Shown: positions 1 to 64,000 of the stretch, one piece after another
Layout: every line of letters begins with the position of its first letter
Position numbering within the stretch: the stretch's first letter is position 1
Assembly: GCF_025574485.1 (NCBI RefSeq)
Contig: NZ_JAOBPO010000003.1
Coordinates: 597,867 to 661,866 of the forward strand
Origin: Kordiimonas aquimaris
GTDB taxonomy: Bacteria; Pseudomonadota; Alphaproteobacteria; Sphingomonadales; Kordiimonadaceae
Direction of reading: 5' to 3'
Length of the DNA: 64,000 nt
The notes under the pieces: model-generated
Databases searched by the model: none
The model's input: only the letters and a program-made list of their open reading frames with translations
What the model was told of the DNA's origin: nothing
Made by a program: the position numbers and the translations under genes

Positions 1-308
1 GGCATTGTGCTGGCAACAACTGCTGTAACCGCGGCTAATGCAGACATCCGCCGTCCATCACTGATAAGATTACCGAGCGGGCTATGTATTAACTCTAGTT
101 GAAAGCGCCCAAGATTTGCTTCAATTCGTGAACGCCAAGTAAGTGACAGCATATTGCCGGGCTGAAGGTTGGCTTTGTTCCGGCGCCCCATGCCTCCCTT
201 AACAAAACCACGCGCACGTCCATGTGCACGGCTCATCACTTCTAGAACGGCGTCATTTTCACCAAAACGGTTGACGGAAAGCACTATACCCTCGTCCGTC
301 CACTCCAC
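1..308 (-). CDS. recO: RecO, recombination mediator (N-terminal part, gene runs off the window)
   Basis: RecO loads RecA on SSB-coated single-stranded DNA in the RecFOR gap-repair pathway. The visible 102 codons begin MEWTDEGIVLSVNRFGEND, the usual opening of the RecO OB-fold in alphaproteobacteria, and continue through VMSRAHGRARGFVKGG and LGRFQLELIHSPLG. The start is a GTG at 308 preceded by AGAG; no ATG lies in frame between it and the era stop at 326. The central and C-terminal parts, including any zinc-binding region, lie before base 1. It is last in the rnc-era-recO run, 17 bases after era, so it is probably cotranscribed with it. Identity is secure from the N-terminus and from synteny; completeness cannot be judged. 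Confidence 0.9.
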   Translation of the reverse strand, partial: MEWTDEGIVLSVNRFGENDAVLEVMSRAHGRARGFVKGGMGRRNKANLQPGNMLSLTWRSRIEANLGRFQLELIHSPLGNLISDGRRMSALAAVTAVVASTM

Positions 309-325
309 TTTATGTAGCTCTAATG

Positions 326-1261
326 TTAGTCAACATATTCAAGCCCCATATCCTGGAACATCGTTTTGTCGTCTGCCCACTTTTCAGTAACGCGCACATG
401 CAGAAACAAGTGCACCTTACGGTCAAAGTTCTCGGTCATGTCTTCACGCGCCATTTGCCCAAGGGTTTTCAACATTGAACCACCTTTGCCAATCACAATG
501 CCTTTTTGGGTATCGCGCTGCACATGGATAACCTGCTCAATTCTTACAGAACCATCAGGCTTGTCTTCCCACGCCTCAGTTTCAACTGTAATGGCATAAG
601 GTAATTCTTCATGAAGACGCAGATACACTTTTTCGCGGGTTATTTCAGCCGCCAGCAAACGCATGGTTGTGTCCGAAATTTGATCCTCTGGATACATCCA
701 TGGCCCAACAGGCGCAAGATCAGACAGATACCCCTTGAGGTCCGACACACCATCACCAGAGAGTGCTGAAATCATGAATATATCTGTGAATACATCTTTT
801 TCATTCATACTTTGCGCAAGCGCGAGCAATGTATCTCGCTTGATGCTATCAATTTTATTGAGTGCCAAAACAGCATTTCGGCCAGCTGCTTTCAATCCGT
901 CAATAATACGTTCAACTTCAGGCGTTAGCCCTTTTTTTGCGTCAACAACCAATACTGTTGTTTCCGCATCCTCGGAGCCTTTCCATGCAGCATTAACCAT
1001 TGCACGATCAAGGCGGCGCTTTGGCTCAAATATCCCGGGTGTGTCGATAAACACAAGTTGTGTATTTTCATGCATACCGATACCGGTAATGCGCGTGCGC
1101 GTTGTCTGTACCTTGTGGGTTACAATCGCAACCTTGGCACCAACCAGTTCATTTAGTAGCGTTGACTTACCAGCGTTAGGGGCACCAATAATGGCAACAA
1201 ACCCGCATTTTTCTGGGTTATCATTCGCGGAACCAACATGAGGTTCTTGGCTATCAGCCAT
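326..1261 (-). CDS. era: GTPase Era, 16S rRNA-binding ribosome maturation factor
   Basis: Era is an essential GTPase that binds the 3' end of 16S rRNA and helps complete the 30S subunit. In this 311-residue protein the GTPase motifs are G1 GAPNAGKS (residues 26-33), G3 DTPG (73-76), G4 NKID (135-138) and a G5-like SAL near 165. The C-terminal KH RNA-binding domain carries GKGG at 258-261. Length is normal for the family, with about 15 extra N-terminal residues. The ATG overlaps the rnc stop by one base (TAATG), so translation is probably coupled. Gene order rnc-era-recO is widely conserved, and nothing is degraded. Confidence 0.97.
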   Translation of the reverse strand: MADSQEPHVGSANDNPEKCGFVAIIGAPNAGKSTLLNELVGAKVAIVTHKVQTTRTRITGIGMHENTQLVFIDTPGIFEPKRRLDRAMVNAAWKGSEDAETTVLVVDAKKGLTPEVERIIDGLKAAGRNAVLALNKIDSIKRDTLLALAQSMNEKDVFTDIFMISALSGDGVSDLKGYLSDLAPVGPWMYPEDQISDTTMRLLAAEITREKVYLRLHEELPYAITVETEAWEDKPDGSVRIEQVIHVQRDTQKGIVIGKGGSMLKTLGQMAREDMTENFDRKVHLFLHVRVTEKWADDKTMFQDMGLEYVD

Positions 1262-1950
1262 TAATTTTCTCCGGTTAAAATATCGAATAGTTCCTGCGCA
1301 GCGGCCTGCTCGGCTATGCGTTTAGCTGAACCTGATGCACGTGCTGTACCATGACCATCGATACTCACCTCGATGGTAAATACAGGATTATGGTCCGGCC
1401 CAGTCTGTTCGATTACATTATAATTTGGCACTGCAATGCTGCGCGCCTGACACCATTCCTGCAATATAGTTTTGCTATCTTTAAAAGCACTTGGCCCAGC
1501 GCCGATTAAAGATTTCCAATGTTCTCGAATAAAGACATTTGCAGCATCAAAACCACCATCAAGATATAGTGCGCCAATAAAAGACTCGCAAACATCCGCC
1601 TGGATAGCTTCTTTATCGCGCGTGCCTTCCTGCTCAGCGCCAGGGGTTAGCTTCAATGCCTTAACAATACCGAGCTTAACTGACATCTCAGCTAAAGTCT
1701 CTCTGCGTACAAGTGCGGTAAACCTTTGATTTAGCCTACCTTCTGCCTCGTTTGGATATTCCTCCAGCAGCCAAGTGGACACCACAAGCCCCAAAACACG
1801 GTCACCTAAAAACTCCAGACGTTGGTAATTATAGTTTCCTGACAAAGAAGGATGTGTGAGAGCCTCATCAAGCAAGCTGGTTTGGGTAAAGGTATATCCG
1901 GCAAGTTTTTTAATAAAACGGGATGGCTTCGACTTTGCTACACGTTCCAT
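1261..1950 (-). CDS. rnc: Ribonuclease III
   Basis: RNase III cuts double-stranded RNA, including the 30S rRNA precursor. The 229-residue protein has the RIIID signature RLEFLGDRVL (residues 44-53) and the second metal-binding stretch ADVCESFIGALYLDGG (118-133), in which D119 and E122 fit the catalytic acidic positions. A double-stranded-RNA-binding domain occupies roughly 157-226. It starts only two bases after the pdxJ stop and overlaps era by one base, so pdxJ-rnc-era-recO reads as one operon. The lepB gene that often precedes rnc is not here. Confidence 0.96.
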   Translation of the reverse strand: MERVAKSKPSRFIKKLAGYTFTQTSLLDEALTHPSLSGNYNYQRLEFLGDRVLGLVVSTWLLEEYPNEAEGRLNQRFTALVRRETLAEMSVKLGIVKALKLTPGAEQEGTRDKEAIQADVCESFIGALYLDGGFDAANVFIREHWKSLIGAGPSAFKDSKTILQEWCQARSIAVPNYNVIEQTGPDHNPVFTIEVSIDGHGTARASGSAKRIAEQAAAQELFDILTGEN

Positions 1951-1952
1951 TC

Positions 1953-2699
1953 TTAAGCCCGAGCCTCATCCATGAGACGGCGCATTTGCTTAATGGACGC
2001 TTCAAGACCGTGGAAAATAGCTTCTCCAATCAAAAAGTGACCAATGTTTAACTCGTGTAATTCCGGAATAACGGCAATCGGCTTGACCGTATCGTATGAA
2101 AGGCCGTGTCCTGCATGTACTTCAAGACCAAGCGAAGCACCGTACTTCGCGGCTGATTGAATGCGGCCCAGCTCTTCTTCCTGAGGCTTACCTGACAATT
2201 CACAGTAAGCGCCTGTGTGTAATTCTACAACGGGGGCACCAAGGGTCATTGCAGCGTCAATCTGCGACTTGTCCGGATCAATAAATAAACTGACACGTGA
2301 TCCAGCGCGCACCAATTCATCTACATAATGTTTGAGCCTATTATGCTGCCCGGCGGCATCAAGCCCACCTTCAGTTGTTAGTTCCTGTCTTTTTTCTGGT
2401 ACGATACAAACTGCATGCGGGCGATGGCGCAGCGCAATTTCAAGCATTTCATCTGTAGCTGCCATCTCAAGATTAAGAGGAACGGTTAGTACATCAGATA
2501 GCGTTGCTATATCTTCATCCGAAATATGCCGGCGATCTTCACGCAAATGAGCCGTAATCCCATCAGCCCCTGCCCTAACAGCAAGACCAGCAGCACGAAC
2601 AGGGTCTGGATGGCGAATACCACGCGCATTACGAATAGTTGCAACATGATCAATGTTAACACCAAGGCGTAACTTCTGACTACTTTTACGCGTGCTCAT
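1953..2699 (-). CDS. pdxJ: Pyridoxine 5'-phosphate synthase PdxJ
   Basis: PdxJ condenses 3-amino-2-oxopropyl phosphate with deoxyxylulose 5-phosphate to make pyridoxine 5'-phosphate, the last ring-forming step of the DXP-dependent vitamin B6 pathway. The TIM-barrel protein (248 residues) shows [16 protein letters not shown] near the start, [13 protein letters not shown], the CIVPEKR strand, HAGHGL and [13 protein letters not shown], all typical of the family. I chose the ATG at 2699, with GGAG about eight bases upstream; a TTG one codon earlier is less likely. The start lies inside the 3' end of the DUF2062 gene (14-base overlap), and rnc follows after two bases, so translation is likely coupled along the operon. 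Confidence 0.96.
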
Positions 2700-3264
2700 C
2701 AAGATTATCTCCGGTATCAGTAGATCGCTGATTTTTTTGAATCTTGCGCATACGATACTTGGTCAGCAGCCCTTTGAAAACCAAATAAGATATAATCCAA
2801 ACAACTGTCGCAATCGGGATTCCCCCAACAATTAATGGAAATACAATGGGAATGAAATCAACCATGTAATCAAGCGGGGCATTAAAAACAGCGTCCCAGT
2901 TCCAAACCGGCACAGCCGCCATACTCTCGGTGCCCAAAATAAGACCGCCAACACTATTGGTAAGCGCAAAAAATAACGGAAACGTCCATGGATTACCAAC
3001 AACAGTACCAATGACCGCCGCGAGAAAATTACCGCGAAAAAGTGCAGTAACCGCTATGGCAATCAGGATATGTAATCCTAAAAAAGGCGTGAATGAAACG
3101 GCGACACCGCTGGCAAAGCCAACAGCAATTGAGTGCGGTGTTCCGGGTAAACGGGCTAACCTATGCCAAACATAGATACCGGCACGGCGCCACCCAGACT
3201 TTGGCCAAAGCCAGCTTCGCAAGTTAGCCCAAAAAGACGGTTTATGACGACGACGAAACAACAT
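2686..3264 (-). CDS. DUF2062 membrane protein
   Basis: This 192-residue membrane protein of unknown biochemical role matches the DUF2062 pattern: a basic N-terminus ([11 protein letters not shown]), then [20 protein letters not shown], a hydrophobic segment near residues 55-85, [19 protein letters not shown], and two further hydrophobic stretches near 95-110 and 140-165. The G(T/N)P and NPWTFP motifs are the strongest family markers. The C-terminal tail is basic and then acidic. Position between pyrE and pdxJ is a recurring arrangement in alphaproteobacteria. It lies 13 bases after pyrE and overlaps pdxJ by 14 bases. The family is secure; the function is not known. Confidence 0.88.
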
Positions 3265-3277
3265 ATTACACTCAAAA

Positions 3278-3862
3278 CTAAGCTTTTAAGCCTCGACTAC
3301 CTGGTTTAATTGCCGGAATAGCGCGCAAAGACTCTGGAACAGTATCCGCCGTATATGTTGGCGCATCAATCGTAGCGAGCGCTGTAACCGGCGCTCCTAC
3401 TTCCGCTCGCCCACCAGACCGGTTAATCAAACACCCAGCTGCAACGACATTACCACCCCATTCAGTTATTGTTTTGATACACTCACGCGAGGACAACCCA
3501 GTGGTGATGATATCTTCCATCATTAAAATGTTTGCGCCTTTCGGGATTTCAAATCCACGGCGCAATGCAAATTCACCATCAACACGCTCAGTGAATATGC
3601 CTGGCACGCCAAGTTGCCGCGCCACTTCATAGCCCACAACCACACCACCCATGGCAGGACTAACCACCAAATCAACAGACACGTTAGTTGCGCGTAATTT
3701 CTCGGCAAATGCAGTACACAATCTATCAGCTCGCTTAGGGTCCATTAACACCCGCGCACATTGCAAATAAACCGGGCTGTGAAGCCCAGATGACAGTTTA
3801 AAATGTCCTTCAAGTAATGCACCAGCAGCACGAAATTCATTCAGAACTGTTTCTTGATCCAT
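3278..3862 (-). CDS. pyrE: Orotate phosphoribosyltransferase
   Basis: PyrE converts orotate and PRPP to orotidine 5'-monophosphate in pyrimidine synthesis. The 194-residue protein has the LSSGLHSPVYLQCARVL region, VVSPAMGGVVVGYEVARQLG, and the PRPP-binding motif ILMMEDIITTG with its acidic pair. Length is normal for the short bacterial form. The ATG at 3862 has GGAGG at good spacing. Two other pyrimidine genes, pyrB and a pyrC-like gene, lie far away at 32993-35238, so the pathway is dispersed. It appears to lead the pyrE-DUF2062-pdxJ-rnc-era-recO run, with about 158 bases separating it from the rsh stop upstream. Confidence 0.96.
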   Translation of the reverse strand: MDQETVLNEFRAAGALLEGHFKLSSGLHSPVYLQCARVLMDPKRADRLCTAFAEKLRATNVSVDLVVSPAMGGVVVGYEVARQLGVPGIFTERVDGEFALRRGFEIPKGANILMMEDIITTGLSSRECIKTITEWGGNVVAAGCLINRSGGRAEVGAPVTALATIDAPTYTADTVPESLRAIPAIKPGSRGLKA

Positions 3863-4020
3863 GGATGCCTCCAGATTAAGCGCCGCAGCGTTTATTTAAT
3901 GATAGAATAACTGTTAGTGGCGGATAGAACTTACACATCAGTACGTCAAGTTTTTATCGATAGATGTTGCTGCCAGCGCGGTAGAAGGCACGCAATCAAC
4001 ATATAAATCTGCGAAGCGAG

Positions 4021-6159
4021 TTAACCAGTAACCCGATCGACCCGTTCTATTACGCGGTTCACGCGTAATGCGCGCGCAATATCATTCAAATGCTTCACAT
4101 CCTGCACATCAACCTCGACACACATGATGCAAAATTCTGGATCACGTTCCAGTATTTCTAAATTGGACATGTTACCACCGGCTTTAGCAACCACTGCAGC
4201 GATTGAGGCCAATGCACCGCGTTCATTCAAAACCTCAAGGTGCAAACGTGCCACATAATATACATCATCTTCCGCAGCTTCACGCCACCCCAAATCAACC
4301 CACAGTTCAGGTTTGTCATCATAGCTCGCTAACTTACCGCAATCTATGGTGTGAACTTCCACACCGCGACCCTCGACGCGAATACCGACAACTCTGTCAC
4401 CCCTAACAGGATGACAACATTCGGCCATGTGAAGCGCGACAGAAGAATCAACACCTGTAATCGGGCCTGTTTGTCCTCGTGTATGCTGCCAATCATCATG
4501 CACAGCGGGCAGTTTGTCGGAACGCGTATCCATTTGAAAACCGGGAAACGCAGCCTCCAGCACAGCCTCTTCCGGCAAAACGCCTTCACCGATCGCAACA
4601 TACAATGCATCCAAGTCACCAACATTAAGTACACTGGCTGCTTCCTGCATTGCTGCTGTTGAAAAATCCAAACCCAAACGCTTGCAAGCCTTTTCAATGA
4701 GAGAACGGCCTAATCCGTGGAATTCCTCATGCCTTGTATGGCGAACATGACGCCTAATGGCCGAGCGTGCTTTACCGGTTACGACAAACGCGTCCCATCT
4801 ATCGGATGGTGTTTGTGCTTTTGAGGTTAAAATCTCTACCTGATCTCCATTATGCAGTTGATGCCGCAGTGGCACCATACGACCATTTACCTTCGCTCCG
4901 ACACAGTGGTCTCCAACTTCAGTGTGTACGGCATAAGCAAAATCAACTGTAGACGAACCGCGTGGCAGCGAAATCAATTCCCCTTTGGGCGTAAAGCAAA
5001 AAACCTTGTCTTGGAACATTGCGAGTTTAGTATGCTCCAAAAATTCTTCCGGGTCTTGCGCATGTTCAAGAATTTCAAGCAACTCCCTGACCCAAACATA
5101 CTGCGAACCTTCAACACTTTCGGTGCCCTGCTTATATTGCCAATGAGCCGCAACACCTAGCTCCGCCTCTGCGTGCATATCATGTGTACGCACCTGAATT
5201 TCCAGGCGCCTGTTCTTCGGCCCGATCACAGCGGTATGAATAGAGCGATAGAAGTTACGCTTCGGTGTTGAAATGTAATCTTTAAACCGCCCTGGAATTG
5301 TTGAATAACGCCGATGTACAACACCGAGTGCGCGGTAACACTCGTCTTCACTATCGACAATAACCCTGAAAGCCATAACATCTGAAAGCTGCTCAAAGCT
5401 GATGTTTTGCCGCTCCATTTTTCGCCATATGGAATATGGTTTTTTAATACGGCCATTCACAGTTGCCTTAATACCGGAAATATCCATCAGCTCTTGCAAA
5501 GCTGCTACCATTTCACGTTCAAGGTCAGGGTTTTCTTCAATAAGAAAATTAAGGCGTGCGGTAATAGATTCCATTGCCTCGGCATCAAGGTTCCCAAAAG
5601 ACAAATGTTCCAGTTCATCTTTGAGAACGTGCATTCCAATCCGCTCAGCCAGCGGAGCGTATATCTCTAGCGTTTCAAGCGATATACGACGGCGCTTCTC
5701 GGGCTTGGAGATATGATGTAAGGTGCGCATATTATGCAGGCGGTCTGCTAGCTTCACGAGTAGCACACGAATATCATTCGACATTGCCAGCAAAAACTTA
5801 CGGAAGTTTTCTGCCTGACGTGTTGTTTCTGCCTGCATTTCAATTTTAGAAAGCTTGGTTACACCATCAACCATTTCGGCAATCTTCGGTCCAAACAAAT
5901 CAGTGATTTGCTCAACAGTCGCGACAGTATCTTCGATAACATCATGCAGCAATGCAGTAGCAATGGTATCACTGTCCAGTTTCATATCAGTAAGAATACC
6001 AGCCACTTCCAGCGGATGAGAAAAATATGGGTCACCAGAAGCGCGCGTTTGCGTGCCATGTGCCTGCATTGCAAATACATAAGCACGGTTCAAAAGCGCC
6101 TCATCAACATTTTGATCATAGGCGCGAACCTTATCAACGAGTTCAAACTGTCTTATCAC
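4021..6159 (-). CDS. rsh: Bifunctional (p)ppGpp synthetase/hydrolase (Rel/SpoT homologue)
   Basis: This is the long RelA/SpoT-family enzyme that makes and degrades (p)ppGpp, the stringent-response alarmone. Of 712 residues, the N-terminal hydrolase domain keeps H48, HD (72-73) and ED (76-77), so it looks active. The synthetase domain has RFKD at 291-294, the form seen in bifunctional enzymes rather than in hydrolase-dead RelA, followed by the PKRNFYRSIHTAVIGP stretch. A TGS domain lies at about 385-445 and an ACT domain at about 640-712. The start is a GTG preceded by GGTAGAG; no better ATG is seen. In many relatives rpoZ lies directly upstream; here a plus-strand oxidoreductase gene is in between. 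It is probably the only long Rel enzyme, as is usual in alphaproteobacteria. Confidence 0.95.
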   Translation of the reverse strand: MIRQFELVDKVRAYDQNVDEALLNRAYVFAMQAHGTQTRASGDPYFSHPLEVAGILTDMKLDSDTIATALLHDVIEDTVATVEQITDLFGPKIAEMVDGVTKLSKIEMQAETTRQAENFRKFLLAMSNDIRVLLVKLADRLHNMRTLHHISKPEKRRRISLETLEIYAPLAERIGMHVLKDELEHLSFGNLDAEAMESITARLNFLIEENPDLEREMVAALQELMDISGIKATVNGRIKKPYSIWRKMERQNISFEQLSDVMAFRVIVDSEDECYRALGVVHRRYSTIPGRFKDYISTPKRNFYRSIHTAVIGPKNRRLEIQVRTHDMHAEAELGVAAHWQYKQGTESVEGSQYVWVRELLEILEHAQDPEEFLEHTKLAMFQDKVFCFTPKGELISLPRGSSTVDFAYAVHTEVGDHCVGAKVNGRMVPLRHQLHNGDQVEILTSKAQTPSDRWDAFVVTGKARSAIRRHVRHTRHEEFHGLGRSLIEKACKRLGLDFSTAAMQEAASVLNVGDLDALYVAIGEGVLPEEAVLEAAFPGFQMDTRSDKLPAVHDDWQHTRGQTGPITGVDSSVALHMAECCHPVRGDRVVGIRVEGRGVEVHTIDCGKLASYDDKPELWVDLGWREAAEDDVYYVARLHLEVLNERGALASIAAVVAKAGGNMSNLEILERDPEFCIMCVEVDVQDVKHLNDIARALRVNRVIERVDRVTG

Positions 6160-6291
6160 TTAAAACTCTACCTTTTTTGACCACTTAATCCGCACAGCAA
6201 CAAATAGCCTTTCCAAAAAGTAATTTCAGCCCATTTATCCAATTAAAGCGCTAAAGTGATATTTATCAAAGGAAAAGAAACAGAGATCGCA

Positions 6292-7275
6292 ATGAAAGCT
6301 GCTGTTATTCACAGTTATGGGCGACATGGTGTTCTACATGTCGAAGATATTCCCGTTCCGAGCATTGGGCATAACGAGGTACTTGTAAAAGTAGAAGCTG
6401 CCTCTGTTAATCCTCGTGACTGGTTATTGATGCGCGGTGTATATCAAGGAAAACGTTTTGTAGAACCACTACCAGCAACGCTCGGCAGCGACTTTTCCGG
6501 CACTATTACTGCGTGCGGCGCGAACGTAAAACACTTCAAAGTTGGCGATACCGTTTTTGGGATGCAGCCGCTCAAAGGACAATTTGGTGCCTTTGCCGAA
6601 TATATTAAAATCCGTGCAAATGCCATTGCCCTAAAACCAGAGACAATAAGCCATGCTGATGCCGCAGCAATTCCTTGTGCCGGTATGACCAGCTATCAGA
6701 CAATTCACAGACTTGCCCAACTGAAACCAAGCGAAACAATCCTTATTAACGGTGCATCAGGTGGTGTTGGCACATATGGGGTCCAGATTGCAAAAGCACA
6801 CGGCGCAAAAGTGGTTGCTGTTTGTAGTGGAAAAAACATTAAAATGTGCAAACAACTGGATGCGGATGAAGTGCTGGATTACGCAGAGAACAACTTTGAA
6901 GAATATGAGGCAACGTTCGATGTGGTTTACGATGTTATTGGTCGCTCAAGTCCGAGGCGTGCCACAAAATGCTTAAAAGCTGGCGGACGCTACGTAACGA
7001 CAATACCAAACGCAAAAACAGTGTTTGAAGCAACTAAAAGCTGGGTCGCATCACTCATTATGCCAGGCAAGCATAAACGAACACAGCTTATTGTAGTAAA
7101 GCCGGTTCCAGAAGACCTTACCGCGATAGCTGATCTGATTGGCTGCGGCAAAATCACTAGCGTAATCGACTCAATTTATACCTTAGATGATATTCAATCT
7201 GCCTTTGATCATAGTCAGTCATGGCGCGCTAAAGGTAAGATTGTTATTGATGTATCTGGCCAACTGCAGGCATAA
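6292..7275 (+). CDS. NAD(P)-dependent alcohol dehydrogenase/quinone oxidoreductase-like protein (MDR superfamily)
   Basis: This is a medium-chain dehydrogenase/reductase of 327 residues. It opens MKAAVIHSYGRHGVLHVEDIPVP and has NPRDWLLMRG, the GSDFSG turn, GDTVFGM and the nucleotide-binding motif NGASGGVGTYGVQIAKAHGA. The cysteine cluster of zinc-binding members is missing, so a zinc-free quinone/enone reductase of the zeta-crystallin type is the likely class; the substrate is unknown. I chose the ATG at 6292 because it gives the family N-terminus; a GTG at 6256 would add twelve atypical residues. It stands alone on the plus strand between minus-strand rsh and rpoZ and ends in its own hairpin. 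Confidence 0.85.
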   Translation: MKAAVIHSYGRHGVLHVEDIPVPSIGHNEVLVKVEAASVNPRDWLLMRGVYQGKRFVEPLPATLGSDFSGTITACGANVKHFKVGDTVFGMQPLKGQFGAFAEYIKIRANAIALKPETISHADAAAIPCAGMTSYQTIHRLAQLKPSETILINGASGGVGTYGVQIAKAHGAKVVAVCSGKNIKMCKQLDADEVLDYAENNFEEYEATFDVVYDVIGRSSPRRATKCLKAGGRYVTTIPNAKTVFEATKSWVASLIMPGKHKRTQLIVVKPVPEDLTAIADLIGCGKITSVIDSIYTLDDIQSAFDHSQSWRAKGKIVIDVSGQLQA

Positions 7276-7276
7276 A

Positions 7277-7299
7277 AAAACCCGGCAAAACCGGGTTTT
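7277..7299. terminator. Bidirectional rho-independent terminator
   Basis: A perfect inverted repeat AAAACCCGG-CAAAA-CCGGGTTTT begins just after the oxidoreductase stop. Read on plus it ends in TTTT; read on minus it ends in a run of seven T. It therefore suits both the oxidoreductase gene and rpoZ, whose stop is at 7322. Confidence 0.85.
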
Positions 7300-7321
7300 A
7301 AAGCGTCATTTGAAAATCAAA

Positions 7322-7669
7322 CTACTCAGTTTCGGTAGAAGCTTCTTCAACTGCAGGTGCAGCAGCTTCAGCAGGCTTCCCACCAGCATCATCCATACCC
7401 GCCATCAAAATTGACATATCAACTTCTTCAGGCTCGTCAGACTCAACAACCTTACGCAAACCGTGAATAGCTGATTCTTTAAGATCATCTTCAAAAATCT
7501 TTTCTTCAGCAATCTCTCGCAATGAAACAACAGCATTCTTATCGTTATCACGCTCAACTTCAAGAGGAGCACCTGCTGAAATTTGACGTGCACGCTGGGC
7601 TGCGACCAACACTAAGTCAAAGCGGTTTGTAACTTTATCAACGCAATCCTCAACAGTAACGCGAGCCAT
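7322..7669 (-). CDS. rpoZ: RNA polymerase omega subunit
   Basis: Omega helps assemble RNA polymerase by holding the beta' subunit. The 115-residue protein begins [29 protein letters not shown] and has [29 protein letters not shown], the full omega core. The tail (about 75-115) is acidic and alanine-rich, as is common in alphaproteobacteria. The start has a GGAGATAAAG ribosome-binding site. In many relatives it sits directly before rsh, in keeping with the omega-ppGpp link; here an oxidoreductase gene on the other strand intervenes. A shared terminator lies just past its 3' end. Confidence 0.95.
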
Positions 7670-7758
7670 GCTTTATCTCCAAATCTGTACTAAGGGCTCT
7701 AACCCTTTCACTCAAGCGCACGCTTATACAAGCGACAGCCTCTGCTGTAAACCCTCAT

Positions 7759-8328
7759 TTACAACAGTTTTGAGCTTAGCTTTTTAATGCCACCGTCATT
7801 GCCTGTAACCTGGGTTTGGCTGCAAAACTCTACAACAGAATGATGTAACACCGGATGGGTCCAATACGGCGCAATTTCTTGGAAAGGTACAAGAACAAAC
7901 ATGCGCTTATGAAGGCGCGGATGCGGTAAAACCAAATCGTTAATGACCACATCATCAAGCTGTGCGAAATTGCTCCAGGATTTCATGTCAGGCAGTATAA
8001 TTTCATTATATGCCAACACATCAATATCCAATGTACGCGCGCCCCACCTCTCTCTACGCTCTCGGTTGAAGCGCTCTTCTATATCCAGGCATGCTTGCAA
8101 AACATCATGTGGTTGATGATGTGTTTTAACCTCAACAACTGCGTTGGCAAAGTTAGGCTGCTGCGCGTCAGGGTATGGTGGTGTCTCATAGATTGAAGAT
8201 GCATTCTCAACATCCAAGCCAAATTGGGGCATGAGTTGTACTGCGTGTTGCAAAACCTCATACGGCTGCAATAAACCAAAAGATAAGTTACTACCTATCC
8301 CTAAAAATATACCCTGCTTTGATTTCAT
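7759..8328 (-). CDS. folK: 2-amino-4-hydroxy-6-hydroxymethyldihydropteridine pyrophosphokinase
   Basis: FolK transfers pyrophosphate from ATP to the hydroxymethylpterin precursor of folate. The 189-residue protein has GIFLGIGSNLSFG at the start, SSIYETPPYPDAQQPNFANAV, the RERWGARTLDIDVLAYN signature with the two magnesium-binding aspartates, and LVLPHPRLHKRMFVL. I prefer the ATG at 8328, which places the first strand as usual; an ATG at 8397 would add 23 residues without a visible ribosome-binding site. It is divergent from the NYN gene at 8466. No other folate gene is nearby. Confidence 0.93.
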   Translation of the reverse strand: MKSKQGIFLGIGSNLSFGLLQPYEVLQHAVQLMPQFGLDVENASSIYETPPYPDAQQPNFANAVVEVKTHHQPHDVLQACLDIEERFNRERRERWGARTLDIDVLAYNEIILPDMKSWSNFAQLDDVVINDLVLPHPRLHKRMFVLVPFQEIAPYWTHPVLHHSVVEFCSQTQVTGNDGGIKKLSSKLL

Positions 8329-8465
8329 CTTCGTGGCATCAACATATTCAACAATTGGACAAATACATAAAAACAGCACATTATCCCTGAGCGGCATGCA
8401 TTTATTAGCAAATAGCCGCTTATTATTTGATTACCTTACTTTTACTAATTTAGCTGGAATTTTTT

Positions 8466-9062
8466 ATGATCTTTTATCCTGAAGAACGTATTGCCCTTTT
8501 TATTGATGGCTCCAACCTTTATGCCACTGCTCGCTCACTCGATATGGAAATCGATTATAAACAATTGCGCAGGTACTTTGCAGAACAAGGGCGGCTCATT
8601 CGTGCTTTTTACTATACGGCATTACTGGAAGACCAGGAATACAGCCCCTTGCGCCCACTTGTTGATTGGCTGGATTACAATGGCTTTACCCTTGTCACCA
8701 AACCGGTCAAAGAATTTGTAGACGAAAGTGGCCGCCGTAAAATCAAAGGCAATATGGATATAGAAATTGCCGTGGATATGCTCAATATATCCGAGCAGTT
8801 AGACCATGTTGTATTATTTTCTGGCGATGGTGATTTTCGCCGCCTTCTCGAGGCAGTGCAACGCCGCGGACTACGCGCAACTGTTATTAGCTCAAACCGT
8901 ACAAAACCATCCATGATTGCCGATGAACTGCGTCGCCAGGCAGATCAATTTGTAGATTTGGAGAACATGCGCGACCTGTTTGGCAGGCCGGTATCGCATC
9001 AAGACGATGATGCACCGATGGATGCTGGTTATGAAGAACACCTTGAAACGCAAATGGTATAG
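8466..9062 (+). CDS. NYN-domain (LabA/DUF88-type) putative RNase
   Basis: This 198-residue protein has the PIN-like NYN fold. Visible motifs are IALFIDGSNLYATAR (first acidic site plus Asn), KGNMDIEIAVDM (the central DxE/D cluster), and LFSGDGDFRRLLEAVQRRG with a third acidic pair, followed by VISSNRTKPSMIADELRRQAD. These acidic residues are the expected metal-binding set, so nuclease activity is plausible but inferred. A related gene near smpB and rpoZ is common in alphaproteobacteria. It is followed after eight bases by a uracil-DNA glycosylase gene on the same strand. The C-terminal 30 residues are acidic and probably disordered. Confidence 0.87.
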   Translation: MIFYPEERIALFIDGSNLYATARSLDMEIDYKQLRRYFAEQGRLIRAFYYTALLEDQEYSPLRPLVDWLDYNGFTLVTKPVKEFVDESGRRKIKGNMDIEIAVDMLNISEQLDHVVLFSGDGDFRRLLEAVQRRGLRATVISSNRTKPSMIADELRRQADQFVDLENMRDLFGRPVSHQDDDAPMDAGYEEHLETQMV

Positions 9063-9070
9063 TTTTGATC

Positions 9071-9718
9071 ATGACACCAGAAACATGCCCACCAGAGCCA
9101 ACAGCAGACTGCAACTTGTGCCCACGTCTTGTTGATTTTCGAACGGCAAATCAAGCTAAATTTCCTGCGTTTTTTAACGGTGCTGTACCAAGCTTTGGCG
9201 ACGATAACGCGGAAATTCTCATTATCGGACTAGCACCTGGGCTTAAAGGTGCCAATCAAACAGGCAGGCCTTTTACCGGCGACTATGCAGGAGACTTGTT
9301 ATACAAATGCATTGCTCAGATGGGTTGGTCTTCCGGAAACTATGATCAGCACATTAATGATGGCTTTACACTCAAAAAAGTGATGGTCACAAATGCTGTT
9401 CGCTGCGTACCACCACAAAACAAGCCGATAGGTAGTGAAGTTAATAACTGTAGACCGTTTCTTATATCCCGGTTGAAACACCTGCCCAAGGTAAAAGTGA
9501 TGCTGGCGCTTGGCAAAATTGCACATGATACAGCGATCAAAACTTTTGGCTTGAAACAGTCGGCATACAAGTTTGCCCATGAGGCCGTTCACAAGTTGCC
9601 AAACGGACTGACATTGGTAGATAGCTATCACTGCTCACGCTATAATGTGAACACAAAACGATTGACTGAAGAAATGTTTATGAACGCGCTGCAGCGTGTG
9701 GAAGAAGAAGCAAAATAA
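9071..9718 (+). CDS. Uracil-DNA glycosylase, family 5-like (UdgB type, iron-sulfur)
   Basis: This enzyme removes uracil and other deaminated bases from DNA. The 215-residue protein has CNLC near residues 14-17, the motif IIGLAPGLKGANQTGRPFTGDYAG, NAVRCVPPQNKP, a further Cys in NNCRPF, and the late SYHCSRYNVNT motif. GLAPG, without a polar catalytic Asp or Asn, and the NxTGRPFTGD stretch fit family 5 better than family 4; the four cysteines fit an iron-sulfur cluster. The ATG at 9071 is two codons after a TTG at 9065; no strong ribosome-binding site is seen, which suggests coupling to the NYN gene ending eight bases upstream. It is convergent with smpB. Confidence 0.88.
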   Translation: MTPETCPPEPTADCNLCPRLVDFRTANQAKFPAFFNGAVPSFGDDNAEILIIGLAPGLKGANQTGRPFTGDYAGDLLYKCIAQMGWSSGNYDQHINDGFTLKKVMVTNAVRCVPPQNKPIGSEVNNCRPFLISRLKHLPKVKVMLALGKIAHDTAIKTFGLKQSAYKFAHEAVHKLPNGLTLVDSYHCSRYNVNTKRLTEEMFMNALQRVEEEAK

Positions 9719-9736
9719 GCTTAAACAAAAAGCTTA

Positions 9737-10222
9737 CTAAGCATGATCTTTCATTAAACGGGCTTTCTGGCGGTTCCAATCACGTTGTTTCTCTGTTTCA
9801 CGCTTATCGTGCAGCTTCTTGCCTTTACCAAGACCAAGCTCCACTTTGGCGCGCCCTTGATCATTGAAATATATTTTAAGTGGCACAAGAGACATGCCGC
9901 CCTTTTGCACTGCACCGCCAAGTCGAGAAATTTCTCGTGCATGCATTAATAGTTTCCGAGGTCGCCTTGGCTCGTGGTTGAAACGATTGCCATGTGAAAA
10001 TTCAGGGATGTAAGCGTTAATAAGCCATAACTCACCGTCTTTGGCTTCCGCATAGCTTTCCTTGATGTTGGCTTTGCCGTCCCTCAGAGACTTTACCTCA
10101 GTTCCAGCTAAAACAATGCCCGCTTCAAATTCATCTTCGATGAAATAAAGGTGGCGCGCCTTTCTGTTGTCCGCGGCGACACGCGAAGGTGGTTTACTTT
10201 GTTTTTTCTTTTTTTGCGCCAT
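9737..10222 (-). CDS. smpB: SsrA-binding protein SmpB
   Basis: SmpB binds tmRNA and brings it to stalled ribosomes for trans-translation. The 161-residue protein shows [55 protein letters not shown], the [20 protein letters not shown] strand pair and the basic tail [22 protein letters not shown] that enters the decoding channel. It begins seven bases after dapA, a pairing common in alphaproteobacteria, so the two are probably cotranscribed. The partner tmRNA gene is not in this window. Confidence 0.96.
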
Positions 10223-10229
10223 CAGTATT

Positions 10230-11117
10230 TCACAGCTCTGCTGGGCTTAAGCCAAGCCTGTTAACAGCTGATGCAATCAGTGCGCGGGCATTATCACTTG
10301 CGGGCAAAATCGGTAAACGTACAGTATCGGTACAAATTCCCAGCAGTGAAGCTGCATATTTAGCCGGCGCAGGGCTTGGTTCCATAAACATAACGCGGTG
10401 CATGGTTAATAACTTGTCATGGATTGCGAGTGCCGTTTTAAAGTCACCTGCAGTACAGGCGTTTTGCATATCAGCACAAAGTCGCGGAGCCACATTTGCA
10501 GTAACAGATATACAGCCTACACCACCCATAGCATTGAAGCCCACAGCCGTTGCATCTTCACCCGACAGCTGAATAAAGCCTTCGCCAACAATTGCGCGCT
10601 GGCTAGCACATCGATCAAGGTCGCCGGTTGCATCCTTTACACCTACAATACGCGGCAATTCAAATAAGCGCGCCATTGTCTCAGGTGTCATGTCAACAAC
10701 AGACCGGCCTGGAATATTATAAATGATAATTGGTAAATTTGATGCATCATGGATCGCTTGAAAATGCTGAAATAACCCTTCTTGACTTGGCTTATTGTAA
10801 TACGGGGTTACAACCAATGCACCGGAAACACCGGCTTTTTCGGCATATTGAGTAAGCTGGATTGCTTCGGCAGTGTTGTTGGAACCAGTGCCTGCTATAA
10901 CAGGCACACGTCCCTCTGCAGCTTCAACACACAACTCAATTACATGATGATGCTCATCGTGACTAAGGGTAGGCGACTCGCCTGTTGTGCCAACAGGAAC
11001 AAGACCGTGAGACCCTTGATTTATCTGCCAATTAACAAACTTCTGAAAACGTTCAGCATCAATTGTACCGTCTTCTTTAAACGGTGTAATAAGTGCGGGA
11101 ATTGACCCTTTGAACAT
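10230..11117 (-). CDS. dapA: 4-hydroxy-tetrahydrodipicolinate synthase
   Basis: DapA condenses pyruvate with aspartate semialdehyde, the first step of the lysine and diaminopimelate branch. The 295-residue TIM barrel starts [20 protein letters not shown] and contains [12 protein letters not shown], the catalytic Tyr133 in IIYNIPGRS and the Schiff-base Lys161 in [11 protein letters not shown]. The ATG at 11117 has AAGGAT in good position; a longer in-frame extension to 11180 lacks family similarity. smpB follows after seven bases. Diaminopimelate links it to peptidoglycan supply. Confidence 0.96.
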
Positions 11118-11259
11118 TAGCTTATCCTTATGCGGAACAAAAATCTGGCGCACCCTAACGCCAGCCTCAATAAAGGGCAAGCCTCGGATGCGTCAGCCAA
11201 GAGTTCACAAGGATAAACTACCCCATTCTGTCAAAATAATGACATGATGAAGCAAACGC

Positions 11260-11811
11260 TTAGTAGCTCTGCCTTTTCCCGCGCTTATCACGACGTCCAC
11301 GACGCATATTTTTTTGCGTATCTTCAAATTCTTCCAAGGTCACATTTCCGTCACCGTCTATATCCGCTTTCTTAAATCGCTTGATAAGCGGTGCTGCAAA
11401 CTCTTCAACAGTAAGCTGCTCGTCTTCATCTCTGTCCATGCGGGCCATGAACTGAATGCGCGAATGCCGCATGCGATCCTCAACTTCTTCAACTGTCATA
11501 CGAGGCTCATGGCTTTCATCGCGCCTTTCCGCTCGCTTCTCCATGCGATCTTTCACCCTTTCCAGGCGGCGTTTTTGCGGACCGCGAAGCGGCATCTCTT
11601 GCGGTAGTTCAGCTAGTTCAATCAGTTGATTACCATCATGGTCAAAATCAGCGAAATGCTGGCGCGCTTCATTTAGAAGTTCTTCATGTGTAACAACATT
11701 ATTTCCATCTCTGTCCAGCTGCTTAAACATGCCGCGCGGACCATCTTGCGCAACAAGGGCTGTTGTGCCGAGAACGCCGAGCGTTGCAATTGCTAATATA
11801 TATTTCATCAT
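11260..11811 (-). CDS. Exported EF-hand calcium-binding protein
   Basis: This 183-residue protein has a signal peptide (MKYILAIATLGVLGTTALVAQ, cleavage near residue 21) and four EF-hand loops: D33-E44 (DRDGNNVVTHEE), D57-E68 (DHDGNQLIELAE), D126-E137 (DRDEDEQLTVEE) and D150-E161. The loops keep acidic residues at positions 1, 3, 5 and 12, except that loop 1 has Asn at position 5. The middle (75-120) and the C-terminus are strongly basic. It resembles the EF-hand proteins common in marine alphaproteobacteria. A periplasmic calcium buffer or sensor is the most that can be inferred. It is divergent from the M1 peptidase gene. Confidence 0.82.
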   Translation of the reverse strand: MMKYILAIATLGVLGTTALVAQDGPRGMFKQLDRDGNNVVTHEELLNEARQHFADFDHDGNQLIELAELPQEMPLRGPQKRRLERVKDRMEKRAERRDESHEPRMTVEEVEDRMRHSRIQFMARMDRDEDEQLTVEEFAAPLIKRFKKADIDGDGNVTLEEFEDTQKNMRRGRRDKRGKRQSY

Positions 11812-12039
11812 ATTTTCCTATGCTATCAATCTGTCGATTTTATAAACCTTCGGCGCTCGCATTCTTGATGAATAAAAGGCGCTCTAATTTAGGTACGAGC
11901 TATCACCGGCAAACCCTTCGCAATTCGTTTTAAACATTATGAATTTTAGCTATTGTCTTGTTTCGCTATTTTCTTGCGATAAACCGCTCGCTACCTTAGG
12001 TTCTGCTTGAACAAACGACATGATCTGGGGAGGGCTCGC

Positions 12040-14409
12040 ATGCGAATTTTTGTTTTGGTTTTGGTTTCATTGTTGTCATTCAATGCATCCGCTGATGTTA
12101 TTCAACAAACCAAAGGCACATTTAAGGACAAATTTCGTCAGCTGGATGAATACCTACCAACACCCAATGTTTATCGTACTGGATCAGGAGCCCCGGGTCA
12201 TGCTTATTGGCAGCAAAAAGTCGATTACGATATTGATGTAACTCTGGATGAAGCCAATCGAAGAATTTCTGGCTCACAGAAAGTTATATACACAAACAAT
12301 TCACCCGACACATTGACCTATCTATGGTTGCAACTTGATCAAAACCGTTTTTCCAAACATTCAGATGCAGTCGGCGCGATGGCAGCCAGCAGTGCGTCAA
12401 AAAAACGAATGTCATATTCAGCACTGGAATATATCGCGCGAACAGACCGCAAAGACTGGGGTTTCAACCTCACACGGGTTCAATCAGCTGGTAAGAACCT
12501 GAGTTACATTATCAATGATACCATGATGCGTATTGATCTGGATCAACCGCTGGCTGCGGGTGACACTGTCTCGTTTGAGATAGACTGGTGGTTCAACATT
12601 GTTGAAGGTAAAATCTTTGGTGCGCGCGGCGGCTATGAACCTTATGAACGCGACGAAAATGACGTTTACTTCATTTCTCAATGGTTTCCTCGCCTCGCGG
12701 CGTACACCGACCTGCAGGGGTGGGAGCACAAGCAGTTTTTGGGTACGGGCGAATTCACACTGGAATTCGGTAATTACACTGTAGATATTACTGTACCAGC
12801 AGATCACATCGTAGGCTCAACTGGCGAACTGCAAAATCCACGTGATGTTCTCACATCTGCGCAGCGTAGCCGCCTGAAGCAAGCAGAAACCGCAGACCGA
12901 CCCATATTTATTGTTACACGTGAAGAAGCGCTCGAAAACGAAAAAGAACGCGCATCAGATACAAAAACCTGGTCTTTTGCTGCAGAAAATGTGCGCGATT
13001 TTGCCTTTGGTTCATCGCGGAAGTTTGTTTGGGATGCGCTAGGTGTAAAAATGCCAAAATCAGGGCGCACCGTCATGGCTATGTCGCTATACCCTGACGA
13101 GGCAATGCCGCTGTGGGACAAATATTCAACACACGCAATTGCACATACACTTGATACTTACAGCCGGTACTCTTTTGAATATCCCTACCCTGTCGCATGG
13201 TCAGTTAACGGCCCTATAGGCGGTGGTATGGAGTATCCAATGATCACCTCCAACGGTCCCAAGCCAGTGATCGAAAGAAAGGGTGACGAGGAAACACGCA
13301 CATATACCAAACGTGCTAAATACGGCCTAATCTCTGTAGTAATCCATGAGATCGGGCATATTTATTTCCCAATGGTTGTCAACTCAGATGAGCGCAACTG
13401 GGCATGGATGGATGAAGGACTAAACAGTTTTCTGCAAAGCCAGGCAGAGCGTGAATGGGAAGCCAATTACCCATCACGGTATGGTCACCCTGACCGCGCT
13501 GTACCTTACATGGTTAGTCCAAACCAGACACCTATAATGACACAGTCTGACAGTATTATTGGGTACTTCCCAAATGCGTATACAAAGCCGGCAATCGCTC
13601 TCAATATCCTTCGCGAAACTGTAATGGGCCGTGAATTATTTGATTTTGCATTCAAGGAATATTCACGGCGCTGGGCATTCAAGCGCCCCTATCCGGCCGA
13701 CTTTTTCCGCACAATGGAAGACGCTTCGTCAAAAGACCTTGACTGGTTTTGGCGTGGGTGGTTCTACACAACAGATCACGTTGACATTGCTATAACCGGT
13801 GTTACTCATGCGCGGATCGATACCGAAGATCCAGACATTGAAAATCAGCTAAAGCGCGAGAAATCAGAAAAAGATAACGTCTATATTGCTGAAATGCGTA
13901 ATAACGACGAGAAAGTCGAACGCCGCGTTGATCGTTTTCCAGAACTGCTTGATTTTTATAATGAAAACGATGACTTCATTGTAACACAAGGAAACCGCAA
14001 CTCTTATCAACGCAAGCTCGCTGGCCTCAAAGGGTGGGAAAAAGAACTACTAAAATTCGGACACGAGCTATATTTCATCGATTTTGAAAACATTGGCGGC
14101 CTTGTCATGCCACTTATCTTAAAAGTGGAATACACTGATGGATCATCAGAGGAAGTACATATTGCAGCGGAAATCTGGCGCCGAAATCCAAAAAACGCAA
14201 CAAAGTTGCTAGTGCGCGACAAAGAAATCAAGTCAGTAGTTCTCGATCCTTATAATGAAATTGCTGATGCTGATTCTGCAAACAATACATGGCCTGCAAA
14301 ACCAGTCATGTCTCGCTTGGAATTATTCAAAAGAAAATCATCTCGCAATTTGATGCGAGAGGTCCTTAAAGATAAAACAGAAGACTCAGATGAAAAGACA
14401 GATGATTAA
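12040..14409 (+). CDS. Exported M1-family metallopeptidase (gluzincin aminopeptidase)
   Basis: This 789-residue zinc peptidase has a signal peptide (MRIFVLVLVSLLSFNASA). The N-terminal beta domain includes YDIDVTLDEANRRISGSQKVIYTNN. The exopeptidase-type substrate motif appears as GGGMEYPM, and the zinc site is H436-E437-I-G-H440 with the distal ligand E459 in WMDEGLNSF, giving the M1 spacing HEXXH-X18-E. About 200 charged residues follow the catalytic part. The start is fixed by a strong GGGGAGG before the ATG at 12040; a TTG at 12007 is rejected. It is probably periplasmic or surface-bound and degrades peptides. It leads a plus-strand set of envelope genes. Confidence 0.9.
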   Translation: MRIFVLVLVSLLSFNASADVIQQTKGTFKDKFRQLDEYLPTPNVYRTGSGAPGHAYWQQKVDYDIDVTLDEANRRISGSQKVIYTNNSPDTLTYLWLQLDQNRFSKHSDAVGAMAASSASKKRMSYSALEYIARTDRKDWGFNLTRVQSAGKNLSYIINDTMMRIDLDQPLAAGDTVSFEIDWWFNIVEGKIFGARGGYEPYERDENDVYFISQWFPRLAAYTDLQGWEHKQFLGTGEFTLEFGNYTVDITVPADHIVGSTGELQNPRDVLTSAQRSRLKQAETADRPIFIVTREEALENEKERASDTKTWSFAAENVRDFAFGSSRKFVWDALGVKMPKSGRTVMAMSLYPDEAMPLWDKYSTHAIAHTLDTYSRYSFEYPYPVAWSVNGPIGGGMEYPMITSNGPKPVIERKGDEETRTYTKRAKYGLISVVIHEIGHIYFPMVVNSDERNWAWMDEGLNSFLQSQAEREWEANYPSRYGHPDRAVPYMVSPNQTPIMTQSDSIIGYFPNAYTKPAIALNILRETVMGRELFDFAFKEYSRRWAFKRPYPADFFRTMEDASSKDLDWFWRGWFYTTDHVDIAITGVTHARIDTEDPDIENQLKREKSEKDNVYIAEMRNNDEKVERRVDRFPELLDFYNENDDFIVTQGNRNSYQRKLAGLKGWEKELLKFGHELYFIDFENIGGLVMPLILKVEYTDGSSEEVHIAAEIWRRNPKNATKLLVRDKEIKSVVLDPYNEIADADSANNTWPAKPVMSRLELFKRKSSRNLMREVLKDKTEDSDEKTDD

Positions 14410-14419
14410 TCGTTTGGGT

Positions 14420-14441
14420 GGCAGGTGTTGCCGCACCTGCC
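14420..14441 (+). terminator. Possible terminator hairpin after the M1 peptidase
   Basis: An 8-base-pair perfect stem (GGCAGGTG / CACCTGCC) with a six-base loop lies 11 bases after the M1 stop. It is followed only by TCTTATGT, so the T-tract is poor. It could be a weak terminator or an mRNA-stabilising hairpin. Confidence 0.45.
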
Positions 14442-14554
14442 TCTTATGTATTCAACCTCTCTTCATAAAATAGTGATAGCGTATGAGTGTACGTCAATGC
14501 GTTGAAATGGCATAGACGGCGGTATCTTATCTTGATTAAGGCACGTTTTTAGTG

Positions 14555-15694
14555 ATGAAAAAAGCTTACTTTTATACCGTATGTATTGCTTTGATAGCGT
14601 CTCTTATTGTCGTTGCTGATACAGCTATTGATATACCTGAGCCGCTTGGAGATATCGCGTTACTCATCTTTGTGGTCGCCATGTTGTTTCACATGATCCT
14701 TATGCTTAAAAATATTTATGTGGATAGGGCCGAATTAAAAAGTGACTGGACAATTGATCCAAACTGGCTCTCTGACGCTATATTTGTTTCCGATATGAAC
14801 GGCAATATTCACGGCGTAAACAATGCCTGTACGGCCTTGATAGGCAACAAAACACAATGCAACGGCGTTCAAAGCCTTTTTGAAGCACTGCATGCCCAAT
14901 TGAATGAACGCGACCAAGCAGACGACATCGTAACAGCGGTTCTATCATCACCTGAAATTCAATTCTCCGATACGTTACAATTAAAAGATGGCCGAGCTAT
15001 TGAACGGTCTACTAAGCCGATTGATGGCACAGATCTACGTTTATGGATTTTATCAGATGTAACGCAGGACCTAGCTGTCAGTGATGATCACGCTATGCAT
15101 CAAACTATGCTTGAGGCTGATGCTGCACGGACCGCAGAAATGGCAGAGCAGCTTTACCATGCAAAGGCTGAATTGGAGGCTAAACAAGCAGAGCTTACAC
15201 GCCTGGCCAACACAGACTCATTGACAGGCTTACTTAACCGGCGACGCTTTTCCGCTAAGGCACAGGAAACAATATCTACAGCCAAAGAGGACGCCTCCAT
15301 ATGGGCCCTCATGCTAGACATTGATCATTTCAAGCGCGTAAACGATACATATGGTCACGGCGCTGGTGATGTTGCGATACGTGATTTTGCACATATTATG
15401 ACTGAAGTTGTTGGTGACAATGGTTTTGTGGGGCGTATGGGCGGAGAGGAGTTTGCTGCTATTTTACCGAATTGTTCGCTTGATGATGCTTTCCGCTTAG
15501 CTGAGAAAATTCGCAAGCAAACCGCGAAACACCAAACCGTGAGTGAGGCAGAGAAGTTCAGGTTTACAACAAGTATCGGCATTGCAAAGTGGCAACCCAA
15601 CGAAATCAATATCGAAACAACTTTGGATAGGGCAGATCAAGCGCTATATAGTGCAAAGTCATATGGCCGCAACCGCGTTGTAGGGTACGAATAA
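14555..15694 (+). CDS. Membrane-anchored GGDEF diguanylate cyclase
   Basis: This 379-residue protein has two N-terminal membrane segments (about residues 5-22 and 30-50), a PAS-like middle region (about 70-180), a short coiled coil rich in Ala/Glu (about 185-220), and a C-terminal GGDEF domain opening TDSLTGLLNRRRF. The active-site loop is RMGGEEF near 294-300, which predicts active c-di-GMP synthesis. The RxxD inhibitory site normally found before this loop is absent (the sequence is VGDNGFVGRM). The start could be the ATG at 14555 or the GTG just before it. The DUF6702-like gene overlaps its stop by one base (TAATG), so the two are translationally coupled. Confidence 0.9.
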   Translation: MKKAYFYTVCIALIASLIVVADTAIDIPEPLGDIALLIFVVAMLFHMILMLKNIYVDRAELKSDWTIDPNWLSDAIFVSDMNGNIHGVNNACTALIGNKTQCNGVQSLFEALHAQLNERDQADDIVTAVLSSPEIQFSDTLQLKDGRAIERSTKPIDGTDLRLWILSDVTQDLAVSDDHAMHQTMLEADAARTAEMAEQLYHAKAELEAKQAELTRLANTDSLTGLLNRRRFSAKAQETISTAKEDASIWALMLDIDHFKRVNDTYGHGAGDVAIRDFAHIMTEVVGDNGFVGRMGGEEFAAILPNCSLDDAFRLAEKIRKQTAKHQTVSEAEKFRFTTSIGIAKWQPNEINIETTLDRADQALYSAKSYGRNRVVGYE

Positions 15695-16227
15695 TGGGTT
15701 TCTATTTTAAAGCTTACACATGGCGAATGAAACAATGGCAATGGTTTGCCCTGCTTCTAGCCTTGATAGTTTCGCCGCCACTGCTCGCTCACAATGTTTA
15801 TGGTTCCTTCACTCAGATTGACTGGAATAACAATGACGGGTCTATTGAACTCGTCATGCAAACCCACAGTCATGAACTTGAGACAAAACTCTCAATTCTT
15901 AGTGGTGAACGCTTGAGTTTTCTCGAAGATGCCGATTTTAGCAAACTACAGGCGACAATGTCTCTCTATGCACGGGAAAGCATTGCCTTGAAAATCGACG
16001 ATCAGCTTATCAATTTAGATTACATTGGTATGGAAAACCAAAATCAAACCATTTTCATATATATGGAAGCCAATTGGGCTACCGTACCCAAGCGTATTGA
16101 GTATATGAACACAATGCTGTTGGAAGAATTACCAGGACAAACAAATTCGGTTATGGCAGTGGTGAACGGTCAGCGCCGTGGGGCAGATATTACTCAATCT
16201 AGTGGCCCAGCTGACTTTTCTTTTTGA
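15694..16227 (+). CDS. Exported DUF6702-like protein
   Basis: This 177-residue protein has a signal peptide (basic start, then WFALLLALIVSPPLLAHN, cleavage near residue 32). The mature part begins HNVYGSFTQIDWNNNDGSIELVMQTHSHELE, resembling DUF6702, a small beta-sandwich family often found near M1 peptidases; I recall this association but cannot check it here. Later text includes NQTIFIYMEANW, with a C-terminal LPGQTNSVMAVVNGQRRGADIT. The ATG overlaps the cyclase stop and has AGGGTA upstream; a second ATG at 15727 is possible. Its function is unknown; proximity suggests a link to the M1 peptidase two genes upstream. Confidence 0.7.
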   Translation: MGFYFKAYTWRMKQWQWFALLLALIVSPPLLAHNVYGSFTQIDWNNNDGSIELVMQTHSHELETKLSILSGERLSFLEDADFSKLQATMSLYARESIALKIDDQLINLDYIGMENQNQTIFIYMEANWATVPKRIEYMNTMLLEELPGQTNSVMAVVNGQRRGADITQSSGPADFSF

Positions 16228-16291
16228 CGGCAACGTGATTTGAAGGCAAGTTCCTCGGGCATTACCATGCACAAAAAATGGATAGAGTGTA

Positions 16292-16636
16292 ATGACGCAC
16301 AAGCTACGCAATGTTTTTTTCTTTCTCACTTGCTCGGTGTTATTTCTACCGACAATTTCAGCCAATGCTAACGAAAACAAGCTTTTGCTAATTGCACGGG
16401 AAAGCGCAATTGTTGCTGGTGGTGCCAAATACTGCAAGCTTGATGATGACTTGGTTGAAGAATTCATTGCGCGCGTTGAAGCGCGGCTATCAGTATTGGC
16501 GTCCGACGAATATGAAAAAGTGCTGGCACGGCTCGAATTTAAGAATGTACTAGACGCTTATTCTGTTCGCGCACCTGAAAAACCTTGTCCAGAATTTACG
16601 CTCACATTTGAGCGAGCACGTCAGAGTTTGCAATAG
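16292..16636 (+). CDS. Small exported protein of unknown function
   Basis: I do not recognise this 114-residue protein. It has a clear signal peptide (MTHKLRNVFFFLTCSVLFLPTISANA, cleavage near residue 26). The mature part of about 88 residues is predicted largely helical and has two cysteines, in KYCKLDDD and EKPCPEF, that could form one disulfide. The segment RESAIVAGGAKYCKLDDDLVEEFIARVE resembles helices of small periplasmic proteins that carry paired cysteines, but no family can be named. It lies 64 bases after the DUF6702-like gene and before the large metalloprotease, in an envelope-directed run. Confidence 0.7.
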   Translation: MTHKLRNVFFFLTCSVLFLPTISANANENKLLLIARESAIVAGGAKYCKLDDDLVEEFIARVEARLSVLASDEYEKVLARLEFKNVLDAYSVRAPEKPCPEFTLTFERARQSLQ

Positions 16637-16788
16637 CCTCAAAAAATGAGACCAACAGACATTCTAACAAGCCGAACGGTTTTCTTGGGGATTGACCGCG
16701 CTTTCGAGCTTAAGGAAACTAAGTCTCGAGCTATGTACATAAAGGCCACTATAGAAATGTCTGATAAAGACAATAAGGGACAACAAAA

Positions 16789-19482
16789 GTGATTAATCTC
16801 GATAAGCTTTTAAAACGCTTTGCGACCAGTATTGCATTTGGTGCAATTGTTACCACTGCGACAATCGGCGCAAGCACTGGTTTTCTTCAGGAAGAAAAAC
16901 CAAAGAAACCTGCTGTTACAAAAAAGCAGGAAGACCCTGAAGAAAAAGCGGACGAGGAAGAGAAGCCTACTGAAGAGGAAAAAGACGCTAAGGACGAAGA
17001 GAAAGATAAAAAAAAGAAAAAAAAGACACTGATCAAAACATTGGTCAAAGACCACGATTACATGGAAGGCCTGTTTAAAGTTTACCGTAACCCTAAAAAC
17101 GGTAGCTTAAGCATGGAAGTCCGTGATGACCAAATCGGTAAAGAATTCATTTATTTTTCGCACATAACAAACGGCGTTGTTGAAGGTGGGCATTTTAGAG
17201 GTCAGTTTAGGTCACAAAAAGTATTCACTATAGAAAAGCAATACAATCAAATCGCATTCGTTGAACAAAATCCTTATTTCTATTTTGATCCGGATAGTAA
17301 TCTAGCAAAAGCACAAGACGCCAATATCTCCCGTTCCGTGATGGCGACAAGCCGCATTCGAGGTACTAACGAAGAAGAAACAACGTATCTGATTAACGTG
17401 GACGGTCTTTTTAAAGGCGAAAGCTTTGATCAGATTAAACCCAGTAACAATCCGCGTACCCCACCAGGACAATCATTTTCCCTTGGCAAATTATCAAGCG
17501 GTAAAACACGTATAACTGACGTACATAATTACCCAGAAAACATTGCGGTTTCTGTGGATTACGTATACTCAAATCCATCACCTGTTAATCGTGGCAACTG
17601 GTTCGATATAACAGATGCACGTAACATCACTGTGGGTGTCCAGCACACATTGGTTGCCATGCCTGAAAATGATTACAAACCTCGTTTTGATGATGCACGT
17701 GTTGGCTACTTTATTGATTATGTTAATGATCAAACAACCACTTCCGCAACACCTTGGCGCGATATGATAAATCGGTGGCATCTGGTTAAAAAAGACCCAT
17801 CAGCTGCAATTTCAGAACCAGTAGAGCCGATTGTATGGTGGATAGAAAATACAACACCGGAAGATATTCGCCCTATCATCAAGAGTGCTGCTGAAGCATG
17901 GAATCCAGCATTTGAAGCAGCAGGCTTTAGAAATGCCATACAAGTTAAAATTCAACCAGACGATGCTGATTGGGACGCTGGCGACATTCGGTATAATGTC
18001 CTAAGGTGGACATCAAGCCCACAACCGCCGTTCGGTGGTTATGGCCCTAGCTTTTCCAATCCACGAACAGGACAATTGCTCGCGGCTGATATCATGTTGG
18101 AGTATTCGTTTCTGACGAACCGCATCAATACCAGCAATGTTTTCGAGAGTGCGGCGCTTTCTCTTGGTGAAGAAGAGACCGCAACATCTTTTATGGAAGC
18201 GATCAGAAACCATAACCGGAATTGCAGTATCGGTGCGCATATGCAACTGAACACCATGGTTGGCCAAACCCTTGCCCGTACCCTGCAGCAAGGTGCCGAT
18301 GTGTCCAAAAAGATGGTTGAAGAGTCGCTTCACTATCTGATTTTACATGAAGTTGGACACACTCTTGGTCTTAATCACAACATGCGTGCAACGCAGGCCC
18401 GCTCATACGAAACAGCTTATGACATATCTGCCCAGGATGATGGTCTTGCTGGCTCCGTTATGGATTATCCGTCCATTAATTTTGCACCTCCAGGTAAAGA
18501 TCAGGCACACTACTATAGTATAATTCCCGGCACATATGACACGTGGGCTATCCAGTTCGGATATGACCCTGACATGGATGACCCGCAAAAACGCGCAGCA
18601 CATTTGGCCCGCTCGGCTGAAAAAGGGCTCGCTTTCGGCAACGATGCCGATGATATGCGATCACCCGGAAAAGGAATTGATCCACGCGTTAATGTTTTCG
18701 ATATGACCGATGATGCGATCCGTTTCGCCGAAGATCGTATGAAGCTGGCACAAAACGCCATGGGGAAACTGAGACAAAATTTCATTAAAGATGGCCAAAG
18801 TTACCAAGAGCTACGCAACGCCTATGTTATTCTAACAGCAGATATGGCGTGGCAAGGCCGCGTTGCCTCCCGTTATATCGGCGGTGTTTACGTAGAGCGC
18901 GCTGTTGCAGGACAAGATGGTGAAACTGCGCCGTATCGTCCTGTGGAAGAAAGACGTCAGAAACAGGCCATGCAGATGCTGCGTACATACCTCTTGTCAC
19001 CAAACGCATTTGAAGCTGACCCCGTATTGCTGCAACACCTAGCAATCCAGCGCCGCGGCTTCCTACATGGCGGCGGCACGGAAGACCCTAAAATTCATGC
19101 CCGGGTTGCTACTATTCAGGCAGATATTCTTAATCACATTCTGCACCCTGCAACAATGCAACGCATGTCTGATAGCGCCCTGTATGGCAATAACTACAGC
19201 GTGACAGAAGTTTTGTCCGATCTGACAAAAGCAGTATTTGAAGATGACAGCCGAACGGCGGTTAACAGCCACCGTCAAGAGCTACAGACCATGTATGTAA
19301 AAGGCCTCATCAATATATTTAACGGTGCAGCATACAATAACATTGCCCGCTCGAATGCTTTCTCAAATTTAAAGAGTATTCGTAATAATATGGCACGCTG
19401 GCGGGGTGATGCGGCAACACGCGCTCACCGTGATCATATTGCTTACCTAATTAATAAGGCATTGGAAGTACTTCAAAGCTAG
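16789..19482 (+). CDS. Large exported zinc metalloprotease (DUF5117/DUF4953-like)
   Basis: This 897-residue protein has a signal-like N-terminus (about 1-32), a very charged Glu/Lys segment (about 35-82), then a beta-rich N-terminal domain with SMEVRDDQIGKEFIYFSHI and GVVEGGHFRGQF. The metallopeptidase domain has H520-E-V-G-H524-TLGLNH530, the HEXXHXXGXXH pattern of metzincin-type enzymes, followed by SVMDYPSINF, whose M558 fits the Met-turn. The arrangement matches the bacterial DUF5117-DUF4953 metalloprotease group, of which substrates are unknown. The start is a GTG with AAGGGA eight bases upstream; a tiny upstream reading frame overlaps it. A strong terminator follows. It is likely a periplasmic or secreted protease. 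Confidence 0.88.
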   Translation: MINLDKLLKRFATSIAFGAIVTTATIGASTGFLQEEKPKKPAVTKKQEDPEEKADEEEKPTEEEKDAKDEEKDKKKKKKTLIKTLVKDHDYMEGLFKVYRNPKNGSLSMEVRDDQIGKEFIYFSHITNGVVEGGHFRGQFRSQKVFTIEKQYNQIAFVEQNPYFYFDPDSNLAKAQDANISRSVMATSRIRGTNEEETTYLINVDGLFKGESFDQIKPSNNPRTPPGQSFSLGKLSSGKTRITDVHNYPENIAVSVDYVYSNPSPVNRGNWFDITDARNITVGVQHTLVAMPENDYKPRFDDARVGYFIDYVNDQTTTSATPWRDMINRWHLVKKDPSAAISEPVEPIVWWIENTTPEDIRPIIKSAAEAWNPAFEAAGFRNAIQVKIQPDDADWDAGDIRYNVLRWTSSPQPPFGGYGPSFSNPRTGQLLAADIMLEYSFLTNRINTSNVFESAALSLGEEETATSFMEAIRNHNRNCSIGAHMQLNTMVGQTLARTLQQGADVSKKMVEESLHYLILHEVGHTLGLNHNMRATQARSYETAYDISAQDDGLAGSVMDYPSINFAPPGKDQAHYYSIIPGTYDTWAIQFGYDPDMDDPQKRAAHLARSAEKGLAFGNDADDMRSPGKGIDPRVNVFDMTDDAIRFAEDRMKLAQNAMGKLRQNFIKDGQSYQELRNAYVILTADMAWQGRVASRYIGGVYVERAVAGQDGETAPYRPVEERRQKQAMQMLRTYLLSPNAFEADPVLLQHLAIQRRGFLHGGGTEDPKIHARVATIQADILNHILHPATMQRMSDSALYGNNYSVTEVLSDLTKAVFEDDSRTAVNSHRQELQTMYVKGLINIFNGAAYNNIARSNAFSNLKSIRNNMARWRGDAATRAHRDHIAYLINKALEVLQS

Positions 19483-19500
19483 ATATTAACAATCAATGAG

Positions 19501-19525
19501 AAAAGCGGCTTTCAATGCCGCTTTT
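19501..19525 (+). terminator. Rho-independent terminator of the metalloprotease gene
   Basis: A perfect stem AAAAGCGGC / GCCGCTTTT with a seven-base loop lies 19 bases after the metalloprotease stop. The stem itself ends in TTTT. Confidence 0.8.
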
Positions 19526-19685
19526 CAATATCGAACCAACATCCATTTAGACATTGATGCCCTTTTGTTAATTCAGAGTTCAGGATCAGGCGTATACCCT
19601 GCCCTCATATGTTCAAAAATTTGCCTTTATAAAGCCTTTATTCAGCGCAAAGTTTACATATCTAGAGGCATAACAGGAGCCTGAC

Positions 19686-20249
19686 ATGAAATTGAAAAAG
19701 ACTGGATTGGTGGCAATTATTCCACTTGCATTGGCCTTAGGGGCCTGCAGTACAAATTTATCACCAAACTCGTACGATCAACGTGCAGTTGGTCAGGTTA
19801 ACCGTGTTGAACGCGGCACAATTGAAAGCTATCGTTGGGTTCAGATTGAACGCCAAAACTCAGGTGTTGGTACAGTAGCCGGTGCAGGTATTGGCGCAGC
19901 AGCGGGCTCAACCATTGGCAGTGGACGTGGGCGCGGTGCTGAAAATGTAATTGGCGCGATTGGCGGCGCTCTACTCGGCGGCTTAATTGGTAACAGCATT
20001 GAAAAGTCTGGCAGCAAAAAAGGCGGGTTTGAGTATCTTATTCGCACAGAAAGCGGCGCTTTAGTCAGTATGGTTCAACAGGATACAAATCCGTTACCTG
20101 AAGGGGCTCCGGTTATCATTACATTTAGCGGCAGCAGAAGCCGCGTGGTTTTTGATCATAACGCACCGCGTTACAATGATGATGGGCCAAGACGTTATGA
20201 AAACGAGCCAAAATACGAACAACCAGAAAGCCCAGATACACCGTATTGA
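19686..20249 (+). CDS. Glycine-zipper outer-membrane lipoprotein (SlyB-like)
   Basis: This 187-residue lipoprotein has a signal peptide ending in the lipobox LGAC (acylated Cys at residue 21). The N-terminal part DQRAVGQVNRVERGTIESYR matches the SlyB/PcP opening. A glycine-zipper segment follows: VGTVAGAGIGAAAGSTIG and NVIGAIGGALLGGLIGNSIE, about residues 60-105. The strand pair FEYLIRTESGALVSMVQ and GAPVIITFSG is also typical. The C-terminal 30 residues are charged and proline-rich and look family-specific. The ATG follows CAGGAGCCTGAC. It probably stabilises the outer membrane. It is a single-gene unit between two terminators. Confidence 0.88.
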   Translation: MKLKKTGLVAIIPLALALGACSTNLSPNSYDQRAVGQVNRVERGTIESYRWVQIERQNSGVGTVAGAGIGAAAGSTIGSGRGRGAENVIGAIGGALLGGLIGNSIEKSGSKKGGFEYLIRTESGALVSMVQQDTNPLPEGAPVIITFSGSRSRVVFDHNAPRYNDDGPRRYENEPKYEQPESPDTPY

Positions 20250-20325
20250 ACGGATTATTACAAGAAGGCTTTTACAGACAGCAAGATATACAAGAGCTAA
20301 TTCAACTAAACTATGGCAAACAACA

Positions 20326-20358
20326 GCACCTCAATCGAAAGATTGGGGTGCTTTTTTA
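20326..20358 (+). terminator. Rho-independent terminator of the glycine-zipper lipoprotein gene
   Basis: An 11-base-pair stem (GCACCTCAATC / GATTGGGGTGC, one G-T pair) with a GAAA loop is followed by six T. Confidence 0.85.
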
Positions 20359-20442
20359 TTTGATAGCGGTTGGCATGTGTTTGTCTGGCGATAGACCATA
20401 ATACTTACATGCCAACACTGCTTCAACTCATAGGCTTGACTA

Positions 20443-21501
20443 TCACTGCGATAATCGCTCTATGATTTCTTTTTCTATAAGTTTGTCAGTGGCTTGATGC
20501 ATACCTCTTGTATTGTAATCCGTCTTGGTGATCACAACAACAAGCTCGTGAGCAGGCATAACTACAACACGGTTGCCACCGTTCCCCGTCATAAAGTAAT
20601 TCTCATAGCGCTCTCCTGAAACTTCATACGCTGAGCGCCACCACAAATAACCATACTCAACCTCTCGGTCGGCGAAAACCACTGCACGCGGCTTCACAGA
20701 CTCATCTGTCCATGACTGAGACAGAATTCGTTCACCGTTATAAACACCATTGTTGCGTTGCATTTCCGCAAATTTGGCAAGATCGCGCGCCGTGAGCGAC
20801 AGACCGCCGCTTTTATGTGCTTGGCCCAAGCCATTTTCCTGCCACTCAAATTGAGTGATGTCCATTGGATCAAAAAACTTTGCTTTTACATAATCCTGAA
20901 ATCGTGTCTTCGTTGCACGCTCAACCAATTGGCCTGCCATTTCTACTCCAGCGGAACAATAAGAAAAAACGCGACCATATTTTGCCGTCGCAGGCGTGTC
21001 TGACCACCCTGGATAACCGCGAATAGGAAGATCCCAGAAAAATGACGTCCAATCTTCCACAATAGACATACGCGACTCGTTCCCGCGGGAAAATCGATCA
21101 TTGTCGTCACATTCAAGTACGCTGCTCATGGTGATCACATCTTCGATCGTAATCTTGAACTTACGTGGGTCTGGGTTCTCGAATGGAGCTATATCACCAA
21201 AGAAACTCGCTGCGGGCATGTCTACCCTCAACAGACCATCATCAACGGCCGCACCTACGGCCATTCCAGTGATTGTCTTTGGAACCGAGCGGGTATTGTG
21301 AAGACTATTCGCATTAGCACCATTAAAATAACCTTCATAAGCAATCTGCCCGTTTTCCATGATCAGAACGCTTGTTACAGTACCGTAATCATCTTTGCTT
21401 ACATTTGCTTCTAACGCCTCCATGTCAGTCCAACGACCTTGTGCAAAGACGGGCATAGCAACAAGGGCGCAAAGCCCTAGTGCAGCATATATCTTCATCA
21501 T
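20443..21501 (-). CDS. Exported serine hydrolase of the class C beta-lactamase/penicillin-binding fold
   Basis: This 352-residue protein has a signal peptide (MKIYAALGLCALVAMPVFAQ). The fold is indicated by S72-V-P-K75 (SxxK nucleophile), Y181-C-S183 (the YxN-like site, Ser replacing Asn), EYGYLWWRS and the late GNGGNRVVVMP, which stands in for the HTG/KTG strand. It belongs to the broad beta-lactamase-related family that includes esterases, D-aminopeptidases and carboxypeptidases, so resistance should not be inferred. The start has GGGAG upstream. It is divergent from a CadC-like regulator, which could control it. Confidence 0.87.
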   Translation of the reverse strand: MMKIYAALGLCALVAMPVFAQGRWTDMEALEANVSKDDYGTVTSVLIMENGQIAYEGYFNGANANSLHNTRSVPKTITGMAVGAAVDDGLLRVDMPAASFFGDIAPFENPDPRKFKITIEDVITMSSVLECDDNDRFSRGNESRMSIVEDWTSFFWDLPIRGYPGWSDTPATAKYGRVFSYCSAGVEMAGQLVERATKTRFQDYVKAKFFDPMDITQFEWQENGLGQAHKSGGLSLTARDLAKFAEMQRNNGVYNGERILSQSWTDESVKPRAVVFADREVEYGYLWWRSAYEVSGERYENYFMTGNGGNRVVVMPAHELVVVITKTDYNTRGMHQATDKLIEKEIIERLSQ

Positions 21502-21634
21502 AAATACTCCCTAAATTCAGTGATAAGTACACTTCAGTGAGCGGGAAACATGATGACTAGCGCAACTGCCGTCACTTGAAGAAAGTTGAATTTTCTTGAA
21601 GCGCACGTTTTCAAAACCGTTTAAGCTTGATGTA

Positions 21635-23200
21635 ATGATTTATGTTTTGAAAGACTTAACTATCAACACAATCGCCAGAACGGTTCACCGTGAAGGCAAA
21701 GCTGTAAACATGCCTGATTTAAGTTTTGATGTTCTGGTCAAGCTCGTTGTGTCTGCACCCAATGCAGTGAGCCCAGCTGTGCTCTGCACGGAAGTTTGGC
21801 ACGCTGAACACGTCAGCGATGAAACCATCGCACAGCGTATTACGCTGCTCAGAAAATCCATTGCCGATAATGCAAAAGACCCCCAATACATTCGCACAAG
21901 CAGAGGCCAAGGATATGCCGTTGTAGGTATTGTTAAAATCACCAAAAGCCAACCCGTACATAACTTTGCATCAGCATTCAGGCGAAAAAATATTATCGCT
22001 ACTGCTTTTGGCGTTCTGGTTCTTTTTGCGTTATCTATCGCGGTTTTAAATAAGCAAAGCCTCGCACCAGCACGTATTGAAACAACACCGGAAACAAGCC
22101 AGAAATCTGACATTGCAATTTTGATAGACAGCGCCCAAGCGCAACTGAAACTGCATCAATCACGAGAGACTGACCGCGCTATTGCAATGCTGCGTGAAGC
22201 TTTGTCCATGGAATCTGATAACTTTGATGCTCGTATGACGTTGAGCTTTGCACTTTCAACAAAAACGACGAAATTCGGTGATGATGCAAATCTTGAGAGA
22301 GAAGCTGAGGCAATTGCTCGCTCTCTGATTGATGAACAACCAAACAATAGTAATGCCTGGTCTGCTCTTGCATACTCACTTGGTTCACAAGGACGCCTCG
22401 ATGAAAGTCTGTCTGCTTATCAGTACGCGTATCAACTTAATCCGCAAAACACGGCAGCCATCTCTAGTGCGGCCCACACGCAACTAATCCGCGGCGAACT
22501 TTATCAGGCATTACTACTAGAAGCGCAAGCAATGCAAACTGGAGGGCATTCGCGTTATGCAGAAGTGCAGATTGCACAAAGTCTGGAATTAATTGGTCAT
22601 CCGGCATTCCAAAAATGGTATGAGAAGGCCTTATTTCTCAACCCCAATCAAATAGTTATATTAAGTGTACTTGCACAGTCACACCTGCGCCAAGGAAACC
22701 CAGACGCCGCACTTCAAATACTTACTCAAGCAGAAGGAGCCGACCAATCTGCGCCGCAAATTTTACAATTGCACGGTAGAGCACACGCCGTACTCGGGAA
22801 TATAGATGAAGCAAGGGTTTTCCTAGAAGCAGCTGGAAATGGAGCATATTTTGATGTCATTGCACTAAATGCCCACGCCGGCAATGTAACTCAGGCAGAA
22901 GCATTATTGATTTCAGACAAGATGGAAGCAGTGGAAGCAAGCCCATCAGCGGATGAACGTATCCATTTGGCTGAAATCACCGCGGCCCTTGGCCAAAACA
23001 GCAAAGCCATTGGATTTCTTTCTCAAGCTGTGAACCTTGGATGGCGAGATATAAACTGGCTGAAACAATCACCGTATCTGAATGCCGTTATGACTTCGAG
23101 CGAAGGGCAGCAGATTGAAGGCAGAATAACACGCGAGCTTGATATCCAGCGAAAGTTAATTGAAGGAAGTGAGAAACTTAAGGCAATCATTGCCAGTTGA
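21635..23200 (+). CDS. CadC-like membrane transcription regulator with TPR periplasmic region
   Basis: This 521-residue protein joins an OmpR-type winged helix at the N-terminus, one membrane helix and a tetratricopeptide region. The DNA-binding part shows VNMPDLSFDVLVKLVVSAPNAVSPAVLCTEVW, ETIAQRITLLRKSIADNA and YIRTSRGQGYAVVG, about residues 20-100. The helix is IIATAFGVLVLFALSIAVL, near 118-136. TPR-like helices then run to the end (NSNAWSALAYSLGSQGRLDES and similar). It has no receiver domain, so signals are probably sensed in the periplasm. The start is uncertain: ATG 21635 gives the standard wing domain, while TTG 21596 would add 13 residues. It is divergent from the serine hydrolase gene. 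Confidence 0.85.
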   Translation: MIYVLKDLTINTIARTVHREGKAVNMPDLSFDVLVKLVVSAPNAVSPAVLCTEVWHAEHVSDETIAQRITLLRKSIADNAKDPQYIRTSRGQGYAVVGIVKITKSQPVHNFASAFRRKNIIATAFGVLVLFALSIAVLNKQSLAPARIETTPETSQKSDIAILIDSAQAQLKLHQSRETDRAIAMLREALSMESDNFDARMTLSFALSTKTTKFGDDANLEREAEAIARSLIDEQPNNSNAWSALAYSLGSQGRLDESLSAYQYAYQLNPQNTAAISSAAHTQLIRGELYQALLLEAQAMQTGGHSRYAEVQIAQSLELIGHPAFQKWYEKALFLNPNQIVILSVLAQSHLRQGNPDAALQILTQAEGADQSAPQILQLHGRAHAVLGNIDEARVFLEAAGNGAYFDVIALNAHAGNVTQAEALLISDKMEAVEASPSADERIHLAEITAALGQNSKAIGFLSQAVNLGWRDINWLKQSPYLNAVMTSSEGQQIEGRITRELDIQRKLIEGSEKLKAIIAS

Positions 23201-23235
23201 ATGCTTGTTTGCCATCTGACGTCAAAGCCAATCTA

Positions 23236-23264
23236 AAAAGCCGCCCCAAGAGGACGGCTTTCAA
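23236..23264 (-). terminator. Terminator between convergent regulator and glycine-zipper genes
   Basis: Read on minus, a stem AAAGCCG / CGGCTTT extended by inner CC/GG pairs around one mismatch ends in TTTTT, after the glycine-zipper gene. On plus it ends in TTTC, so it may work weakly for the regulator gene as well. Confidence 0.7.
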
Positions 23265-23280
23265 TTAGTCAAACAAGCAG

Positions 23281-24744
23281 TTATTGTTGATCCGCACTTT
23301 CATCATAAGCATATTCAACCGTCCACTTTGTGCACACATAGTTCCCGCGGCGGTAACCATATTTCATGCAAGTCCGTATTTCTTCCGGTGGCTGATATGT
23401 TTGTGTCTCATAAATGTGACGACCATTGCTGTCAAAATGGTCACTGCTTGAATAAGGGCGATACTCTGCTGTACCATCACCGCGGTATTCATGGTCACTT
23501 GTCACTGCATTGCCAATAGTGGCACCGACAACAGCACCAGCAACAGCGCCCGCAGTACGGTTATACCCACCATCAATTTCAGCACCAATGATACCACCAA
23601 CAACAGCGCCTAACAACGTACCGGCAACATTATCGCCACCTGAGTGGCCATGGTTTGAATAAGCGTAATTATCATAGCCATAATAGCCGTTATGGGCACG
23701 ATCAAAGCCAGGGCAGTAATCACCATAGTGATAATGGCTATGGATATGGTTCCACCCCCAAAATGCTCGCCTGCCATAAAGACCGCGTGCATGCGGCCAA
23801 TGGCCAAAATAGCTATAATGATTATATGGCTGAAAAACTGGTGAATAAAAAGGACTGAAAGGGCTAAACGGACCAAACGGATCATATCCGTATGAGTAGC
23901 CTATAGAATAGCCCGGTCCACCAAAGAAACTACCAAATCCGAAATAGTAGTTATTATATACACTCCGTCGGAAATTACGGCGTACATGCGGTTGATACGG
24001 ATCAGCACGACGATGTCCACGATAAGACCGTGGTTCATTTCTATTTCGTGTGCGCTCTATCCTGTCATAGCGTGCGTCTGCACGGCTTCGTGCCCCAGCA
24101 TAACGTGCTGCATCGTCACGATCATAGCGTGTAACACCGCGCGTACGGTCCCTTACTACGTCACGCCTTACAGCATTGTTTGCTGCACGCGTGCGGCTGC
24201 GCTGTGCTTCGCGTGCGCGCTGGCGACTTGGGCGCACAGTATCACGCACACGGCCTCTTTCGCGTGTGGTTTGGCGCTGCTGTGAAGGAGCAGCCGACAA
24301 CGTTGCCTGAAGCTGGCGATCATTTGTTGTTTCGCGTGCCACCTGCTGGCGAACACGCCTACTTTCAGTTGCTCGAGACCTGTCTTGTGGTCGTTGTTGC
24401 GCTCTACTTTGTGAGCGCGCATCGCTGCGACGCACTTGTGGTTGCGTTACCTGTTGATTACGCGGCGCACTGCGCTCTACGCGTTGAGGTCTTGATGAAC
24501 GCTGTGCCCGATCACTTCGGGAAGCGCGAACCTGAGGCTGCGAACGTCTACCACGCGCATCAACACGCTGCCTACTTTGACCAGAACGCGCCCGCTCTGG
24601 TCGCGCTGCGCGCCTATTGGCACGTGCTTCACTACGCTCAGAAATCACGCGTTCTTTGCGGTCGTCAACAAATCGTGCTTCAGCAGCCTGCAAGGGCAGC
24701 AAGATGGCTGTGGTCGTTAAAAGCAATAATGACTTTTTAAACAT
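23281..24744 (-). CDS. Exported arginine-rich protein with aromatic low-complexity region and glycine zipper
   Basis: This 487-residue protein has a signal peptide (MFKKSLLLLTTTAILLPLQAAEA). Residues 25-260 are extremely rich in Arg, Gln, Ser and Ala and look disordered. Residues 262-365 are rich in Tyr, Phe, Gly, Pro and His. A two-helix glycine zipper follows at 374-413 (VAGTLLGAVVGGIIGAEIDG and TAGAVAGAVVGATIGNAV), and then a C-terminal part with two cysteines at about 459 and 471. The ATG at 24744 has GGAGAG four bases upstream. The zipper suggests envelope association; the rest is unassigned. Strong basicity suggests binding to polyanions such as LPS or nucleic acid, which is only inference. 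The reading frame is open throughout despite the repetitive composition. Confidence 0.83.
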   Translation of the reverse strand: MFKKSLLLLTTTAILLPLQAAEARFVDDRKERVISERSEARANRRAARPERARSGQSRQRVDARGRRSQPQVRASRSDRAQRSSRPQRVERSAPRNQQVTQPQVRRSDARSQSRAQQRPQDRSRATESRRVRQQVARETTNDRQLQATLSAAPSQQRQTTRERGRVRDTVRPSRQRAREAQRSRTRAANNAVRRDVVRDRTRGVTRYDRDDAARYAGARSRADARYDRIERTRNRNEPRSYRGHRRADPYQPHVRRNFRRSVYNNYYFGFGSFFGGPGYSIGYSYGYDPFGPFSPFSPFYSPVFQPYNHYSYFGHWPHARGLYGRRAFWGWNHIHSHYHYGDYCPGFDRAHNGYYGYDNYAYSNHGHSGGDNVAGTLLGAVVGGIIGAEIDGGYNRTAGAVAGAVVGATIGNAVTSDHEYRGDGTAEYRPYSSSDHFDSNGRHIYETQTYQPPEEIRTCMKYGYRRGNYVCTKWTVEYAYDESADQQ

Positions 24745-24965
24745 AACACTCTCCAACTAAGTTAAGCACACATTAGCACTAGCTAACTGAACCCAACATG
24801 AACCCCCGCATTTCACTTCATTCACACGCAACACGCATTAAACTCTACGCTAATTTACATACATTGTAAAAGTGCACAAAAGTCATGGCAGAATTACGGC
24901 ATAACAAAACCCGCGATAAGTGAGTTTCACATCGCAGAGTCCCTGAAATCATATATAAGCTGAAA

Positions 24966-27221
24966 TCATATTTGATCAGCGATTGGCAACCGTCTGATCC
25001 GCTTTCCCGTAGCATTAAAAATTGCATTCATCAAAGCAGGAGCAAAAGGTGGTATCGCCGGTTCACCCATACCGGTTGGGTGCTCATTGCTTTGCACTAA
25101 ATGTATTTCAATTTTGCGCGGTGCTGCATCTATTCTAGCCATTTCATACGTATCAAAGTTGTTTTCAACAACGGTAGCATTTTCAATCGTAATTTCTTGC
25201 CCTATAGCAACAGAAAGGCCATCGTGAATCGAACCCTCTATTTGAGCTTTCACGCCCAATGGATTTATAACAAGGCCACAATCCGCCGCAGTTACTACAC
25301 GCTCAACAACAAGCTTTCCATCAATGACAGAGACCTCAACTACATGAGCAACAAATGATACATGGGAGAAATAACCAGCAATGCCGCGGCCCCAACCATC
25401 GGGCAGAGCTTCACCCCAACCCGCCTTATCTGCAGCCAGCTTCAAACAATTTGCCATGCGTCCTGTATGCATAGCCATTGGCCCCTCATCTCCATCAGGG
25501 AGAAATCGCGGTTTCCCTAGCACACTCAACTGAAACTCAAGCGCATCAATACCTGCCTTATGTGCCATTTCATCAAGAAAACTAGCTTGAGCAAAAGCCG
25601 AATTGACACTACCCGGGGCACGCCAAGGCCCTCGTGGCACTGGCCCAGCCGTAAAGCGAACCTCCATGCGGTGGTTCGGTACGATACCAGCCTCGAAATG
25701 CCACCCCATCAAGTCTTCATAAGGCCACTGGATAGCTGGTTCTTTATCCTTATCCAAAGTTGGATAATCTGACGCTTGACGTTGCCGTAATGCAATCATT
25801 TTTCCTTCAGAGTTTAAACCACCAGTCATCCGAAAATTATTTGCGGCACGGTATCTACACTGTGTGAGTTCGTCCTCACGTGTCCATGTTACTTTCATCG
25901 GGCGCTTTAGTTTTTGCGACAATAAAATTGCCTCGGCAGGGTAATCAAGTTCCCACCGCCTACCAAAAGCTCCACCTGAGCGCGCTACTGATACATGAAT
26001 ATTCTCATGGTCAATGCCTGTCATCAAATGCGCTAGATCCTGAATTCGAGAAGGGGTCTGCGCAGGGCAATTGAGATATACCTCACTATCTCGAACGTCA
26101 GCGATACAGGAATGAGGCTCCATTAAAGCATGCGCGATCCGTCTTACAACATACTTCGCATCGTGAGTGAGCACTGCATCTCGCAGAGCAGCATCAAAGT
26201 CTCCTTCTTCTCTAATGCGCCCTTCATGATTCAACAATGCAAAACCTTCGTCACTATCAAGTGCCGCAAGGCTTTCAGTCTCTACCTCACTTGAAGAAAA
26301 ACCTTCATATGGGCCTGAATTCCATTCTATCTCCAGTAAGTCACGAGCTTTTTTCGCCGCCCACAAACTATCCGCAACAACCGCCACACTTGCGACCAAT
26401 AGCCACGCCATGGGACCATCTTTATCTGATTGTTCAATTTGCACTATATCCTGTACACCTTGAACTTGGCGTGCGGCACTTTCATCCAAAGATTTGAGGC
26501 TTCCACAAAAATGTGGACACCGAGCAATAACAACGTGCGACATGTCTGCAATTTGTTGATCAAGGCCAAATATTGGCTTACCTGTGACTATTGAATGCGC
26601 CGCTTTCGATCGTTGCGGATAGCCGATCAATCGATACTCATTTTGTTTCTTTAATTGCACATTTTCGCGTGGACTTAGCTTTGCCACAGCCTCTAGCAGT
26701 TCGGCATACGAAAGCTTTTTATCACTGGAGGTATCAAAGACATGACTATCTCGGGCAATTAATTTATGAACCGATACCCCCCAGTGATCAGCAGCGGCTC
26801 TCAAAAACATATCGCGCCCCTGCGCACCGTATTGTGGCAAAACACCCCATGCCCGTCTTACGCTGCCACTACCGCCGGAATGTTGCCGAGCATAAACATA
26901 CTGCATTTGCCCTTTCTCATCTAACCGGCGCCTCAACTTTAAAGTTTCTACGCGAACACGCGACCAATCAAGGTCCATTTCTTCCGCAATCATCATTGGG
27001 ATTACAGTTGATGTCCCTTGCCCCATATCAGGGTTAGGGCTGTAAATTATCGCACTATTATCATCTAGAATTTTAACGAGTGGTGTGTCCATACCATCGT
27101 CAGTGTAGAAATTACTACCAGCCTTTTCGGTGCTCAATGCATCGCCAGGGTATAATAAAACGGCTCCGCCAGCCCCAAGCATTAACTTTAAAGTTGAACG
27201 GCGACTGAGTGTCGTTTCCAT
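24966..27221 (-). CDS. Tat-exported molybdopterin-binding large subunit (isoquinoline 1-oxidoreductase beta/xanthine dehydrogenase family)
   Basis: This 751-residue protein has a twin-arginine signal (LSRRSTLKLMLGAGGAVLL). It shows the molybdenum-cofactor family blocks NPDMGQGTSTVIPMMIAEEMD, the SGGSGSVRRAW segment, SGGAFGRRWELDYPAEAILLSQ, GPVPRGPWRAPGSVNSAFAQ, AADCGLVINP and GMGEPAIPPFAPALMNAIF near the end with the conserved glutamate. It is closest in layout to IorB and membrane aldehyde dehydrogenase large subunits. Such enzymes normally pair with a [2Fe-2S] small subunit encoded next door; none is adjacent. Substrate is unknown. The start has AGGGAGACATAAAA upstream. Confidence 0.88.
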   Translation of the reverse strand: METTLSRRSTLKLMLGAGGAVLLYPGDALSTEKAGSNFYTDDGMDTPLVKILDDNSAIIYSPNPDMGQGTSTVIPMMIAEEMDLDWSRVRVETLKLRRRLDEKGQMQYVYARQHSGGSGSVRRAWGVLPQYGAQGRDMFLRAAADHWGVSVHKLIARDSHVFDTSSDKKLSYAELLEAVAKLSPRENVQLKKQNEYRLIGYPQRSKAAHSIVTGKPIFGLDQQIADMSHVVIARCPHFCGSLKSLDESAARQVQGVQDIVQIEQSDKDGPMAWLLVASVAVVADSLWAAKKARDLLEIEWNSGPYEGFSSSEVETESLAALDSDEGFALLNHEGRIREEGDFDAALRDAVLTHDAKYVVRRIAHALMEPHSCIADVRDSEVYLNCPAQTPSRIQDLAHLMTGIDHENIHVSVARSGGAFGRRWELDYPAEAILLSQKLKRPMKVTWTREDELTQCRYRAANNFRMTGGLNSEGKMIALRQRQASDYPTLDKDKEPAIQWPYEDLMGWHFEAGIVPNHRMEVRFTAGPVPRGPWRAPGSVNSAFAQASFLDEMAHKAGIDALEFQLSVLGKPRFLPDGDEGPMAMHTGRMANCLKLAADKAGWGEALPDGWGRGIAGYFSHVSFVAHVVEVSVIDGKLVVERVVTAADCGLVINPLGVKAQIEGSIHDGLSVAIGQEITIENATVVENNFDTYEMARIDAAPRKIEIHLVQSNEHPTGMGEPAIPPFAPALMNAIFNATGKRIRRLPIADQI

Positions 27222-27307
27222 TTTTATGTCTCCCTGTTAAAGGAAACAATACAGTAACCTGAAGTATTCGTCGCGACCACTTGTCGCACATAACAGGTAC
27301 TTAGACG

Positions 27308-27331
27308 AAAAAGCCCGCCAAAAAGGCGGGC
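27308..27331 (-). terminator. Rho-independent terminator of the gatCAB operon
   Basis: Read on minus, a perfect stem GCCCGCC-TTTTT-GGCGGGC followed by TTTTT lies 28 bases past the gatB stop. Confidence 0.88.
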
Positions 27332-27358
27332 CCTTCAATTTAAGTTTGCTACAAACGT

Positions 27359-28846
27359 TTATCCATCAAGCTTTGGTTTAAGCAGTTGGTTCACCATGCC
27401 CGGGTTGGCCTTACCGCCAGTTGCCTTCATAACCTGACCAACGAAGAAACCAATCAGTTTATCCTTGCCACCGCGATATTGCTCCAGCTGATTAGGGTTA
27501 GCCGCAATAACTTCGTCAATTATTTTCTCAATTTCCCCCGTATCGGAAACTTGCTTTAAGCCTTTTTCCTCAACGATTGAAGCTGCGCCCTTGCCTGTAT
27601 CAAACATAATTTCAAATACGTCTTTAGCAATACGGCCAGAAATTGTGCCGTCTTCAACCAAAGCTAACAACTCTGCGCCTTGCTCAGCAGAAACAGGCGT
27701 TTCATCAATTGACTTATTTGCTTTGTTCAACGCGCCAAACAGGTCGCCTGTTAGCCAATTGGATGCCTTAACGGCAACATCGCTTTCAGATTTTTTAGTT
27801 GCTGTCGCCAACGCCGAAACCAACGACACAAAATAATCAGATTGATCTTTCTCCGCAACAAGCACACTGGCATTGTAATCATTGAGACCGTACTCGTTTA
27901 TAAAGCGTGCTTTCTTGTCATCAGGCAATTCTGGCAAGCTTTCACGTGCAGCATCAATAAATGCATCATCAAATTCAAGCGGCAAAAGGTCTGGGTCCGG
28001 GAAGTAGCGATAGTCATGTGCTTCTTCTTTAGAACGCATAGAGCGCGTTTCACCTTTTACAGGATCAAACAAACGCGTTTCCTGATCGATTGTGCCACCG
28101 GCTTCAATAATATCAACCTGACGGCTCGCTTCAATTTCGATGGCTTGGCGCACAAACCGGATAGAATTCACGTTTTTAATCTCACAGCGTGTACCCAGTG
28201 GGTCGCCTACTTTTCGAACAGAAACGTTCACATCAGCACGCATACTCCCTTGCTCCATATTGCCATCACATGAGCCAATATAACGCAAGATCGTACGCAG
28301 TTTGGTTAGGTAAGCACCAGCTTCTTCAGGGCTACGCATATCTGGGTCAGAAACGATCTCCATGAGAGCGACGCCAGAACGATTAAGGTCTACATATGTA
28401 AACTGTGGATGTTGGTCGTGCATCGACTTACCGGCATCTTGCTCCAAATGGATACGCTCAACACCTACCTTTTTGGTGCGTCCACCATCAAGATCAAGCG
28501 TGACTATACCTGGCCCAACGATAGGGTGTTTGAACTGCGAAATTTGATAGCCTTGCGGCAAATCAGCATAGAAATAGTTCTTACGGTCAAAAACAGAATA
28601 TTTGTTGATTTGTGCACCTAAGGCAAGGCCTGTGCGCACTGCTTGGCGCACACATTCACCGTTGATAGTTGGCAGCATACCTGGCATTGCGGCATCAACC
28701 AGTGACACCTGCGCGTTTGGTTCTGCGCCAAACTCTGTTGAAGCACCAGAAAACAACTTGGCGTTTGAGATAACCTGCGCGTGGACCTCAAGCCCAATTA
28801 CAACTTCCCAGTCACCCGTTGCACCTTGAATACGATAATCTGACAT
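27359..28846 (-). CDS. gatB: Asp-tRNA(Asn)/Glu-tRNA(Gln) amidotransferase subunit B
   Basis: GatB binds the mischarged tRNA and activates its Glu or Asp with ATP inside the GatCAB complex. The 495-residue protein has [13 protein letters not shown] at the start, [53 protein letters not shown] and [14 protein letters not shown]. The C-terminal YqeY-like tail domain (about 350-495) ends [11 protein letters not shown]. The ATG at 28846 is preceded by GGAGGTAAGG and lies five bases after gatA. Presence of GatCAB implies that Gln-tRNA, and perhaps Asn-tRNA, is made by transamidation. Confidence 0.96.
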
Positions 28847-28851
28847 GGGCC

Positions 28852-30333
28852 TTACCTCCACCACTCTTGCGGTTGCGCCGTAAAGGCAGCAGCTTGTTCA
28901 ATCACACCAGAAACTTTAAGCACTGTTTCTTCGTCCCACGCTTTGCCAAGCACCTGAAGGCCAAGTGGCAATCCATCAGCACTCAGACCTGCAGGAACGC
29001 TTGAGCCCGGCAAGCCTGCAAGTGACGCAGGAACCGTAAACACATCATTTAAATACATCGCCAGCGGGTCATCTGATTTCTCACCAAAAGCAAAGGCTGC
29101 GCTTGGTGCGGTCGGTGTCAAAATCGCATCAACTTGTCCAAAGGCTTGTTTGAAGTCATCAGCAATTAGCTGGCGCACTTTCTGCGCCTTAAGATAATAA
29201 GCGTCATAATAACCAGCAGACAGCACATAAGTGCCGATCATAATCCGGCGCTTCACTTCGTCACCGAATCCTTCGCCGCGTGTTGCATAGTACATGTCAT
29301 CAAGACCACCACCATCACCGATATTGCGATGGCCGTATTTAACACCATCGTAGCGAGCCAGATTTGATGACGCCTCAGCAGGCGCAACAATATAGTACGT
29401 TGGCAACGCGTATTTTGTGTGCGGCAAGCTAATGTCGACTATCTCTGCACCGGCATCTTTCATCCAGGCAATACCTTTTTGCCAAAGCTCTTCGATTTCA
29501 GCAGGCATGCCGTCCAAACGATATTCACGCGGAATACCAATTTTCATGCCACGAATGTCGCCCGTTAGTGCTGCTTCAAAGTTTGGCACAGCAATATCAA
29601 CAGACGTGCTGTCTTTCGGATCAAAGCCAGAAATACTTTCAAGCATGATAGCACCATCACGCACATCGCGTGTGATGGTTCCTGCCTGGTCAAGAGAGCT
29701 GGCAAAAGCAACCATGCCATACCGGCTACAGCGACCATATGTTGGCTTAATACCAAACGTACCGGTAAAAGCTGCGGGTTGACGAATAGAGCCACCTGTA
29801 TCAGAGGCTGTTGCACCCATCGCAGCAAAACCTGCAACTGAGGCAACAGAACCACCTGATGATCCACCAGGGACAAAATCACTGTTGCTACCTGTTGCGC
29901 GCCAAGGGTTTTTCACAGGACCATAAAAACTGGTCTCGTTAGATGAACCCATGGCAAACTCGTCCATATTAAGCTTACCAAGCATAACCGCACCGTCATC
30001 CCAAAGGTTCTGAGTTACGGTACTTTCATACTCCGGCTTAAAGCCATCCAGAATTTTTGAGCAAGCTTGAGTGTGAATACCTTTGGTGGCAAACAAGTCT
30101 TTGATGCCGATAGGTATGCCCGTCATGGCTTTTTGATTACCCGCTTTTATCTGCGCGTCAGCAGCATCGGCTTGCGCAAGAGCAATGTCAGGCGTTGTAA
30201 CAATGTAAGCATTTAGTGACTTCATGGCATCAACTGCGCCGATGTGGGCCTCGGTCAGCTCACGCGAAGTCAATTCACCTTTGGCAAGCATGTCGCGTGC
30301 TTCAGCAATTTTTAATTTAGTTAAATCAGTCAT
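28852..30333 (-). CDS. gatA: Asp-tRNA(Asn)/Glu-tRNA(Gln) amidotransferase subunit A
   Basis: GatA releases ammonia from glutamine for GatB. The 493-residue amidase-signature protein has [14 protein letters not shown] with the catalytic Lys, [26 protein letters not shown] with the cis-Ser region, and [16 protein letters not shown] with the nucleophile Ser. The C-terminus has [23 protein letters not shown]. Length is normal. It lies nine bases after gatC and five before gatB in a compact operon. Confidence 0.97.
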
Positions 30334-30342
30334 CTACACACC

Positions 30343-30633
30343 CTACTCAATCACTTTTGGTACAGCAAAAAAGCCATATTCTGGTTTTGGTGCATTTTTG
30401 AGAACGCTGTTAGCTTTTGCGCCGTCAGTCACTTCGTCAGTGCGCCAGCGAAGCTTAGCGTCCACAACACTTGCCATTGGTTCAATATTATCAGTATTAA
30501 CTTCGCTTAGTTGCTCCACCCAACCCAAGATGTTATTCAGCTCACCTGCTAAAGGTTCAAGCTTATCTTCTTCGGTTTTAATGCGTGCTAACCTTGCAAT
30601 TTTGGCAACGGTTGCCTTATCGATATTAGACAT
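30343..30633 (-). CDS. gatC: Asp-tRNA(Asn)/Glu-tRNA(Gln) amidotransferase subunit C
   Basis: GatC is the small scaffold that joins GatA and GatB. The 96-residue protein has KATVAKIARLARIKTEEDKLEPLAGELNNILGWVEQL and the later NIEPMASVV and LRWRTDEV segments, ending with NAPKPEYGFFAVPKVIE, all family features. It is first in gatCAB, and the promoter should lie in the 127 bases shared with the divergent GNAT gene, which also hold a tandem repeat. Confidence 0.94.
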   Translation of the reverse strand: MSNIDKATVAKIARLARIKTEEDKLEPLAGELNNILGWVEQLSEVNTDNIEPMASVVDAKLRWRTDEVTDGAKANSVLKNAPKPEYGFFAVPKVIE

Positions 30634-30665
30634 GAAAAATTCCTGTTGGGCATGAATCTCTTGAA

Positions 30666-30707
30666 ATTATCAGAAAAAATCTGGGAATCATCAGAAAAAA
30701 CTGCTGA
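30666..30707. repeat. Imperfect tandem 21-base repeat between gatC and a GNAT gene
   Basis: Two head-to-tail copies, ATTATCAGAAAAAATCTGGGA and ATCATCAGAAAAAACTGCTGA-like, share the core ATCAGAAAAAA. They sit in the divergent gatC/GNAT intergenic region. They may be a regulator site or neutral slippage. Confidence 0.5.
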
Positions 30708-30760
30708 AATCAGCGCGGAACTTAACGCTACAAGCGCTCTGTAGCAAGCAGGGAATCAGT

Positions 30761-31312
30761 ATGACCACTGCAAATTTTTTGATAAGAAACGCAATTCCCA
30801 GCGATGCTAAATATTTGAACCGATATCTGCGCAGTATTTTTGCCGAAAGCAGGCATCTTGTTACAAAGCCTGAAGAGTTCAAAATGACGCCGTTTCAACA
30901 ACGCGTCTGGATTAAACGAAAAGCTGCAAATACACATGAAATCTGCATTGTGGCACTACACGGCAAAAGCATTTTAGGCGTTCTGGAAAGTGCAACAGAT
31001 CGACGGGCAAGAACAAGACATGTCACAACATTCTCTATGTCCGTTCACCCAGACCACCGCGGCAAAGGTATAGGACAAGAATTACTGAATACTTATACTG
31101 GTTGGGTGTCAGAGCACAATCAGTTGAGCAAAGTCGAACTGCATGTGCACAGCGACAATGCAATAGCCATTCATTTGTATGAAAAAGCTGGCTTTGTAAT
31201 AGAAGGCAGGCGTAAAGATGCCATAAAGTATAAAAATGAACGTTTCGTTGATGATATTTTGATGGCATACTGGCCAAATTCATCAAACGTTGAAATAAAT
31301 ATGGAACAGTAA
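30761..31312 (+). CDS. GNAT-family N-acetyltransferase
   Basis: This 183-residue acetyl-CoA-dependent acyltransferase has the GNAT core: MSVHPDHRGKGIGQELLNTYTGW holds the acetyl-CoA pyrophosphate loop (RGKGIG), and HVHSDNAIAIHLYEKAGFVIEGRRKDA gives motif B. The last part (FVDDILMAYW) resembles acetyltransferases that act on small molecules or peptides; a substrate cannot be named. It starts close to the tandem repeat and is followed one base later by the DUF3089 gene, so the two are probably cotranscribed. Confidence 0.86.
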   Translation: MTTANFLIRNAIPSDAKYLNRYLRSIFAESRHLVTKPEEFKMTPFQQRVWIKRKAANTHEICIVALHGKSILGVLESATDRRARTRHVTTFSMSVHPDHRGKGIGQELLNTYTGWVSEHNQLSKVELHVHSDNAIAIHLYEKAGFVIEGRRKDAIKYKNERFVDDILMAYWPNSSNVEINMEQ

Positions 31313-31313
31313 A

Positions 31314-32456
31314 ATGGCCTTAAAAGCAAAACCAGCTGGAATCTTTTTAGTAATTGTTACAGGCATCATTGTCATTGTCTTGGCTGGTTTTTTCTGGTTC
31401 CAGTCTAATCCAACCGCCGCATTGAAAATCGCCTTTGCACCTTCAGAACCATACACACCCATCAGTACTGAACCACTGGATTACACTGATGATACCAATT
31501 GGGTTGCTCTGCCTTCAATGGATACATTCGCAAAAGCAAAACCTGCCGGTGTAATGGACCATACAGCGATTAGCGGCGTTGATGTATTTTTTGTTCATCC
31601 AACAACATACCTTAGCCGTGATAGCTGGAATGCTCCGCTTGACCACGCAGACGCCAATATGCGGATTGAAAAACGTGTACTTAAAATGCAGGCAAGCGCC
31701 TTTAACCTTGCTGGCAACATATATGCACCGAAATATCGCCAAGCAACGTTTGGAGCTTTCTTTGATGAAGAAGGTAACGGTCTACAAGCCCTCATATATG
31801 CCTACAAAGACGTACAAGATGCATTTGATCAATTCATTCAGGATCGTAACGAAGGCAGGCCTTTCATTGTTGCAGGTCATAGCCAAGGCTCTCTTCACAT
31901 GCTGAGCTTGCTCAAAAGCCGTATTGCCGGCACCTCTCTCGCAGACAGAATGGTGGCTGCCTATGTTATCGGCTGGCCGGTTAGTATTGAGGCTGACCTT
32001 GATGCATTAGATGGCATTAATGCCTGTGACTCTGCAGACGATACAGGATGTGTCGTATCCCACCAAACCTTCGGACCATCTGGTGACACATCTGGCTTGC
32101 AGCGTTATTTCCGCGTTACCAATGGATTGGGTGGCATGCCGCGCCAAGGAACAAAAATGTTATGCACTAACCCACTGACATGGATAACCGATGACACAGC
32201 GGAAAGCAGCATGAACATAGGTGCTGTCACAGTTGTTGAAGATGAGTCGCCTATCGGCGAGCCTGTTGGCAATTTCAATGGCGCTAAATGCGGTGAAGAT
32301 GGTTTTTTATATTTAACCAAAGAACCTGGAGAAGCATGGCAAGACTATAAGATGTTTGGCGAAAACTATCATGTATATGATTATCATATGTTTTACATGA
32401 ATATCCGCGAGAATGCAGCGATACGTGCCCAAGCATGGCTGAACCAAAACCGATGA
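31314..32456 (+). CDS. Membrane-anchored DUF3089 alpha/beta hydrolase-like protein
   Basis: This 380-residue protein has one N-terminal membrane helix (IFLVIVTGIIVIVLAGFFWF). DUF3089 features follow: GVDVFFVHPTTYLS, APKYRQATFGAF, DVQDAFDQFI and the nucleophile elbow FIVAGHSQGS with Ser190. Later GWPVS and the C-terminal HVYDYHMFYMNIRENA supply the region where the catalytic His would lie. The family is lipase-like in fold, with no established substrate. The ruvX start overlaps its stop (ATGA), which suggests coupled translation of an otherwise unrelated gene. Confidence 0.87.
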   Translation: MALKAKPAGIFLVIVTGIIVIVLAGFFWFQSNPTAALKIAFAPSEPYTPISTEPLDYTDDTNWVALPSMDTFAKAKPAGVMDHTAISGVDVFFVHPTTYLSRDSWNAPLDHADANMRIEKRVLKMQASAFNLAGNIYAPKYRQATFGAFFDEEGNGLQALIYAYKDVQDAFDQFIQDRNEGRPFIVAGHSQGSLHMLSLLKSRIAGTSLADRMVAAYVIGWPVSIEADLDALDGINACDSADDTGCVVSHQTFGPSGDTSGLQRYFRVTNGLGGMPRQGTKMLCTNPLTWITDDTAESSMNIGAVTVVEDESPIGEPVGNFNGAKCGEDGFLYLTKEPGEAWQDYKMFGENYHVYDYHMFYMNIRENAAIRAQAWLNQNR

Positions 32457-32908
32457 GTGTTTTATCCACCGCAGAGCTGAAGGCACAGTTAAAGACAGGG
32501 CAGCGACTACTTGGCCTTGACATAGGCAGTAAAACTATTGGTCTGGCTCTTTCTGACACCATGTTGATGATCGCAACACCGATGGAAACCATCAAACGCA
32601 CAAAATTTAAAGTTGATGTCATGCGCCTTCAAACGATAGTCAACGAACAAGGTGTTGGTGGCTTTGTGCTGGGTTGGCCCGTTAATATGGACGGCAGTGA
32701 AGGTCCTCGGTGCCAATCAACAATGGCATTTTCCCGCAACTTGGCTGAAAAAATACCTCTCCCTCAGGCGCTTTGGGATGAGCGGTTATCGACGGCTGCC
32801 GTAGAACGCACTCTTATTGAAGCTGACCGAAGCCGTGCAAGGCGTAAAGAATTAGTCGATAAAATGGCTGCAGCTTACATTCTTCAGGGAGCGTTGCACG
32901 CTATGTAA
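32453..32908 (+). CDS. ruvX: Holliday junction resolvase-like protein RuvX (YqgF)
   Basis: YqgF/RuvX is an RNase H-fold nuclease; the family is tied to pre-16S rRNA processing and to Holliday-junction resolution. In this 151-residue protein the first strand is LLGLDIGSKTIGLALSD with the catalytic Asp; GGFVLGWPVNMDGSEGPRC, LWDERLSTAAVE and a final DKMAAAYILQGAL with another acidic residue complete the set. The ATG at 32453 overlaps the preceding stop; another in-frame ATG at 32435 would add six residues. It lies directly upstream of pyrB, with an 84-base gap. Confidence 0.92.
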   Translation: MSVLSTAELKAQLKTGQRLLGLDIGSKTIGLALSDTMLMIATPMETIKRTKFKVDVMRLQTIVNEQGVGGFVLGWPVNMDGSEGPRCQSTMAFSRNLAEKIPLPQALWDERLSTAAVERTLIEADRSRARRKELVDKMAAAYILQGALHAM

Positions 32909-32992
32909 TTTATACGTTTTAATTCACTGAGTTAAAGCCGTACGCAAAACCGGCTTGCGGACATGTGTTATTCCCCTTATAAGGCCAGCTTA

Positions 32993-33997
32993 ATGAATAC
33001 AGACCTGACCGAACAAACATCATACCCACGCGCGGACGTCGATCCGCCATCAGGTTCTCTTTTTCCACATAAGCATCTACTAGGCACATGGGCACTTGAC
33101 CCAACCGCCATAAAACACTTGCTTGATGTTGCTGATGGATATGTCGAGCAAAACAGACAAGCTATAAAAACCAAACGCATTTGCGCAGGGCTAACGCAAA
33201 TCAACCTGTTTTTTGAAAATTCAACGCGTACGTTGATGAGCTTCGAGATCGCGGGCAAACGCCTTGGGCTTGACACCATCTCAATGGCTACAGGTTCTTC
33301 GTCCATTAAGAAAGGCGAAACCTTGCTCGATACCGCATCAACATTGAACGCGATGCATCCCGACGTTCTAATCGTCCGTCACGGGGATAGCGGTGCGGTT
33401 AAATTGTTATCAGAGAAAATGGATTGCGCCGTTATCAATGCTGGAGATGGACGTTCTGAGCACCCAACCCAAGCGTTGCTGGATGCCCTCACCATTCGCA
33501 GACGCAAAGGCTCCATTCACGGGCAAACCATCGTAATCTCAGGCGATGTAACGCATAGCCGCGTCGCGCGATCTAACATTTACCTGCTAAATGCAATGGG
33601 CGCACGCGTGCGCGTTGTTGCTCCTCCAACCTTGTTGCCAAAAGATATTGGCCATCTGGGTGTGGAAGTCTTTCATGATATGAAACAAGGCTTGGAAGGT
33701 GCAGATGTCGTTATGATGCTGCGGTTGCAGCAAGAGCGGATGCAAGGGGCTTTCTTGCCTTCCATGCGTGAATATTTCCACTTCTGGGGATTAACGCGCG
33801 AAAAATTACAAGCAGCAGACAAAGACGTACTTGTTATGCACCCCGGCCCCATGAATCGCGGCGTAGAAATTGCCTCTGATGTAGCAGACGACTTTGATCG
33901 CTCTGCTATACAAGAACAGGTTGAAATGGGTGTAGCCGTGCGTATGGCATGTATTGATGTGTTGACGCGAAACTTGCGCGAGGAGGCAGGTTCATGA
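32993..33997 (+). CDS. pyrB: Aspartate carbamoyltransferase catalytic subunit
   Basis: PyrB joins carbamoyl phosphate and aspartate, the committed step of pyrimidine synthesis. The 334-residue protein has the carbamoyl-phosphate loop [74 protein letters not shown] and [13 protein letters not shown]. About 25 residues precede the usual core, as in the Pseudomonas-type enzyme (also about 334 residues), which assembles with a dihydroorotase-like partner. The ATG at 32993 has AAGG upstream. It overlaps the pyrC-like gene by four bases, in keeping with such a complex. Confidence 0.96.
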
Positions 33998-35238
33998 TCA
34001 CAGCCTACACCAATGCGCGCATTCTAGACCCGGCAAGTAAATTTGATGACACAGGCACACTACTTGTAAACGACAAAAGAATTGAAACATACGGTACAGA
34101 TGTTTCAATCCCAGACGGTGCTATAATTGTTAATTGTGCAGGGCGGATACTATGCCCTGGCTTCATTGACATGCGTGCACATGCTGTAGATGCAGACGCC
34201 GCCTTGGCAGGTGGCGTCACAACTATTATTCTTCAGCCTGATCAAACAACAATGATTGAGACAGACGCGGTTGTTGAGCGAATACGCCACCGCTCCGTTA
34301 ACGCTGAAATCGTAACTGTTTACCCGATGGGTGTTGCAACCCAGGGCATGCAAGGTGAGCAAATCGCAGAAATTGGCCAAATGAAAGCTTCCGGTGCTGT
34401 TGCCTTCACAGACTGTTCTAAACCCGTTGCCAACAGTCAGGTCATGAGGCGCCTACTAGAATATGCAAAGCACTTTGATGCGCTGATCGTGCAGTATGCA
34501 CAAGATAAAGACCTTGGCAGCAACGGTGTAGCACACGAAGGGGAAACTGCTCTGCGCCTCGGTTTATCAGGCATACCTGCAGTTGCAGAAGCAATGCAAA
34601 TTGAACGTGATGCAAAACTGGCTCAACTCACCGGTGGGCGGGTTCATTTCGCACTCATTTCTTCGCGTGAAGGTGTTGAAGCCATTAAAACCGCTAAAGC
34701 AGCAGGTATTAACGTGAGTTGTTCAACAGCTGCACATTATCTACACCTTAATGATAATGCCCTTGAGGGTTATCGCACCTTTGCCAAAGTCTTACCTCCA
34801 CTCCGCAGTGAAGAAGACAGATTAGCACTTGTTAAGGCACTTGCCGACGGCACGATTGATACTCTTGTTAGCGATCATGCTCCCAAGAGTGAAGATGTAA
34901 AACGGCTTCCGTTTGCTCAAGCAGCTGCCGGTGCAGTAGGATTTGAAACAATGCTGGCATTGGCGCTGGCACAAGTGCATGCAGGTAAAGTTAGCATGAA
35001 TACATTGCTTAAAAGCTTGACCATTACACCGGCAAAACTCCTTGGGCTAGATACAGGAACACTTACCAGCGGTGCTTATGCTGATATCGTTATCTTTGAT
35101 CCAAACAAACCGTGGCGGATCAAAGCTGATGAGCTGATTTCCAGCGCCAAGAACACTCCATTTGACACCTTACCCGTACAAGGGCAAGTTTGGCGCACAA
35201 TTGTTGACGGCAAAACTGTATTCCAGCAAGGATCGTAA
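33994..35238 (+). CDS. pyrC': Dihydroorotase-like protein, probably noncatalytic PyrC'
   Basis: This 414-residue amidohydrolase-fold protein follows pyrB with a four-base overlap. Active dihydroorotases carry HxH after a conserved Asp; here the site reads [21 protein letters not shown], with Arg61 in place of the first His, and the usual substrate-contact stretch after it is shortened. SDHAP (about 293-297) is kept, as are [12 protein letters not shown] and the [10 protein letters not shown] end. This matches the noncatalytic PyrC' described for Pseudomonas, where it holds ATCase together. I infer a structural role; a separate active dihydroorotase should be encoded elsewhere. Confidence 0.85.
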
Positions 35239-35874
35239 ATGTCCCTGTCTCTTGAGACTCTTTTAGTCTTGTTTTCAAGCTACTTGCTTGGGTCTGTACC
35301 TTTTGGCTTAGTAATCACACGTCTCTCAGGCCTTGGTGATATTCGTAGTATTGGGTCTGGCAACATTGGGGCAACCAACGTACTACGCACTGGCCGCAAG
35401 GATCTCGCGCTCGCAACACTTCTGTTGGATGCGGGCAAAGGGGCCATTGCTGTATTTGCAACATTGTATGTTGTTAATCAGCCAGAACTGGCAGCTGCTG
35501 CAGGCATGGCTGCTTTTATCGGACATTGTTTCTCGCTTTACCTAAAGTTTGCGGGTGGTAAAGGTGTTGCTACTTTTTTCGGTACTTTGTTCGCTATAAG
35601 TTGGCCAATGGGGTTGGCGGCTGGCGGCAGCTGGGTGCTCTCGGCCCTTCTTTTTCGCATGTCTTCACTTGCTGGTTTGATTACGGCCCTGTCTGCGCCA
35701 GTATTCAGTTACTATTTTACAGGTGGGTCAACATGGATATTTATCGCAGGCATGTCGATTGTCATTTTTGTAAGACATAGTGACAACATAAAACGCATTC
35801 TTAGCGGTACTGAATCCAAAATTGGTCAAAAAAAGTCAGATACGCCGTCCGAGAATTCAGATAAAACTGAATAG
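35239..35874 (+). CDS. plsY: Acyl-phosphate:glycerol-3-phosphate acyltransferase PlsY
   Basis: PlsY makes lysophosphatidic acid from acyl phosphate in the inner membrane. The 211-residue multispan protein has the three conserved loops: SYLLGSVPFGLV, IGSGNIGATNVLRTGRKDLA and GHCFSLYLKFAGGKGVATFFG. About five hydrophobic helices are visible, and the C-terminal 25 residues are polar. It begins immediately after the pyrC' stop and is followed by dprA, a common alphaproteobacterial order. The acyl-phosphate supplier PlsX is not in the window. Confidence 0.95.
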   Translation: MSLSLETLLVLFSSYLLGSVPFGLVITRLSGLGDIRSIGSGNIGATNVLRTGRKDLALATLLLDAGKGAIAVFATLYVVNQPELAAAAGMAAFIGHCFSLYLKFAGGKGVATFFGTLFAISWPMGLAAGGSWVLSALLFRMSSLAGLITALSAPVFSYYFTGGSTWIFIAGMSIVIFVRHSDNIKRILSGTESKIGQKKSDTPSENSDKTE

Positions 35875-35888
35875 AAAGACACCTCACT

Positions 35889-36971
35889 TTGCAAGAATCC
35901 GAAAAAATTGCCCGCGTACAATTAGCTCGTAGCAAATCTGTCGGTCCAGTCACTTTCGGAAAACTTATCAATAAATTCGGTTCAGCTGTCCATGCAGTAG
36001 CGTCATTAATGGATGGACCAAAATCAGCAAACATCGTTGATATAAACATTGCAGAGCGCGAGCTAGAACAAGCCCACAAACTTGGGGCAAAATGCCTTTT
36101 TGTCGGCGACAAAGACTACCCCCAACCTCTTGCAGCAACCAGCGATGCCCCGCCAATATTATATGTACTAGGTAATATAGGCTTATTGAAACGTCAGAGC
36201 ATCGCAATTGTCGGCGCGCGCAACGCCAGCGCATCAGGGATAAAACTGACTAAAAAAATTGCCAAAGAACTCGGTGAGCAACACATTGTAGTTACTTCTG
36301 GTCTGGCACGCGGTATAGATACAGCAGCTCACTCGGTTACCGTTAACACTGGTACAATCGCCTGCCTGGCTGGTGGTATTAACATCATCTACCCACAAGA
36401 GAACACCGAACTTTATAATGCAATCGCTAAAAATGGCTTGATCGTGAGTGAAATGCCTCCAAACATCAAACCTCAGGCACGACATTTTCCTCGGCGCAAT
36501 CGCATAATCTCAGGCCTATCATCTGGCGTATTAGTTGTTGAAGCCGCAGCAAGATCAGGTTCTCTTATCACTGCACGCTTCGCGGCGGATCAAGGGCGAG
36601 ATATATACGCAGTTCCAGGTTCACCGCTTGATCCACGCTCCGCAGGCACTAATCAATTGATCAAAGACGGTGCTGTTCTGGTGCGCAGTTCAGACGACAT
36701 AATACAGGAATTGTCTGTATTTACTGACTCCTCCATGACACGCTCAACCACCGTATCAAGCCAAGAAAAGTCTACAAACAATGCCGCTATCAAACCTCAA
36801 GAAGCTTTGCCTGAACTCATGCAATTACTTAGCCAGCATCCTACTCATATCGATGAGATAGTCAGGCTTTCAGGCAAAAGTGCCAATGATGTTTTAACAG
36901 AGTTACAATTGATGGAACTTGAAGGCAAAATAATACGTCACAGCGGCAGTCAGTTCAGTTTAAATCAATGA
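35889..36971 (+). CDS. dprA: DNA-processing protein DprA
   Basis: DprA protects incoming single-stranded DNA and loads RecA during transformation. The 360-residue protein has a SAM-like N-terminus (LARSKSVGPVTFGKLINKFG), the Rossmann core with SIAIVGARNASASG, VTSGLARGIDTAAH, CLAGGINIIYPQEN, the SEMPPNIKPQARHFPRRNRIISGLS block and GSLITARFAADQGRDIYAVPG, and a C-terminal winged-helix-like part (about 300-358, IDEIVRLSGKSANDVLTELQLMELEG). I read a TTG start at 35889, 14 bases after plsY, since no ATG or GTG gives the full SAM-like domain. The gene is common even in bacteria not known to be naturally competent. Confidence 0.92.
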   Translation: MQESEKIARVQLARSKSVGPVTFGKLINKFGSAVHAVASLMDGPKSANIVDINIAERELEQAHKLGAKCLFVGDKDYPQPLAATSDAPPILYVLGNIGLLKRQSIAIVGARNASASGIKLTKKIAKELGEQHIVVTSGLARGIDTAAHSVTVNTGTIACLAGGINIIYPQENTELYNAIAKNGLIVSEMPPNIKPQARHFPRRNRIISGLSSGVLVVEAAARSGSLITARFAADQGRDIYAVPGSPLDPRSAGTNQLIKDGAVLVRSSDDIIQELSVFTDSSMTRSTTVSSQEKSTNNAAIKPQEALPELMQLLSQHPTHIDEIVRLSGKSANDVLTELQLMELEGKIIRHSGSQFSLNQ

Positions 36972-37083
36972 AAATGTAACAATCTCATTGCATTACAGCT
37001 AACATACCACTAGGTCAGAACACATGTGACTGGTAAAAAAAGGCGAAAAATCGCCCCAAAAAGTTGACGGAGACTATAGGCGT

Positions 37084-39636
37084 ATGAACGTCGTTATCGT
37101 AGAATCACCATCCAAAGCGAAAACAATCAACAAATATCTTGGTAAAGATTACAATGTCTTAGCCAGTTTTGGTCACGTTCGTGATTTGCCTGCAAAAGAT
37201 GGTTCAGTGAAGCCTGATGAAGATTTTGCGATGGATTGGGAAGTTGATCGCGACTCAAACAAGCGTTTAACCGAAATCGCCAAAGCTGTAAAAGGTGCGG
37301 ATCGTTTGTATCTGGCAACTGACCCTGACCGTGAAGGGGAAGCTATTAGCTGGCACGTACTTGAAGTGCTTGCCAAGAAGAAAGCTCTAAAAGACGTCGA
37401 CGTCAAACGTGTCGTTTTCAATGAAATAACCAAATCTGCAATCTTGAAAGCAATGGCTGAACCAAGAGCGCTTGATGATGAAATGGTTAATGCCTATTTA
37501 GCGCGCCGAGCCCTTGATTATTTAGTTGGGTTTACACTTTCACCTGTGCTGTGGCGCAAGTTGCCCGGCGCACGGTCTGCTGGCCGCGTTCAATCAGTGG
37601 CGCTAAGGCTTATATGTAACCGCGAGTCAGAAATTGAAGAATTTACCCCTCAAGAATATTGGTCTGTTGAAGCGGCTCTAAAAGCGCAATCAGGCAAAGC
37701 CTTTAATGGTCGGCTTTTCGCGACAGACGGTAAAAAGCTGGCTAAATACGACCTAAACAACGAAGAAACCGCAACTGCGGCTGCAGCCCTTGTTCGCAGT
37801 GAACCCTTAACGGTGCAAGCTGTTGAGCGCAAACCGGCACGCAGACACCCACAACCGCCATTTACAACCTCTACATTGCAACAAGAAGCAGCACGTAAAT
37901 TGGGTTTCCCTGCCAATCGGACAATGCGGGTGGCCCAAAGCCTTTATGAAGGTAAAACGCTGGACGGTGAAACAACTGGTCTTATTACATATATGCGGAC
38001 AGACGGTGTTACGATTGCTCAGGAAGCACTCAATGCAACACGGGGCATGATCGAGAGCCGTTACGGCGCGCAATTCCTACCGGAAAAACCTCGAGTTTAT
38101 AAAACTAAAGCCAAGAATGCACAGGAAGCTCACGAAGCTGTACGTCCAACAGACCCAATGCGCCGCCCAACGGACGTTGCGCATGCACTGGATAAAGATG
38201 AACTGAAGCTTTATGAATTGATTTGGCGACGCACAATCGCAAGCCAAATGGAAAGTGCGCAAATGGAGCGTACAACTGTAACAATCAATTCAGCCGACAA
38301 ACGCGCAGAACTGCGAGCAACGGGAACCGTCGTTACATTTGATGGCTTTTTATCCGTTTATCAGGAAGGCAAAGACGACGAAGCTGACGAAGCGGAGACG
38401 TTGCTACCTAAGATGAATGAAGGTGAAACTGTTACACTTAACGAAGTATTGCCTAAACAGCACTTTACCGAACCACAACCTCGTTTCACTGAAGCGAGCC
38501 TTGTTAAAAGGATGGAAGAACTAGGAATTGGTCGTCCATCGACATATGCCTCTATTCTAACGGTACTACGCGAACGAAACTATGTTCACATGGACCGCAA
38601 TCGTTTTGTACCGGAAGATAAAGGGCGGCTGGTTACAGCTTTCCTAGAGAAATTCTTTGACCGGTATGTTCAGTATGATTTCACAGCAAATCTGGAAGAA
38701 AAACTGGATTTTATATCCGCTGGGAAAGAAAATTGGAAAAAAGTACTGCATGATTTCTGGAGTGAATTTAAGCCCAAGACAGAAGAGATTATTGGCGTAC
38801 GCAATGCTGTTGTTATTGATGCGTTGGATGAATTTCTTGAGCCAATGCTGTTCGCCGTCGAAAAGGAAGGCGAAAACCCGCGCAAATGCCCAGCCTGTGA
38901 AGATGGCCGCTTGGGTCTAAAAACCAGCCGTTACGGCGCTTTTGTCGGCTGTTCTAATTATCCTGAATGTAAACACACAAGGCCGTTTGGACAAAAGTCA
39001 GATGAGGCTGGTGAAGATGGCAATGGTGGACCAACTATACTAGGCCCAGACCCGGAAACAGGTGCTGATATTAGTGTTCGTACAGGTCGCTTCGGTGCTT
39101 ATATTCAAATTGGTGAGGCAGAAAAAGGCGAAAAACCTAAACGAGCGACAATACCTAAAGACGTTGACAAGGGCTCGATTGACCTTGAAATGGCTATCGC
39201 TCTTTTGTCATTGCCGCGCGAAGTTGGTACACACCCTGAAACAAGCAAACCAATAACTGCCGCGATTGGGCGTTATGGTCCATATGTATTACATGACGGA
39301 GTGTATGGAAAACTAAGTTCCACTGAAGAAGTGTTTAGTGTCGGTTTAAACCGGGCAGTAGCCATTTTAGCTGACACTGCAGCTAAAAAAGGCGGAGCAG
39401 CCAAAACGGTATTGAAGGACCTGGGTGAGCACCCTGAAGAAGATGGCCCCATACGTGTTCTGGATGGTCGCTATGGCCCTTATGTGAACCACAAACGTGT
39501 CAATGCAACCTTGCCAAAAGATACAGAGCCTGAAAGTGTAACACTTGAACAAGCGCTTGAATGGCTTGCAGCTAAAGCTTCCAAAAAGAAACCTGCTAAG
39601 AAAAAACCAGCAAAACGGAAAAAGAAAGCGTCATAG
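37084..39636 (+). CDS. topA: DNA topoisomerase I
   Basis: TopA relaxes negative supercoils. The 850-residue protein has the TOPRIM start MNVVIVESPSKAKTINKYLG with TDPDREGEAI, the LVGFTLSPVLWRKLPGARSAGRVQSVALRL region, and the nucleophile Y303 in LITYMRTDG. GIGRPSTYASIL follows. The C-terminal part has a four-cysteine zinc finger from C602 (CPACEDGRL ... CSNYPEC), two or more repeats with RYGPYV-like motifs, and a Lys-rich tail. It lies 112 bases after dprA and before rnr, the usual order. Confidence 0.97.
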   Translation: MNVVIVESPSKAKTINKYLGKDYNVLASFGHVRDLPAKDGSVKPDEDFAMDWEVDRDSNKRLTEIAKAVKGADRLYLATDPDREGEAISWHVLEVLAKKKALKDVDVKRVVFNEITKSAILKAMAEPRALDDEMVNAYLARRALDYLVGFTLSPVLWRKLPGARSAGRVQSVALRLICNRESEIEEFTPQEYWSVEAALKAQSGKAFNGRLFATDGKKLAKYDLNNEETATAAAALVRSEPLTVQAVERKPARRHPQPPFTTSTLQQEAARKLGFPANRTMRVAQSLYEGKTLDGETTGLITYMRTDGVTIAQEALNATRGMIESRYGAQFLPEKPRVYKTKAKNAQEAHEAVRPTDPMRRPTDVAHALDKDELKLYELIWRRTIASQMESAQMERTTVTINSADKRAELRATGTVVTFDGFLSVYQEGKDDEADEAETLLPKMNEGETVTLNEVLPKQHFTEPQPRFTEASLVKRMEELGIGRPSTYASILTVLRERNYVHMDRNRFVPEDKGRLVTAFLEKFFDRYVQYDFTANLEEKLDFISAGKENWKKVLHDFWSEFKPKTEEIIGVRNAVVIDALDEFLEPMLFAVEKEGENPRKCPACEDGRLGLKTSRYGAFVGCSNYPECKHTRPFGQKSDEAGEDGNGGPTILGPDPETGADISVRTGRFGAYIQIGEAEKGEKPKRATIPKDVDKGSIDLEMAIALLSLPREVGTHPETSKPITAAIGRYGPYVLHDGVYGKLSSTEEVFSVGLNRAVAILADTAAKKGGAAKTVLKDLGEHPEEDGPIRVLDGRYGPYVNHKRVNATLPKDTEPESVTLEQALEWLAAKASKKKPAKKKPAKRKKKAS

Positions 39637-39671
39637 CGCCTTCTTATCTTACAAATCAGGACACACGGTCT

Positions 39672-41924
39672 GTGGTAAATAAAAACACGCTCGACCATTT
39701 TCCGACCAAGGATGATATTCTTGGATTTCTGAAAGATGCCCGTTCAAAAGCTACTAAACGCGAAATTGCACGCGCATTTCAAATTCGCGGGCAGGATAAA
39801 GTTCTGCTAAAAAAACTGCTGCGCGAAATGCTGAACGACGGAATTATTGCCCAAGATGCATCTCGCTCTTTAAGGCCAGCAGAACAGCTATCTGCTGTTC
39901 AGGTCGTTGAGTATGCCGGTGTTGACACACACGGCGACGTGCTTGTCCGGCCAGTGAAATGGGATGGCAGCGGTCCTGCACCAAAAATATTTCTGAGTTC
40001 TGATAAACGCAAAAAAGGGCCAGCGATCGGCGCTGGTGAACGCGCTTTAGCAAAGCTCATTCCGATAAAGAATGATCCGCCGGTTTACCGCGCTCAAATT
40101 CTTAAAGTTTTAAAGCCTGCGCCTCGCGGTATTCTTGGTGTCTTCAAAGGCGGTGAAAACGGTGGTCGCATTCACCCTGTAGACAAGAAAAATCGTGATG
40201 AATACTGGGTAGATAAAGAGGATGTGCGCGGCGCTGTTGATGGCGAGCTCGTTACAGCTGAGCCAGTTCTTAATCGTAGACGTTCTTCAGGGCCCAAACG
40301 GGCACGTGTCAGAGAAGCCCTTGGCGACGTCAGTGCTGCACGTTCAATCAGTATGATCGCAATTCATGCGCATGACATACCCATGGACTTTCCAAATGAT
40401 GTACTAAAAAGTGCTGATCAGGCAAAACCCGTTGACCTAAGCAACCGGGATGATCTGAGAAGTATACCACTCATCACCATAGACCCTGTTGATGCTCGCG
40501 ACCATGATGATGCAATATGGGCCGAGCCTGACTCTGACCCAAAGAACAAAGATGGCTGGCATGCAATTGTTGCTATTGCTGATGTCGCTCACTACGTACA
40601 ATCAGGCAGTGCATTGGACCGCGAAGCAATAAAACGCGGCAATAGCTGCTATTTCCCGGACCGTGTCGTGCCAATGTTGCCAGAGGCATTATCAGCAGGA
40701 CTGTGTAGCCTACAACCCGGAAAAGACCGCGCCTGCATGGCTGTTCACATGTGGTTTGACGCTTACGGAAACAAGATTAGGCATAAATTTGTACGCGGGC
40801 TTATGAATAGTCATGCCAATATTAACTACGCACAGGCTCAGGCAGCACTAGATGGCCTGCCAGACGAAATGACAGAGCCATTACTTAAACCTGTGCTTGC
40901 CCCCCTACTTGGTACATTCAAAGCATTGATGGCAGCGCGTGATAAGCGGGAACCATTGGAACTTGATCTACCTGAAAGAAAAATAGAACTCAGCAAAGAA
41001 GGTTTTGTTAAAGGCATTGTGCTACGCGAACGCCTGGATACACACCGCATCGTTGAAGAGTTTATGATTGCGGCTAATGTTGCTGCTGCAGAAGAGCTGG
41101 AACGAAAACGAGTGCCTGCTATGTACCGGGTACATGAGGAACCGCCGCTCGACAAGCTCGAAAACCTGCGTGAATTTTTATCTACTCTTGATATGAAGTT
41201 AACCAAGGGCGCAGTAATGATGCCTCGCCTCTTCAACGGCATTCTCTCCAAAGTGCGGGAAACAGCTCACGAACAAATGGTTAACCAAGTTGTATTGCGT
41301 TCGCAAACGCAAGCATACTATTCACCAGACAATCAGGGGCATTTTGGCCTTGCTTTGCCCAAGTACGCTCACTTTACATCACCAATTCGACGCTATGCAG
41401 ATTTGTTGGTGCATCGTGGTCTCATAAAGGCGCTTGGGCTCGGCGATGATGGACTAACAGCACCTGAAATTGAAGAGCTTAATGCTATTGGTGAGCAGAT
41501 ATCCAACACAGAAAGACGAGCAATGGCTGCCGAACGCGAATCAACAGATCGCTATATGGCCGCGTATCTTGCTGATCATGTTGGCGATCAATTCATTGGT
41601 CGCATCACTGGCGTAACACGGTTTGGGCTATTTGTTGAACTTGAACCATCCGGCGGTGACGGCCTGATCCCCATTTCAGAAATAGGCAATGATTATTACA
41701 CGCACGACGAAGATCACCACCGCTTGGTCGGCGAACGCTTCGGCGAAGAATTCAAGCTAGGTGACAAACTGGACGTTCGCTTGACCGAGGCGAACAAGTT
41801 TACTGGTGGCTTGAGACTTGAATTGATCGACGACGGAACAAGACCTGGCCACGGACAGCAAAAAAAGTATCATCAGCGGAAACGGGCTGAACAAAGAAAC
41901 CGAGGCAATCGCAAGCGACGATAA
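39672..41924 (+). CDS. rnr: Ribonuclease R
   Basis: RNase R is a 3'-5' exoribonuclease that can degrade structured RNA. The 750-residue protein has an N-terminal helix-turn-helix-like part (KREIARAFQIRGQDKVLLKKLLREM), cold-shock-like domains, and the RNB catalytic core with IDPVDARDHDDAIW (D271, D274, D277, D279, D280 as candidate metal ligands). SFYR-like and YAHFTSPIRRYADLLVHRGL motifs follow, then an S1 domain (about 640-720, GRITGVTRFGLFVEL) and a basic tail. The start is a GTG, with AGG 11 bases upstream. It converges with the Hpt gene after 15 bases without a clear terminator. Confidence 0.95.
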   Translation: MVNKNTLDHFPTKDDILGFLKDARSKATKREIARAFQIRGQDKVLLKKLLREMLNDGIIAQDASRSLRPAEQLSAVQVVEYAGVDTHGDVLVRPVKWDGSGPAPKIFLSSDKRKKGPAIGAGERALAKLIPIKNDPPVYRAQILKVLKPAPRGILGVFKGGENGGRIHPVDKKNRDEYWVDKEDVRGAVDGELVTAEPVLNRRRSSGPKRARVREALGDVSAARSISMIAIHAHDIPMDFPNDVLKSADQAKPVDLSNRDDLRSIPLITIDPVDARDHDDAIWAEPDSDPKNKDGWHAIVAIADVAHYVQSGSALDREAIKRGNSCYFPDRVVPMLPEALSAGLCSLQPGKDRACMAVHMWFDAYGNKIRHKFVRGLMNSHANINYAQAQAALDGLPDEMTEPLLKPVLAPLLGTFKALMAARDKREPLELDLPERKIELSKEGFVKGIVLRERLDTHRIVEEFMIAANVAAAEELERKRVPAMYRVHEEPPLDKLENLREFLSTLDMKLTKGAVMMPRLFNGILSKVRETAHEQMVNQVVLRSQTQAYYSPDNQGHFGLALPKYAHFTSPIRRYADLLVHRGLIKALGLGDDGLTAPEIEELNAIGEQISNTERRAMAAERESTDRYMAAYLADHVGDQFIGRITGVTRFGLFVELEPSGGDGLIPISEIGNDYYTHDEDHHRLVGERFGEEFKLGDKLDVRLTEANKFTGGLRLELIDDGTRPGHGQQKKYHQRKRAEQRNRGNRKRR

Positions 41925-41939
41925 ATACAGATTGCTCCT

Positions 41940-42695
41940 CTATAAAATTCCAAGCTCCATAAATACATCCGCAACATCATCAGCAAAATTTGCACCTTTG
42001 CGAAGCACTGGCACTGTTTTGGGCAAATCTTTGATATCGCCATTCTCGGTCGCCAACAAAGCAACGGGGATACTTTTCGTTGCAGGCATCGCACTTAAAG
42101 CACAAGCAAGGTCTATACCGGATAGTTCAGGCATCACACGGGAAATAATTACAGCATCAGGCTGCATGGACGGTATGAGTTGAAACGCATCCATCGTGCT
42201 TGCAACATTTACCATCCGATAGCCGCATTCCAGCAACTCTCTCGTCACAATCTTGGTGGCTGTTCCTGGTGCCATCACCAACATAACTTCAATATTGGCA
42301 ACTGTAATATCTGCAACTTCAAAGCCTGCCTTATTTGGCAGTTTCCGCATCAGTTTAGATACATCAATATCTTTACCGTACACAAATGCCTCAAGGCACT
42401 CAGCCATTCGGTCTGCAAAAAACTGAATATCACGGCAGATGCTTTCGCTGAGGTCTGTCACATTGAAGAAATAATCTTCAAAACGGTGACACATAACCTT
42501 CAATGCTTTCATTTCAAATGACGCGGCTACACTCTTTAAGGAATGTGCCTCTAAACGCAACGTCGATAAAGCATCAGCAGCGTTTACTGTACCTTGCGTA
42601 TAACATTGCGTCACTTCCTGGATATTTCTGAGGCGGTCTTCCGCAGTGTCAATTGCTTCGGTACGTAACTCATCTAACAAATCCGATTGCATCAT
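41940..42695 (-). CDS. Hpt domain fused to a degenerate receiver domain
   Basis: This 251-residue protein has two parts. The first (about 1-110) reads as a histidine-phosphotransfer four-helix domain, with H51 and K54 in RLEAHSLKSVAASFEM. The second (about 134-250) has receiver strands, but the phosphoacceptor Asp is replaced by S185 (AVIISRVMPELSG), and the acidic pair at the first strand is missing (EVMLVMAPGT); only the MP motif and K233 remain. The receiver is therefore predicted unable to accept phosphate. It lies close to rpmG, pleD and divK but is on its own promoter. A role in passing phosphate to or from DivK/PleD is an inference. Confidence 0.83.
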   Translation of the reverse strand: MMQSDLLDELRTEAIDTAEDRLRNIQEVTQCYTQGTVNAADALSTLRLEAHSLKSVAASFEMKALKVMCHRFEDYFFNVTDLSESICRDIQFFADRMAECLEAFVYGKDIDVSKLMRKLPNKAGFEVADITVANIEVMLVMAPGTATKIVTRELLECGYRMVNVASTMDAFQLIPSMQPDAVIISRVMPELSGIDLACALSAMPATKSIPVALLATENGDIKDLPKTVPVLRKGANFADDVADVFMELGIL

Positions 42696-42813
42696 TATGT
42701 TTTAGCTTTCTACTTACTGCACGAGATAAAGCTTAGTGATGCCATACAAATAGTTACCTGAGAGTTAGCAAAACCGATTTCTCAATAATTTTTTTAAGAT
42801 TCAACAAACATGC

Positions 42814-42841
42814 TTGACTTACGCGCAGTCATGGGTATTTT
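42814..42841 (+). promoter_or_regulatory. Candidate sigma-70 promoter of rpmG
   Basis: TTGACT and TATTTT are separated by 16 bases, 60 bases upstream of the rpmG ATG, in the expected position. It is a sequence match only. Confidence 0.5.
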
Positions 42842-42900
42842 GCGCGCTCAATGTGACTGCGCGACGCGGTCTGAATAATTATTCTCTTGGAGTAAGTAAG

Positions 42901-43068
42901 ATGGCAAAGCCGTCCAGCATCAAGATCAAGCTCGTGAGCACAGCGGATACTGGTTATTACTATGTAACTAAAAAGAATCCACGTACTCTGACTGAGAAAA
43001 TGGTCAAGCGTAAGTATGACCCTGTTGTTCGCAAGCACGTAGATTTCAAGGAAGCCAAGATTAAATAA
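42901..43068 (+). CDS. rpmG: 50S ribosomal protein L33
   Basis: L33 is a small protein of the large ribosomal subunit near the E site. The 55 residues [21 protein letters not shown] and [12 protein letters not shown] fit the zinc-free form, without the CxxC pairs found in zinc-binding L33. The ATG at 42901 has GGAG about ten bases upstream; a longer frame to 42814 runs through the promoter and is rejected. A strong terminator follows. Position beside pleD-divK is conserved in relatives. Confidence 0.95.
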
Positions 43069-43090
43069 TCTTGCATTCTTGATCTGATCA

Positions 43091-43126
43091 AAAAAACGCC
43101 GCCTCCAAACTGGATGCGGCGTTTTT
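43091..43126. terminator. Strong bidirectional terminator between rpmG and pleD
   Basis: A 12-base-pair stem AAAAAACGCCGC / GCGGCGTTTTTT is capped by an inner TCCA/TGGA pairing. It has T-tracts on both strands and serves the convergent rpmG and pleD. Confidence 0.92.
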
Positions 43127-43154
43127 TATGTTTAATAACAACAAAGTACCTTGA

Positions 43155-44525
43155 TTAAGAAGCAATAACTACTTTATTGCGACCGCCAGCTTTTGCTTCA
43201 TAAAGTGCTTTATCTGCTTCATTGATGAGCTGCCCCGGTGTTTGACCATCTTTGCTTGTCGCCACTCCAATAGAGACAGTTACCGTTATAGGCCCCTCAG
43301 CCAGACCAACGTCAAACGGGTTGTCACTCATTTCCTGACGTAAACGATCCCCAATCATTGTAGCCCAATCTGTTGGCGTTTCAGGCATCATGACCACAAA
43401 TTCCTCACCGCCATACCGAGCAGCTAAATCAACACCGCGGATATTACGACCGATTCGACTAGCAAACTCTTTTAAAACAAGGTCACCAGCAGCGTGACCA
43501 TATGTATCGTTCACATGCTTAAAGTGATCAATATCCATCATTAGAACCGACAAAGCTTTACCTTGGCTCTGAGCAGTTTGCATACGTGTGTCCAAATGAC
43601 TGGTCAAATAGTGCCGGTTATAAAGCCCCGTTACAGCATCAGTTGTGGCAAGCTGCATTGATAAATGGAAGTTTTCCCATAATTTATCCGCATACCGCTT
43701 GCGCTTTAGCTGTGTCTTAACCCGCGCCAAAAATTCAAGCTTATCCACGGGGCGAACCACATAGTCATTAACACCCATCTCCAACGCACGGACCAATAGT
43801 TTGGTATTACCGTCATCTACCATAACCAAAATCGGTACATGGCGCGTTTCTTCGAAAGATCGAAGCTTGGAACACACACGAAGACCATCAGTGTCGCGCA
43901 TAGTGAGAGAAACAATAATCAGGTCAAAGTTCTTCTCTCTCGCTTTTTCCGCAGCATCATCACCGCCAGGGATAAACTCCAGCTGTCCGACACCCTCAAG
44001 AGCTTTGGCTATACGTTCAAAAACACGTTCTTGCTCATCAACAATAAGAATCGAACCATCAATAGGAGCAGTTACATCAAATGCCACCCCCTCTTCTTCA
44101 TCCCAACCCAGTGACGCGCCGGTTGTTTTGCGGTTACGCAACTCATCCATCATCACTTTCAGACGCACAAGGGAGCGGACACGTGCGAACATCGCTAAGT
44201 CTTGAACCGGTTTCGTCAGAAAATCGTCTGCACCCGCTTCTAGTCCAGCAACACGATCTGATGGTTGATCAAGTGCTGTCACCATAACAACAGGGATATG
44301 CGCTGTAGTAGGGTCAGCCTTAATACGCTTGCATACCTCAAAACCGTCCATGCCCGGCATCATGACATCAAGTAGAATAATATCTGGGTGCTCGCGGCTA
44401 ATAATATCTAACGCCTCCGGACCGCTGTAAGCTGTCAGGACATCAAAATATTCACTTGTAAGCTTGGCTTCTAGTAACTTAACGTTCGGTGGAACATCAT
44501 CTACAACAAGCACGCGTGCTGTCAT
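43155..44525 (-). CDS. pleD: PleD-type response regulator diguanylate cyclase
   Basis: PleD is a phosphorylation-activated c-di-GMP synthase that controls polar development. The 456-residue protein has two receivers and a GGDEF domain. Receiver 1 has D53 in IILLDVMMPGMDG, the Caulobacter position. Receiver 2 is degenerate (IIVSLTMRDTDG, Ser in place of Asp), as in known PleD where it acts as an adaptor. The catalytic loop is GGEEF at 372-376, and the inhibitory RxxD site is R363-GV-D366. Thus it should be feedback-inhibited. It starts six bases after divK in a two-gene operon. Confidence 0.95.
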   Translation of the reverse strand: MTARVLVVDDVPPNVKLLEAKLTSEYFDVLTAYSGPEALDIISREHPDIILLDVMMPGMDGFEVCKRIKADPTTAHIPVVMVTALDQPSDRVAGLEAGADDFLTKPVQDLAMFARVRSLVRLKVMMDELRNRKTTGASLGWDEEEGVAFDVTAPIDGSILIVDEQERVFERIAKALEGVGQLEFIPGGDDAAEKAREKNFDLIIVSLTMRDTDGLRVCSKLRSFEETRHVPILVMVDDGNTKLLVRALEMGVNDYVVRPVDKLEFLARVKTQLKRKRYADKLWENFHLSMQLATTDAVTGLYNRHYLTSHLDTRMQTAQSQGKALSVLMMDIDHFKHVNDTYGHAAGDLVLKEFASRIGRNIRGVDLAARYGGEEFVVMMPETPTDWATMIGDRLRQEMSDNPFDVGLAEGPITVTVSIGVATSKDGQTPGQLINEADKALYEAKAGGRNKVVIAS

Positions 44526-44531
44526 CGTGCA

Positions 44532-44897
44532 TTATCCTGCAAATTGTTTCACGGTTTCCAGAAAGTGCCCGACAGAAATTGGTTTAGCGATATAGGCCTC
44601 ACAACCGCCTTCGCGGATTTTTTCCTCATCGCCTTTCATTGCAAACGCTGTTACGGCAATAACCGGTATCTTTTGCAAGTCTTCATCTTCTTTCAACCAC
44701 TTGGTAACTTCAAGGCCTGAAACTTCAGGTAATTGAATATCCATGAGAATTAAATCGGGCTGATGGCTACGTGCAAGATCAAGAGCGGCCATGCCATCTC
44801 TTGTTTGAATTGTCTCATAATCATGAGCTTCAAGCAGGTCGCAAAATAATTTCATATTCAATTCATTGTCTTCGACAATTAGAATTTTCTTAGCCAT
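44532..44897 (-). CDS. divK: Single-domain response regulator DivK
   Basis: DivK is a stand-alone receiver controlling polarity and CtrA activity in alphaproteobacteria. The 121-residue protein starts [22 protein letters not shown], with the phosphoacceptor Asp53 in [13 protein letters not shown] and K103 in [12 protein letters not shown]. The ATG at 44897 gives the standard N-terminus and the Caulobacter numbering of the Asp; a GTG nine bases upstream is possible. It precedes pleD by six bases, so both should be coexpressed. The partner kinases PleC/DivJ are not in this window. Confidence 0.93.
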
Positions 44898-45109
44898 GGA
44901 ACTCACCCACTCCCAAATTCAAGAACACTAAACGTACCCCCATGCAAATAATAGTCTCGCTTTGCTTACAAACACAAGCCTACACAGTGCACTAAAGCAG
45001 AAAATACCTAACAAACTATTGCATTTACCCATAGCATACTCACAATTATATCTGTTTGTATTCATTTAAGAAATTAGCCAAGCTTATATTTCCATTAGGA
45101 ACCATCATT

Positions 45110-45385
45110 ATGTCCGATGAAACAGCAGAAATTCTTGCCCTGAAAGCTGTTGCATTCATTGTTCAGAATGATGAACTAAGAGATCGCTTCATGACTCTTT
45201 CAGGCATAGATGAAAGCATGATCAAAAACGCCGTGCAGGACAGAGTGTTTTTAATAAGCGTTCTGGAGTTTTTTGTTAACTTTGAACCTGATCTTATTGC
45301 TTTTGCCGAGAATGAAGACATAGCACCAGAATCTGTCACTGGCGCATGGCGTGCTCTTGGTGGCGGCGTTGGGCAAGACTGGTAA
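45110..45385 (+). CDS. DUF3572 protein
   Basis: This 91-residue protein reads MSDETAEILALKAVAFIVQND ... RFMTLSGID ... VLEFFVNFEPDLIAFAENEDI ... WRALGGGVGQDW. It matches DUF3572, an alphaproteobacterial helical family of unknown function found next to divK. The ATG at 45110 has AGGA nine bases upstream and is preferred over an upstream in-frame start at 45056. It is divergent from divK and followed nine bases later by the HAD-like gene. The conserved site suggests a cell-cycle or DNA link, but nothing in the sequence says what it does. Confidence 0.85.
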   Translation: MSDETAEILALKAVAFIVQNDELRDRFMTLSGIDESMIKNAVQDRVFLISVLEFFVNFEPDLIAFAENEDIAPESVTGAWRALGGGVGQDW

Positions 45386-45394
45386 ATTATTGCA

Positions 45395-46036
45395 ATGACC
45401 GAAGACACTGAAGTTACCCTCCCTGATTTTTCACCACATCGTCCTATTTTGTTGGTTGATGCTGACGAAGTATTATTAAAATTTATTCAGCACCTTGAAC
45501 TTCATCTTGAGTCTGAAGGCTATGTATTGAACCTAGAGACCTTTCAGCTAGCCGGAAACATTCGGGAGATAGAAAACCAGGCAGCGGCTGATCAGGAAAC
45601 AGTAAAATATCTTATTGCATCTTTTTTTGACAAACACGTAGATACGGTGCCGGCAATTGACCACGCCGCAGAGGCATTACAGCAATTATCTACTGTTTTT
45701 CAAATTGCAGTCTTGACTAATATACCTCACAAGCACCGCGTAAGACGCCAAAACAATTTACATTCTCATGGCTTCAATTATCCTGTTATCGCCAACAGTG
45801 GCGGTAAAGGCCCAACCATAAAAAAAATACAGCAAGAAACGTCACAAACCATTGTTTTTGTTGATGACCTTCCGCCACAACTAAGCTCGGTCGCGACACA
45901 TGCACCAGATACGTATCTTGTTCATTTTGTGGGCGATCCACGGCTCGCTAAACTCATTAACAAAGCACCAGATGCCCATGTTCGAATTGATGATTGGCGC
46001 GAGCTAAAAGCGCATTTGATTGACTATATCAAATAA
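45395..46036 (+). CDS. HAD-superfamily hydrolase-like protein
   Basis: This 213-residue protein has HAD motifs: ILLVDADEVLLKF with D22 and D24 (motif I), IAVLTNIPHKHR (motif II Thr), the Lys of NSGGKGPTIKKI (motif III) and TIVFVDDLPPQLSSV (motif IV). The Asp-x-Asp layout predicts phosphatase activity, with the cap in the helical region at about 35-90. Substrate unknown. It lies between DUF3572 and dinB on the same strand and could be in one operon with both. Family assignment is firm; the role is not. Confidence 0.83.
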   Translation: MTEDTEVTLPDFSPHRPILLVDADEVLLKFIQHLELHLESEGYVLNLETFQLAGNIREIENQAAADQETVKYLIASFFDKHVDTVPAIDHAAEALQQLSTVFQIAVLTNIPHKHRVRRQNNLHSHGFNYPVIANSGGKGPTIKKIQQETSQTIVFVDDLPPQLSSVATHAPDTYLVHFVGDPRLAKLINKAPDAHVRIDDWRELKAHLIDYIK

Positions 46037-46088
46037 TGCGCGATCACAGTATTATGGATAATAAATCTTCGTCTGTAAGAGCGGCAAT

Positions 46089-47423
46089 ATGGTTGATAAC
46101 GCCAACATACCCAAAACAACGCTGTGTCGTACCTGCGCTTCAGTTTTTGAACTGAGCGCAGAAGCAAAGCTGCGTGGCTGTCACAACTGCGGGCGCTCAC
46201 GATTAGTCAGTCATTCTGAGCTTCTGGATTTGTCGATAGCCCACGTAGACTGCGATTCTTTTTACGCTTCTGTTGAAAAAAAGGAAGACCCAACACTTTC
46301 CAACAAACCGCTTATCATCGGCGGGGAACACAGAGGCGTTGTATCCACTGCATGTTATATTGCACGCATGAGCGGCGTACGATCAGCCATGCCGATGTAT
46401 AAAGCTAAAAAGCTATGTCCAGATGCTGTTATTCTGCGCCCAAATATGCGCCTATATCAAAGTGTAAGCAGAGATATCCGGGCAAAGTTTGAAGCTTTAA
46501 CCCCTCTTGTAGAACCTCTTTCCATTGATGAAGCCTTCCTTGACCTAAGCGGAACCCAGCGCTTACATGGTCACTCACCTGCAGCAATGCTCGCGATGCT
46601 CGCAAACGATATTGAAAAGGACATCGGCGTAACAATTTCCGTTGGCTTGGCGCCTAATAAGTTTCTTGCAAAACTAGCTTCTGATTGGGAAAAGCCTCGC
46701 GGCTTTAAAGTCATTGGTGAACATGACATGCATGAAACCCTCGGCGCACTGCCTATAACTCGCATATATGGTATCGGGAAAAAAGCAGCCGAAAAATTAC
46801 GCAAAGACGGACTAACGGAAATCCACCAACTACAAAGCATGGACGAAGCCACACTGATGCGACGTTACGGTGAAATCGGGCAACGTTTATTTCGTTTATC
46901 ACGCGGGATTGATGTTAGGTCAGTAACATCATCAGGAAAGGCTAAGAGTATCTCAAGCGAGCGTACACTGGAGCGCGATTTAGCAAATTATCCAGAATTG
47001 GAGGATAAATTATGGTCACTCGCAGAGAATGTATCAGCTGATTTGAAACGTAAAAACATGGCTGGCATAACACTGACATTGAAGCTGAAGACCAGCATGC
47101 ACCGTATTATTACACGTTCCCGCACTCTAGAATCACCGACACAATTGGCCGAGACAATCTTTGAGGTCGGGCAGGATTTGTTGCGGCCAATGATCGATGG
47201 AACACCGTATCGACTAATAGGCATGGGGGTTAGCCAATTTCGCCCTTTAACCGAAGCCGATCAACCGGACCTTATTGAACCAAAACGGACTAAACGCGCA
47301 AATGCGGAAAAAGCCATGGACAAGCTTAAAGGTCGGTACGGCCTCCACTCGGTTCACAAAGGGCGCACATTAAAACCTCAGGGAAAAACTGCTGAAACCA
47401 AAAAGGCGGCAAAAAAAGCCTAG
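46089..47423 (+). CDS. dinB: DNA polymerase IV (DinB) with N-terminal zinc-finger-like segment
   Basis: DinB is a Y-family translesion polymerase. In this 444-residue protein the catalytic core is DLSIAHVDCDSFYASVEK (D54), VVSTACYIARMSGVRSAMPM and PLSIDEAFLDLSG; the thumb has GIGKKAAEKLRKDG, and the little-finger domain follows to about 395, with a basic tail. The first 40 residues add a CxxC pair set (C13, C16, C31, C34), a likely zinc site seen in alphaproteobacterial DinB. A beta-clamp-binding motif is not obvious; the tail region IGMGVSQFRPL could serve. The start has AAGAG upstream. Confidence 0.94.
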   Translation: MVDNANIPKTTLCRTCASVFELSAEAKLRGCHNCGRSRLVSHSELLDLSIAHVDCDSFYASVEKKEDPTLSNKPLIIGGEHRGVVSTACYIARMSGVRSAMPMYKAKKLCPDAVILRPNMRLYQSVSRDIRAKFEALTPLVEPLSIDEAFLDLSGTQRLHGHSPAAMLAMLANDIEKDIGVTISVGLAPNKFLAKLASDWEKPRGFKVIGEHDMHETLGALPITRIYGIGKKAAEKLRKDGLTEIHQLQSMDEATLMRRYGEIGQRLFRLSRGIDVRSVTSSGKAKSISSERTLERDLANYPELEDKLWSLAENVSADLKRKNMAGITLTLKLKTSMHRIITRSRTLESPTQLAETIFEVGQDLLRPMIDGTPYRLIGMGVSQFRPLTEADQPDLIEPKRTKRANAEKAMDKLKGRYGLHSVHKGRTLKPQGKTAETKKAAKKA

Positions 47424-47554
47424 CATAATTGCCTACCGGCAAATTTTTCCGACAAAGCAGCTTCAGAAATCAAGCGCTTTACACAGCAAATCACATCTGA
47501 AAGTGGCATACGACTTGCTACTTCACTCTGAATAACAGTGGACGGAGCCCCCAA

Positions 47555-48256
47555 ATGATTGAACAGACTCAAGGTATTAAGAGTACCAAAGCTGACATCA
47601 ACCCATACGTTAGTACACTAGCCGGCAAACTGATGCGAACAGCAGCTGATGCAGAAATGAAGTTCGATAGTAATGGTTGGCAACTCATCACTGAAGTCTT
47701 GAGTTACGCAGCCGCCGCAGAGCAACGCATGTGTGAGCAGCAGGAACGTATTTCCTACCTTGAGCAATTATCAGTTACAGATGAATTGACCGGCATTCCA
47801 AACCGCCGCGGTTTAAGATTGTCACTTGGTCAAACACTAGCTGCCGCAGCCAGGCACCGCGAAACAGGCGTTCTCGGGTTTATTGACCTTGATCGCTTCA
47901 AAGAAATTAACGACCTTAATGGGCACATGGCTGGAGATGCTGTTCTTCGCTTTGTCGCTAAAAGGTTGAAAGCAGATGTGCGTCCAACTGACATTGTTGC
48001 GCGCATTGCCGGTGATGAATTTGCGGTTGTGTTAACACGTTGTTCTGCTGAGCTAGGGCAAAAGCGTATTCTGAAACTACAGAACGATATTAATGGTAGT
48101 ATCGTGAACTACGCAGGCAAACACATAGAAGTGAACTGTTCTGTAGGCACAACTGAATTTGACGGTAAGAGCGACCCTGCTCTTTTGATCGAAAACGCTG
48201 ATAAATCAATGTATGAAGATAAACAAAATCGACAGCATGAGTTACGCTCTGCCTAA
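47555..48256 (+). CDS. Small soluble GGDEF-family protein with AGDEF loop and inhibitory site
   Basis: This 233-residue protein has a helical N-terminus (about 1-80, LMRTAADAEMKFDSNGWQLITEVLSYAAAAEQR) and a GGDEF domain from TDELTGIPNRRGL. The loop is RIAGDEFAVVL: the first Gly is Ala, a variant known to retain activity in some cyclases. RPTD before the loop is an intact inhibitory RxxD site. No membrane helix is present, so a cytosolic cyclase is expected. It has its own ribosome-binding site GGAG and a terminator after it. The N-terminal region is not a family I know. Confidence 0.88.
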   Translation: MIEQTQGIKSTKADINPYVSTLAGKLMRTAADAEMKFDSNGWQLITEVLSYAAAAEQRMCEQQERISYLEQLSVTDELTGIPNRRGLRLSLGQTLAAAARHRETGVLGFIDLDRFKEINDLNGHMAGDAVLRFVAKRLKADVRPTDIVARIAGDEFAVVLTRCSAELGQKRILKLQNDINGSIVNYAGKHIEVNCSVGTTEFDGKSDPALLIENADKSMYEDKQNRQHELRSA

Positions 48257-48288
48257 TACATATTGTGATACCAAAGACACACCAAATG

Positions 48289-48313
48289 AAAAGGGGCTTA
48301 TAGCCTCTTTTTT
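48289..48313 (+). terminator. Rho-independent terminator of the AGDEF gene
   Basis: A stem AAAAGGGGC / GCCTCTTTT (one G-T pair) with a TTATA loop is followed by T, after the AGDEF gene. Confidence 0.8.
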
Positions 48314-48367
48314 ATTACATGCTGCTTTGGTATATCCTTTCTAGGGGTATTGTGTTTAGGGAATATT

Positions 48368-48829
48368 ATGTCAGTTGAAAAACGCCTTGCTGAGCTTGGT
48401 ATCAAGTTACCGGAACCTGTTGCGCCAGTTGCCAACTATGTTCCTTTCGTCATCTTTGGTAATATGGTGAGTATATCCGGGCAAGTGCCCTTTGTAGACG
48501 GAAAGCCAGCTTACACTGGTACTGTTGGGGACGATGTCAGTATGGACGATGCATGCGCTGCTGCACGCTTATGCGGCATCAACCTGATAGCGCAAATGAA
48601 TGCCGCATGTGGCGGTGACCTCAACAAAGTTAAGCGCATCGTTAAATTAGGTGGTTTTGTAAGCTCCAAAAACGGATTTGGGCAACAGCCTATTGTTATT
48701 AATGCCGCAAGTGATCTGATGGTTGAAGTATTTGGCGACAAAGGTCGCCATAGCAGATCCGCTGTCGGCGTCAGCAGTTTACCGCTCAATGTGCCCGTTG
48801 AGATTGATGCCTTCATTGAGTTGGAATAA
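48368..48829 (+). CDS. RidA/YjgF-family protein
   Basis: RidA proteins hydrolyse reactive enamine and imine intermediates. The 153-residue protein matches the long RidA type (about 150 residues), with MSVEKRLAELGIKLPEPVAPVANYVPFV, ISGQVPF, AARLCGINLIAQMN, VKLGGFVSS, ASDLMVEVFGDKGRHSRSAVGVSSLP and a final PVEIDAFIEL. The ATG at 48368 has AGGGAA upstream. It precedes the glycerophosphodiesterase gene by three bases; both pair in many alphaproteobacteria, though no shared pathway is clear. The typical catalytic Arg fits HSRSAVGV. Confidence 0.9.
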   Translation: MSVEKRLAELGIKLPEPVAPVANYVPFVIFGNMVSISGQVPFVDGKPAYTGTVGDDVSMDDACAAARLCGINLIAQMNAACGGDLNKVKRIVKLGGFVSSKNGFGQQPIVINAASDLMVEVFGDKGRHSRSAVGVSSLPLNVPVEIDAFIELE

Positions 48830-48832
48830 CTG

Positions 48833-49591
48833 ATGGGGCAAATAGATAAGGCAATTGGTGACCGTACCTTTGGATGGTTAACCAAAAAAAACATTGCACA
48901 CAGAGGGCTACATCAAGCAGGCACTGCCAGAGAAGAAAACACTCTCGCCGCAGTAAGTGCTGCGATTGAAGCCGGTTTTGCCGTAGAAGTTGATGTCCGT
49001 GCTACCGTGGACGGCATTATCGTCGCCTTCCACGATGAAACACTTGACCGCATGACTGATGGTAATGGCGAAGTTGACAAACTTGGCTTTGCTCAAATGC
49101 AAAAGTTTCTCATTGGTAATTCTGGCAAACCAATGCCAAGTCTACCTGATGTAATGGAAATTGTTGATACAAAAGCACCCATTTTTGTAGAAATCAAAAC
49201 ATCAAAAAAGACAGATATCCAAGTGTTGTGTGCTGGCGTGCGTCATTGCTTTGAAGGATATAGAGGTGAAATCGCTGTAATGAGCTTTGATCCCCGCGTT
49301 ATTTCATGGTTCAAGGCTTATATGCCTAACTATCCGCGTGGCCTGGTAGTAGGAAGGGAATCACTTTTAAGCTGGCGCAATCGTACCGCATTAACATTAT
49401 GGCTAGGTCGGCTAAAACCAGATTTTCTTGCTTGTGATATAAACCTTCTACCGAATGGTCTCTGTTCTCGCTGGCGTAAACGCGGCAAACCATTGCTGAC
49501 ATGGACGGTCAAAGACAAACAATTGGAAAAAATTGCTAGAGATCATGCTGATGCATTGATATTTGAAGCACCAGCTGTCGTGGGAGAATAG
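48833..49591 (+). CDS. ugpQ: Glycerophosphodiester phosphodiesterase
   Basis: This 252-residue enzyme hydrolyses glycerophosphodiesters to glycerol 3-phosphate and an alcohol. The N-terminus has HRGLHQAG and EENTLAAVSAAIEAGFAVEVDVRAT, the metal-binding EVDVR, and FHDETLDRMTDGNGEV; FVEIKTSKKTD, VMSFDPRVISWFKAYMP and PLLTWTVKD complete the TIM-barrel core. No signal peptide is visible, so it is probably cytosolic. It lies three bases after the RidA-like gene and 47 before the FemAB-like gene. The symbol follows the family only. Confidence 0.9.
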   Translation: MGQIDKAIGDRTFGWLTKKNIAHRGLHQAGTAREENTLAAVSAAIEAGFAVEVDVRATVDGIIVAFHDETLDRMTDGNGEVDKLGFAQMQKFLIGNSGKPMPSLPDVMEIVDTKAPIFVEIKTSKKTDIQVLCAGVRHCFEGYRGEIAVMSFDPRVISWFKAYMPNYPRGLVVGRESLLSWRNRTALTLWLGRLKPDFLACDINLLPNGLCSRWRKRGKPLLTWTVKDKQLEKIARDHADALIFEAPAVVGE

Positions 49592-49638
49592 GCTGTATTA
49601 ATGCTTTATCTTCAGACGTATAAAATACAGGAAAATAC

Positions 49639-50814
49639 GTGATAGCACTTGAGAACTTGCATATTTCTTTTGTGCAATCACTCGAAGAAATAACCGCTTC
49701 AGAATGGGATATGTGCAACACAACGCATAACCCGTTTACCTCATATGCTTTTTTACATGCACTTGAGCAATCTAACAGTGTTGGAGACAGTACAGGTTGG
49801 TCCCCGTACCACATGATCATACGCAGCAGCGAAACCGTTGACGCAACAATCGCAGCATGCATGCCTATGTATTTGAAAGGGCATTCTTACGGCGAATATG
49901 TCTTCGACCATGGCTGGGCGGATGCATATGAAAGAGCTGGTGGTCAATATTATCCTAAATTGCAATCCTGTGCCCCTTTCACACCGGCAACAGGACAACG
50001 GCTACTGATCAATAATAATTGCGCACCAGAACACCATGAGGCACTTAAGTCCGCCCTTTTAGGTGGGCTACAACAAATAACGCAGAAGCTTGGCCTATCA
50101 TCGGCGCACTTAACATTTGTTCCTGAAGATGAAGCAATAACTGCAGAACAAAACGGTTTCCTCATAAGACACGACCAACAATTCCATTGGTACAATCGAG
50201 ATTATGAATCATTTGAATCATTCCTTGCTCAGCTTTCCTCGCGCAAGCGAAAACAAATAAAAAAAGAACGCCGTACCGTACATGAAACGGACATCCAGAT
50301 TGAAACCATTACAGGCCAGGAAATCAATGAAGCTCACTGGGATGCATTCTACGAATTCTACATTGATACTGGCGCGCGCAAATGGGGTCAGCCATATCTT
50401 ACGCGCTCTTTTTTCAGCGCAATTGGCAAAGCAATGCCTGATAAAATTGTTCTTTTCCTATGCAAACGCGCTGACCGCTACATTGCAGGCGCGCTAAACT
50501 TCCTCGGACCAGATACAATTTATGGACGCCAATGGGGCTGCATAGAAGATCATCCGTACCTACACTTCGAAACATGCTATTACCGCGCCATTGAATACGC
50601 TATTAAACATAAATTAAGGCATGTAGAAGCAGGCGCACAAGGAGCGCACAAACTTGCACGCGGATATGAACCAGTGCGTACATTCAGCGCTCATTACATT
50701 CAAAATGACAGTTTTCAGACTGCGGTAGCTCATTTCCTCGAACAAGAACGCGAAGGTATTGCTGGTGAAATCAATTATTTGAGCACCAAAACACCATTCA
50801 AAAAAGACACCTAA
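49639..50814 (+). CDS. FemAB-like (DUF482/PF04339) protein
   Basis: This 391-residue protein matches the DUF482 'peptidoglycan biosynthesis/recognition' group of GNAT-like fold: WDMCNTTHNPFTSYAFLHALEQ, MPMYLKGHSYGEYVFDHGWADAYERAGG, YYPKLQSCAPFTPATGQR, then LSSRKRKQIKKERRTV, KWGQPYLTRSFF, and YRAIEYAIKHKLRHVEAGAQGAHKLARGYEP. Its substrate is unknown; some family members are suspected aminoacyl-tRNA-dependent transferases. The GTG start has ACAGGAAAAT upstream. It overlaps the GNAT gene at 50811 by four bases, tail to tail. Confidence 0.87.
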   Translation: MIALENLHISFVQSLEEITASEWDMCNTTHNPFTSYAFLHALEQSNSVGDSTGWSPYHMIIRSSETVDATIAACMPMYLKGHSYGEYVFDHGWADAYERAGGQYYPKLQSCAPFTPATGQRLLINNNCAPEHHEALKSALLGGLQQITQKLGLSSAHLTFVPEDEAITAEQNGFLIRHDQQFHWYNRDYESFESFLAQLSSRKRKQIKKERRTVHETDIQIETITGQEINEAHWDAFYEFYIDTGARKWGQPYLTRSFFSAIGKAMPDKIVLFLCKRADRYIAGALNFLGPDTIYGRQWGCIEDHPYLHFETCYYRAIEYAIKHKLRHVEAGAQGAHKLARGYEPVRTFSAHYIQNDSFQTAVAHFLEQEREGIAGEINYLSTKTPFKKDT

Positions 50815-51359
50815 GCCAAAAACAGTGAGTCTGGTTTAATGCGATATAAAACATGTCGCTTCAGTGAACTATCATCCGGCACCTCTGGGTGATCAAAGTC
50901 ATGTTGTGGCTCATGAACCATGCCAATTTTTTCCATGACACGGCGTGATGAAAGATTGTTTTCTGTTGTAAACGAAACAACATGCTTTGCTTTTAGCGCT
51001 GAGAAAGCATAAGCAAGACATGCACGAGCTCCTTCAGGCGCTAGCCCTCTTCCCCAGTATTCTTTAGCTAAACGCCAACCAATTTCCAGAGAACCAGCGT
51101 AAGGAATATCTTCGTGTACGTATTCCATGCCAATAAAGCCAACAAATTCATGGCTTTCAATTAACTCTGCGGCCCAGAAACATACCCCATGCTTCTCTTG
51201 ATGCGCTATACGTTTATCAACGCTTGCGTTACTGACACTTGCTGGCTGTAGAGCCGGAAAATAGCGCATAACGTCTGGGTCAGTGTTGATTTCTGTAAAT
51301 GCCTGACGATCTTCATCTCGCCAAGTACGCAGTATCAATCTATCAGTAATTATCTGCAT
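50811..51359 (-). CDS. RimJ/RimL-type GNAT acetyltransferase
   Basis: This 182-residue protein opens MQIITDRLILRTWRDEDRQAF and has DPDVMRYFPAL, EFVGFIGM, YAGSLEIGWRLAKEYWGRGLAPEGARACLAYAF (the acetyl-CoA loop) and NLSSRRVMEKIGM, the pattern of protein or small-molecule acetyltransferases of the RimJ/RimL type. Substrate unknown. It is a separate gene, tail to tail with the FemAB-like gene and 42 bases downstream of clpA on the same strand. Confidence 0.87.
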   Translation of the reverse strand: MQIITDRLILRTWRDEDRQAFTEINTDPDVMRYFPALQPASVSNASVDKRIAHQEKHGVCFWAAELIESHEFVGFIGMEYVHEDIPYAGSLEIGWRLAKEYWGRGLAPEGARACLAYAFSALKAKHVVSFTTENNLSSRRVMEKIGMVHEPQHDFDHPEVPDDSSLKRHVLYRIKPDSLFLA

Positions 51360-51401
51360 TATTTACACTCCAACCATCCAAATAATGTTACTGGAGTATC
51401 G

Positions 51402-53783
51402 TCATTTTTTAGTTGTTGGTACAGACGCCTTCACTGTTTTCTTTTTAACAGATGCTTTTGTCTTAAGCTTACCAACCGCTTCAGATTTTGTTGCCGCTTT
51501 AGGTGCATGCGGCGTTATCTCGAAAGCAAGTTTATCATCTTTCAATTTAACAATAACTTCACCACCTTTGGCCAATTTTCCGAACAAAAGCTCGTCTGCA
51601 AGCGGTGTTTTAATATTTTCCTGAATAACGCGAGACAATGGTCGTGCACCAAAGGCACGGTCATACCCTTTTTCAGCGAGCCATGCTTTTGCTGCCTCAT
51701 CAAGTGAGATTTCGACACCGCGATCAACCAATTGTAACTCAAGCTGCAAAACAAACTTTTCCACAACCATCGCCACCACTTCTGGCGGCAAGAAACCAAA
51801 GTTCACTACTGAATCTAAACGGTTTCTGAACTCTGGGCTGAACATCTGCTTGATAGCGTCATCGCTAGCATGCTCGTTCGTGCTGCGCCCAAAGCCAATC
51901 GCGGATTTAGACAAGTCCTTTGCCCCAGCGTTTGTTGTCATAATTAAAATGACATTCCGGAAATCAATTTTCTTACCGTTATGGTCCGTCAGTGTACCGT
52001 TATCCATAACTTGCAACAAAACATTGAATAGATCAGGGTGTGCTTTCTCAATTTCATCCAGCAATAAAACGCAGTGTGGGTGCTGATCCACGGCATCAGT
52101 CAGCAAGCCACCTTGGTCAAAGCCAACATAACCTGGTGGTGCACCGATAAGGCGAGAAATCGCGTGGCGCTCCATATACTCAGACATATCAAACCTGTGC
52201 AACTCCACGCCGAGCAACCCTGAAAGCTGACGTGCTACCTCAGTTTTGCCGACACCCGTAGGGCCAGCAAAAAGATATGAACCGATGGGTTTGTTAGGTT
52301 CACGCAAGCCTGCACGTGACAATTTGATAGATGCAGACAGCGCTTCAATTGCTTTATCTTGCCCAAACACGACACGCTTAAGGTCATCCTCCAGCGTGAA
52401 CATTACACGGCTTTCATCGCGTGTTACTGTTTTAGGCGGTATACGTGCAATTTTTGCTACAACAGCTTCAACATCTTTAACACTAATCGTTTTTTTACGC
52501 TTGGACGCAGGTAGCAGCATCTGAGCCGCACCCGTTTCATCAATCACATCAATCGCTTTATCAGGCAATTTTCGATCGGTGATGTAACGGTCTGAAAGCT
52601 CAACTGCCGTCTTAATTGCATCGTGAGTGTAGCGCACATTATGATGTTCCTCATAATATGGCTTAAGCCCTTTCAGAATTTTAACGGTGTCAGGTACGGT
52701 TGGCTCATTGACATCAATTTTCTGGAAGCGTCGCAGTAAAGCACGGTCTTTTTCAAAATGGCTTCGAAACTCTTTATAGGTTGTCGACCCCATGCACCGC
52801 AGGGAGCCATTAGCAAGCGCTGGCTTTAACAGGTTAGATGCATCCATCGCACCGCCTGATGTGGCACCTGCCCCAATTACCGTATGTATTTCATCAATGA
52901 AAAGAATGGCTTGATCAATTCTCTCAATTTCTTTGATGACGCCTTTCAAGCGTTCTTCAAAGTCACCGCGGTAGCGTGTTCCGGCAAGCAAAGCTCCCAT
53001 ATCCAGTGAATAAATAACGGCTGGCGCTAACACATCCGGCACATCATTCTCAACAATTCGTCGAGCAAGGCCTTCTGCAATAGCAGTTTTACCAACACCC
53101 GGGTCTCCAACCAACAATGGATTATTCTTGGAGCGTCTGCATAAAATCTGAACCGTACGCTCTAGCTCATCGGCACGGCCAATTAGCGGGTCAATACTAC
53201 CTGATTGTGCTTTCTCATTCAGATTGACACAATAAGCGTCAAGCGCTTTGTTTTTCTTGGACGATGGTTCGTCTTCCGAACCCTCCAGGTCGTCAGCGGC
53301 TTCATCAGCACCTTCAACTCGTTTGGCCTCACCAAGTTCAGGCACTTTTGCAATACCATGAGAAATGTAGCTAACCGCATCCAGCCGTGTCATATCCTGA
53401 CTTTGCAAGAAGTAAACGGCATGGCTTTCCCGCTCCGAGAACAAGGCAACCAAAAGGTTTGCTCCTGTCATTTCCTCACGACCTGATGATTGGACATGCA
53501 ACAAGGCACGCTGCACAACACGCTGAAAGCCCGCTGTAGGCGTGGCTTCAATACCTTCACCGTCAACAGCAAGGCTTTCCATCTCGTTGTCGAGATACTC
53601 GGTTATCTGTTCACGCAGTTCATCAAGATCAACATCACAAGCATGCATTACGGCTAGTGCTTCAGGGTCATCAAGAAGGGATAGCAATAAGTGCTCAAGC
53701 GTTGCGTACTCATGCGAACGCGTGTTTGCTTCTTTTAGAGCGCGGTGCAGTGTTTCTTCAAGATGCGGTGAAAAGCTAGGCAA
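51402..53783 (-). CDS. clpA: ATP-dependent Clp protease ATP-binding subunit ClpA
   Basis: ClpA is the AAA+ unfoldase that feeds ClpP. The 793-residue protein has an N-terminal repeat domain (about 1-145), first Walker [14 protein letters not shown] and second [14 protein letters not shown], with [16 protein letters not shown] as the second Walker B. A Lys-rich tail of about 30 residues follows. The start is a TTG at 53783 ([16 protein letters not shown]), with AAGGAAG upstream; this N-terminus matches close relatives. clpS lies 87 bases upstream on the same strand. The clpP gene is not in this window. Confidence 0.96.
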
Positions 53784-53870
53784 AACGGCTTCCTTATTTC
53801 GTAGTGGTCATATTTGAAGTCTTGCATGTGCAAGTTATAGAACCAAGTCGCAATTCCATTGATACCTGAT

Positions 53871-54200
53871 CTATTCTTTTTCCAACGTACATTGCAGCGG
53901 ATGTTCATGCTGCTTTGCAAAAGACATCACTTGATTAACTTTGGTCTCTGCAACTTCAAATGTGAAAACGCCGCACACACCTACGCCCTTTTGGTGCACA
54001 TGCAACATAACATCTGTTGCCTGCTCCACGGTCATGCGGAAAAAGCGCTGCAGGATGTGAATGACAAACTCCATCGGTGTGAAGTCATCATTCAACAACA
54101 ATACTTTATACATTGATGGTTTCTTGGTTTTGGTTTCAGGGCGCGTTAGCAGCCCCGTTCCCGTTCCCTTGTCATCATCATTCTTGTCTTTGTCAGACAT
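53871..54200 (-). CDS. clpS: ClpS, adaptor for ClpAP and N-end rule recognition
   Basis: ClpS delivers N-degron proteins to ClpAP. The 109-residue protein has a disordered acidic N-terminus and the core [20 protein letters not shown], with the ND loop that binds substrate N-termini, [24 protein letters not shown] and the end [19 protein letters not shown]. The ATG at 54200 has GGAGG upstream. It precedes clpA, the common order, and is probably cotranscribed. Controlled proteolysis of cell-cycle proteins may be one use in alphaproteobacteria. Confidence 0.94.
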
Positions 54201-54312
54201 TAAACCTCCAAAACACATTCACTTGTAATGTAATACGTATTTCAGCGACTAAAAGGGCAAAAATGCCATCTTCGTATAATCTTACCAAAACGTGAGCATA
54301 ATGTTAATATGC

Positions 54313-55692
54313 TTACAGGTCTGCAGGTGCTTCAATACCGGAGCCAGCAAGCGCTTCTGTGAGTGCAGTTTTCAAACGCGAAAGTCCTTCCTCGGTTGCA
54401 GCTTCACAGCGTGCAACCAGGACGGCTTGCGTATTGGAGGCACGCAACAACCACCAGCCATCCTCAGTTTGGACACGCACACCGTCTACTGTCGACATGT
54501 TGGCACCGGCAGCTTCTAACCGCGCCTTTACCTCATCAACAACGTCAAACTTGCGCATTTCATCGCAATCAAACCTGAGTTCAGGCGTATTAATAGCATG
54601 CGGCAAACCATCTTTAAGCGCAGCCAAATCGCCGCCCTGTGTCGATACCGCGTTCAAAAAACGAATACCCGCGTATATGGCATCATCAAATCCGTAAAAA
54701 TTATGCTTGTAGAAGATATGCCCTGACATTTCTCCCGCTAATGGAGACTCTAACTCAACCATTTTGGCCTTAATAAGGGAATGCCCCGTCTTCCACATAA
54801 CCGGCTTACCACCAAGTTCTGCAATACGGTCAAATAGTACTTGGCTTGCCTTAACATCCGCAATAATCGGCGCGCCAGGCAATACCTTCAACAAATCGCC
54901 TGCCATTATAGCGAGCATCTGATCACCCCACACAACACGACCATGCGTATCGATAGCGCCAATACGATCACCGTCGCCGTCGAAGGAAAAACCAACATCA
55001 GCATTATGCTTAGCAACGGCTACTTTCAACTGCTCAAGGTTCGCCTCCACTGTAGGGTCTGCATGATGATTGGGGAAAGTACCATCAATCTCGGCGTTAA
55101 TAACGATATGTTCACCGGGCAATCGTTTAATAAGCGCCTCAACAGCTGGGCCTGCTGCACCGTTTGCTGGATCCCAAACAACTTTGTATGCGTTACAATC
55201 AATGTCACGTGCCAAACGGTCAATATAGCGATCAAAAATATCAATCTGTGTAAGCGTACCTTCGCCAACTTCAAAATCACCCTCAGCAGCTAAACTGCCA
55301 AGCATTTGGATTTTTTCTCCAAAACATGGCTTTTTACCAATCATCATCTTGAAGCCATTGTAGTTTGGTGGGTTATGAGAACCAGTGATCATCACACCGC
55401 CATCAGCATCCAGTTCAAAGACCGAATAATAAAGCATCGGCGTTGGGCCTAGACCAATAGCGTCAACATCGACACCAGTGCTAAGAACACCTTCGATCAA
55501 TGCATCTGACAGGTCCGGTGAAGATAACCGACCATCGTAGCCAACCGTAATACGCGATCCACCTTCACGCTTAACAGCCGTGCCAAACGCGCGCCCTAGA
55601 GCGCGAGCATCTGCGGCAGAAATTGTTTCATCAACGATCCCACGTACATCATATTCGCGTAAAACTGTGGGGTGAAAAGCGTGTGCAGACAT
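54313..55692 (-). CDS. Phosphomannomutase/phosphoglucomutase
   Basis: This 459-residue alpha-D-phosphohexomutase interconverts hexose 1- and 6-phosphates for polysaccharide precursors. It has FHPTVLREYDVRGIVDETI at the start, the phosphoserine loop MITGSHNPPNYNG, the metal loop SFDGDGDRIGAID, and GEMSGHIFYKHNFYGFDDAIY for sugar discrimination; the C-terminal domain ends with RASNTQAVLVARCEA. The layout fits AlgC/ManB-type dual-specificity enzymes. The ATG at 55692 has AGAGGTAG upstream. It stands alone between clpS and the J-domain gene. Confidence 0.93.
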   Translation of the reverse strand: MSAHAFHPTVLREYDVRGIVDETISAADARALGRAFGTAVKREGGSRITVGYDGRLSSPDLSDALIEGVLSTGVDVDAIGLGPTPMLYYSVFELDADGGVMITGSHNPPNYNGFKMMIGKKPCFGEKIQMLGSLAAEGDFEVGEGTLTQIDIFDRYIDRLARDIDCNAYKVVWDPANGAAGPAVEALIKRLPGEHIVINAEIDGTFPNHHADPTVEANLEQLKVAVAKHNADVGFSFDGDGDRIGAIDTHGRVVWGDQMLAIMAGDLLKVLPGAPIIADVKASQVLFDRIAELGGKPVMWKTGHSLIKAKMVELESPLAGEMSGHIFYKHNFYGFDDAIYAGIRFLNAVSTQGGDLAALKDGLPHAINTPELRFDCDEMRKFDVVDEVKARLEAAGANMSTVDGVRVQTEDGWWLLRASNTQAVLVARCEAATEEGLSRLKTALTEALAGSGIEAPADL

Positions 55693-55800
55693 AACTACCT
55701 CTAACGTGCGTGAATTTGGTGGCGTTTATAGATCAATATAAATGAGTAACCATGACACATTGTCAATATGTCAGGCGCTTGATGCTAACAATATAAGAAA

Positions 55801-56256
55801 CTATTCGCCGAGAAGCGTTTTACGGGCATCATTCAGCTTTGCAGCCATCCAATCGGAACCGCCTTTATCAGGATGAACCTGCCCCATCAATCGGCGGTAA
55901 GCCGCATTAACGGTTTCCTTGTCGGCACCCTCATCAAGACCAAGAACTTCAAGGGCTTCGCTTTTGGACATGGATTTGTTGCCGCGCGTTGGCGATTGCC
56001 CGTTATTACTTATATTACCTAAAACACGCCCTAAAATTGACGGGCCAAACATTCTAAACGCAGCAAAAGCTGCCGGAAATATGGCAAAAAGGCCGCGACC
56101 AGTTGCCAACAAGAGCATAGCCAAGACGACGCATACGCCAACAATACCCCAAAGAAGCCCGCTTTTTGCCGATTTAACATCAGCATTTGCCCACCAATTG
56201 AGAAGTAAAAGTAACAGACCCGCGAGCAACAGGCCTATAAAGAGATAACCGATCAT
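55801..56256 (-). CDS. Membrane-anchored J-domain protein
   Basis: This 151-residue protein has two or three N-terminal hydrophobic helices (about 2-20, 33-52 and 54-70), a linker and a C-terminal J-domain with HPD at 128-130 in AAYRRLMGQVHPDKGGSDWMAAKLNDARKTLLG. The layout resembles Tim14-like J-proteins, which recruit DnaK to the membrane. The HPD is intact, so stimulation of DnaK is expected. Its start overlaps the mipZ stop (ATGA), which couples the two genes. Partner and client are unknown. Confidence 0.87.
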   Translation of the reverse strand: MIGYLFIGLLLAGLLLLLLNWWANADVKSAKSGLLWGIVGVCVVLAMLLLATGRGLFAIFPAAFAAFRMFGPSILGRVLGNISNNGQSPTRGNKSMSKSEALEVLGLDEGADKETVNAAYRRLMGQVHPDKGGSDWMAAKLNDARKTLLGE

Positions 56257-57122
56257 GCGTTGCCTTCCCCTTTGCTGCGAAAAGGCAACTGTAAAGCATT
56301 TATCAATGCTCGCAATTCCTGCCTCGCTGCAACGTTAGACATGGACAGACCTTTACCGTCCAATCCGCCTTCGTGTTTTAAATCAATCAATGTCAGGCCA
56401 CGCAAGAACAATTCCCTGTAGACAACACGTTCACCAAGGCCTGGAATGTACCGCAAACCGATACGATTGCCGAGCTCCGATAACACAGCCTCAACACGTT
56501 CTTTGTTTTTTGCGTGAAGTGTTCCAACACGATTTCTGAGCACAACCCAATCAATTTTACCACCATCCGCCATCGCGCGGCGCTGGCGTGCTTTCCAGAC
56601 CATTTCAGCATAAAGGCTTGGGCCCTGCACTTTATATGTTACCGGATCAGTCCGTGCGAGCAAATCAAGGTCAACAAAACTATCATTTACAGGCGTCACC
56701 AAGGTATCTGCAGCTGTATGCGCTAATCTCGATAGGTATGTATCACTGCCGGGACAATCAATCACTACAACATCGACATTGCCCGCAAGCTTCAAATAAG
56801 CCTCTTCAAAGCGTTGTTTTTCGTCCGCCTCTGCAGCATCTGCTGATCGCAATTCAGACCGGGGCACAACAAGTTCTTGCGGCAAAGGCAAGTCACTGCC
56901 TCTATCTGCACAATATTTCCGTCTATTTTCGATATAGCGCGTTAAACTTTTCTGCCGGGCATCCAAGTCAATTGTGCCAACCTTATAACCTTCACTCAGT
57001 AACGATACCACGATGTGCATCGCGGTTGTTGATTTTCCAGAACCACCCTTTTCATTACCTAGAACAATTAAATAAGGACGATCTGGAATCGTGTTTTCTA
57101 CCTTAACGTCGCCGTTGGGCAC
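56253..57122 (-). CDS. mipZ: MipZ-type division-site positioning ATPase
   Basis: MipZ is a ParA-like ATPase of alphaproteobacteria that forms a gradient from ParB at the pole and blocks FtsZ away from midcell. The 289-residue protein has LIVLGNEKGGSGKSTTAMHIV with the deviant Walker A KGGSGKS (25-31), GTIDLDARQKSLTRYIENRR, VVVIDCPGSDTYLSRLAH (Walker B) and the MipZ-specific DWVVLRNRVGTLHAKNKERV and GERVVYRELFLRGLTLIDL. I chose a GTG at 57122, with GGAG five bases upstream; a TTG at 57137 lacks one. It overlaps the J-domain gene by four bases. parAB are not in the window. Confidence 0.93.
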   Translation of the reverse strand: MPNGDVKVENTIPDRPYLIVLGNEKGGSGKSTTAMHIVVSLLSEGYKVGTIDLDARQKSLTRYIENRRKYCADRGSDLPLPQELVVPRSELRSADAAEADEKQRFEEAYLKLAGNVDVVVIDCPGSDTYLSRLAHTAADTLVTPVNDSFVDLDLLARTDPVTYKVQGPSLYAEMVWKARQRRAMADGGKIDWVVLRNRVGTLHAKNKERVEAVLSELGNRIGLRYIPGLGERVVYRELFLRGLTLIDLKHEGGLDGKGLSMSNVAARQELRALINALQLPFRSKGEGNA

Positions 57123-57346
57123 ACTGAAACTCCACAAAACGAAATACGATTACTTTATGCAACACTTGGAGCTTGTTTCATACCCTGAAGAGCTGCGGGA
57201 TGGTCATACGCCATTGCACACAAATATAATAGTCAGATATAAAAGAAAATAACGTTGCTTGTAAGTGCAACGATATAGCAAGAACTTGCTTGTATAGTGC
57301 TGTTACTAACTAGATACCAATTCGTATCAACGGAGTAAGCAAAAGA

Positions 57347-58291
57347 GTGCGAGATCAAATTCGTCAATATACAGGCTTTCTGCTGCTTATAGCGCTCTTG
57401 GCAATCATACCAATTGGTGCCGCGCGTCATTTATTAAGCCAGTCAAGAAATGATGCGCTGGTTCCTGATAAACCAAACTATCTGTCTCATCAGTATCCGC
57501 CAAGCGGCGACTCAGAGATGACACCACGCTTGTCGCAGCTACTAGGCAACAACATGAAAGAAGTTGACGCAGTACCGCGTACCTTCCTTGCAAAACTGCC
57601 TGAGAATTTACCTGACATACAAGACGCTAAATATCGGAAGCAAATATTTATATCTGCAATGCTACCACTGGTTTTACGCGCTAATGAGCTAATAGTAGCT
57701 GATCGCGGCAGACTTATCGCAATTAAATCACGCATCAAAAATACCGGCGCAGCGGGAAAACGACAACGAAACTGGTTGGAAACTATGGCGAAGCGTTACC
57801 GCGTTAAAATATCCACACCAGCTAAAACAGCAGAAATCGACCGCTTATTGCTGAAAGTTGATGTGATTCCGCCTTCGCTCGCGTTAGCTCAAGCCGCAAT
57901 GGAGTCTGGTTGGGGCTCCAGCTATTTCGCGCAAGAAGGCAATGCCCTGTTTGGACAATGGGTTTGGGGTGATGCTCAAGGCATTTTACCGCGATCCAGA
58001 GACGAAGGGAAAACCCACCGCATCAAGAAGTTTGAATATCTACTTGATAGCGTTCGTAGCTACATGACCAACCTCAACAGGCATAAAAGCTATAAAGGGT
58101 TGCGTGATCGACGTGCTGAACTACGCAAGCATAGCCTAATGCTGACAGGCAGCGCTCTTGCCCCCGCTCTGGTAGACTACTCTGAACGCGGCGCCGATTA
58201 TGTGGGCGATATTCTATCAATCATTAATTACAACGACCTCGACGGTCTCGACAACGCACAATTAACCTCCAATACACAGCAAAGCCGTTAA
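57347..58291 (+). CDS. Membrane-anchored glucosaminidase (Bax/FlgJ-like)
   Basis: This 314-residue protein cleaves or trims peptidoglycan glycan strands by family. It has one N-terminal membrane helix (TGFLLLIALLAIIPIGA), a linker, then the glucosaminidase domain: PPSLALAQAAMESGWGSSYFAQEGNALFGQW with the catalytic Glu, and KKFEYLLDSVRSYMTNLNRHKSYKGLRDRR, near YSERGADYVGDI. It is divergent from mipZ and one base before panC. The start is a GTG with GGAG about 11 bases upstream. Bax-like proteins are found near growth genes, but substrate specificity is inferred only. Confidence 0.9.
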   Translation: MRDQIRQYTGFLLLIALLAIIPIGAARHLLSQSRNDALVPDKPNYLSHQYPPSGDSEMTPRLSQLLGNNMKEVDAVPRTFLAKLPENLPDIQDAKYRKQIFISAMLPLVLRANELIVADRGRLIAIKSRIKNTGAAGKRQRNWLETMAKRYRVKISTPAKTAEIDRLLLKVDVIPPSLALAQAAMESGWGSSYFAQEGNALFGQWVWGDAQGILPRSRDEGKTHRIKKFEYLLDSVRSYMTNLNRHKSYKGLRDRRAELRKHSLMLTGSALAPALVDYSERGADYVGDILSIINYNDLDGLDNAQLTSNTQQSR

Positions 58292-58292
58292 C

Positions 58293-59144
58293 ATGAGCAC
58301 ATTACCTGCTGTCGTGCGCACCGTAACGGAACTGCGCGCATTCATATCGGACCAACGGAATTTAGGCCACAGTATAGGACTGGTTCCGACTATGGGTGCA
58401 TTACATCATGGTCATCTGTCACTTGTTGACGTCATTTCACAGCATGTAGATACACCCATTGTCTCAATTTTTGTAAACCCCACGCAATTTGGTGAAGGTG
58501 AAGATTTTTCAGAATACCCAAGGACCGAACAAGCTGACTTGGAAAAACTGGCAACAACAAACACTGCGCTTGTCTATGCGCCATCTGTCGAGGAAATGTA
58601 TCCAAACGGAGATGTTACAACTGTAACTGTCGACCAAATAACAGAAATGTTCGAAGGCACCGAGCGTCCGGGCCATTTTGCAGGCGTTGCTACTGTTGTT
58701 TCAAAACTTCTGCTTCAGTGTATGCCCAATGTTGCTATTTTTGGCGAAAAAGACTTCCAGCAACTTGCTGTTATCAAAAGGTTCGTGAAAGACCTTCATA
58801 TCCCAGTAAATGTTATTGGTGGCCCAATCATTCGTGAAGCTGACGGCCTCGCTGCATCTTCCCGCAATGTATACCTTAACGCTACCGAGCGAAAAACAGC
58901 AGGGCAACTCAATGTCATACTGAAAAATATGATAAAATCCGTCCGTGATGGCGAACCAATAAAGCAAGCGGAAAACAAAACCACTCAACAATTGCTGGAT
59001 GCTGGTTTCTCAAGCGTGGATTATGTGTCCGTGGTTGAACCTGAAACGCTTAAACCGATGGAAGAACTAGCGATGCCAGCGCGTTTAGTTGCTGTTGCAC
59101 GCATTGGTAAGGTTCGCTTACTGGACAATATGCCCATTGAGTAG
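58293..59144 (+). CDS. panC: Pantothenate synthetase
   Basis: PanC joins pantoate and beta-alanine to make pantothenate, the precursor of coenzyme A. The 283-residue protein has VPTMGALHHGHLSLV with the HxGH ATP site, VSIFVNPTQFGEGEDF, FEGTERPGHFAGVATVV, IFGEKDFQQLAVIKRFV and READGLAASSRNVYL, all expected. It starts one base after the glucosaminidase stop. Its partner panB is not in the window. The fold and motifs are intact. Confidence 0.96.
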   Translation: MSTLPAVVRTVTELRAFISDQRNLGHSIGLVPTMGALHHGHLSLVDVISQHVDTPIVSIFVNPTQFGEGEDFSEYPRTEQADLEKLATTNTALVYAPSVEEMYPNGDVTTVTVDQITEMFEGTERPGHFAGVATVVSKLLLQCMPNVAIFGEKDFQQLAVIKRFVKDLHIPVNVIGGPIIREADGLAASSRNVYLNATERKTAGQLNVILKNMIKSVRDGEPIKQAENKTTQQLLDAGFSSVDYVSVVEPETLKPMEELAMPARLVAVARIGKVRLLDNMPIE

Positions 59145-59161
59145 GCAACATTATACAGCGC

Positions 59162-59189
59162 AAACAAAAGAAGCGCCCGAAGGCGCTTC
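59162..59189 (-). terminator. Rho-independent terminator of the M28 peptidase gene
   Basis: Read on minus, a perfect eight-base-pair stem GAAGCGCC-TTCG-GGCGCTTC ends in TTTTGTTT, 22 bases past the M28 stop. It may also shield the convergent panC. Confidence 0.85.
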
Positions 59190-59211
59190 GATATAACTCG
59201 CATACCTAATG

Positions 59212-60810
59212 CTACTCTTCTATAACCGGCACTTCCGGCGCTACTGGCATTGGTTTACGCGGTAACTTTTCATCCCGCATTGCAGCATTGTAGATAAAGG
59301 CCGCCATAATCACAGACGCCTGCTTCAAGTCTTCTTCATATACATGATCAAAGGTATCAATTTGGCTATGATGCAACTGGCTACCATAATCCAATGGATC
59401 CTGAATGAACTGAAAGCCTGGCAAACCGATATCATCAAACGGCTCATGGTCAGTACCACTTGTCGAGTTAAGCGTAACGGTGTCAGCGCCCAAATCATGG
59501 AAAGGTTTTAACCATTCCTCAAAAATTGGCACAATGGCGGCGTTACCTTCTCCGTATACACCGCGAATTTTTCCAGAACCATTATCTAGATTAAAGTAAG
59601 CGGAGAAACGGTCATACTCAGGTTTCAGTGTCATTGGGAACTGGCCATAGTACTTCTCATAAGAGCCCATGTATTGCAGCTTCTCATCTTTGTTTTCAGG
59701 CCGTTCTACAAGGTGGTCCATTACATATTGTTGAGAGCCATAATAACCCTGCTCTTCACCGCCCCAAAGACCAACACGGATTGTTCGCTTTGGTTCAACA
59801 CCAATTGCTTTAAGAATACGAACAGCTTCCATGACAACTGCAACGCCTGCACCATCATCTGCCGCACCATCCCCGACAAACCAGCTATCAAGGTGTGCAC
59901 CAGCAACGACAACTTCAGGCCTGCGTCCTTTTCCTGGAATGTCTGCAAGTGTGGAATAGCTTTTTGTATCTTCCGTATAGAAGGTAGCATCGACATCAAT
60001 GCTCATTCTTACAGTTTCACCATTTTCAAGCATGCGCGCCATCCGGGAATAATGTTCCCATGCCATACCAATTCCTGGAATTGTCGCATTTTTGCCGGCT
60101 TTATATTGATAAGATGTTGCTTCAATCAACATTGCTTTGCGCGGCGAGCGGCGCACCATTGCAATCGCACCCTCTTTGGCCAGGAACTGCTCTAGTTCAT
60201 AGAAAAAACTTTTGTATTTACGCCAACCTTCTGTGCCAGCTTCAGGGTCTCCGGTCGGCACATTATAATCAGTGATTTTTTCCAAACCTTTATCGTCATG
60301 GCGCGTGAAAACCTGATTTGAAGGTGGTTTCTGAGATGGCACAGAATGTACCATAACAATCTTGCCTGAAAGTTTACCTTCCCATTTAGAGAAATCGTCC
60401 GCTGACCTTATAGGCGCATGAACAACCTCGCCTTCAATAACGCCGTCCGTGCCCGGGTGCCATGTCAAAGGCAAAGCATATAACTGCGTGCGGCGCGGGG
60501 CTATCATAAACATTTCAGAGCGCTCTGCAGTCCAGCCATAGCCAAACTCGAACCCTTCCAAACGTGCATCTTTAAGGCCCCATTCAGTTAACTTATCACG
60601 CGTCCAGTTATTAGCTTCCAACATGGCTGGCGAGCCAGTCAGTCGTGGGCCAATTCCATCGGTCAGATGCTGGAGTGTTTCCATTACTTGTGAACGATTA
60701 AAACCTTCGTCACGAATTTTATTGATAACATCTAGATTAACCGTCTCTGCAGCATTTGCTGACATTGACATTGTGGCCGCAAACACGCCCGCAAGAACCA
60801 GGTTCTTCAT
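59212..60810 (-). CDS. Exported M28-family metallopeptidase
   Basis: This 532-residue protein has a signal peptide (MKNLVLAGVFAATMSMSANA). The zinc-peptidase core shows VVAGAHLDSWFVGDGAADDGAGVAVVMEAVR (His-Asp ligands), GLWGGEEQGYYGSQQYV with the general-base Glu-Glu, and TSGTDHEPFDDIGLPGFQFIQDPLDYGS with a later His ligand. The region between about 130 and 250 fits a PA-type insert. The ATG at 60810 is set by GGGAG six bases upstream; an ATG at 60816 abuts it too closely. It is probably a periplasmic or secreted amino- or carboxypeptidase. Confidence 0.91.
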   Translation of the reverse strand: MKNLVLAGVFAATMSMSANAAETVNLDVINKIRDEGFNRSQVMETLQHLTDGIGPRLTGSPAMLEANNWTRDKLTEWGLKDARLEGFEFGYGWTAERSEMFMIAPRRTQLYALPLTWHPGTDGVIEGEVVHAPIRSADDFSKWEGKLSGKIVMVHSVPSQKPPSNQVFTRHDDKGLEKITDYNVPTGDPEAGTEGWRKYKSFFYELEQFLAKEGAIAMVRRSPRKAMLIEATSYQYKAGKNATIPGIGMAWEHYSRMARMLENGETVRMSIDVDATFYTEDTKSYSTLADIPGKGRRPEVVVAGAHLDSWFVGDGAADDGAGVAVVMEAVRILKAIGVEPKRTIRVGLWGGEEQGYYGSQQYVMDHLVERPENKDEKLQYMGSYEKYYGQFPMTLKPEYDRFSAYFNLDNGSGKIRGVYGEGNAAIVPIFEEWLKPFHDLGADTVTLNSTSGTDHEPFDDIGLPGFQFIQDPLDYGSQLHHSQIDTFDHVYEEDLKQASVIMAAFIYNAAMRDEKLPRKPMPVAPEVPVIEE

Positions 60811-60875
60811 CCCCATCTCCCTTTTACATTGATACACCTTGACCGATCCTCATAAGTCAAAATGCATCAATAATA

Positions 60876-61682
60876 TTATTGATCTAGTCCCTTATTGTAC
60901 CAATCATAGTCGAAAAATTGCTTAAGTGGTTCGACACCCGACAGGACAAATCGTGTATCACACGCCCAATCGTCAAATCTCATAAAAAGCGGCCAAATGT
61001 CGTTTTTCCACGATATGTCGAGGCCGCGAACAGCACTCACCGCATAATCGGGAAAGCGTACCATGTCACCAAATCCCTGTGATTCCTCAATAGCTATCTT
61101 TGATAAGCGACCCAGAAAACATATGCGTTCGACTAATCGTTCCCCAAATGTTTCCGGTAATGCTGCCAGTTCGTCACTAACACGAGCAGAAATTCGACGC
61201 AGTACATCAGGGTTTATCTGCATATGGTCTTCTACGTTACTGAATGTATCACCCGTAACTGTATTTGCTGCTGTTAACGCACGTCGACGTACGTCTGTTG
61301 GTAGCTCGGTAAAGCCACCCACCATCCAAAATGCAATGCGGTTACGTAGTTTCTCAATAGAGCCGCCTTTGATGATAAAATCATCACCCCCTGCCCGCAA
61401 ACCACTACGCACAATATCAATATCGTCATAGCCTGTTAAAAATACCACCGGCATCGTTTTCAATCCCGATCGTTCAAGATTAGCAACAAAGTCAAAACCA
61501 CCTTCACCTGGCATTTGTACATCTGTGATAACTAGGGCTGGTTGGTAGGCTCGCGTATACTGCATTCCCTCTTCTGCTGTCGCTGCAATGATAGCTTCAA
61601 AGCCAAAGTGCTGTACCGCGGCAGCATGTAGCTGCAGTACAATAGGTTCATCATCAACGAGTAATATCGGGCCTGTCTTCAT
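60876..61682 (-). CDS. Response regulator with an unrecognised C-terminal output region
   Basis: This 268-residue protein has an N-terminal receiver (about 1-120): ILLVDDEPIV, phosphoacceptor D54 in ALVITDVQMPGEGG, Thr in VVFLTGYDD and K near 106 in DDFIIKGGSIEK. The sequence after residue 120 is not a DNA-binding, GGDEF, EAL or HD domain I know. It is helical at first (PDVLRRISARVSDELAALPETFGERLVERICFLGRLSKIA), then has an aromatic-rich end (SWKNDIWPLFMRFDDWACDTRF). It lies 28 bases after mgtE and is likely cotranscribed with it. Confidence 0.82.
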   Translation of the reverse strand: MKTGPILLVDDEPIVLQLHAAAVQHFGFEAIIAATAEEGMQYTRAYQPALVITDVQMPGEGGFDFVANLERSGLKTMPVVFLTGYDDIDIVRSGLRAGGDDFIIKGGSIEKLRNRIAFWMVGGFTELPTDVRRRALTAANTVTGDTFSNVEDHMQINPDVLRRISARVSDELAALPETFGERLVERICFLGRLSKIAIEESQGFGDMVRFPDYAVSAVRGLDISWKNDIWPLFMRFDDWACDTRFVLSGVEPLKQFFDYDWYNKGLDQ

Positions 61683-61710
61683 ATATAATTATGGTCTTAT
61701 CCACTCCCCG

Positions 61711-63153
61711 CTAAAGCAAAAAATAAGCAGCGAGGCTCAAAAAACCAAAGAAACCAACGACATCAGTGATTGTCGTCACAAAAACACTGGATGCAATCGC
61801 TGGATCAATCTCGAGTTTATGAAGTGTTATCGGTATCATCATCCCAGAAAATCCCGCTACAAAGATATTGACCATCATGGCAACGGCGAACACTACTGAT
61901 AATATAAAATCGCCGAACCAAAAGTAAGCAACCACGCCAGATAATACCGAGAGTGCGCCGCCATTTAAGCTGGCTGCAGCAAGCTCACGCATCATTACGC
62001 GCAATGCATTTGTGGAACTGATTTCGCGTGTAGCAATCGCACGCACCGCAACAGTCATTGTTTGTGTACCTGCATTGCCTCCCATAGATGCAACGATCGG
62101 CATAAGAACCGCAAGCGCAACCATTTGTTCAATTGTTGCATCGAATGCCCCAATAACAATAGACGCTAATATAGCAGTCCCTAAATTGACAAATAGCCAT
62201 GTAAACCGGCCCTTGGTGATCTCGAAGAAATTCTCATTGAGGCCGGATTCTTCACCGACACCTGCCAACGCCAACAAGTCTTCCTCAGCCTCATCTCCAA
62301 TGACGTCAACAACATCGTCAACGGTAATAACACCAACCAACCGCCCGCTATTGTCCACTACACCCGCTGAAATCAAGTGATATTTGGTAAATTGATAAGC
62401 CGCGTCTTCCTGATCCGCATTCGCATCAATCAAAAACGGGTCGGCATCCATCAATTCGCCAATAGTAACAGGCCGTTTTGTACGCATCAGGCGTGAGAGG
62501 GGCAAGGTACCAACAGGGTGATGCGATGGGTCTACAACGAACAAATCATAAAAATCATCAGGAATATCAGGTGCGGCAGACCGCAAAAAATCAATCGTTT
62601 GACCAACGGTCCAGAATTCAGGCAGAGCAACCAGATCGCGCTGCATCAATCGCCCTGCAGAGTCTTCCGGATAACTTAAGTTCTCTTCAATTGCGACCCG
62701 GTCATCCGTTGCCAAAGCTCCAAGAACTTCTTCACGGTCACTCCTGTCGAGCTCTTCAATGATGTATACAGCATCATCGGTGTCCAGTTCGGTGACAGCA
62801 TCTGCAATTTGTTCGTTGGGAACATGTTCATAGAGGTCATCTTGTGCCTCACCTTCAACCTCAATGAGTACTTCGGGGTCGAGTTGGTCACCTATCAGGC
62901 CAATTAGTTTAACACGCTTACTCGAAGGTAAGGTTTCCAACAAATCAGCAACGTCAGCGGCATGAATTTCGCCGAGCAAATCCTGAATACGATCACTATC
63001 ATCAATCTTCACTGCATCTTGCAACTCATCCATGAATGGACGGCTTAAGTGAACATCAGTTTGCGGAATATCCAAAATATCAGCAGCTATCGCAACAGCA
63101 TCATCAAGCGCTTCAACTTTTGACTCTTCATTATTGTTTTCAGCTTGTGTCAC
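61711..63153 (-). CDS. mgtE: Magnesium transporter MgtE
   Basis: MgtE is a magnesium-gated channel-type transporter. The 480-residue protein has a soluble N domain of superhelical repeats (about 45-165, LLEIHAADVADLLETLPSSKRV), two CBS domains (about 165-285, LMRTKRPVTIGELMDADPFL), a plug helix and five membrane helices from about 315, with MPIVASMGGNAGTQTMTVAVRAIA and a final LEIDPAIASSVFVTTITDVVGF that fits the pore. The start is a GTG at 63153 because GGGAGGGC lies just upstream of it, inside a longer frame that begins at 63171. Confidence 0.93.
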   Translation of the reverse strand: MTQAENNNEESKVEALDDAVAIAADILDIPQTDVHLSRPFMDELQDAVKIDDSDRIQDLLGEIHAADVADLLETLPSSKRVKLIGLIGDQLDPEVLIEVEGEAQDDLYEHVPNEQIADAVTELDTDDAVYIIEELDRSDREEVLGALATDDRVAIEENLSYPEDSAGRLMQRDLVALPEFWTVGQTIDFLRSAAPDIPDDFYDLFVVDPSHHPVGTLPLSRLMRTKRPVTIGELMDADPFLIDANADQEDAAYQFTKYHLISAGVVDNSGRLVGVITVDDVVDVIGDEAEEDLLALAGVGEESGLNENFFEITKGRFTWLFVNLGTAILASIVIGAFDATIEQMVALAVLMPIVASMGGNAGTQTMTVAVRAIATREISSTNALRVMMRELAAASLNGGALSVLSGVVAYFWFGDFILSVVFAVAMMVNIFVAGFSGMMIPITLHKLEIDPAIASSVFVTTITDVVGFFGFLSLAAYFLL

Positions 63154-63480
63154 AATCGCCCTCCCAAACATTAGCCGTAATTAAGCCAGTGAATGATTGT
63201 TGATCAATTGATAGAAGAAACCCGGACAGGAAGCTAGTATTGCATGCGAAAACAGGCGATATAGTTTCAGGTACCGCGATTTTTTACTCAAGGATTAAGT
63301 TTATTGCAGCAATAGTTACTAACTACTAAAACGAGAGCAATTAGATGCTGTGTTATGAGCATATACAGGTATTTTGGCCTGCCTACAGCAGACCATCCAC
63401 ACAATCTTACTGTTTGCAGCATAGTAGCATACTTATGCCACCATACTGTCTATGTCACTTGATGCAGAAACGTATAATCG
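63154..63480. other. Intergenic stretch with no gene seen
   Basis: About 310 bases between the mgtE start and the stop of the glyoxalase-like gene. I found no open reading frame with a ribosome-binding site, no tRNA-like fold and no clear hairpin. It should hold the mgtE promoter. A magnesium-responsive leader is possible but has no visible support. Confidence 0.5.
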
Positions 63481-63900
63481 TCAAACGTCAGGGAATAGAA
63501 CCTCAGGATTTTTCATCGTCTTGATCTCTAGGATATTATTATTTGGATCAGCAATAAAAAAGGTTTCTTGCTCGTATTTATCACCCGAGAAACGACGATA
63601 AGGCTCATCAATATACTTAAGTCCTGCTGCGGCAATGCGTTCTTTGAGCGCGTCAAAATCGCTCTGCGTCAGGTGAACCCCAAAATGAGGCACCAACACA
63701 GCGCCCATATCAACATCATGGCGAACAGAAGGTAACTGCTCTTCGCTTTGATGCAATGTCAGCTCATTGCCCCAGAAATTGACATCAACCCATCGCCCTT
63801 TTTCGCTGTTCCCAAGCGTGCAACCAAAAACATCGGTATAAAACTTTACAGTGGTTTCCAGATCACCAGCTGGAATAGCAAGATGTACGATAGCAGACAT
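63481..63900 (-). CDS. Glyoxalase/VOC-superfamily protein
   Basis: This 139-residue protein has paired beta-alpha-beta-beta-beta units: IVHLAIPAGDLETTVKFYTDVFGCTLG, RWVDVNFWGNELTLHQ, HFGVHLTQSDFDALKERIAAAGL and QETFFIADPNNNILEIKTM. The metal-ligand positions (His in HLAIP, His in HFGVHL, Glu in LEIK) are present, so a metal-dependent dioxygenase or lyase is plausible; the reaction is unknown. The ATG at 63900 is fixed by AGGA a few bases upstream; an earlier ATG at 63912 lacks a ribosome-binding site. Confidence 0.87.
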   Translation of the reverse strand: MSAIVHLAIPAGDLETTVKFYTDVFGCTLGNSEKGRWVDVNFWGNELTLHQSEEQLPSVRHDVDMGAVLVPHFGVHLTQSDFDALKERIAAAGLKYIDEPYRRFSGDKYEQETFFIADPNNNILEIKTMKNPEVLFPDV

Positions 63901-64000
63901 AGGTATCCTCATTTAGTTTCGCTTGTAACTCTATAGAGGAAATAAGTGATATGAGTAAGAGGAATTATTCGCAATATCGCAGATTGTTATATGTTTTGCA

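Follow-up and report, generated by a model that had tools for sequence, protein, structure and literature searches.

The window analysed here, a stretch of 64,000 nucleotides from a Kordiimonas aquimaris contig, carries on its minus strand a gene for a 251-residue protein (41940..42695, with an ATG start and the stop codon within these coordinates) in which an Hpt domain is followed by a receiver-like domain. At 15 bp from its stop codon lies a convergent plus-strand gene for an RNase R-like protein (39672..41924), judged from its sequence to be presumably rnr; on the other side, 205 bp of divergent intergenic DNA separate the Hpt-pseudoreceiver gene from a plus-strand gene (42901..43068) that is presumably rpmG, encoding ribosomal protein L33, as named in the first-pass annotation. 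This divergent gene stands between the Hpt-pseudoreceiver gene and pleD (43155..44525, minus strand), whose product matches NF007135 at 636 bits, over the cut-off, and next to pleD is a divK-type single-receiver gene (44532..44906, minus strand), named from the same annotation and from its place beside pleD. The first-pass annotation had set the gene beside rpmG-pleD-divK: it does adjoin this block, but it lies outside the pleD-divK operon, with rpmG on the opposite strand in between, and has its own promoter.

The N-terminal half of the protein is an Hpt domain by profile and by motif. Residues 9-105 (42381..42671, minus strand), delimited from Pfam, the AlphaFold2 model and conservation, form four helices; residues 9-89 score 41.7 bits against PF01627 in a Pfam search, above the gathering cut-off of 24.6, and the HxxK motif is intact, with the phosphorylatable histidine H51 encoded at 42543-42545 and K54 at 42534-42536 (both minus strand). 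All 18 members of alignment A1 match PF01627 at E 0.1 or better, and residues 7-127 match the P1 domain of CheA3 (3kyj) at Z 16.2 in VIA-align. The C-terminal half, residues 134-251 (41943..42296, minus strand; delimited from Pfam, the model, structure matches and conservation), has the fold of a receiver and lacks its chemistry: Ser185 (42141-42143, minus strand, read from the sequence) occupies the position of the phosphoacceptor Asp, the acidic pocket is replaced by V140-M141-A142-P143, and Ala215 stands in place of the usual receiver Thr. Its Response_reg score (PF00072, 25.4 bits over residues 150-223) falls under the cut-off of 30.2 in the same kind of search, as expected of a degenerate copy. 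Both residue-level claims of the first-pass annotation, an Hpt domain with intact H51 and K54 and a fused receiver with Ser for Asp and no acidic pocket, were therefore borne out.

An AlphaFold2 model computed from an 18-row alignment shows four Hpt helices and then a receiver fold (mean pLDDT 81.9); its pTM is 0.49, so that the placement of the two domains relative to each other is unsure. In Foldseek and VIA-align comparisons, residues 134-250 match receivers with a best VIA Z of 17.5, and DivK and PleD are among the structure matches of this half (VIA Z 16.5 and 16.4). The Kordiimonas model is missing a regular alpha-4 in the pseudoreceiver, and the Thr-to-Lys spacing is 18 residues in this protein vs 22, counted by eye, in the window's DivK and in the first receiver (REC1) of its PleD. 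A loss of alpha-4 throughout the family was rejected, given that 66/88 family rows keep a spacing of 21 residues; the shortening is thus confined to part of the family. From these features, the Kordiimonas protein probably combines a live Hpt with a constitutively dead receiver, and it is predicted to be competent for phosphotransfer.

On its sequence, the protein is a member of an unnamed alphaproteobacterial family. A profile made from 18 sequences finds a match (E 1e-20 or better) in 50 of 387 sampled alphaproteobacterial genomes, the window's own included; this list of 50 was read by hand from the profile search, in which up to 6 candidates were scored per genome, so that absences may be misses. 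Named records of Kordiimonas and its kin supply 13 Kordiimonadales-type loci with relatives at 68-80% identity, and four further named loci, of Rhodospirillales/Magnetovibrio type, encode relatives at 34-37% identity, which shows that the open reading frame is not a chance one. In the relatives search the gene was present at 66-80% identity in 12/12 genomes of the same genus, and neither the window protein nor a Magnetovibrio-type relative had a match when plasmids were searched. Together with the window and 78 further genome regions, the 17 named loci make up 96 loci, of which 88 were aligned; L123, L131, L132 and L133 were left out as duplicates, having profile scores identical to those of named loci, and L059, L094, L113 and L122 as fragments. 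One of these fragments, at a topA-rnr locus of a genome of the same order (L122:6808-7188, G018), is an open reading frame that stops after the Hpt half, with the histidine kept. A search of the open-access literature yielded no paper that we recognised as being about this Hpt-pseudoreceiver family, which may still be in print.

The alignment separates what is constant in the family from what is not. Position 185 is Ser in 66 of the 88 rows, Ala in 12, Asn in 4, Thr in 3 and Gly, Pro or Gln in 1 each; Asp is found in 0/88, and so are acids at both 141 and 142. The Hpt histidine, by comparison, is kept in 54/88 rows and absent from 34/88. An alignment shift does not account for this absence, since only 1/34 His-less rows has a histidine anywhere in columns 48-55. 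On a quick tree made with the columns around H51 excluded, the histidine state changes at least 8 times; the tree carries warnings of long branches that meet and does not distinguish gain from loss, although loss is the natural reading given that the domain is homologous to Hpt. Within the Kordiimonadales clade, 17/17 rows have H51, 17/17 K54 and 17/17 Ser185. Conservation of H51 and Ser185 across orthologues had been named beforehand as a check on the first reading, with a non-conserved H51 counting against it: H51 holds throughout the Kordiimonadales and is missing from more than a third of the wider family, and no row has the receiver Asp.

Which half of the protein is under tighter constraint was gauged from column entropy in 58 representatives, 31 His-bearing and 27 His-less. 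Mean entropy is 1.98 bits in the pseudoreceiver vs 2.26 in the Hpt domain of His-bearing members, and 1.54 vs 2.34 bits in His-less ones, so that the gap between the halves widens once the histidine is gone, with the caveat that the His-less subset may simply be less diverse. Helix 2 of the Hpt, the one with the histidine, varies more in His-less members (2.64 vs 2.09 in His-bearing ones), a rise that helices 1 and 4 do not show. Being the better conserved half, the pseudoreceiver is not a relic, and its interpretation as a stray, decaying tail was rejected.

How much the genomic setting says about function depends on what the same setting looks like when the gene is missing. Across the 13 named Kordiimonadales-type loci, several of which are cut off by a contig end, rpmG and pleD are each found in 13/13, rnr in 12 (not L018), divK in 12 (not L021) and topA in 8. 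Six more groups of loci likewise have the gene between rnr and rpmG (L062/L064, L085, L096, L106/L112, L127 and L117/L119). In all, 26 of the 88 rows were scored as rnr-rpmG loci, with rpmG in 26, rnr in 25 and pleD or divK in 24; these labels were set by hand, and L116, where rpmG is adjacent, rnr has no match and the histidine is present, was scored as elsewhere. One relative, represented by L021 and L131, has about 6.4 kb of extra DNA between rpmG and pleD, the gene still being beside rnr and rpmG. We also inspected 20 PleD loci without the gene in place, 16 from genomes with no family match and 4 from genomes that have the gene elsewhere: 15/20 have rpmG and 9/20 have rnr in the stretch and in the order seen here, with rpmG several kb away in L180 and L184. 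The block is therefore old, the gene lying within it beside rnr, and no functional tie is required to explain why the gene is near pleD-divK. Proximity alone was rejected as proof of function, and the hint that the first-pass annotation had drawn from this setting is weakened; the neighbourhood is compatible with a role towards DivK or PleD and is not evidence for one.

The histidine itself follows the locus in raw counts. H51 and K54 are both present in 26/26 rows at the rnr-rpmG locus, whereas H51 is present in 28/62 rows elsewhere (Fisher p 1.4e-7, kinship ignored). This value overstates the tie, because the tree offers just 2 well-supported independent pairs, for which a sign test is not significant.

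The links to true receivers are few and partly from sister sequences. In two His-bearing members outside the rnr-rpmG locus a canonical receiver is fused C-terminally, giving the order Hpt, dead receiver, live receiver (L110:7803-9152 and L128:7127-8320), a possible Rosetta-stone architecture as read from the sequences. An adjacent receiver gene is found at 3/28 His-bearing loci off the rnr-rpmG locus, on the same strand in L118 and L120 and on the opposite strand in L067, vs 0/34 His-less loci; within two genes the difference is hardly there (4/28 vs 2/34). In L118 and L120 it is a canonical single-receiver gene that precedes the family member on the same strand. These arrangements suggest that true receivers may be the partners with which His-bearing members exchange phosphoryl groups, the dead receiver serving for docking. 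The family members of these two loci (L118:7447-8679 and L120:7623-8865, in genomes G011 and G001 of the window's genus) are second, diverged, His-bearing paralogues, 33-34% identical to the window protein.

The promoters are a more promising lead than the gene order. Upstream of the window's gene, 52 bp from the ATG, lies a CtrA-box-like element, TAAC-N7-TAACTATTT (42748..42767, minus strand). In the intergenic DNA that separates the gene from rpmG, this TAAC direct repeat, with an 11-bp period, is invariant in 14/14 aligned Kordiimonadales promoters, and YATTT follows it in 11/14 rows. With at most one mismatch, TAAC-N7-TAAC is found in 16/17 upstream regions of the Kordiimonadales clade vs 9/215 neighbouring genes; 20 shuffles give 1.0 on average. 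The element shares the geometry of the CtrA site, whose consensus is given as TTAA-N7-TTAA in the cited part of one study (PMC9437464), and departs from it in the initial base of each half; TTAA-N7-TTAA itself, with one mismatch allowed, occurs in 0/17 of the same upstream regions, and the Kordiimonadales element could belong to another regulator. Among His-less members the CtrA consensus, again with at most one mismatch, is present upstream of 17/34 genes vs 27/389 neighbouring genes (Fisher p 5.8e-10, kinship ignored); 20 shuffles give a mean of 4.0 and a maximum of 7, eleven other spacings give 4 to 8, and gene bodies 1/34. His-bearing members outside the Kordiimonadales show a weak or no clear excess at N7 (6/36 vs 33/430 neighbours), and a larger one at N6 (9/36 vs 31/430).

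Scans of the genome and of the window show no excess of such patterns: the longer, CCAT-containing pattern TTAA-N7-TTAACCAT, with at most one mismatch, has 20 sites vs 31 for the reversed control, so that by this crude test the CtrA pattern is not enriched genome-wide; a long TAAC-type pattern has 3 sites vs 5 with at most two mismatches and, with one, only that of the gene itself; and the single exact TTAA-N7-TTAA in the window, at 50603, is at chance level. The ctrA locus of the window's genome has 4 near-consensus TTAA-N7-TTAA sites vs 1.5 expected, a number reached in 11/200 shuffles and so no more than suggestive; three of the four lie upstream of ctrA (L159, 1094-1176), a sign of possible autoregulation at a level only slightly above chance. 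For the family, the promoters hint at control by CtrA.

The distribution of the family fits the same network. PleD (E 1e-80 or better, up to 4 candidates scored per genome) is matched in 45/50 family-bearing vs 132/337 other genomes, and CtrA (E 1e-90 or better, up to 7 candidates) in 46/50 vs 193/337; kinship is ignored in both comparisons, and here too absences may be misses. The window's genome has a CtrA (NF045991, 427 bits, over the cut-off) and a ChpT, encoded by a separate gene at C11:663448. Co-occurrence and CtrA-like boxes both count toward a link with the cell-cycle network in general.

We hypothesize that the family is an accessory adaptor of the CtrA/DivK phosphorelay network, a tentative proposal to which we give somewhat less than an even chance. 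On its best reading, this adaptor would be capable of phosphotransfer in the Kordiimonadales, and certain other lineages would have a double pseudo-protein. The dead receiver would serve as a fixed docking module for the surface of a histidine kinase or phosphotransferase; the Kordiimonas Hpt would take phosphoryl groups from, or give them to, a true receiver in trans, be it DivK, PleD REC1, the receiver of CckA or another one, transfer to DivK or PleD being possible; and production of the protein would be tied to CtrA activity, creating a feedback branch. In His-less lineages binding might be all that the protein does, for instance by keeping a kinase or a phosphotransferase occupied. A more pointed version, in which CtrA induces a modulator of its own phosphorelay, with a dead receiver and a repeatedly His-less Hpt, acting as a live drain in the Kordiimonadales and as a pure brake elsewhere, is rather unlikely as a whole. 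In either form, the pattern across the family and its promoters are more interesting than the place beside pleD-divK. To our knowledge, CckA-ChpT-CtrA control is less well known in Alphaproteobacteria outside the well-studied orders; if CtrA does control the family and the family engages the relay, it would be a missing regulator in lineages such as the Kordiimonadales and Rhodospirillales. The family also offers a natural experiment: the dead receiver is shared, but only some relatives have the Hpt histidine, which allows docking to be separated from phosphotransfer.

The family can be compared with several known systems: (i), stand-alone Hpt proteins and CheA P1 domains share its four-helix bundle, HxxK motif, PF01627 match and fold, but here the Hpt is fused to a dead receiver and often lacks its histidine; (ii), ChpT (PF10090), a phosphotransferase, belongs to the same broad network as that proposed for the family, but no PF10090 match was listed for the window protein at E up to 10, with HMMER filters dropping most matches above E of about 0.1, and since the genome has its own ChpT as well, the identification of the window protein as ChpT was rejected; (iii), the second receiver of PleD is degenerate too, but it is part of a diguanylate cyclase and has no Hpt. 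In the window's PleD (43155-44525), the phosphoacceptor of this second receiver is apparently replaced by Ser, judged by eye from DLIIVSLTMRD, as it is in the Hpt-pseudoreceiver protein. One survey of two-component proteins lists in a table 312 proteins of a type RRHPt, with one receiver and one HPt (PMC4558063); the present family differs in being Hpt-first and in having a dead receiver, the state of the RRHPt receivers being unstated in the cited part of that survey. Hpt domains are often missed according to a section of an Azospirillum two-component gene survey (PMC4618731), and a comparative study of Alphaproteobacteria suggests, in the part cited here, that some lineages could use other phosphotransferases in place of ChpT (PMC2877005).

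Among the alternatives, the protein could be an ordinary orphan Hpt that serves a hybrid kinase encoded elsewhere, the decayed receiver being a structural tail and the position between rnr and pleD-divK incidental. The existence of the gene order without the gene agrees with this, as does the lack of any kinase gene recurring beside the family gene across contexts, where the neighbours, judged from their sequences, look mostly like housekeeping genes. The window's genome is also rich in receivers (53 matches to the PleD model), and it encodes proteins that match hybrid-kinase models, although below the cut-off. A receiver half that is the better conserved one, and most so where the histidine is gone, is nevertheless a misfit with a decayed tail, and an orphan Hpt does not explain CtrA-like promoter boxes; we consider this alternative unlikely.

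The family could instead act by binding only, like FixT or Osp, as an anti-kinase that inhibits CckA or another kinase under CtrA, with H51 having a minor or regulatory part in the Kordiimonadales. The receiver Asp missing from every row, the recurrent absence of the histidine and the fact that one half of the His-less genes have CtrA-like boxes are all in keeping with such a brake. This would not be unprecedented: Osp of Rhodobacter sphaeroides is described, in the cited part of the study, as a receiver-like inhibitor of CckA whose expression is activated by CtrA, which is short of pocket acids and for which phosphorylation was not seen (PMC9430884). Osp is, however, a single domain with no Hpt, has an Asp at 51, as told from the D51N construct in the strain table, and was reported by its authors, in the same part of the paper, only in Rhodobacterales (PMC9430884). 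That H51 and K54 are kept together in all rows of the Kordiimonadales clade argues for catalysis in this order. We consider a brake throughout the family unlikely.

The interpretation given in the first-pass annotation is supported in part. Taken as a third alternative, in its specific form, it has the Hpt feeding or draining DivK, PleD REC1 or both, with the pseudoreceiver docking onto PleD or DivK. Sequence similarity gives it some footing: PleD REC1 is the only other match to the family profile in the searched part of the window (E 1e-8, 41.6 bits), and 18/18 A1 members match the NCBIfam PleD model, below the cut-off and with a best E of 1.2e-11, but PleD is one of many receiver models matched. 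Exceptions exist among the rnr-rpmG loci: L106 and L112 lie at topA-rnr-rpmG with no match to pleD or divK in the 16 kb covered, and the genome search likewise gives no PleD match for the genomes they come from (G373 and G243). The TAAC repeat of the family promoters is present in 0/13 divK upstream regions of Kordiimonadales, where TTAA-N7-TTAA is found in 3/13 (L015, L019 and L020). With the histidine motif intact at every rnr-rpmG locus, pleD or divK nearby in most and PleD in most family-bearing genomes on one side, and these exceptions, the promoter difference and a gene order that exists without the gene on the other, we regard a relay dedicated to DivK, PleD or both as unlikely and, by a small margin, the least probable of the readings considered. 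As a separate observation on divK, a promoter-like element of the type CTTGT...CTATTAT is conserved upstream of this gene in the 13 Kordiimonadales loci.
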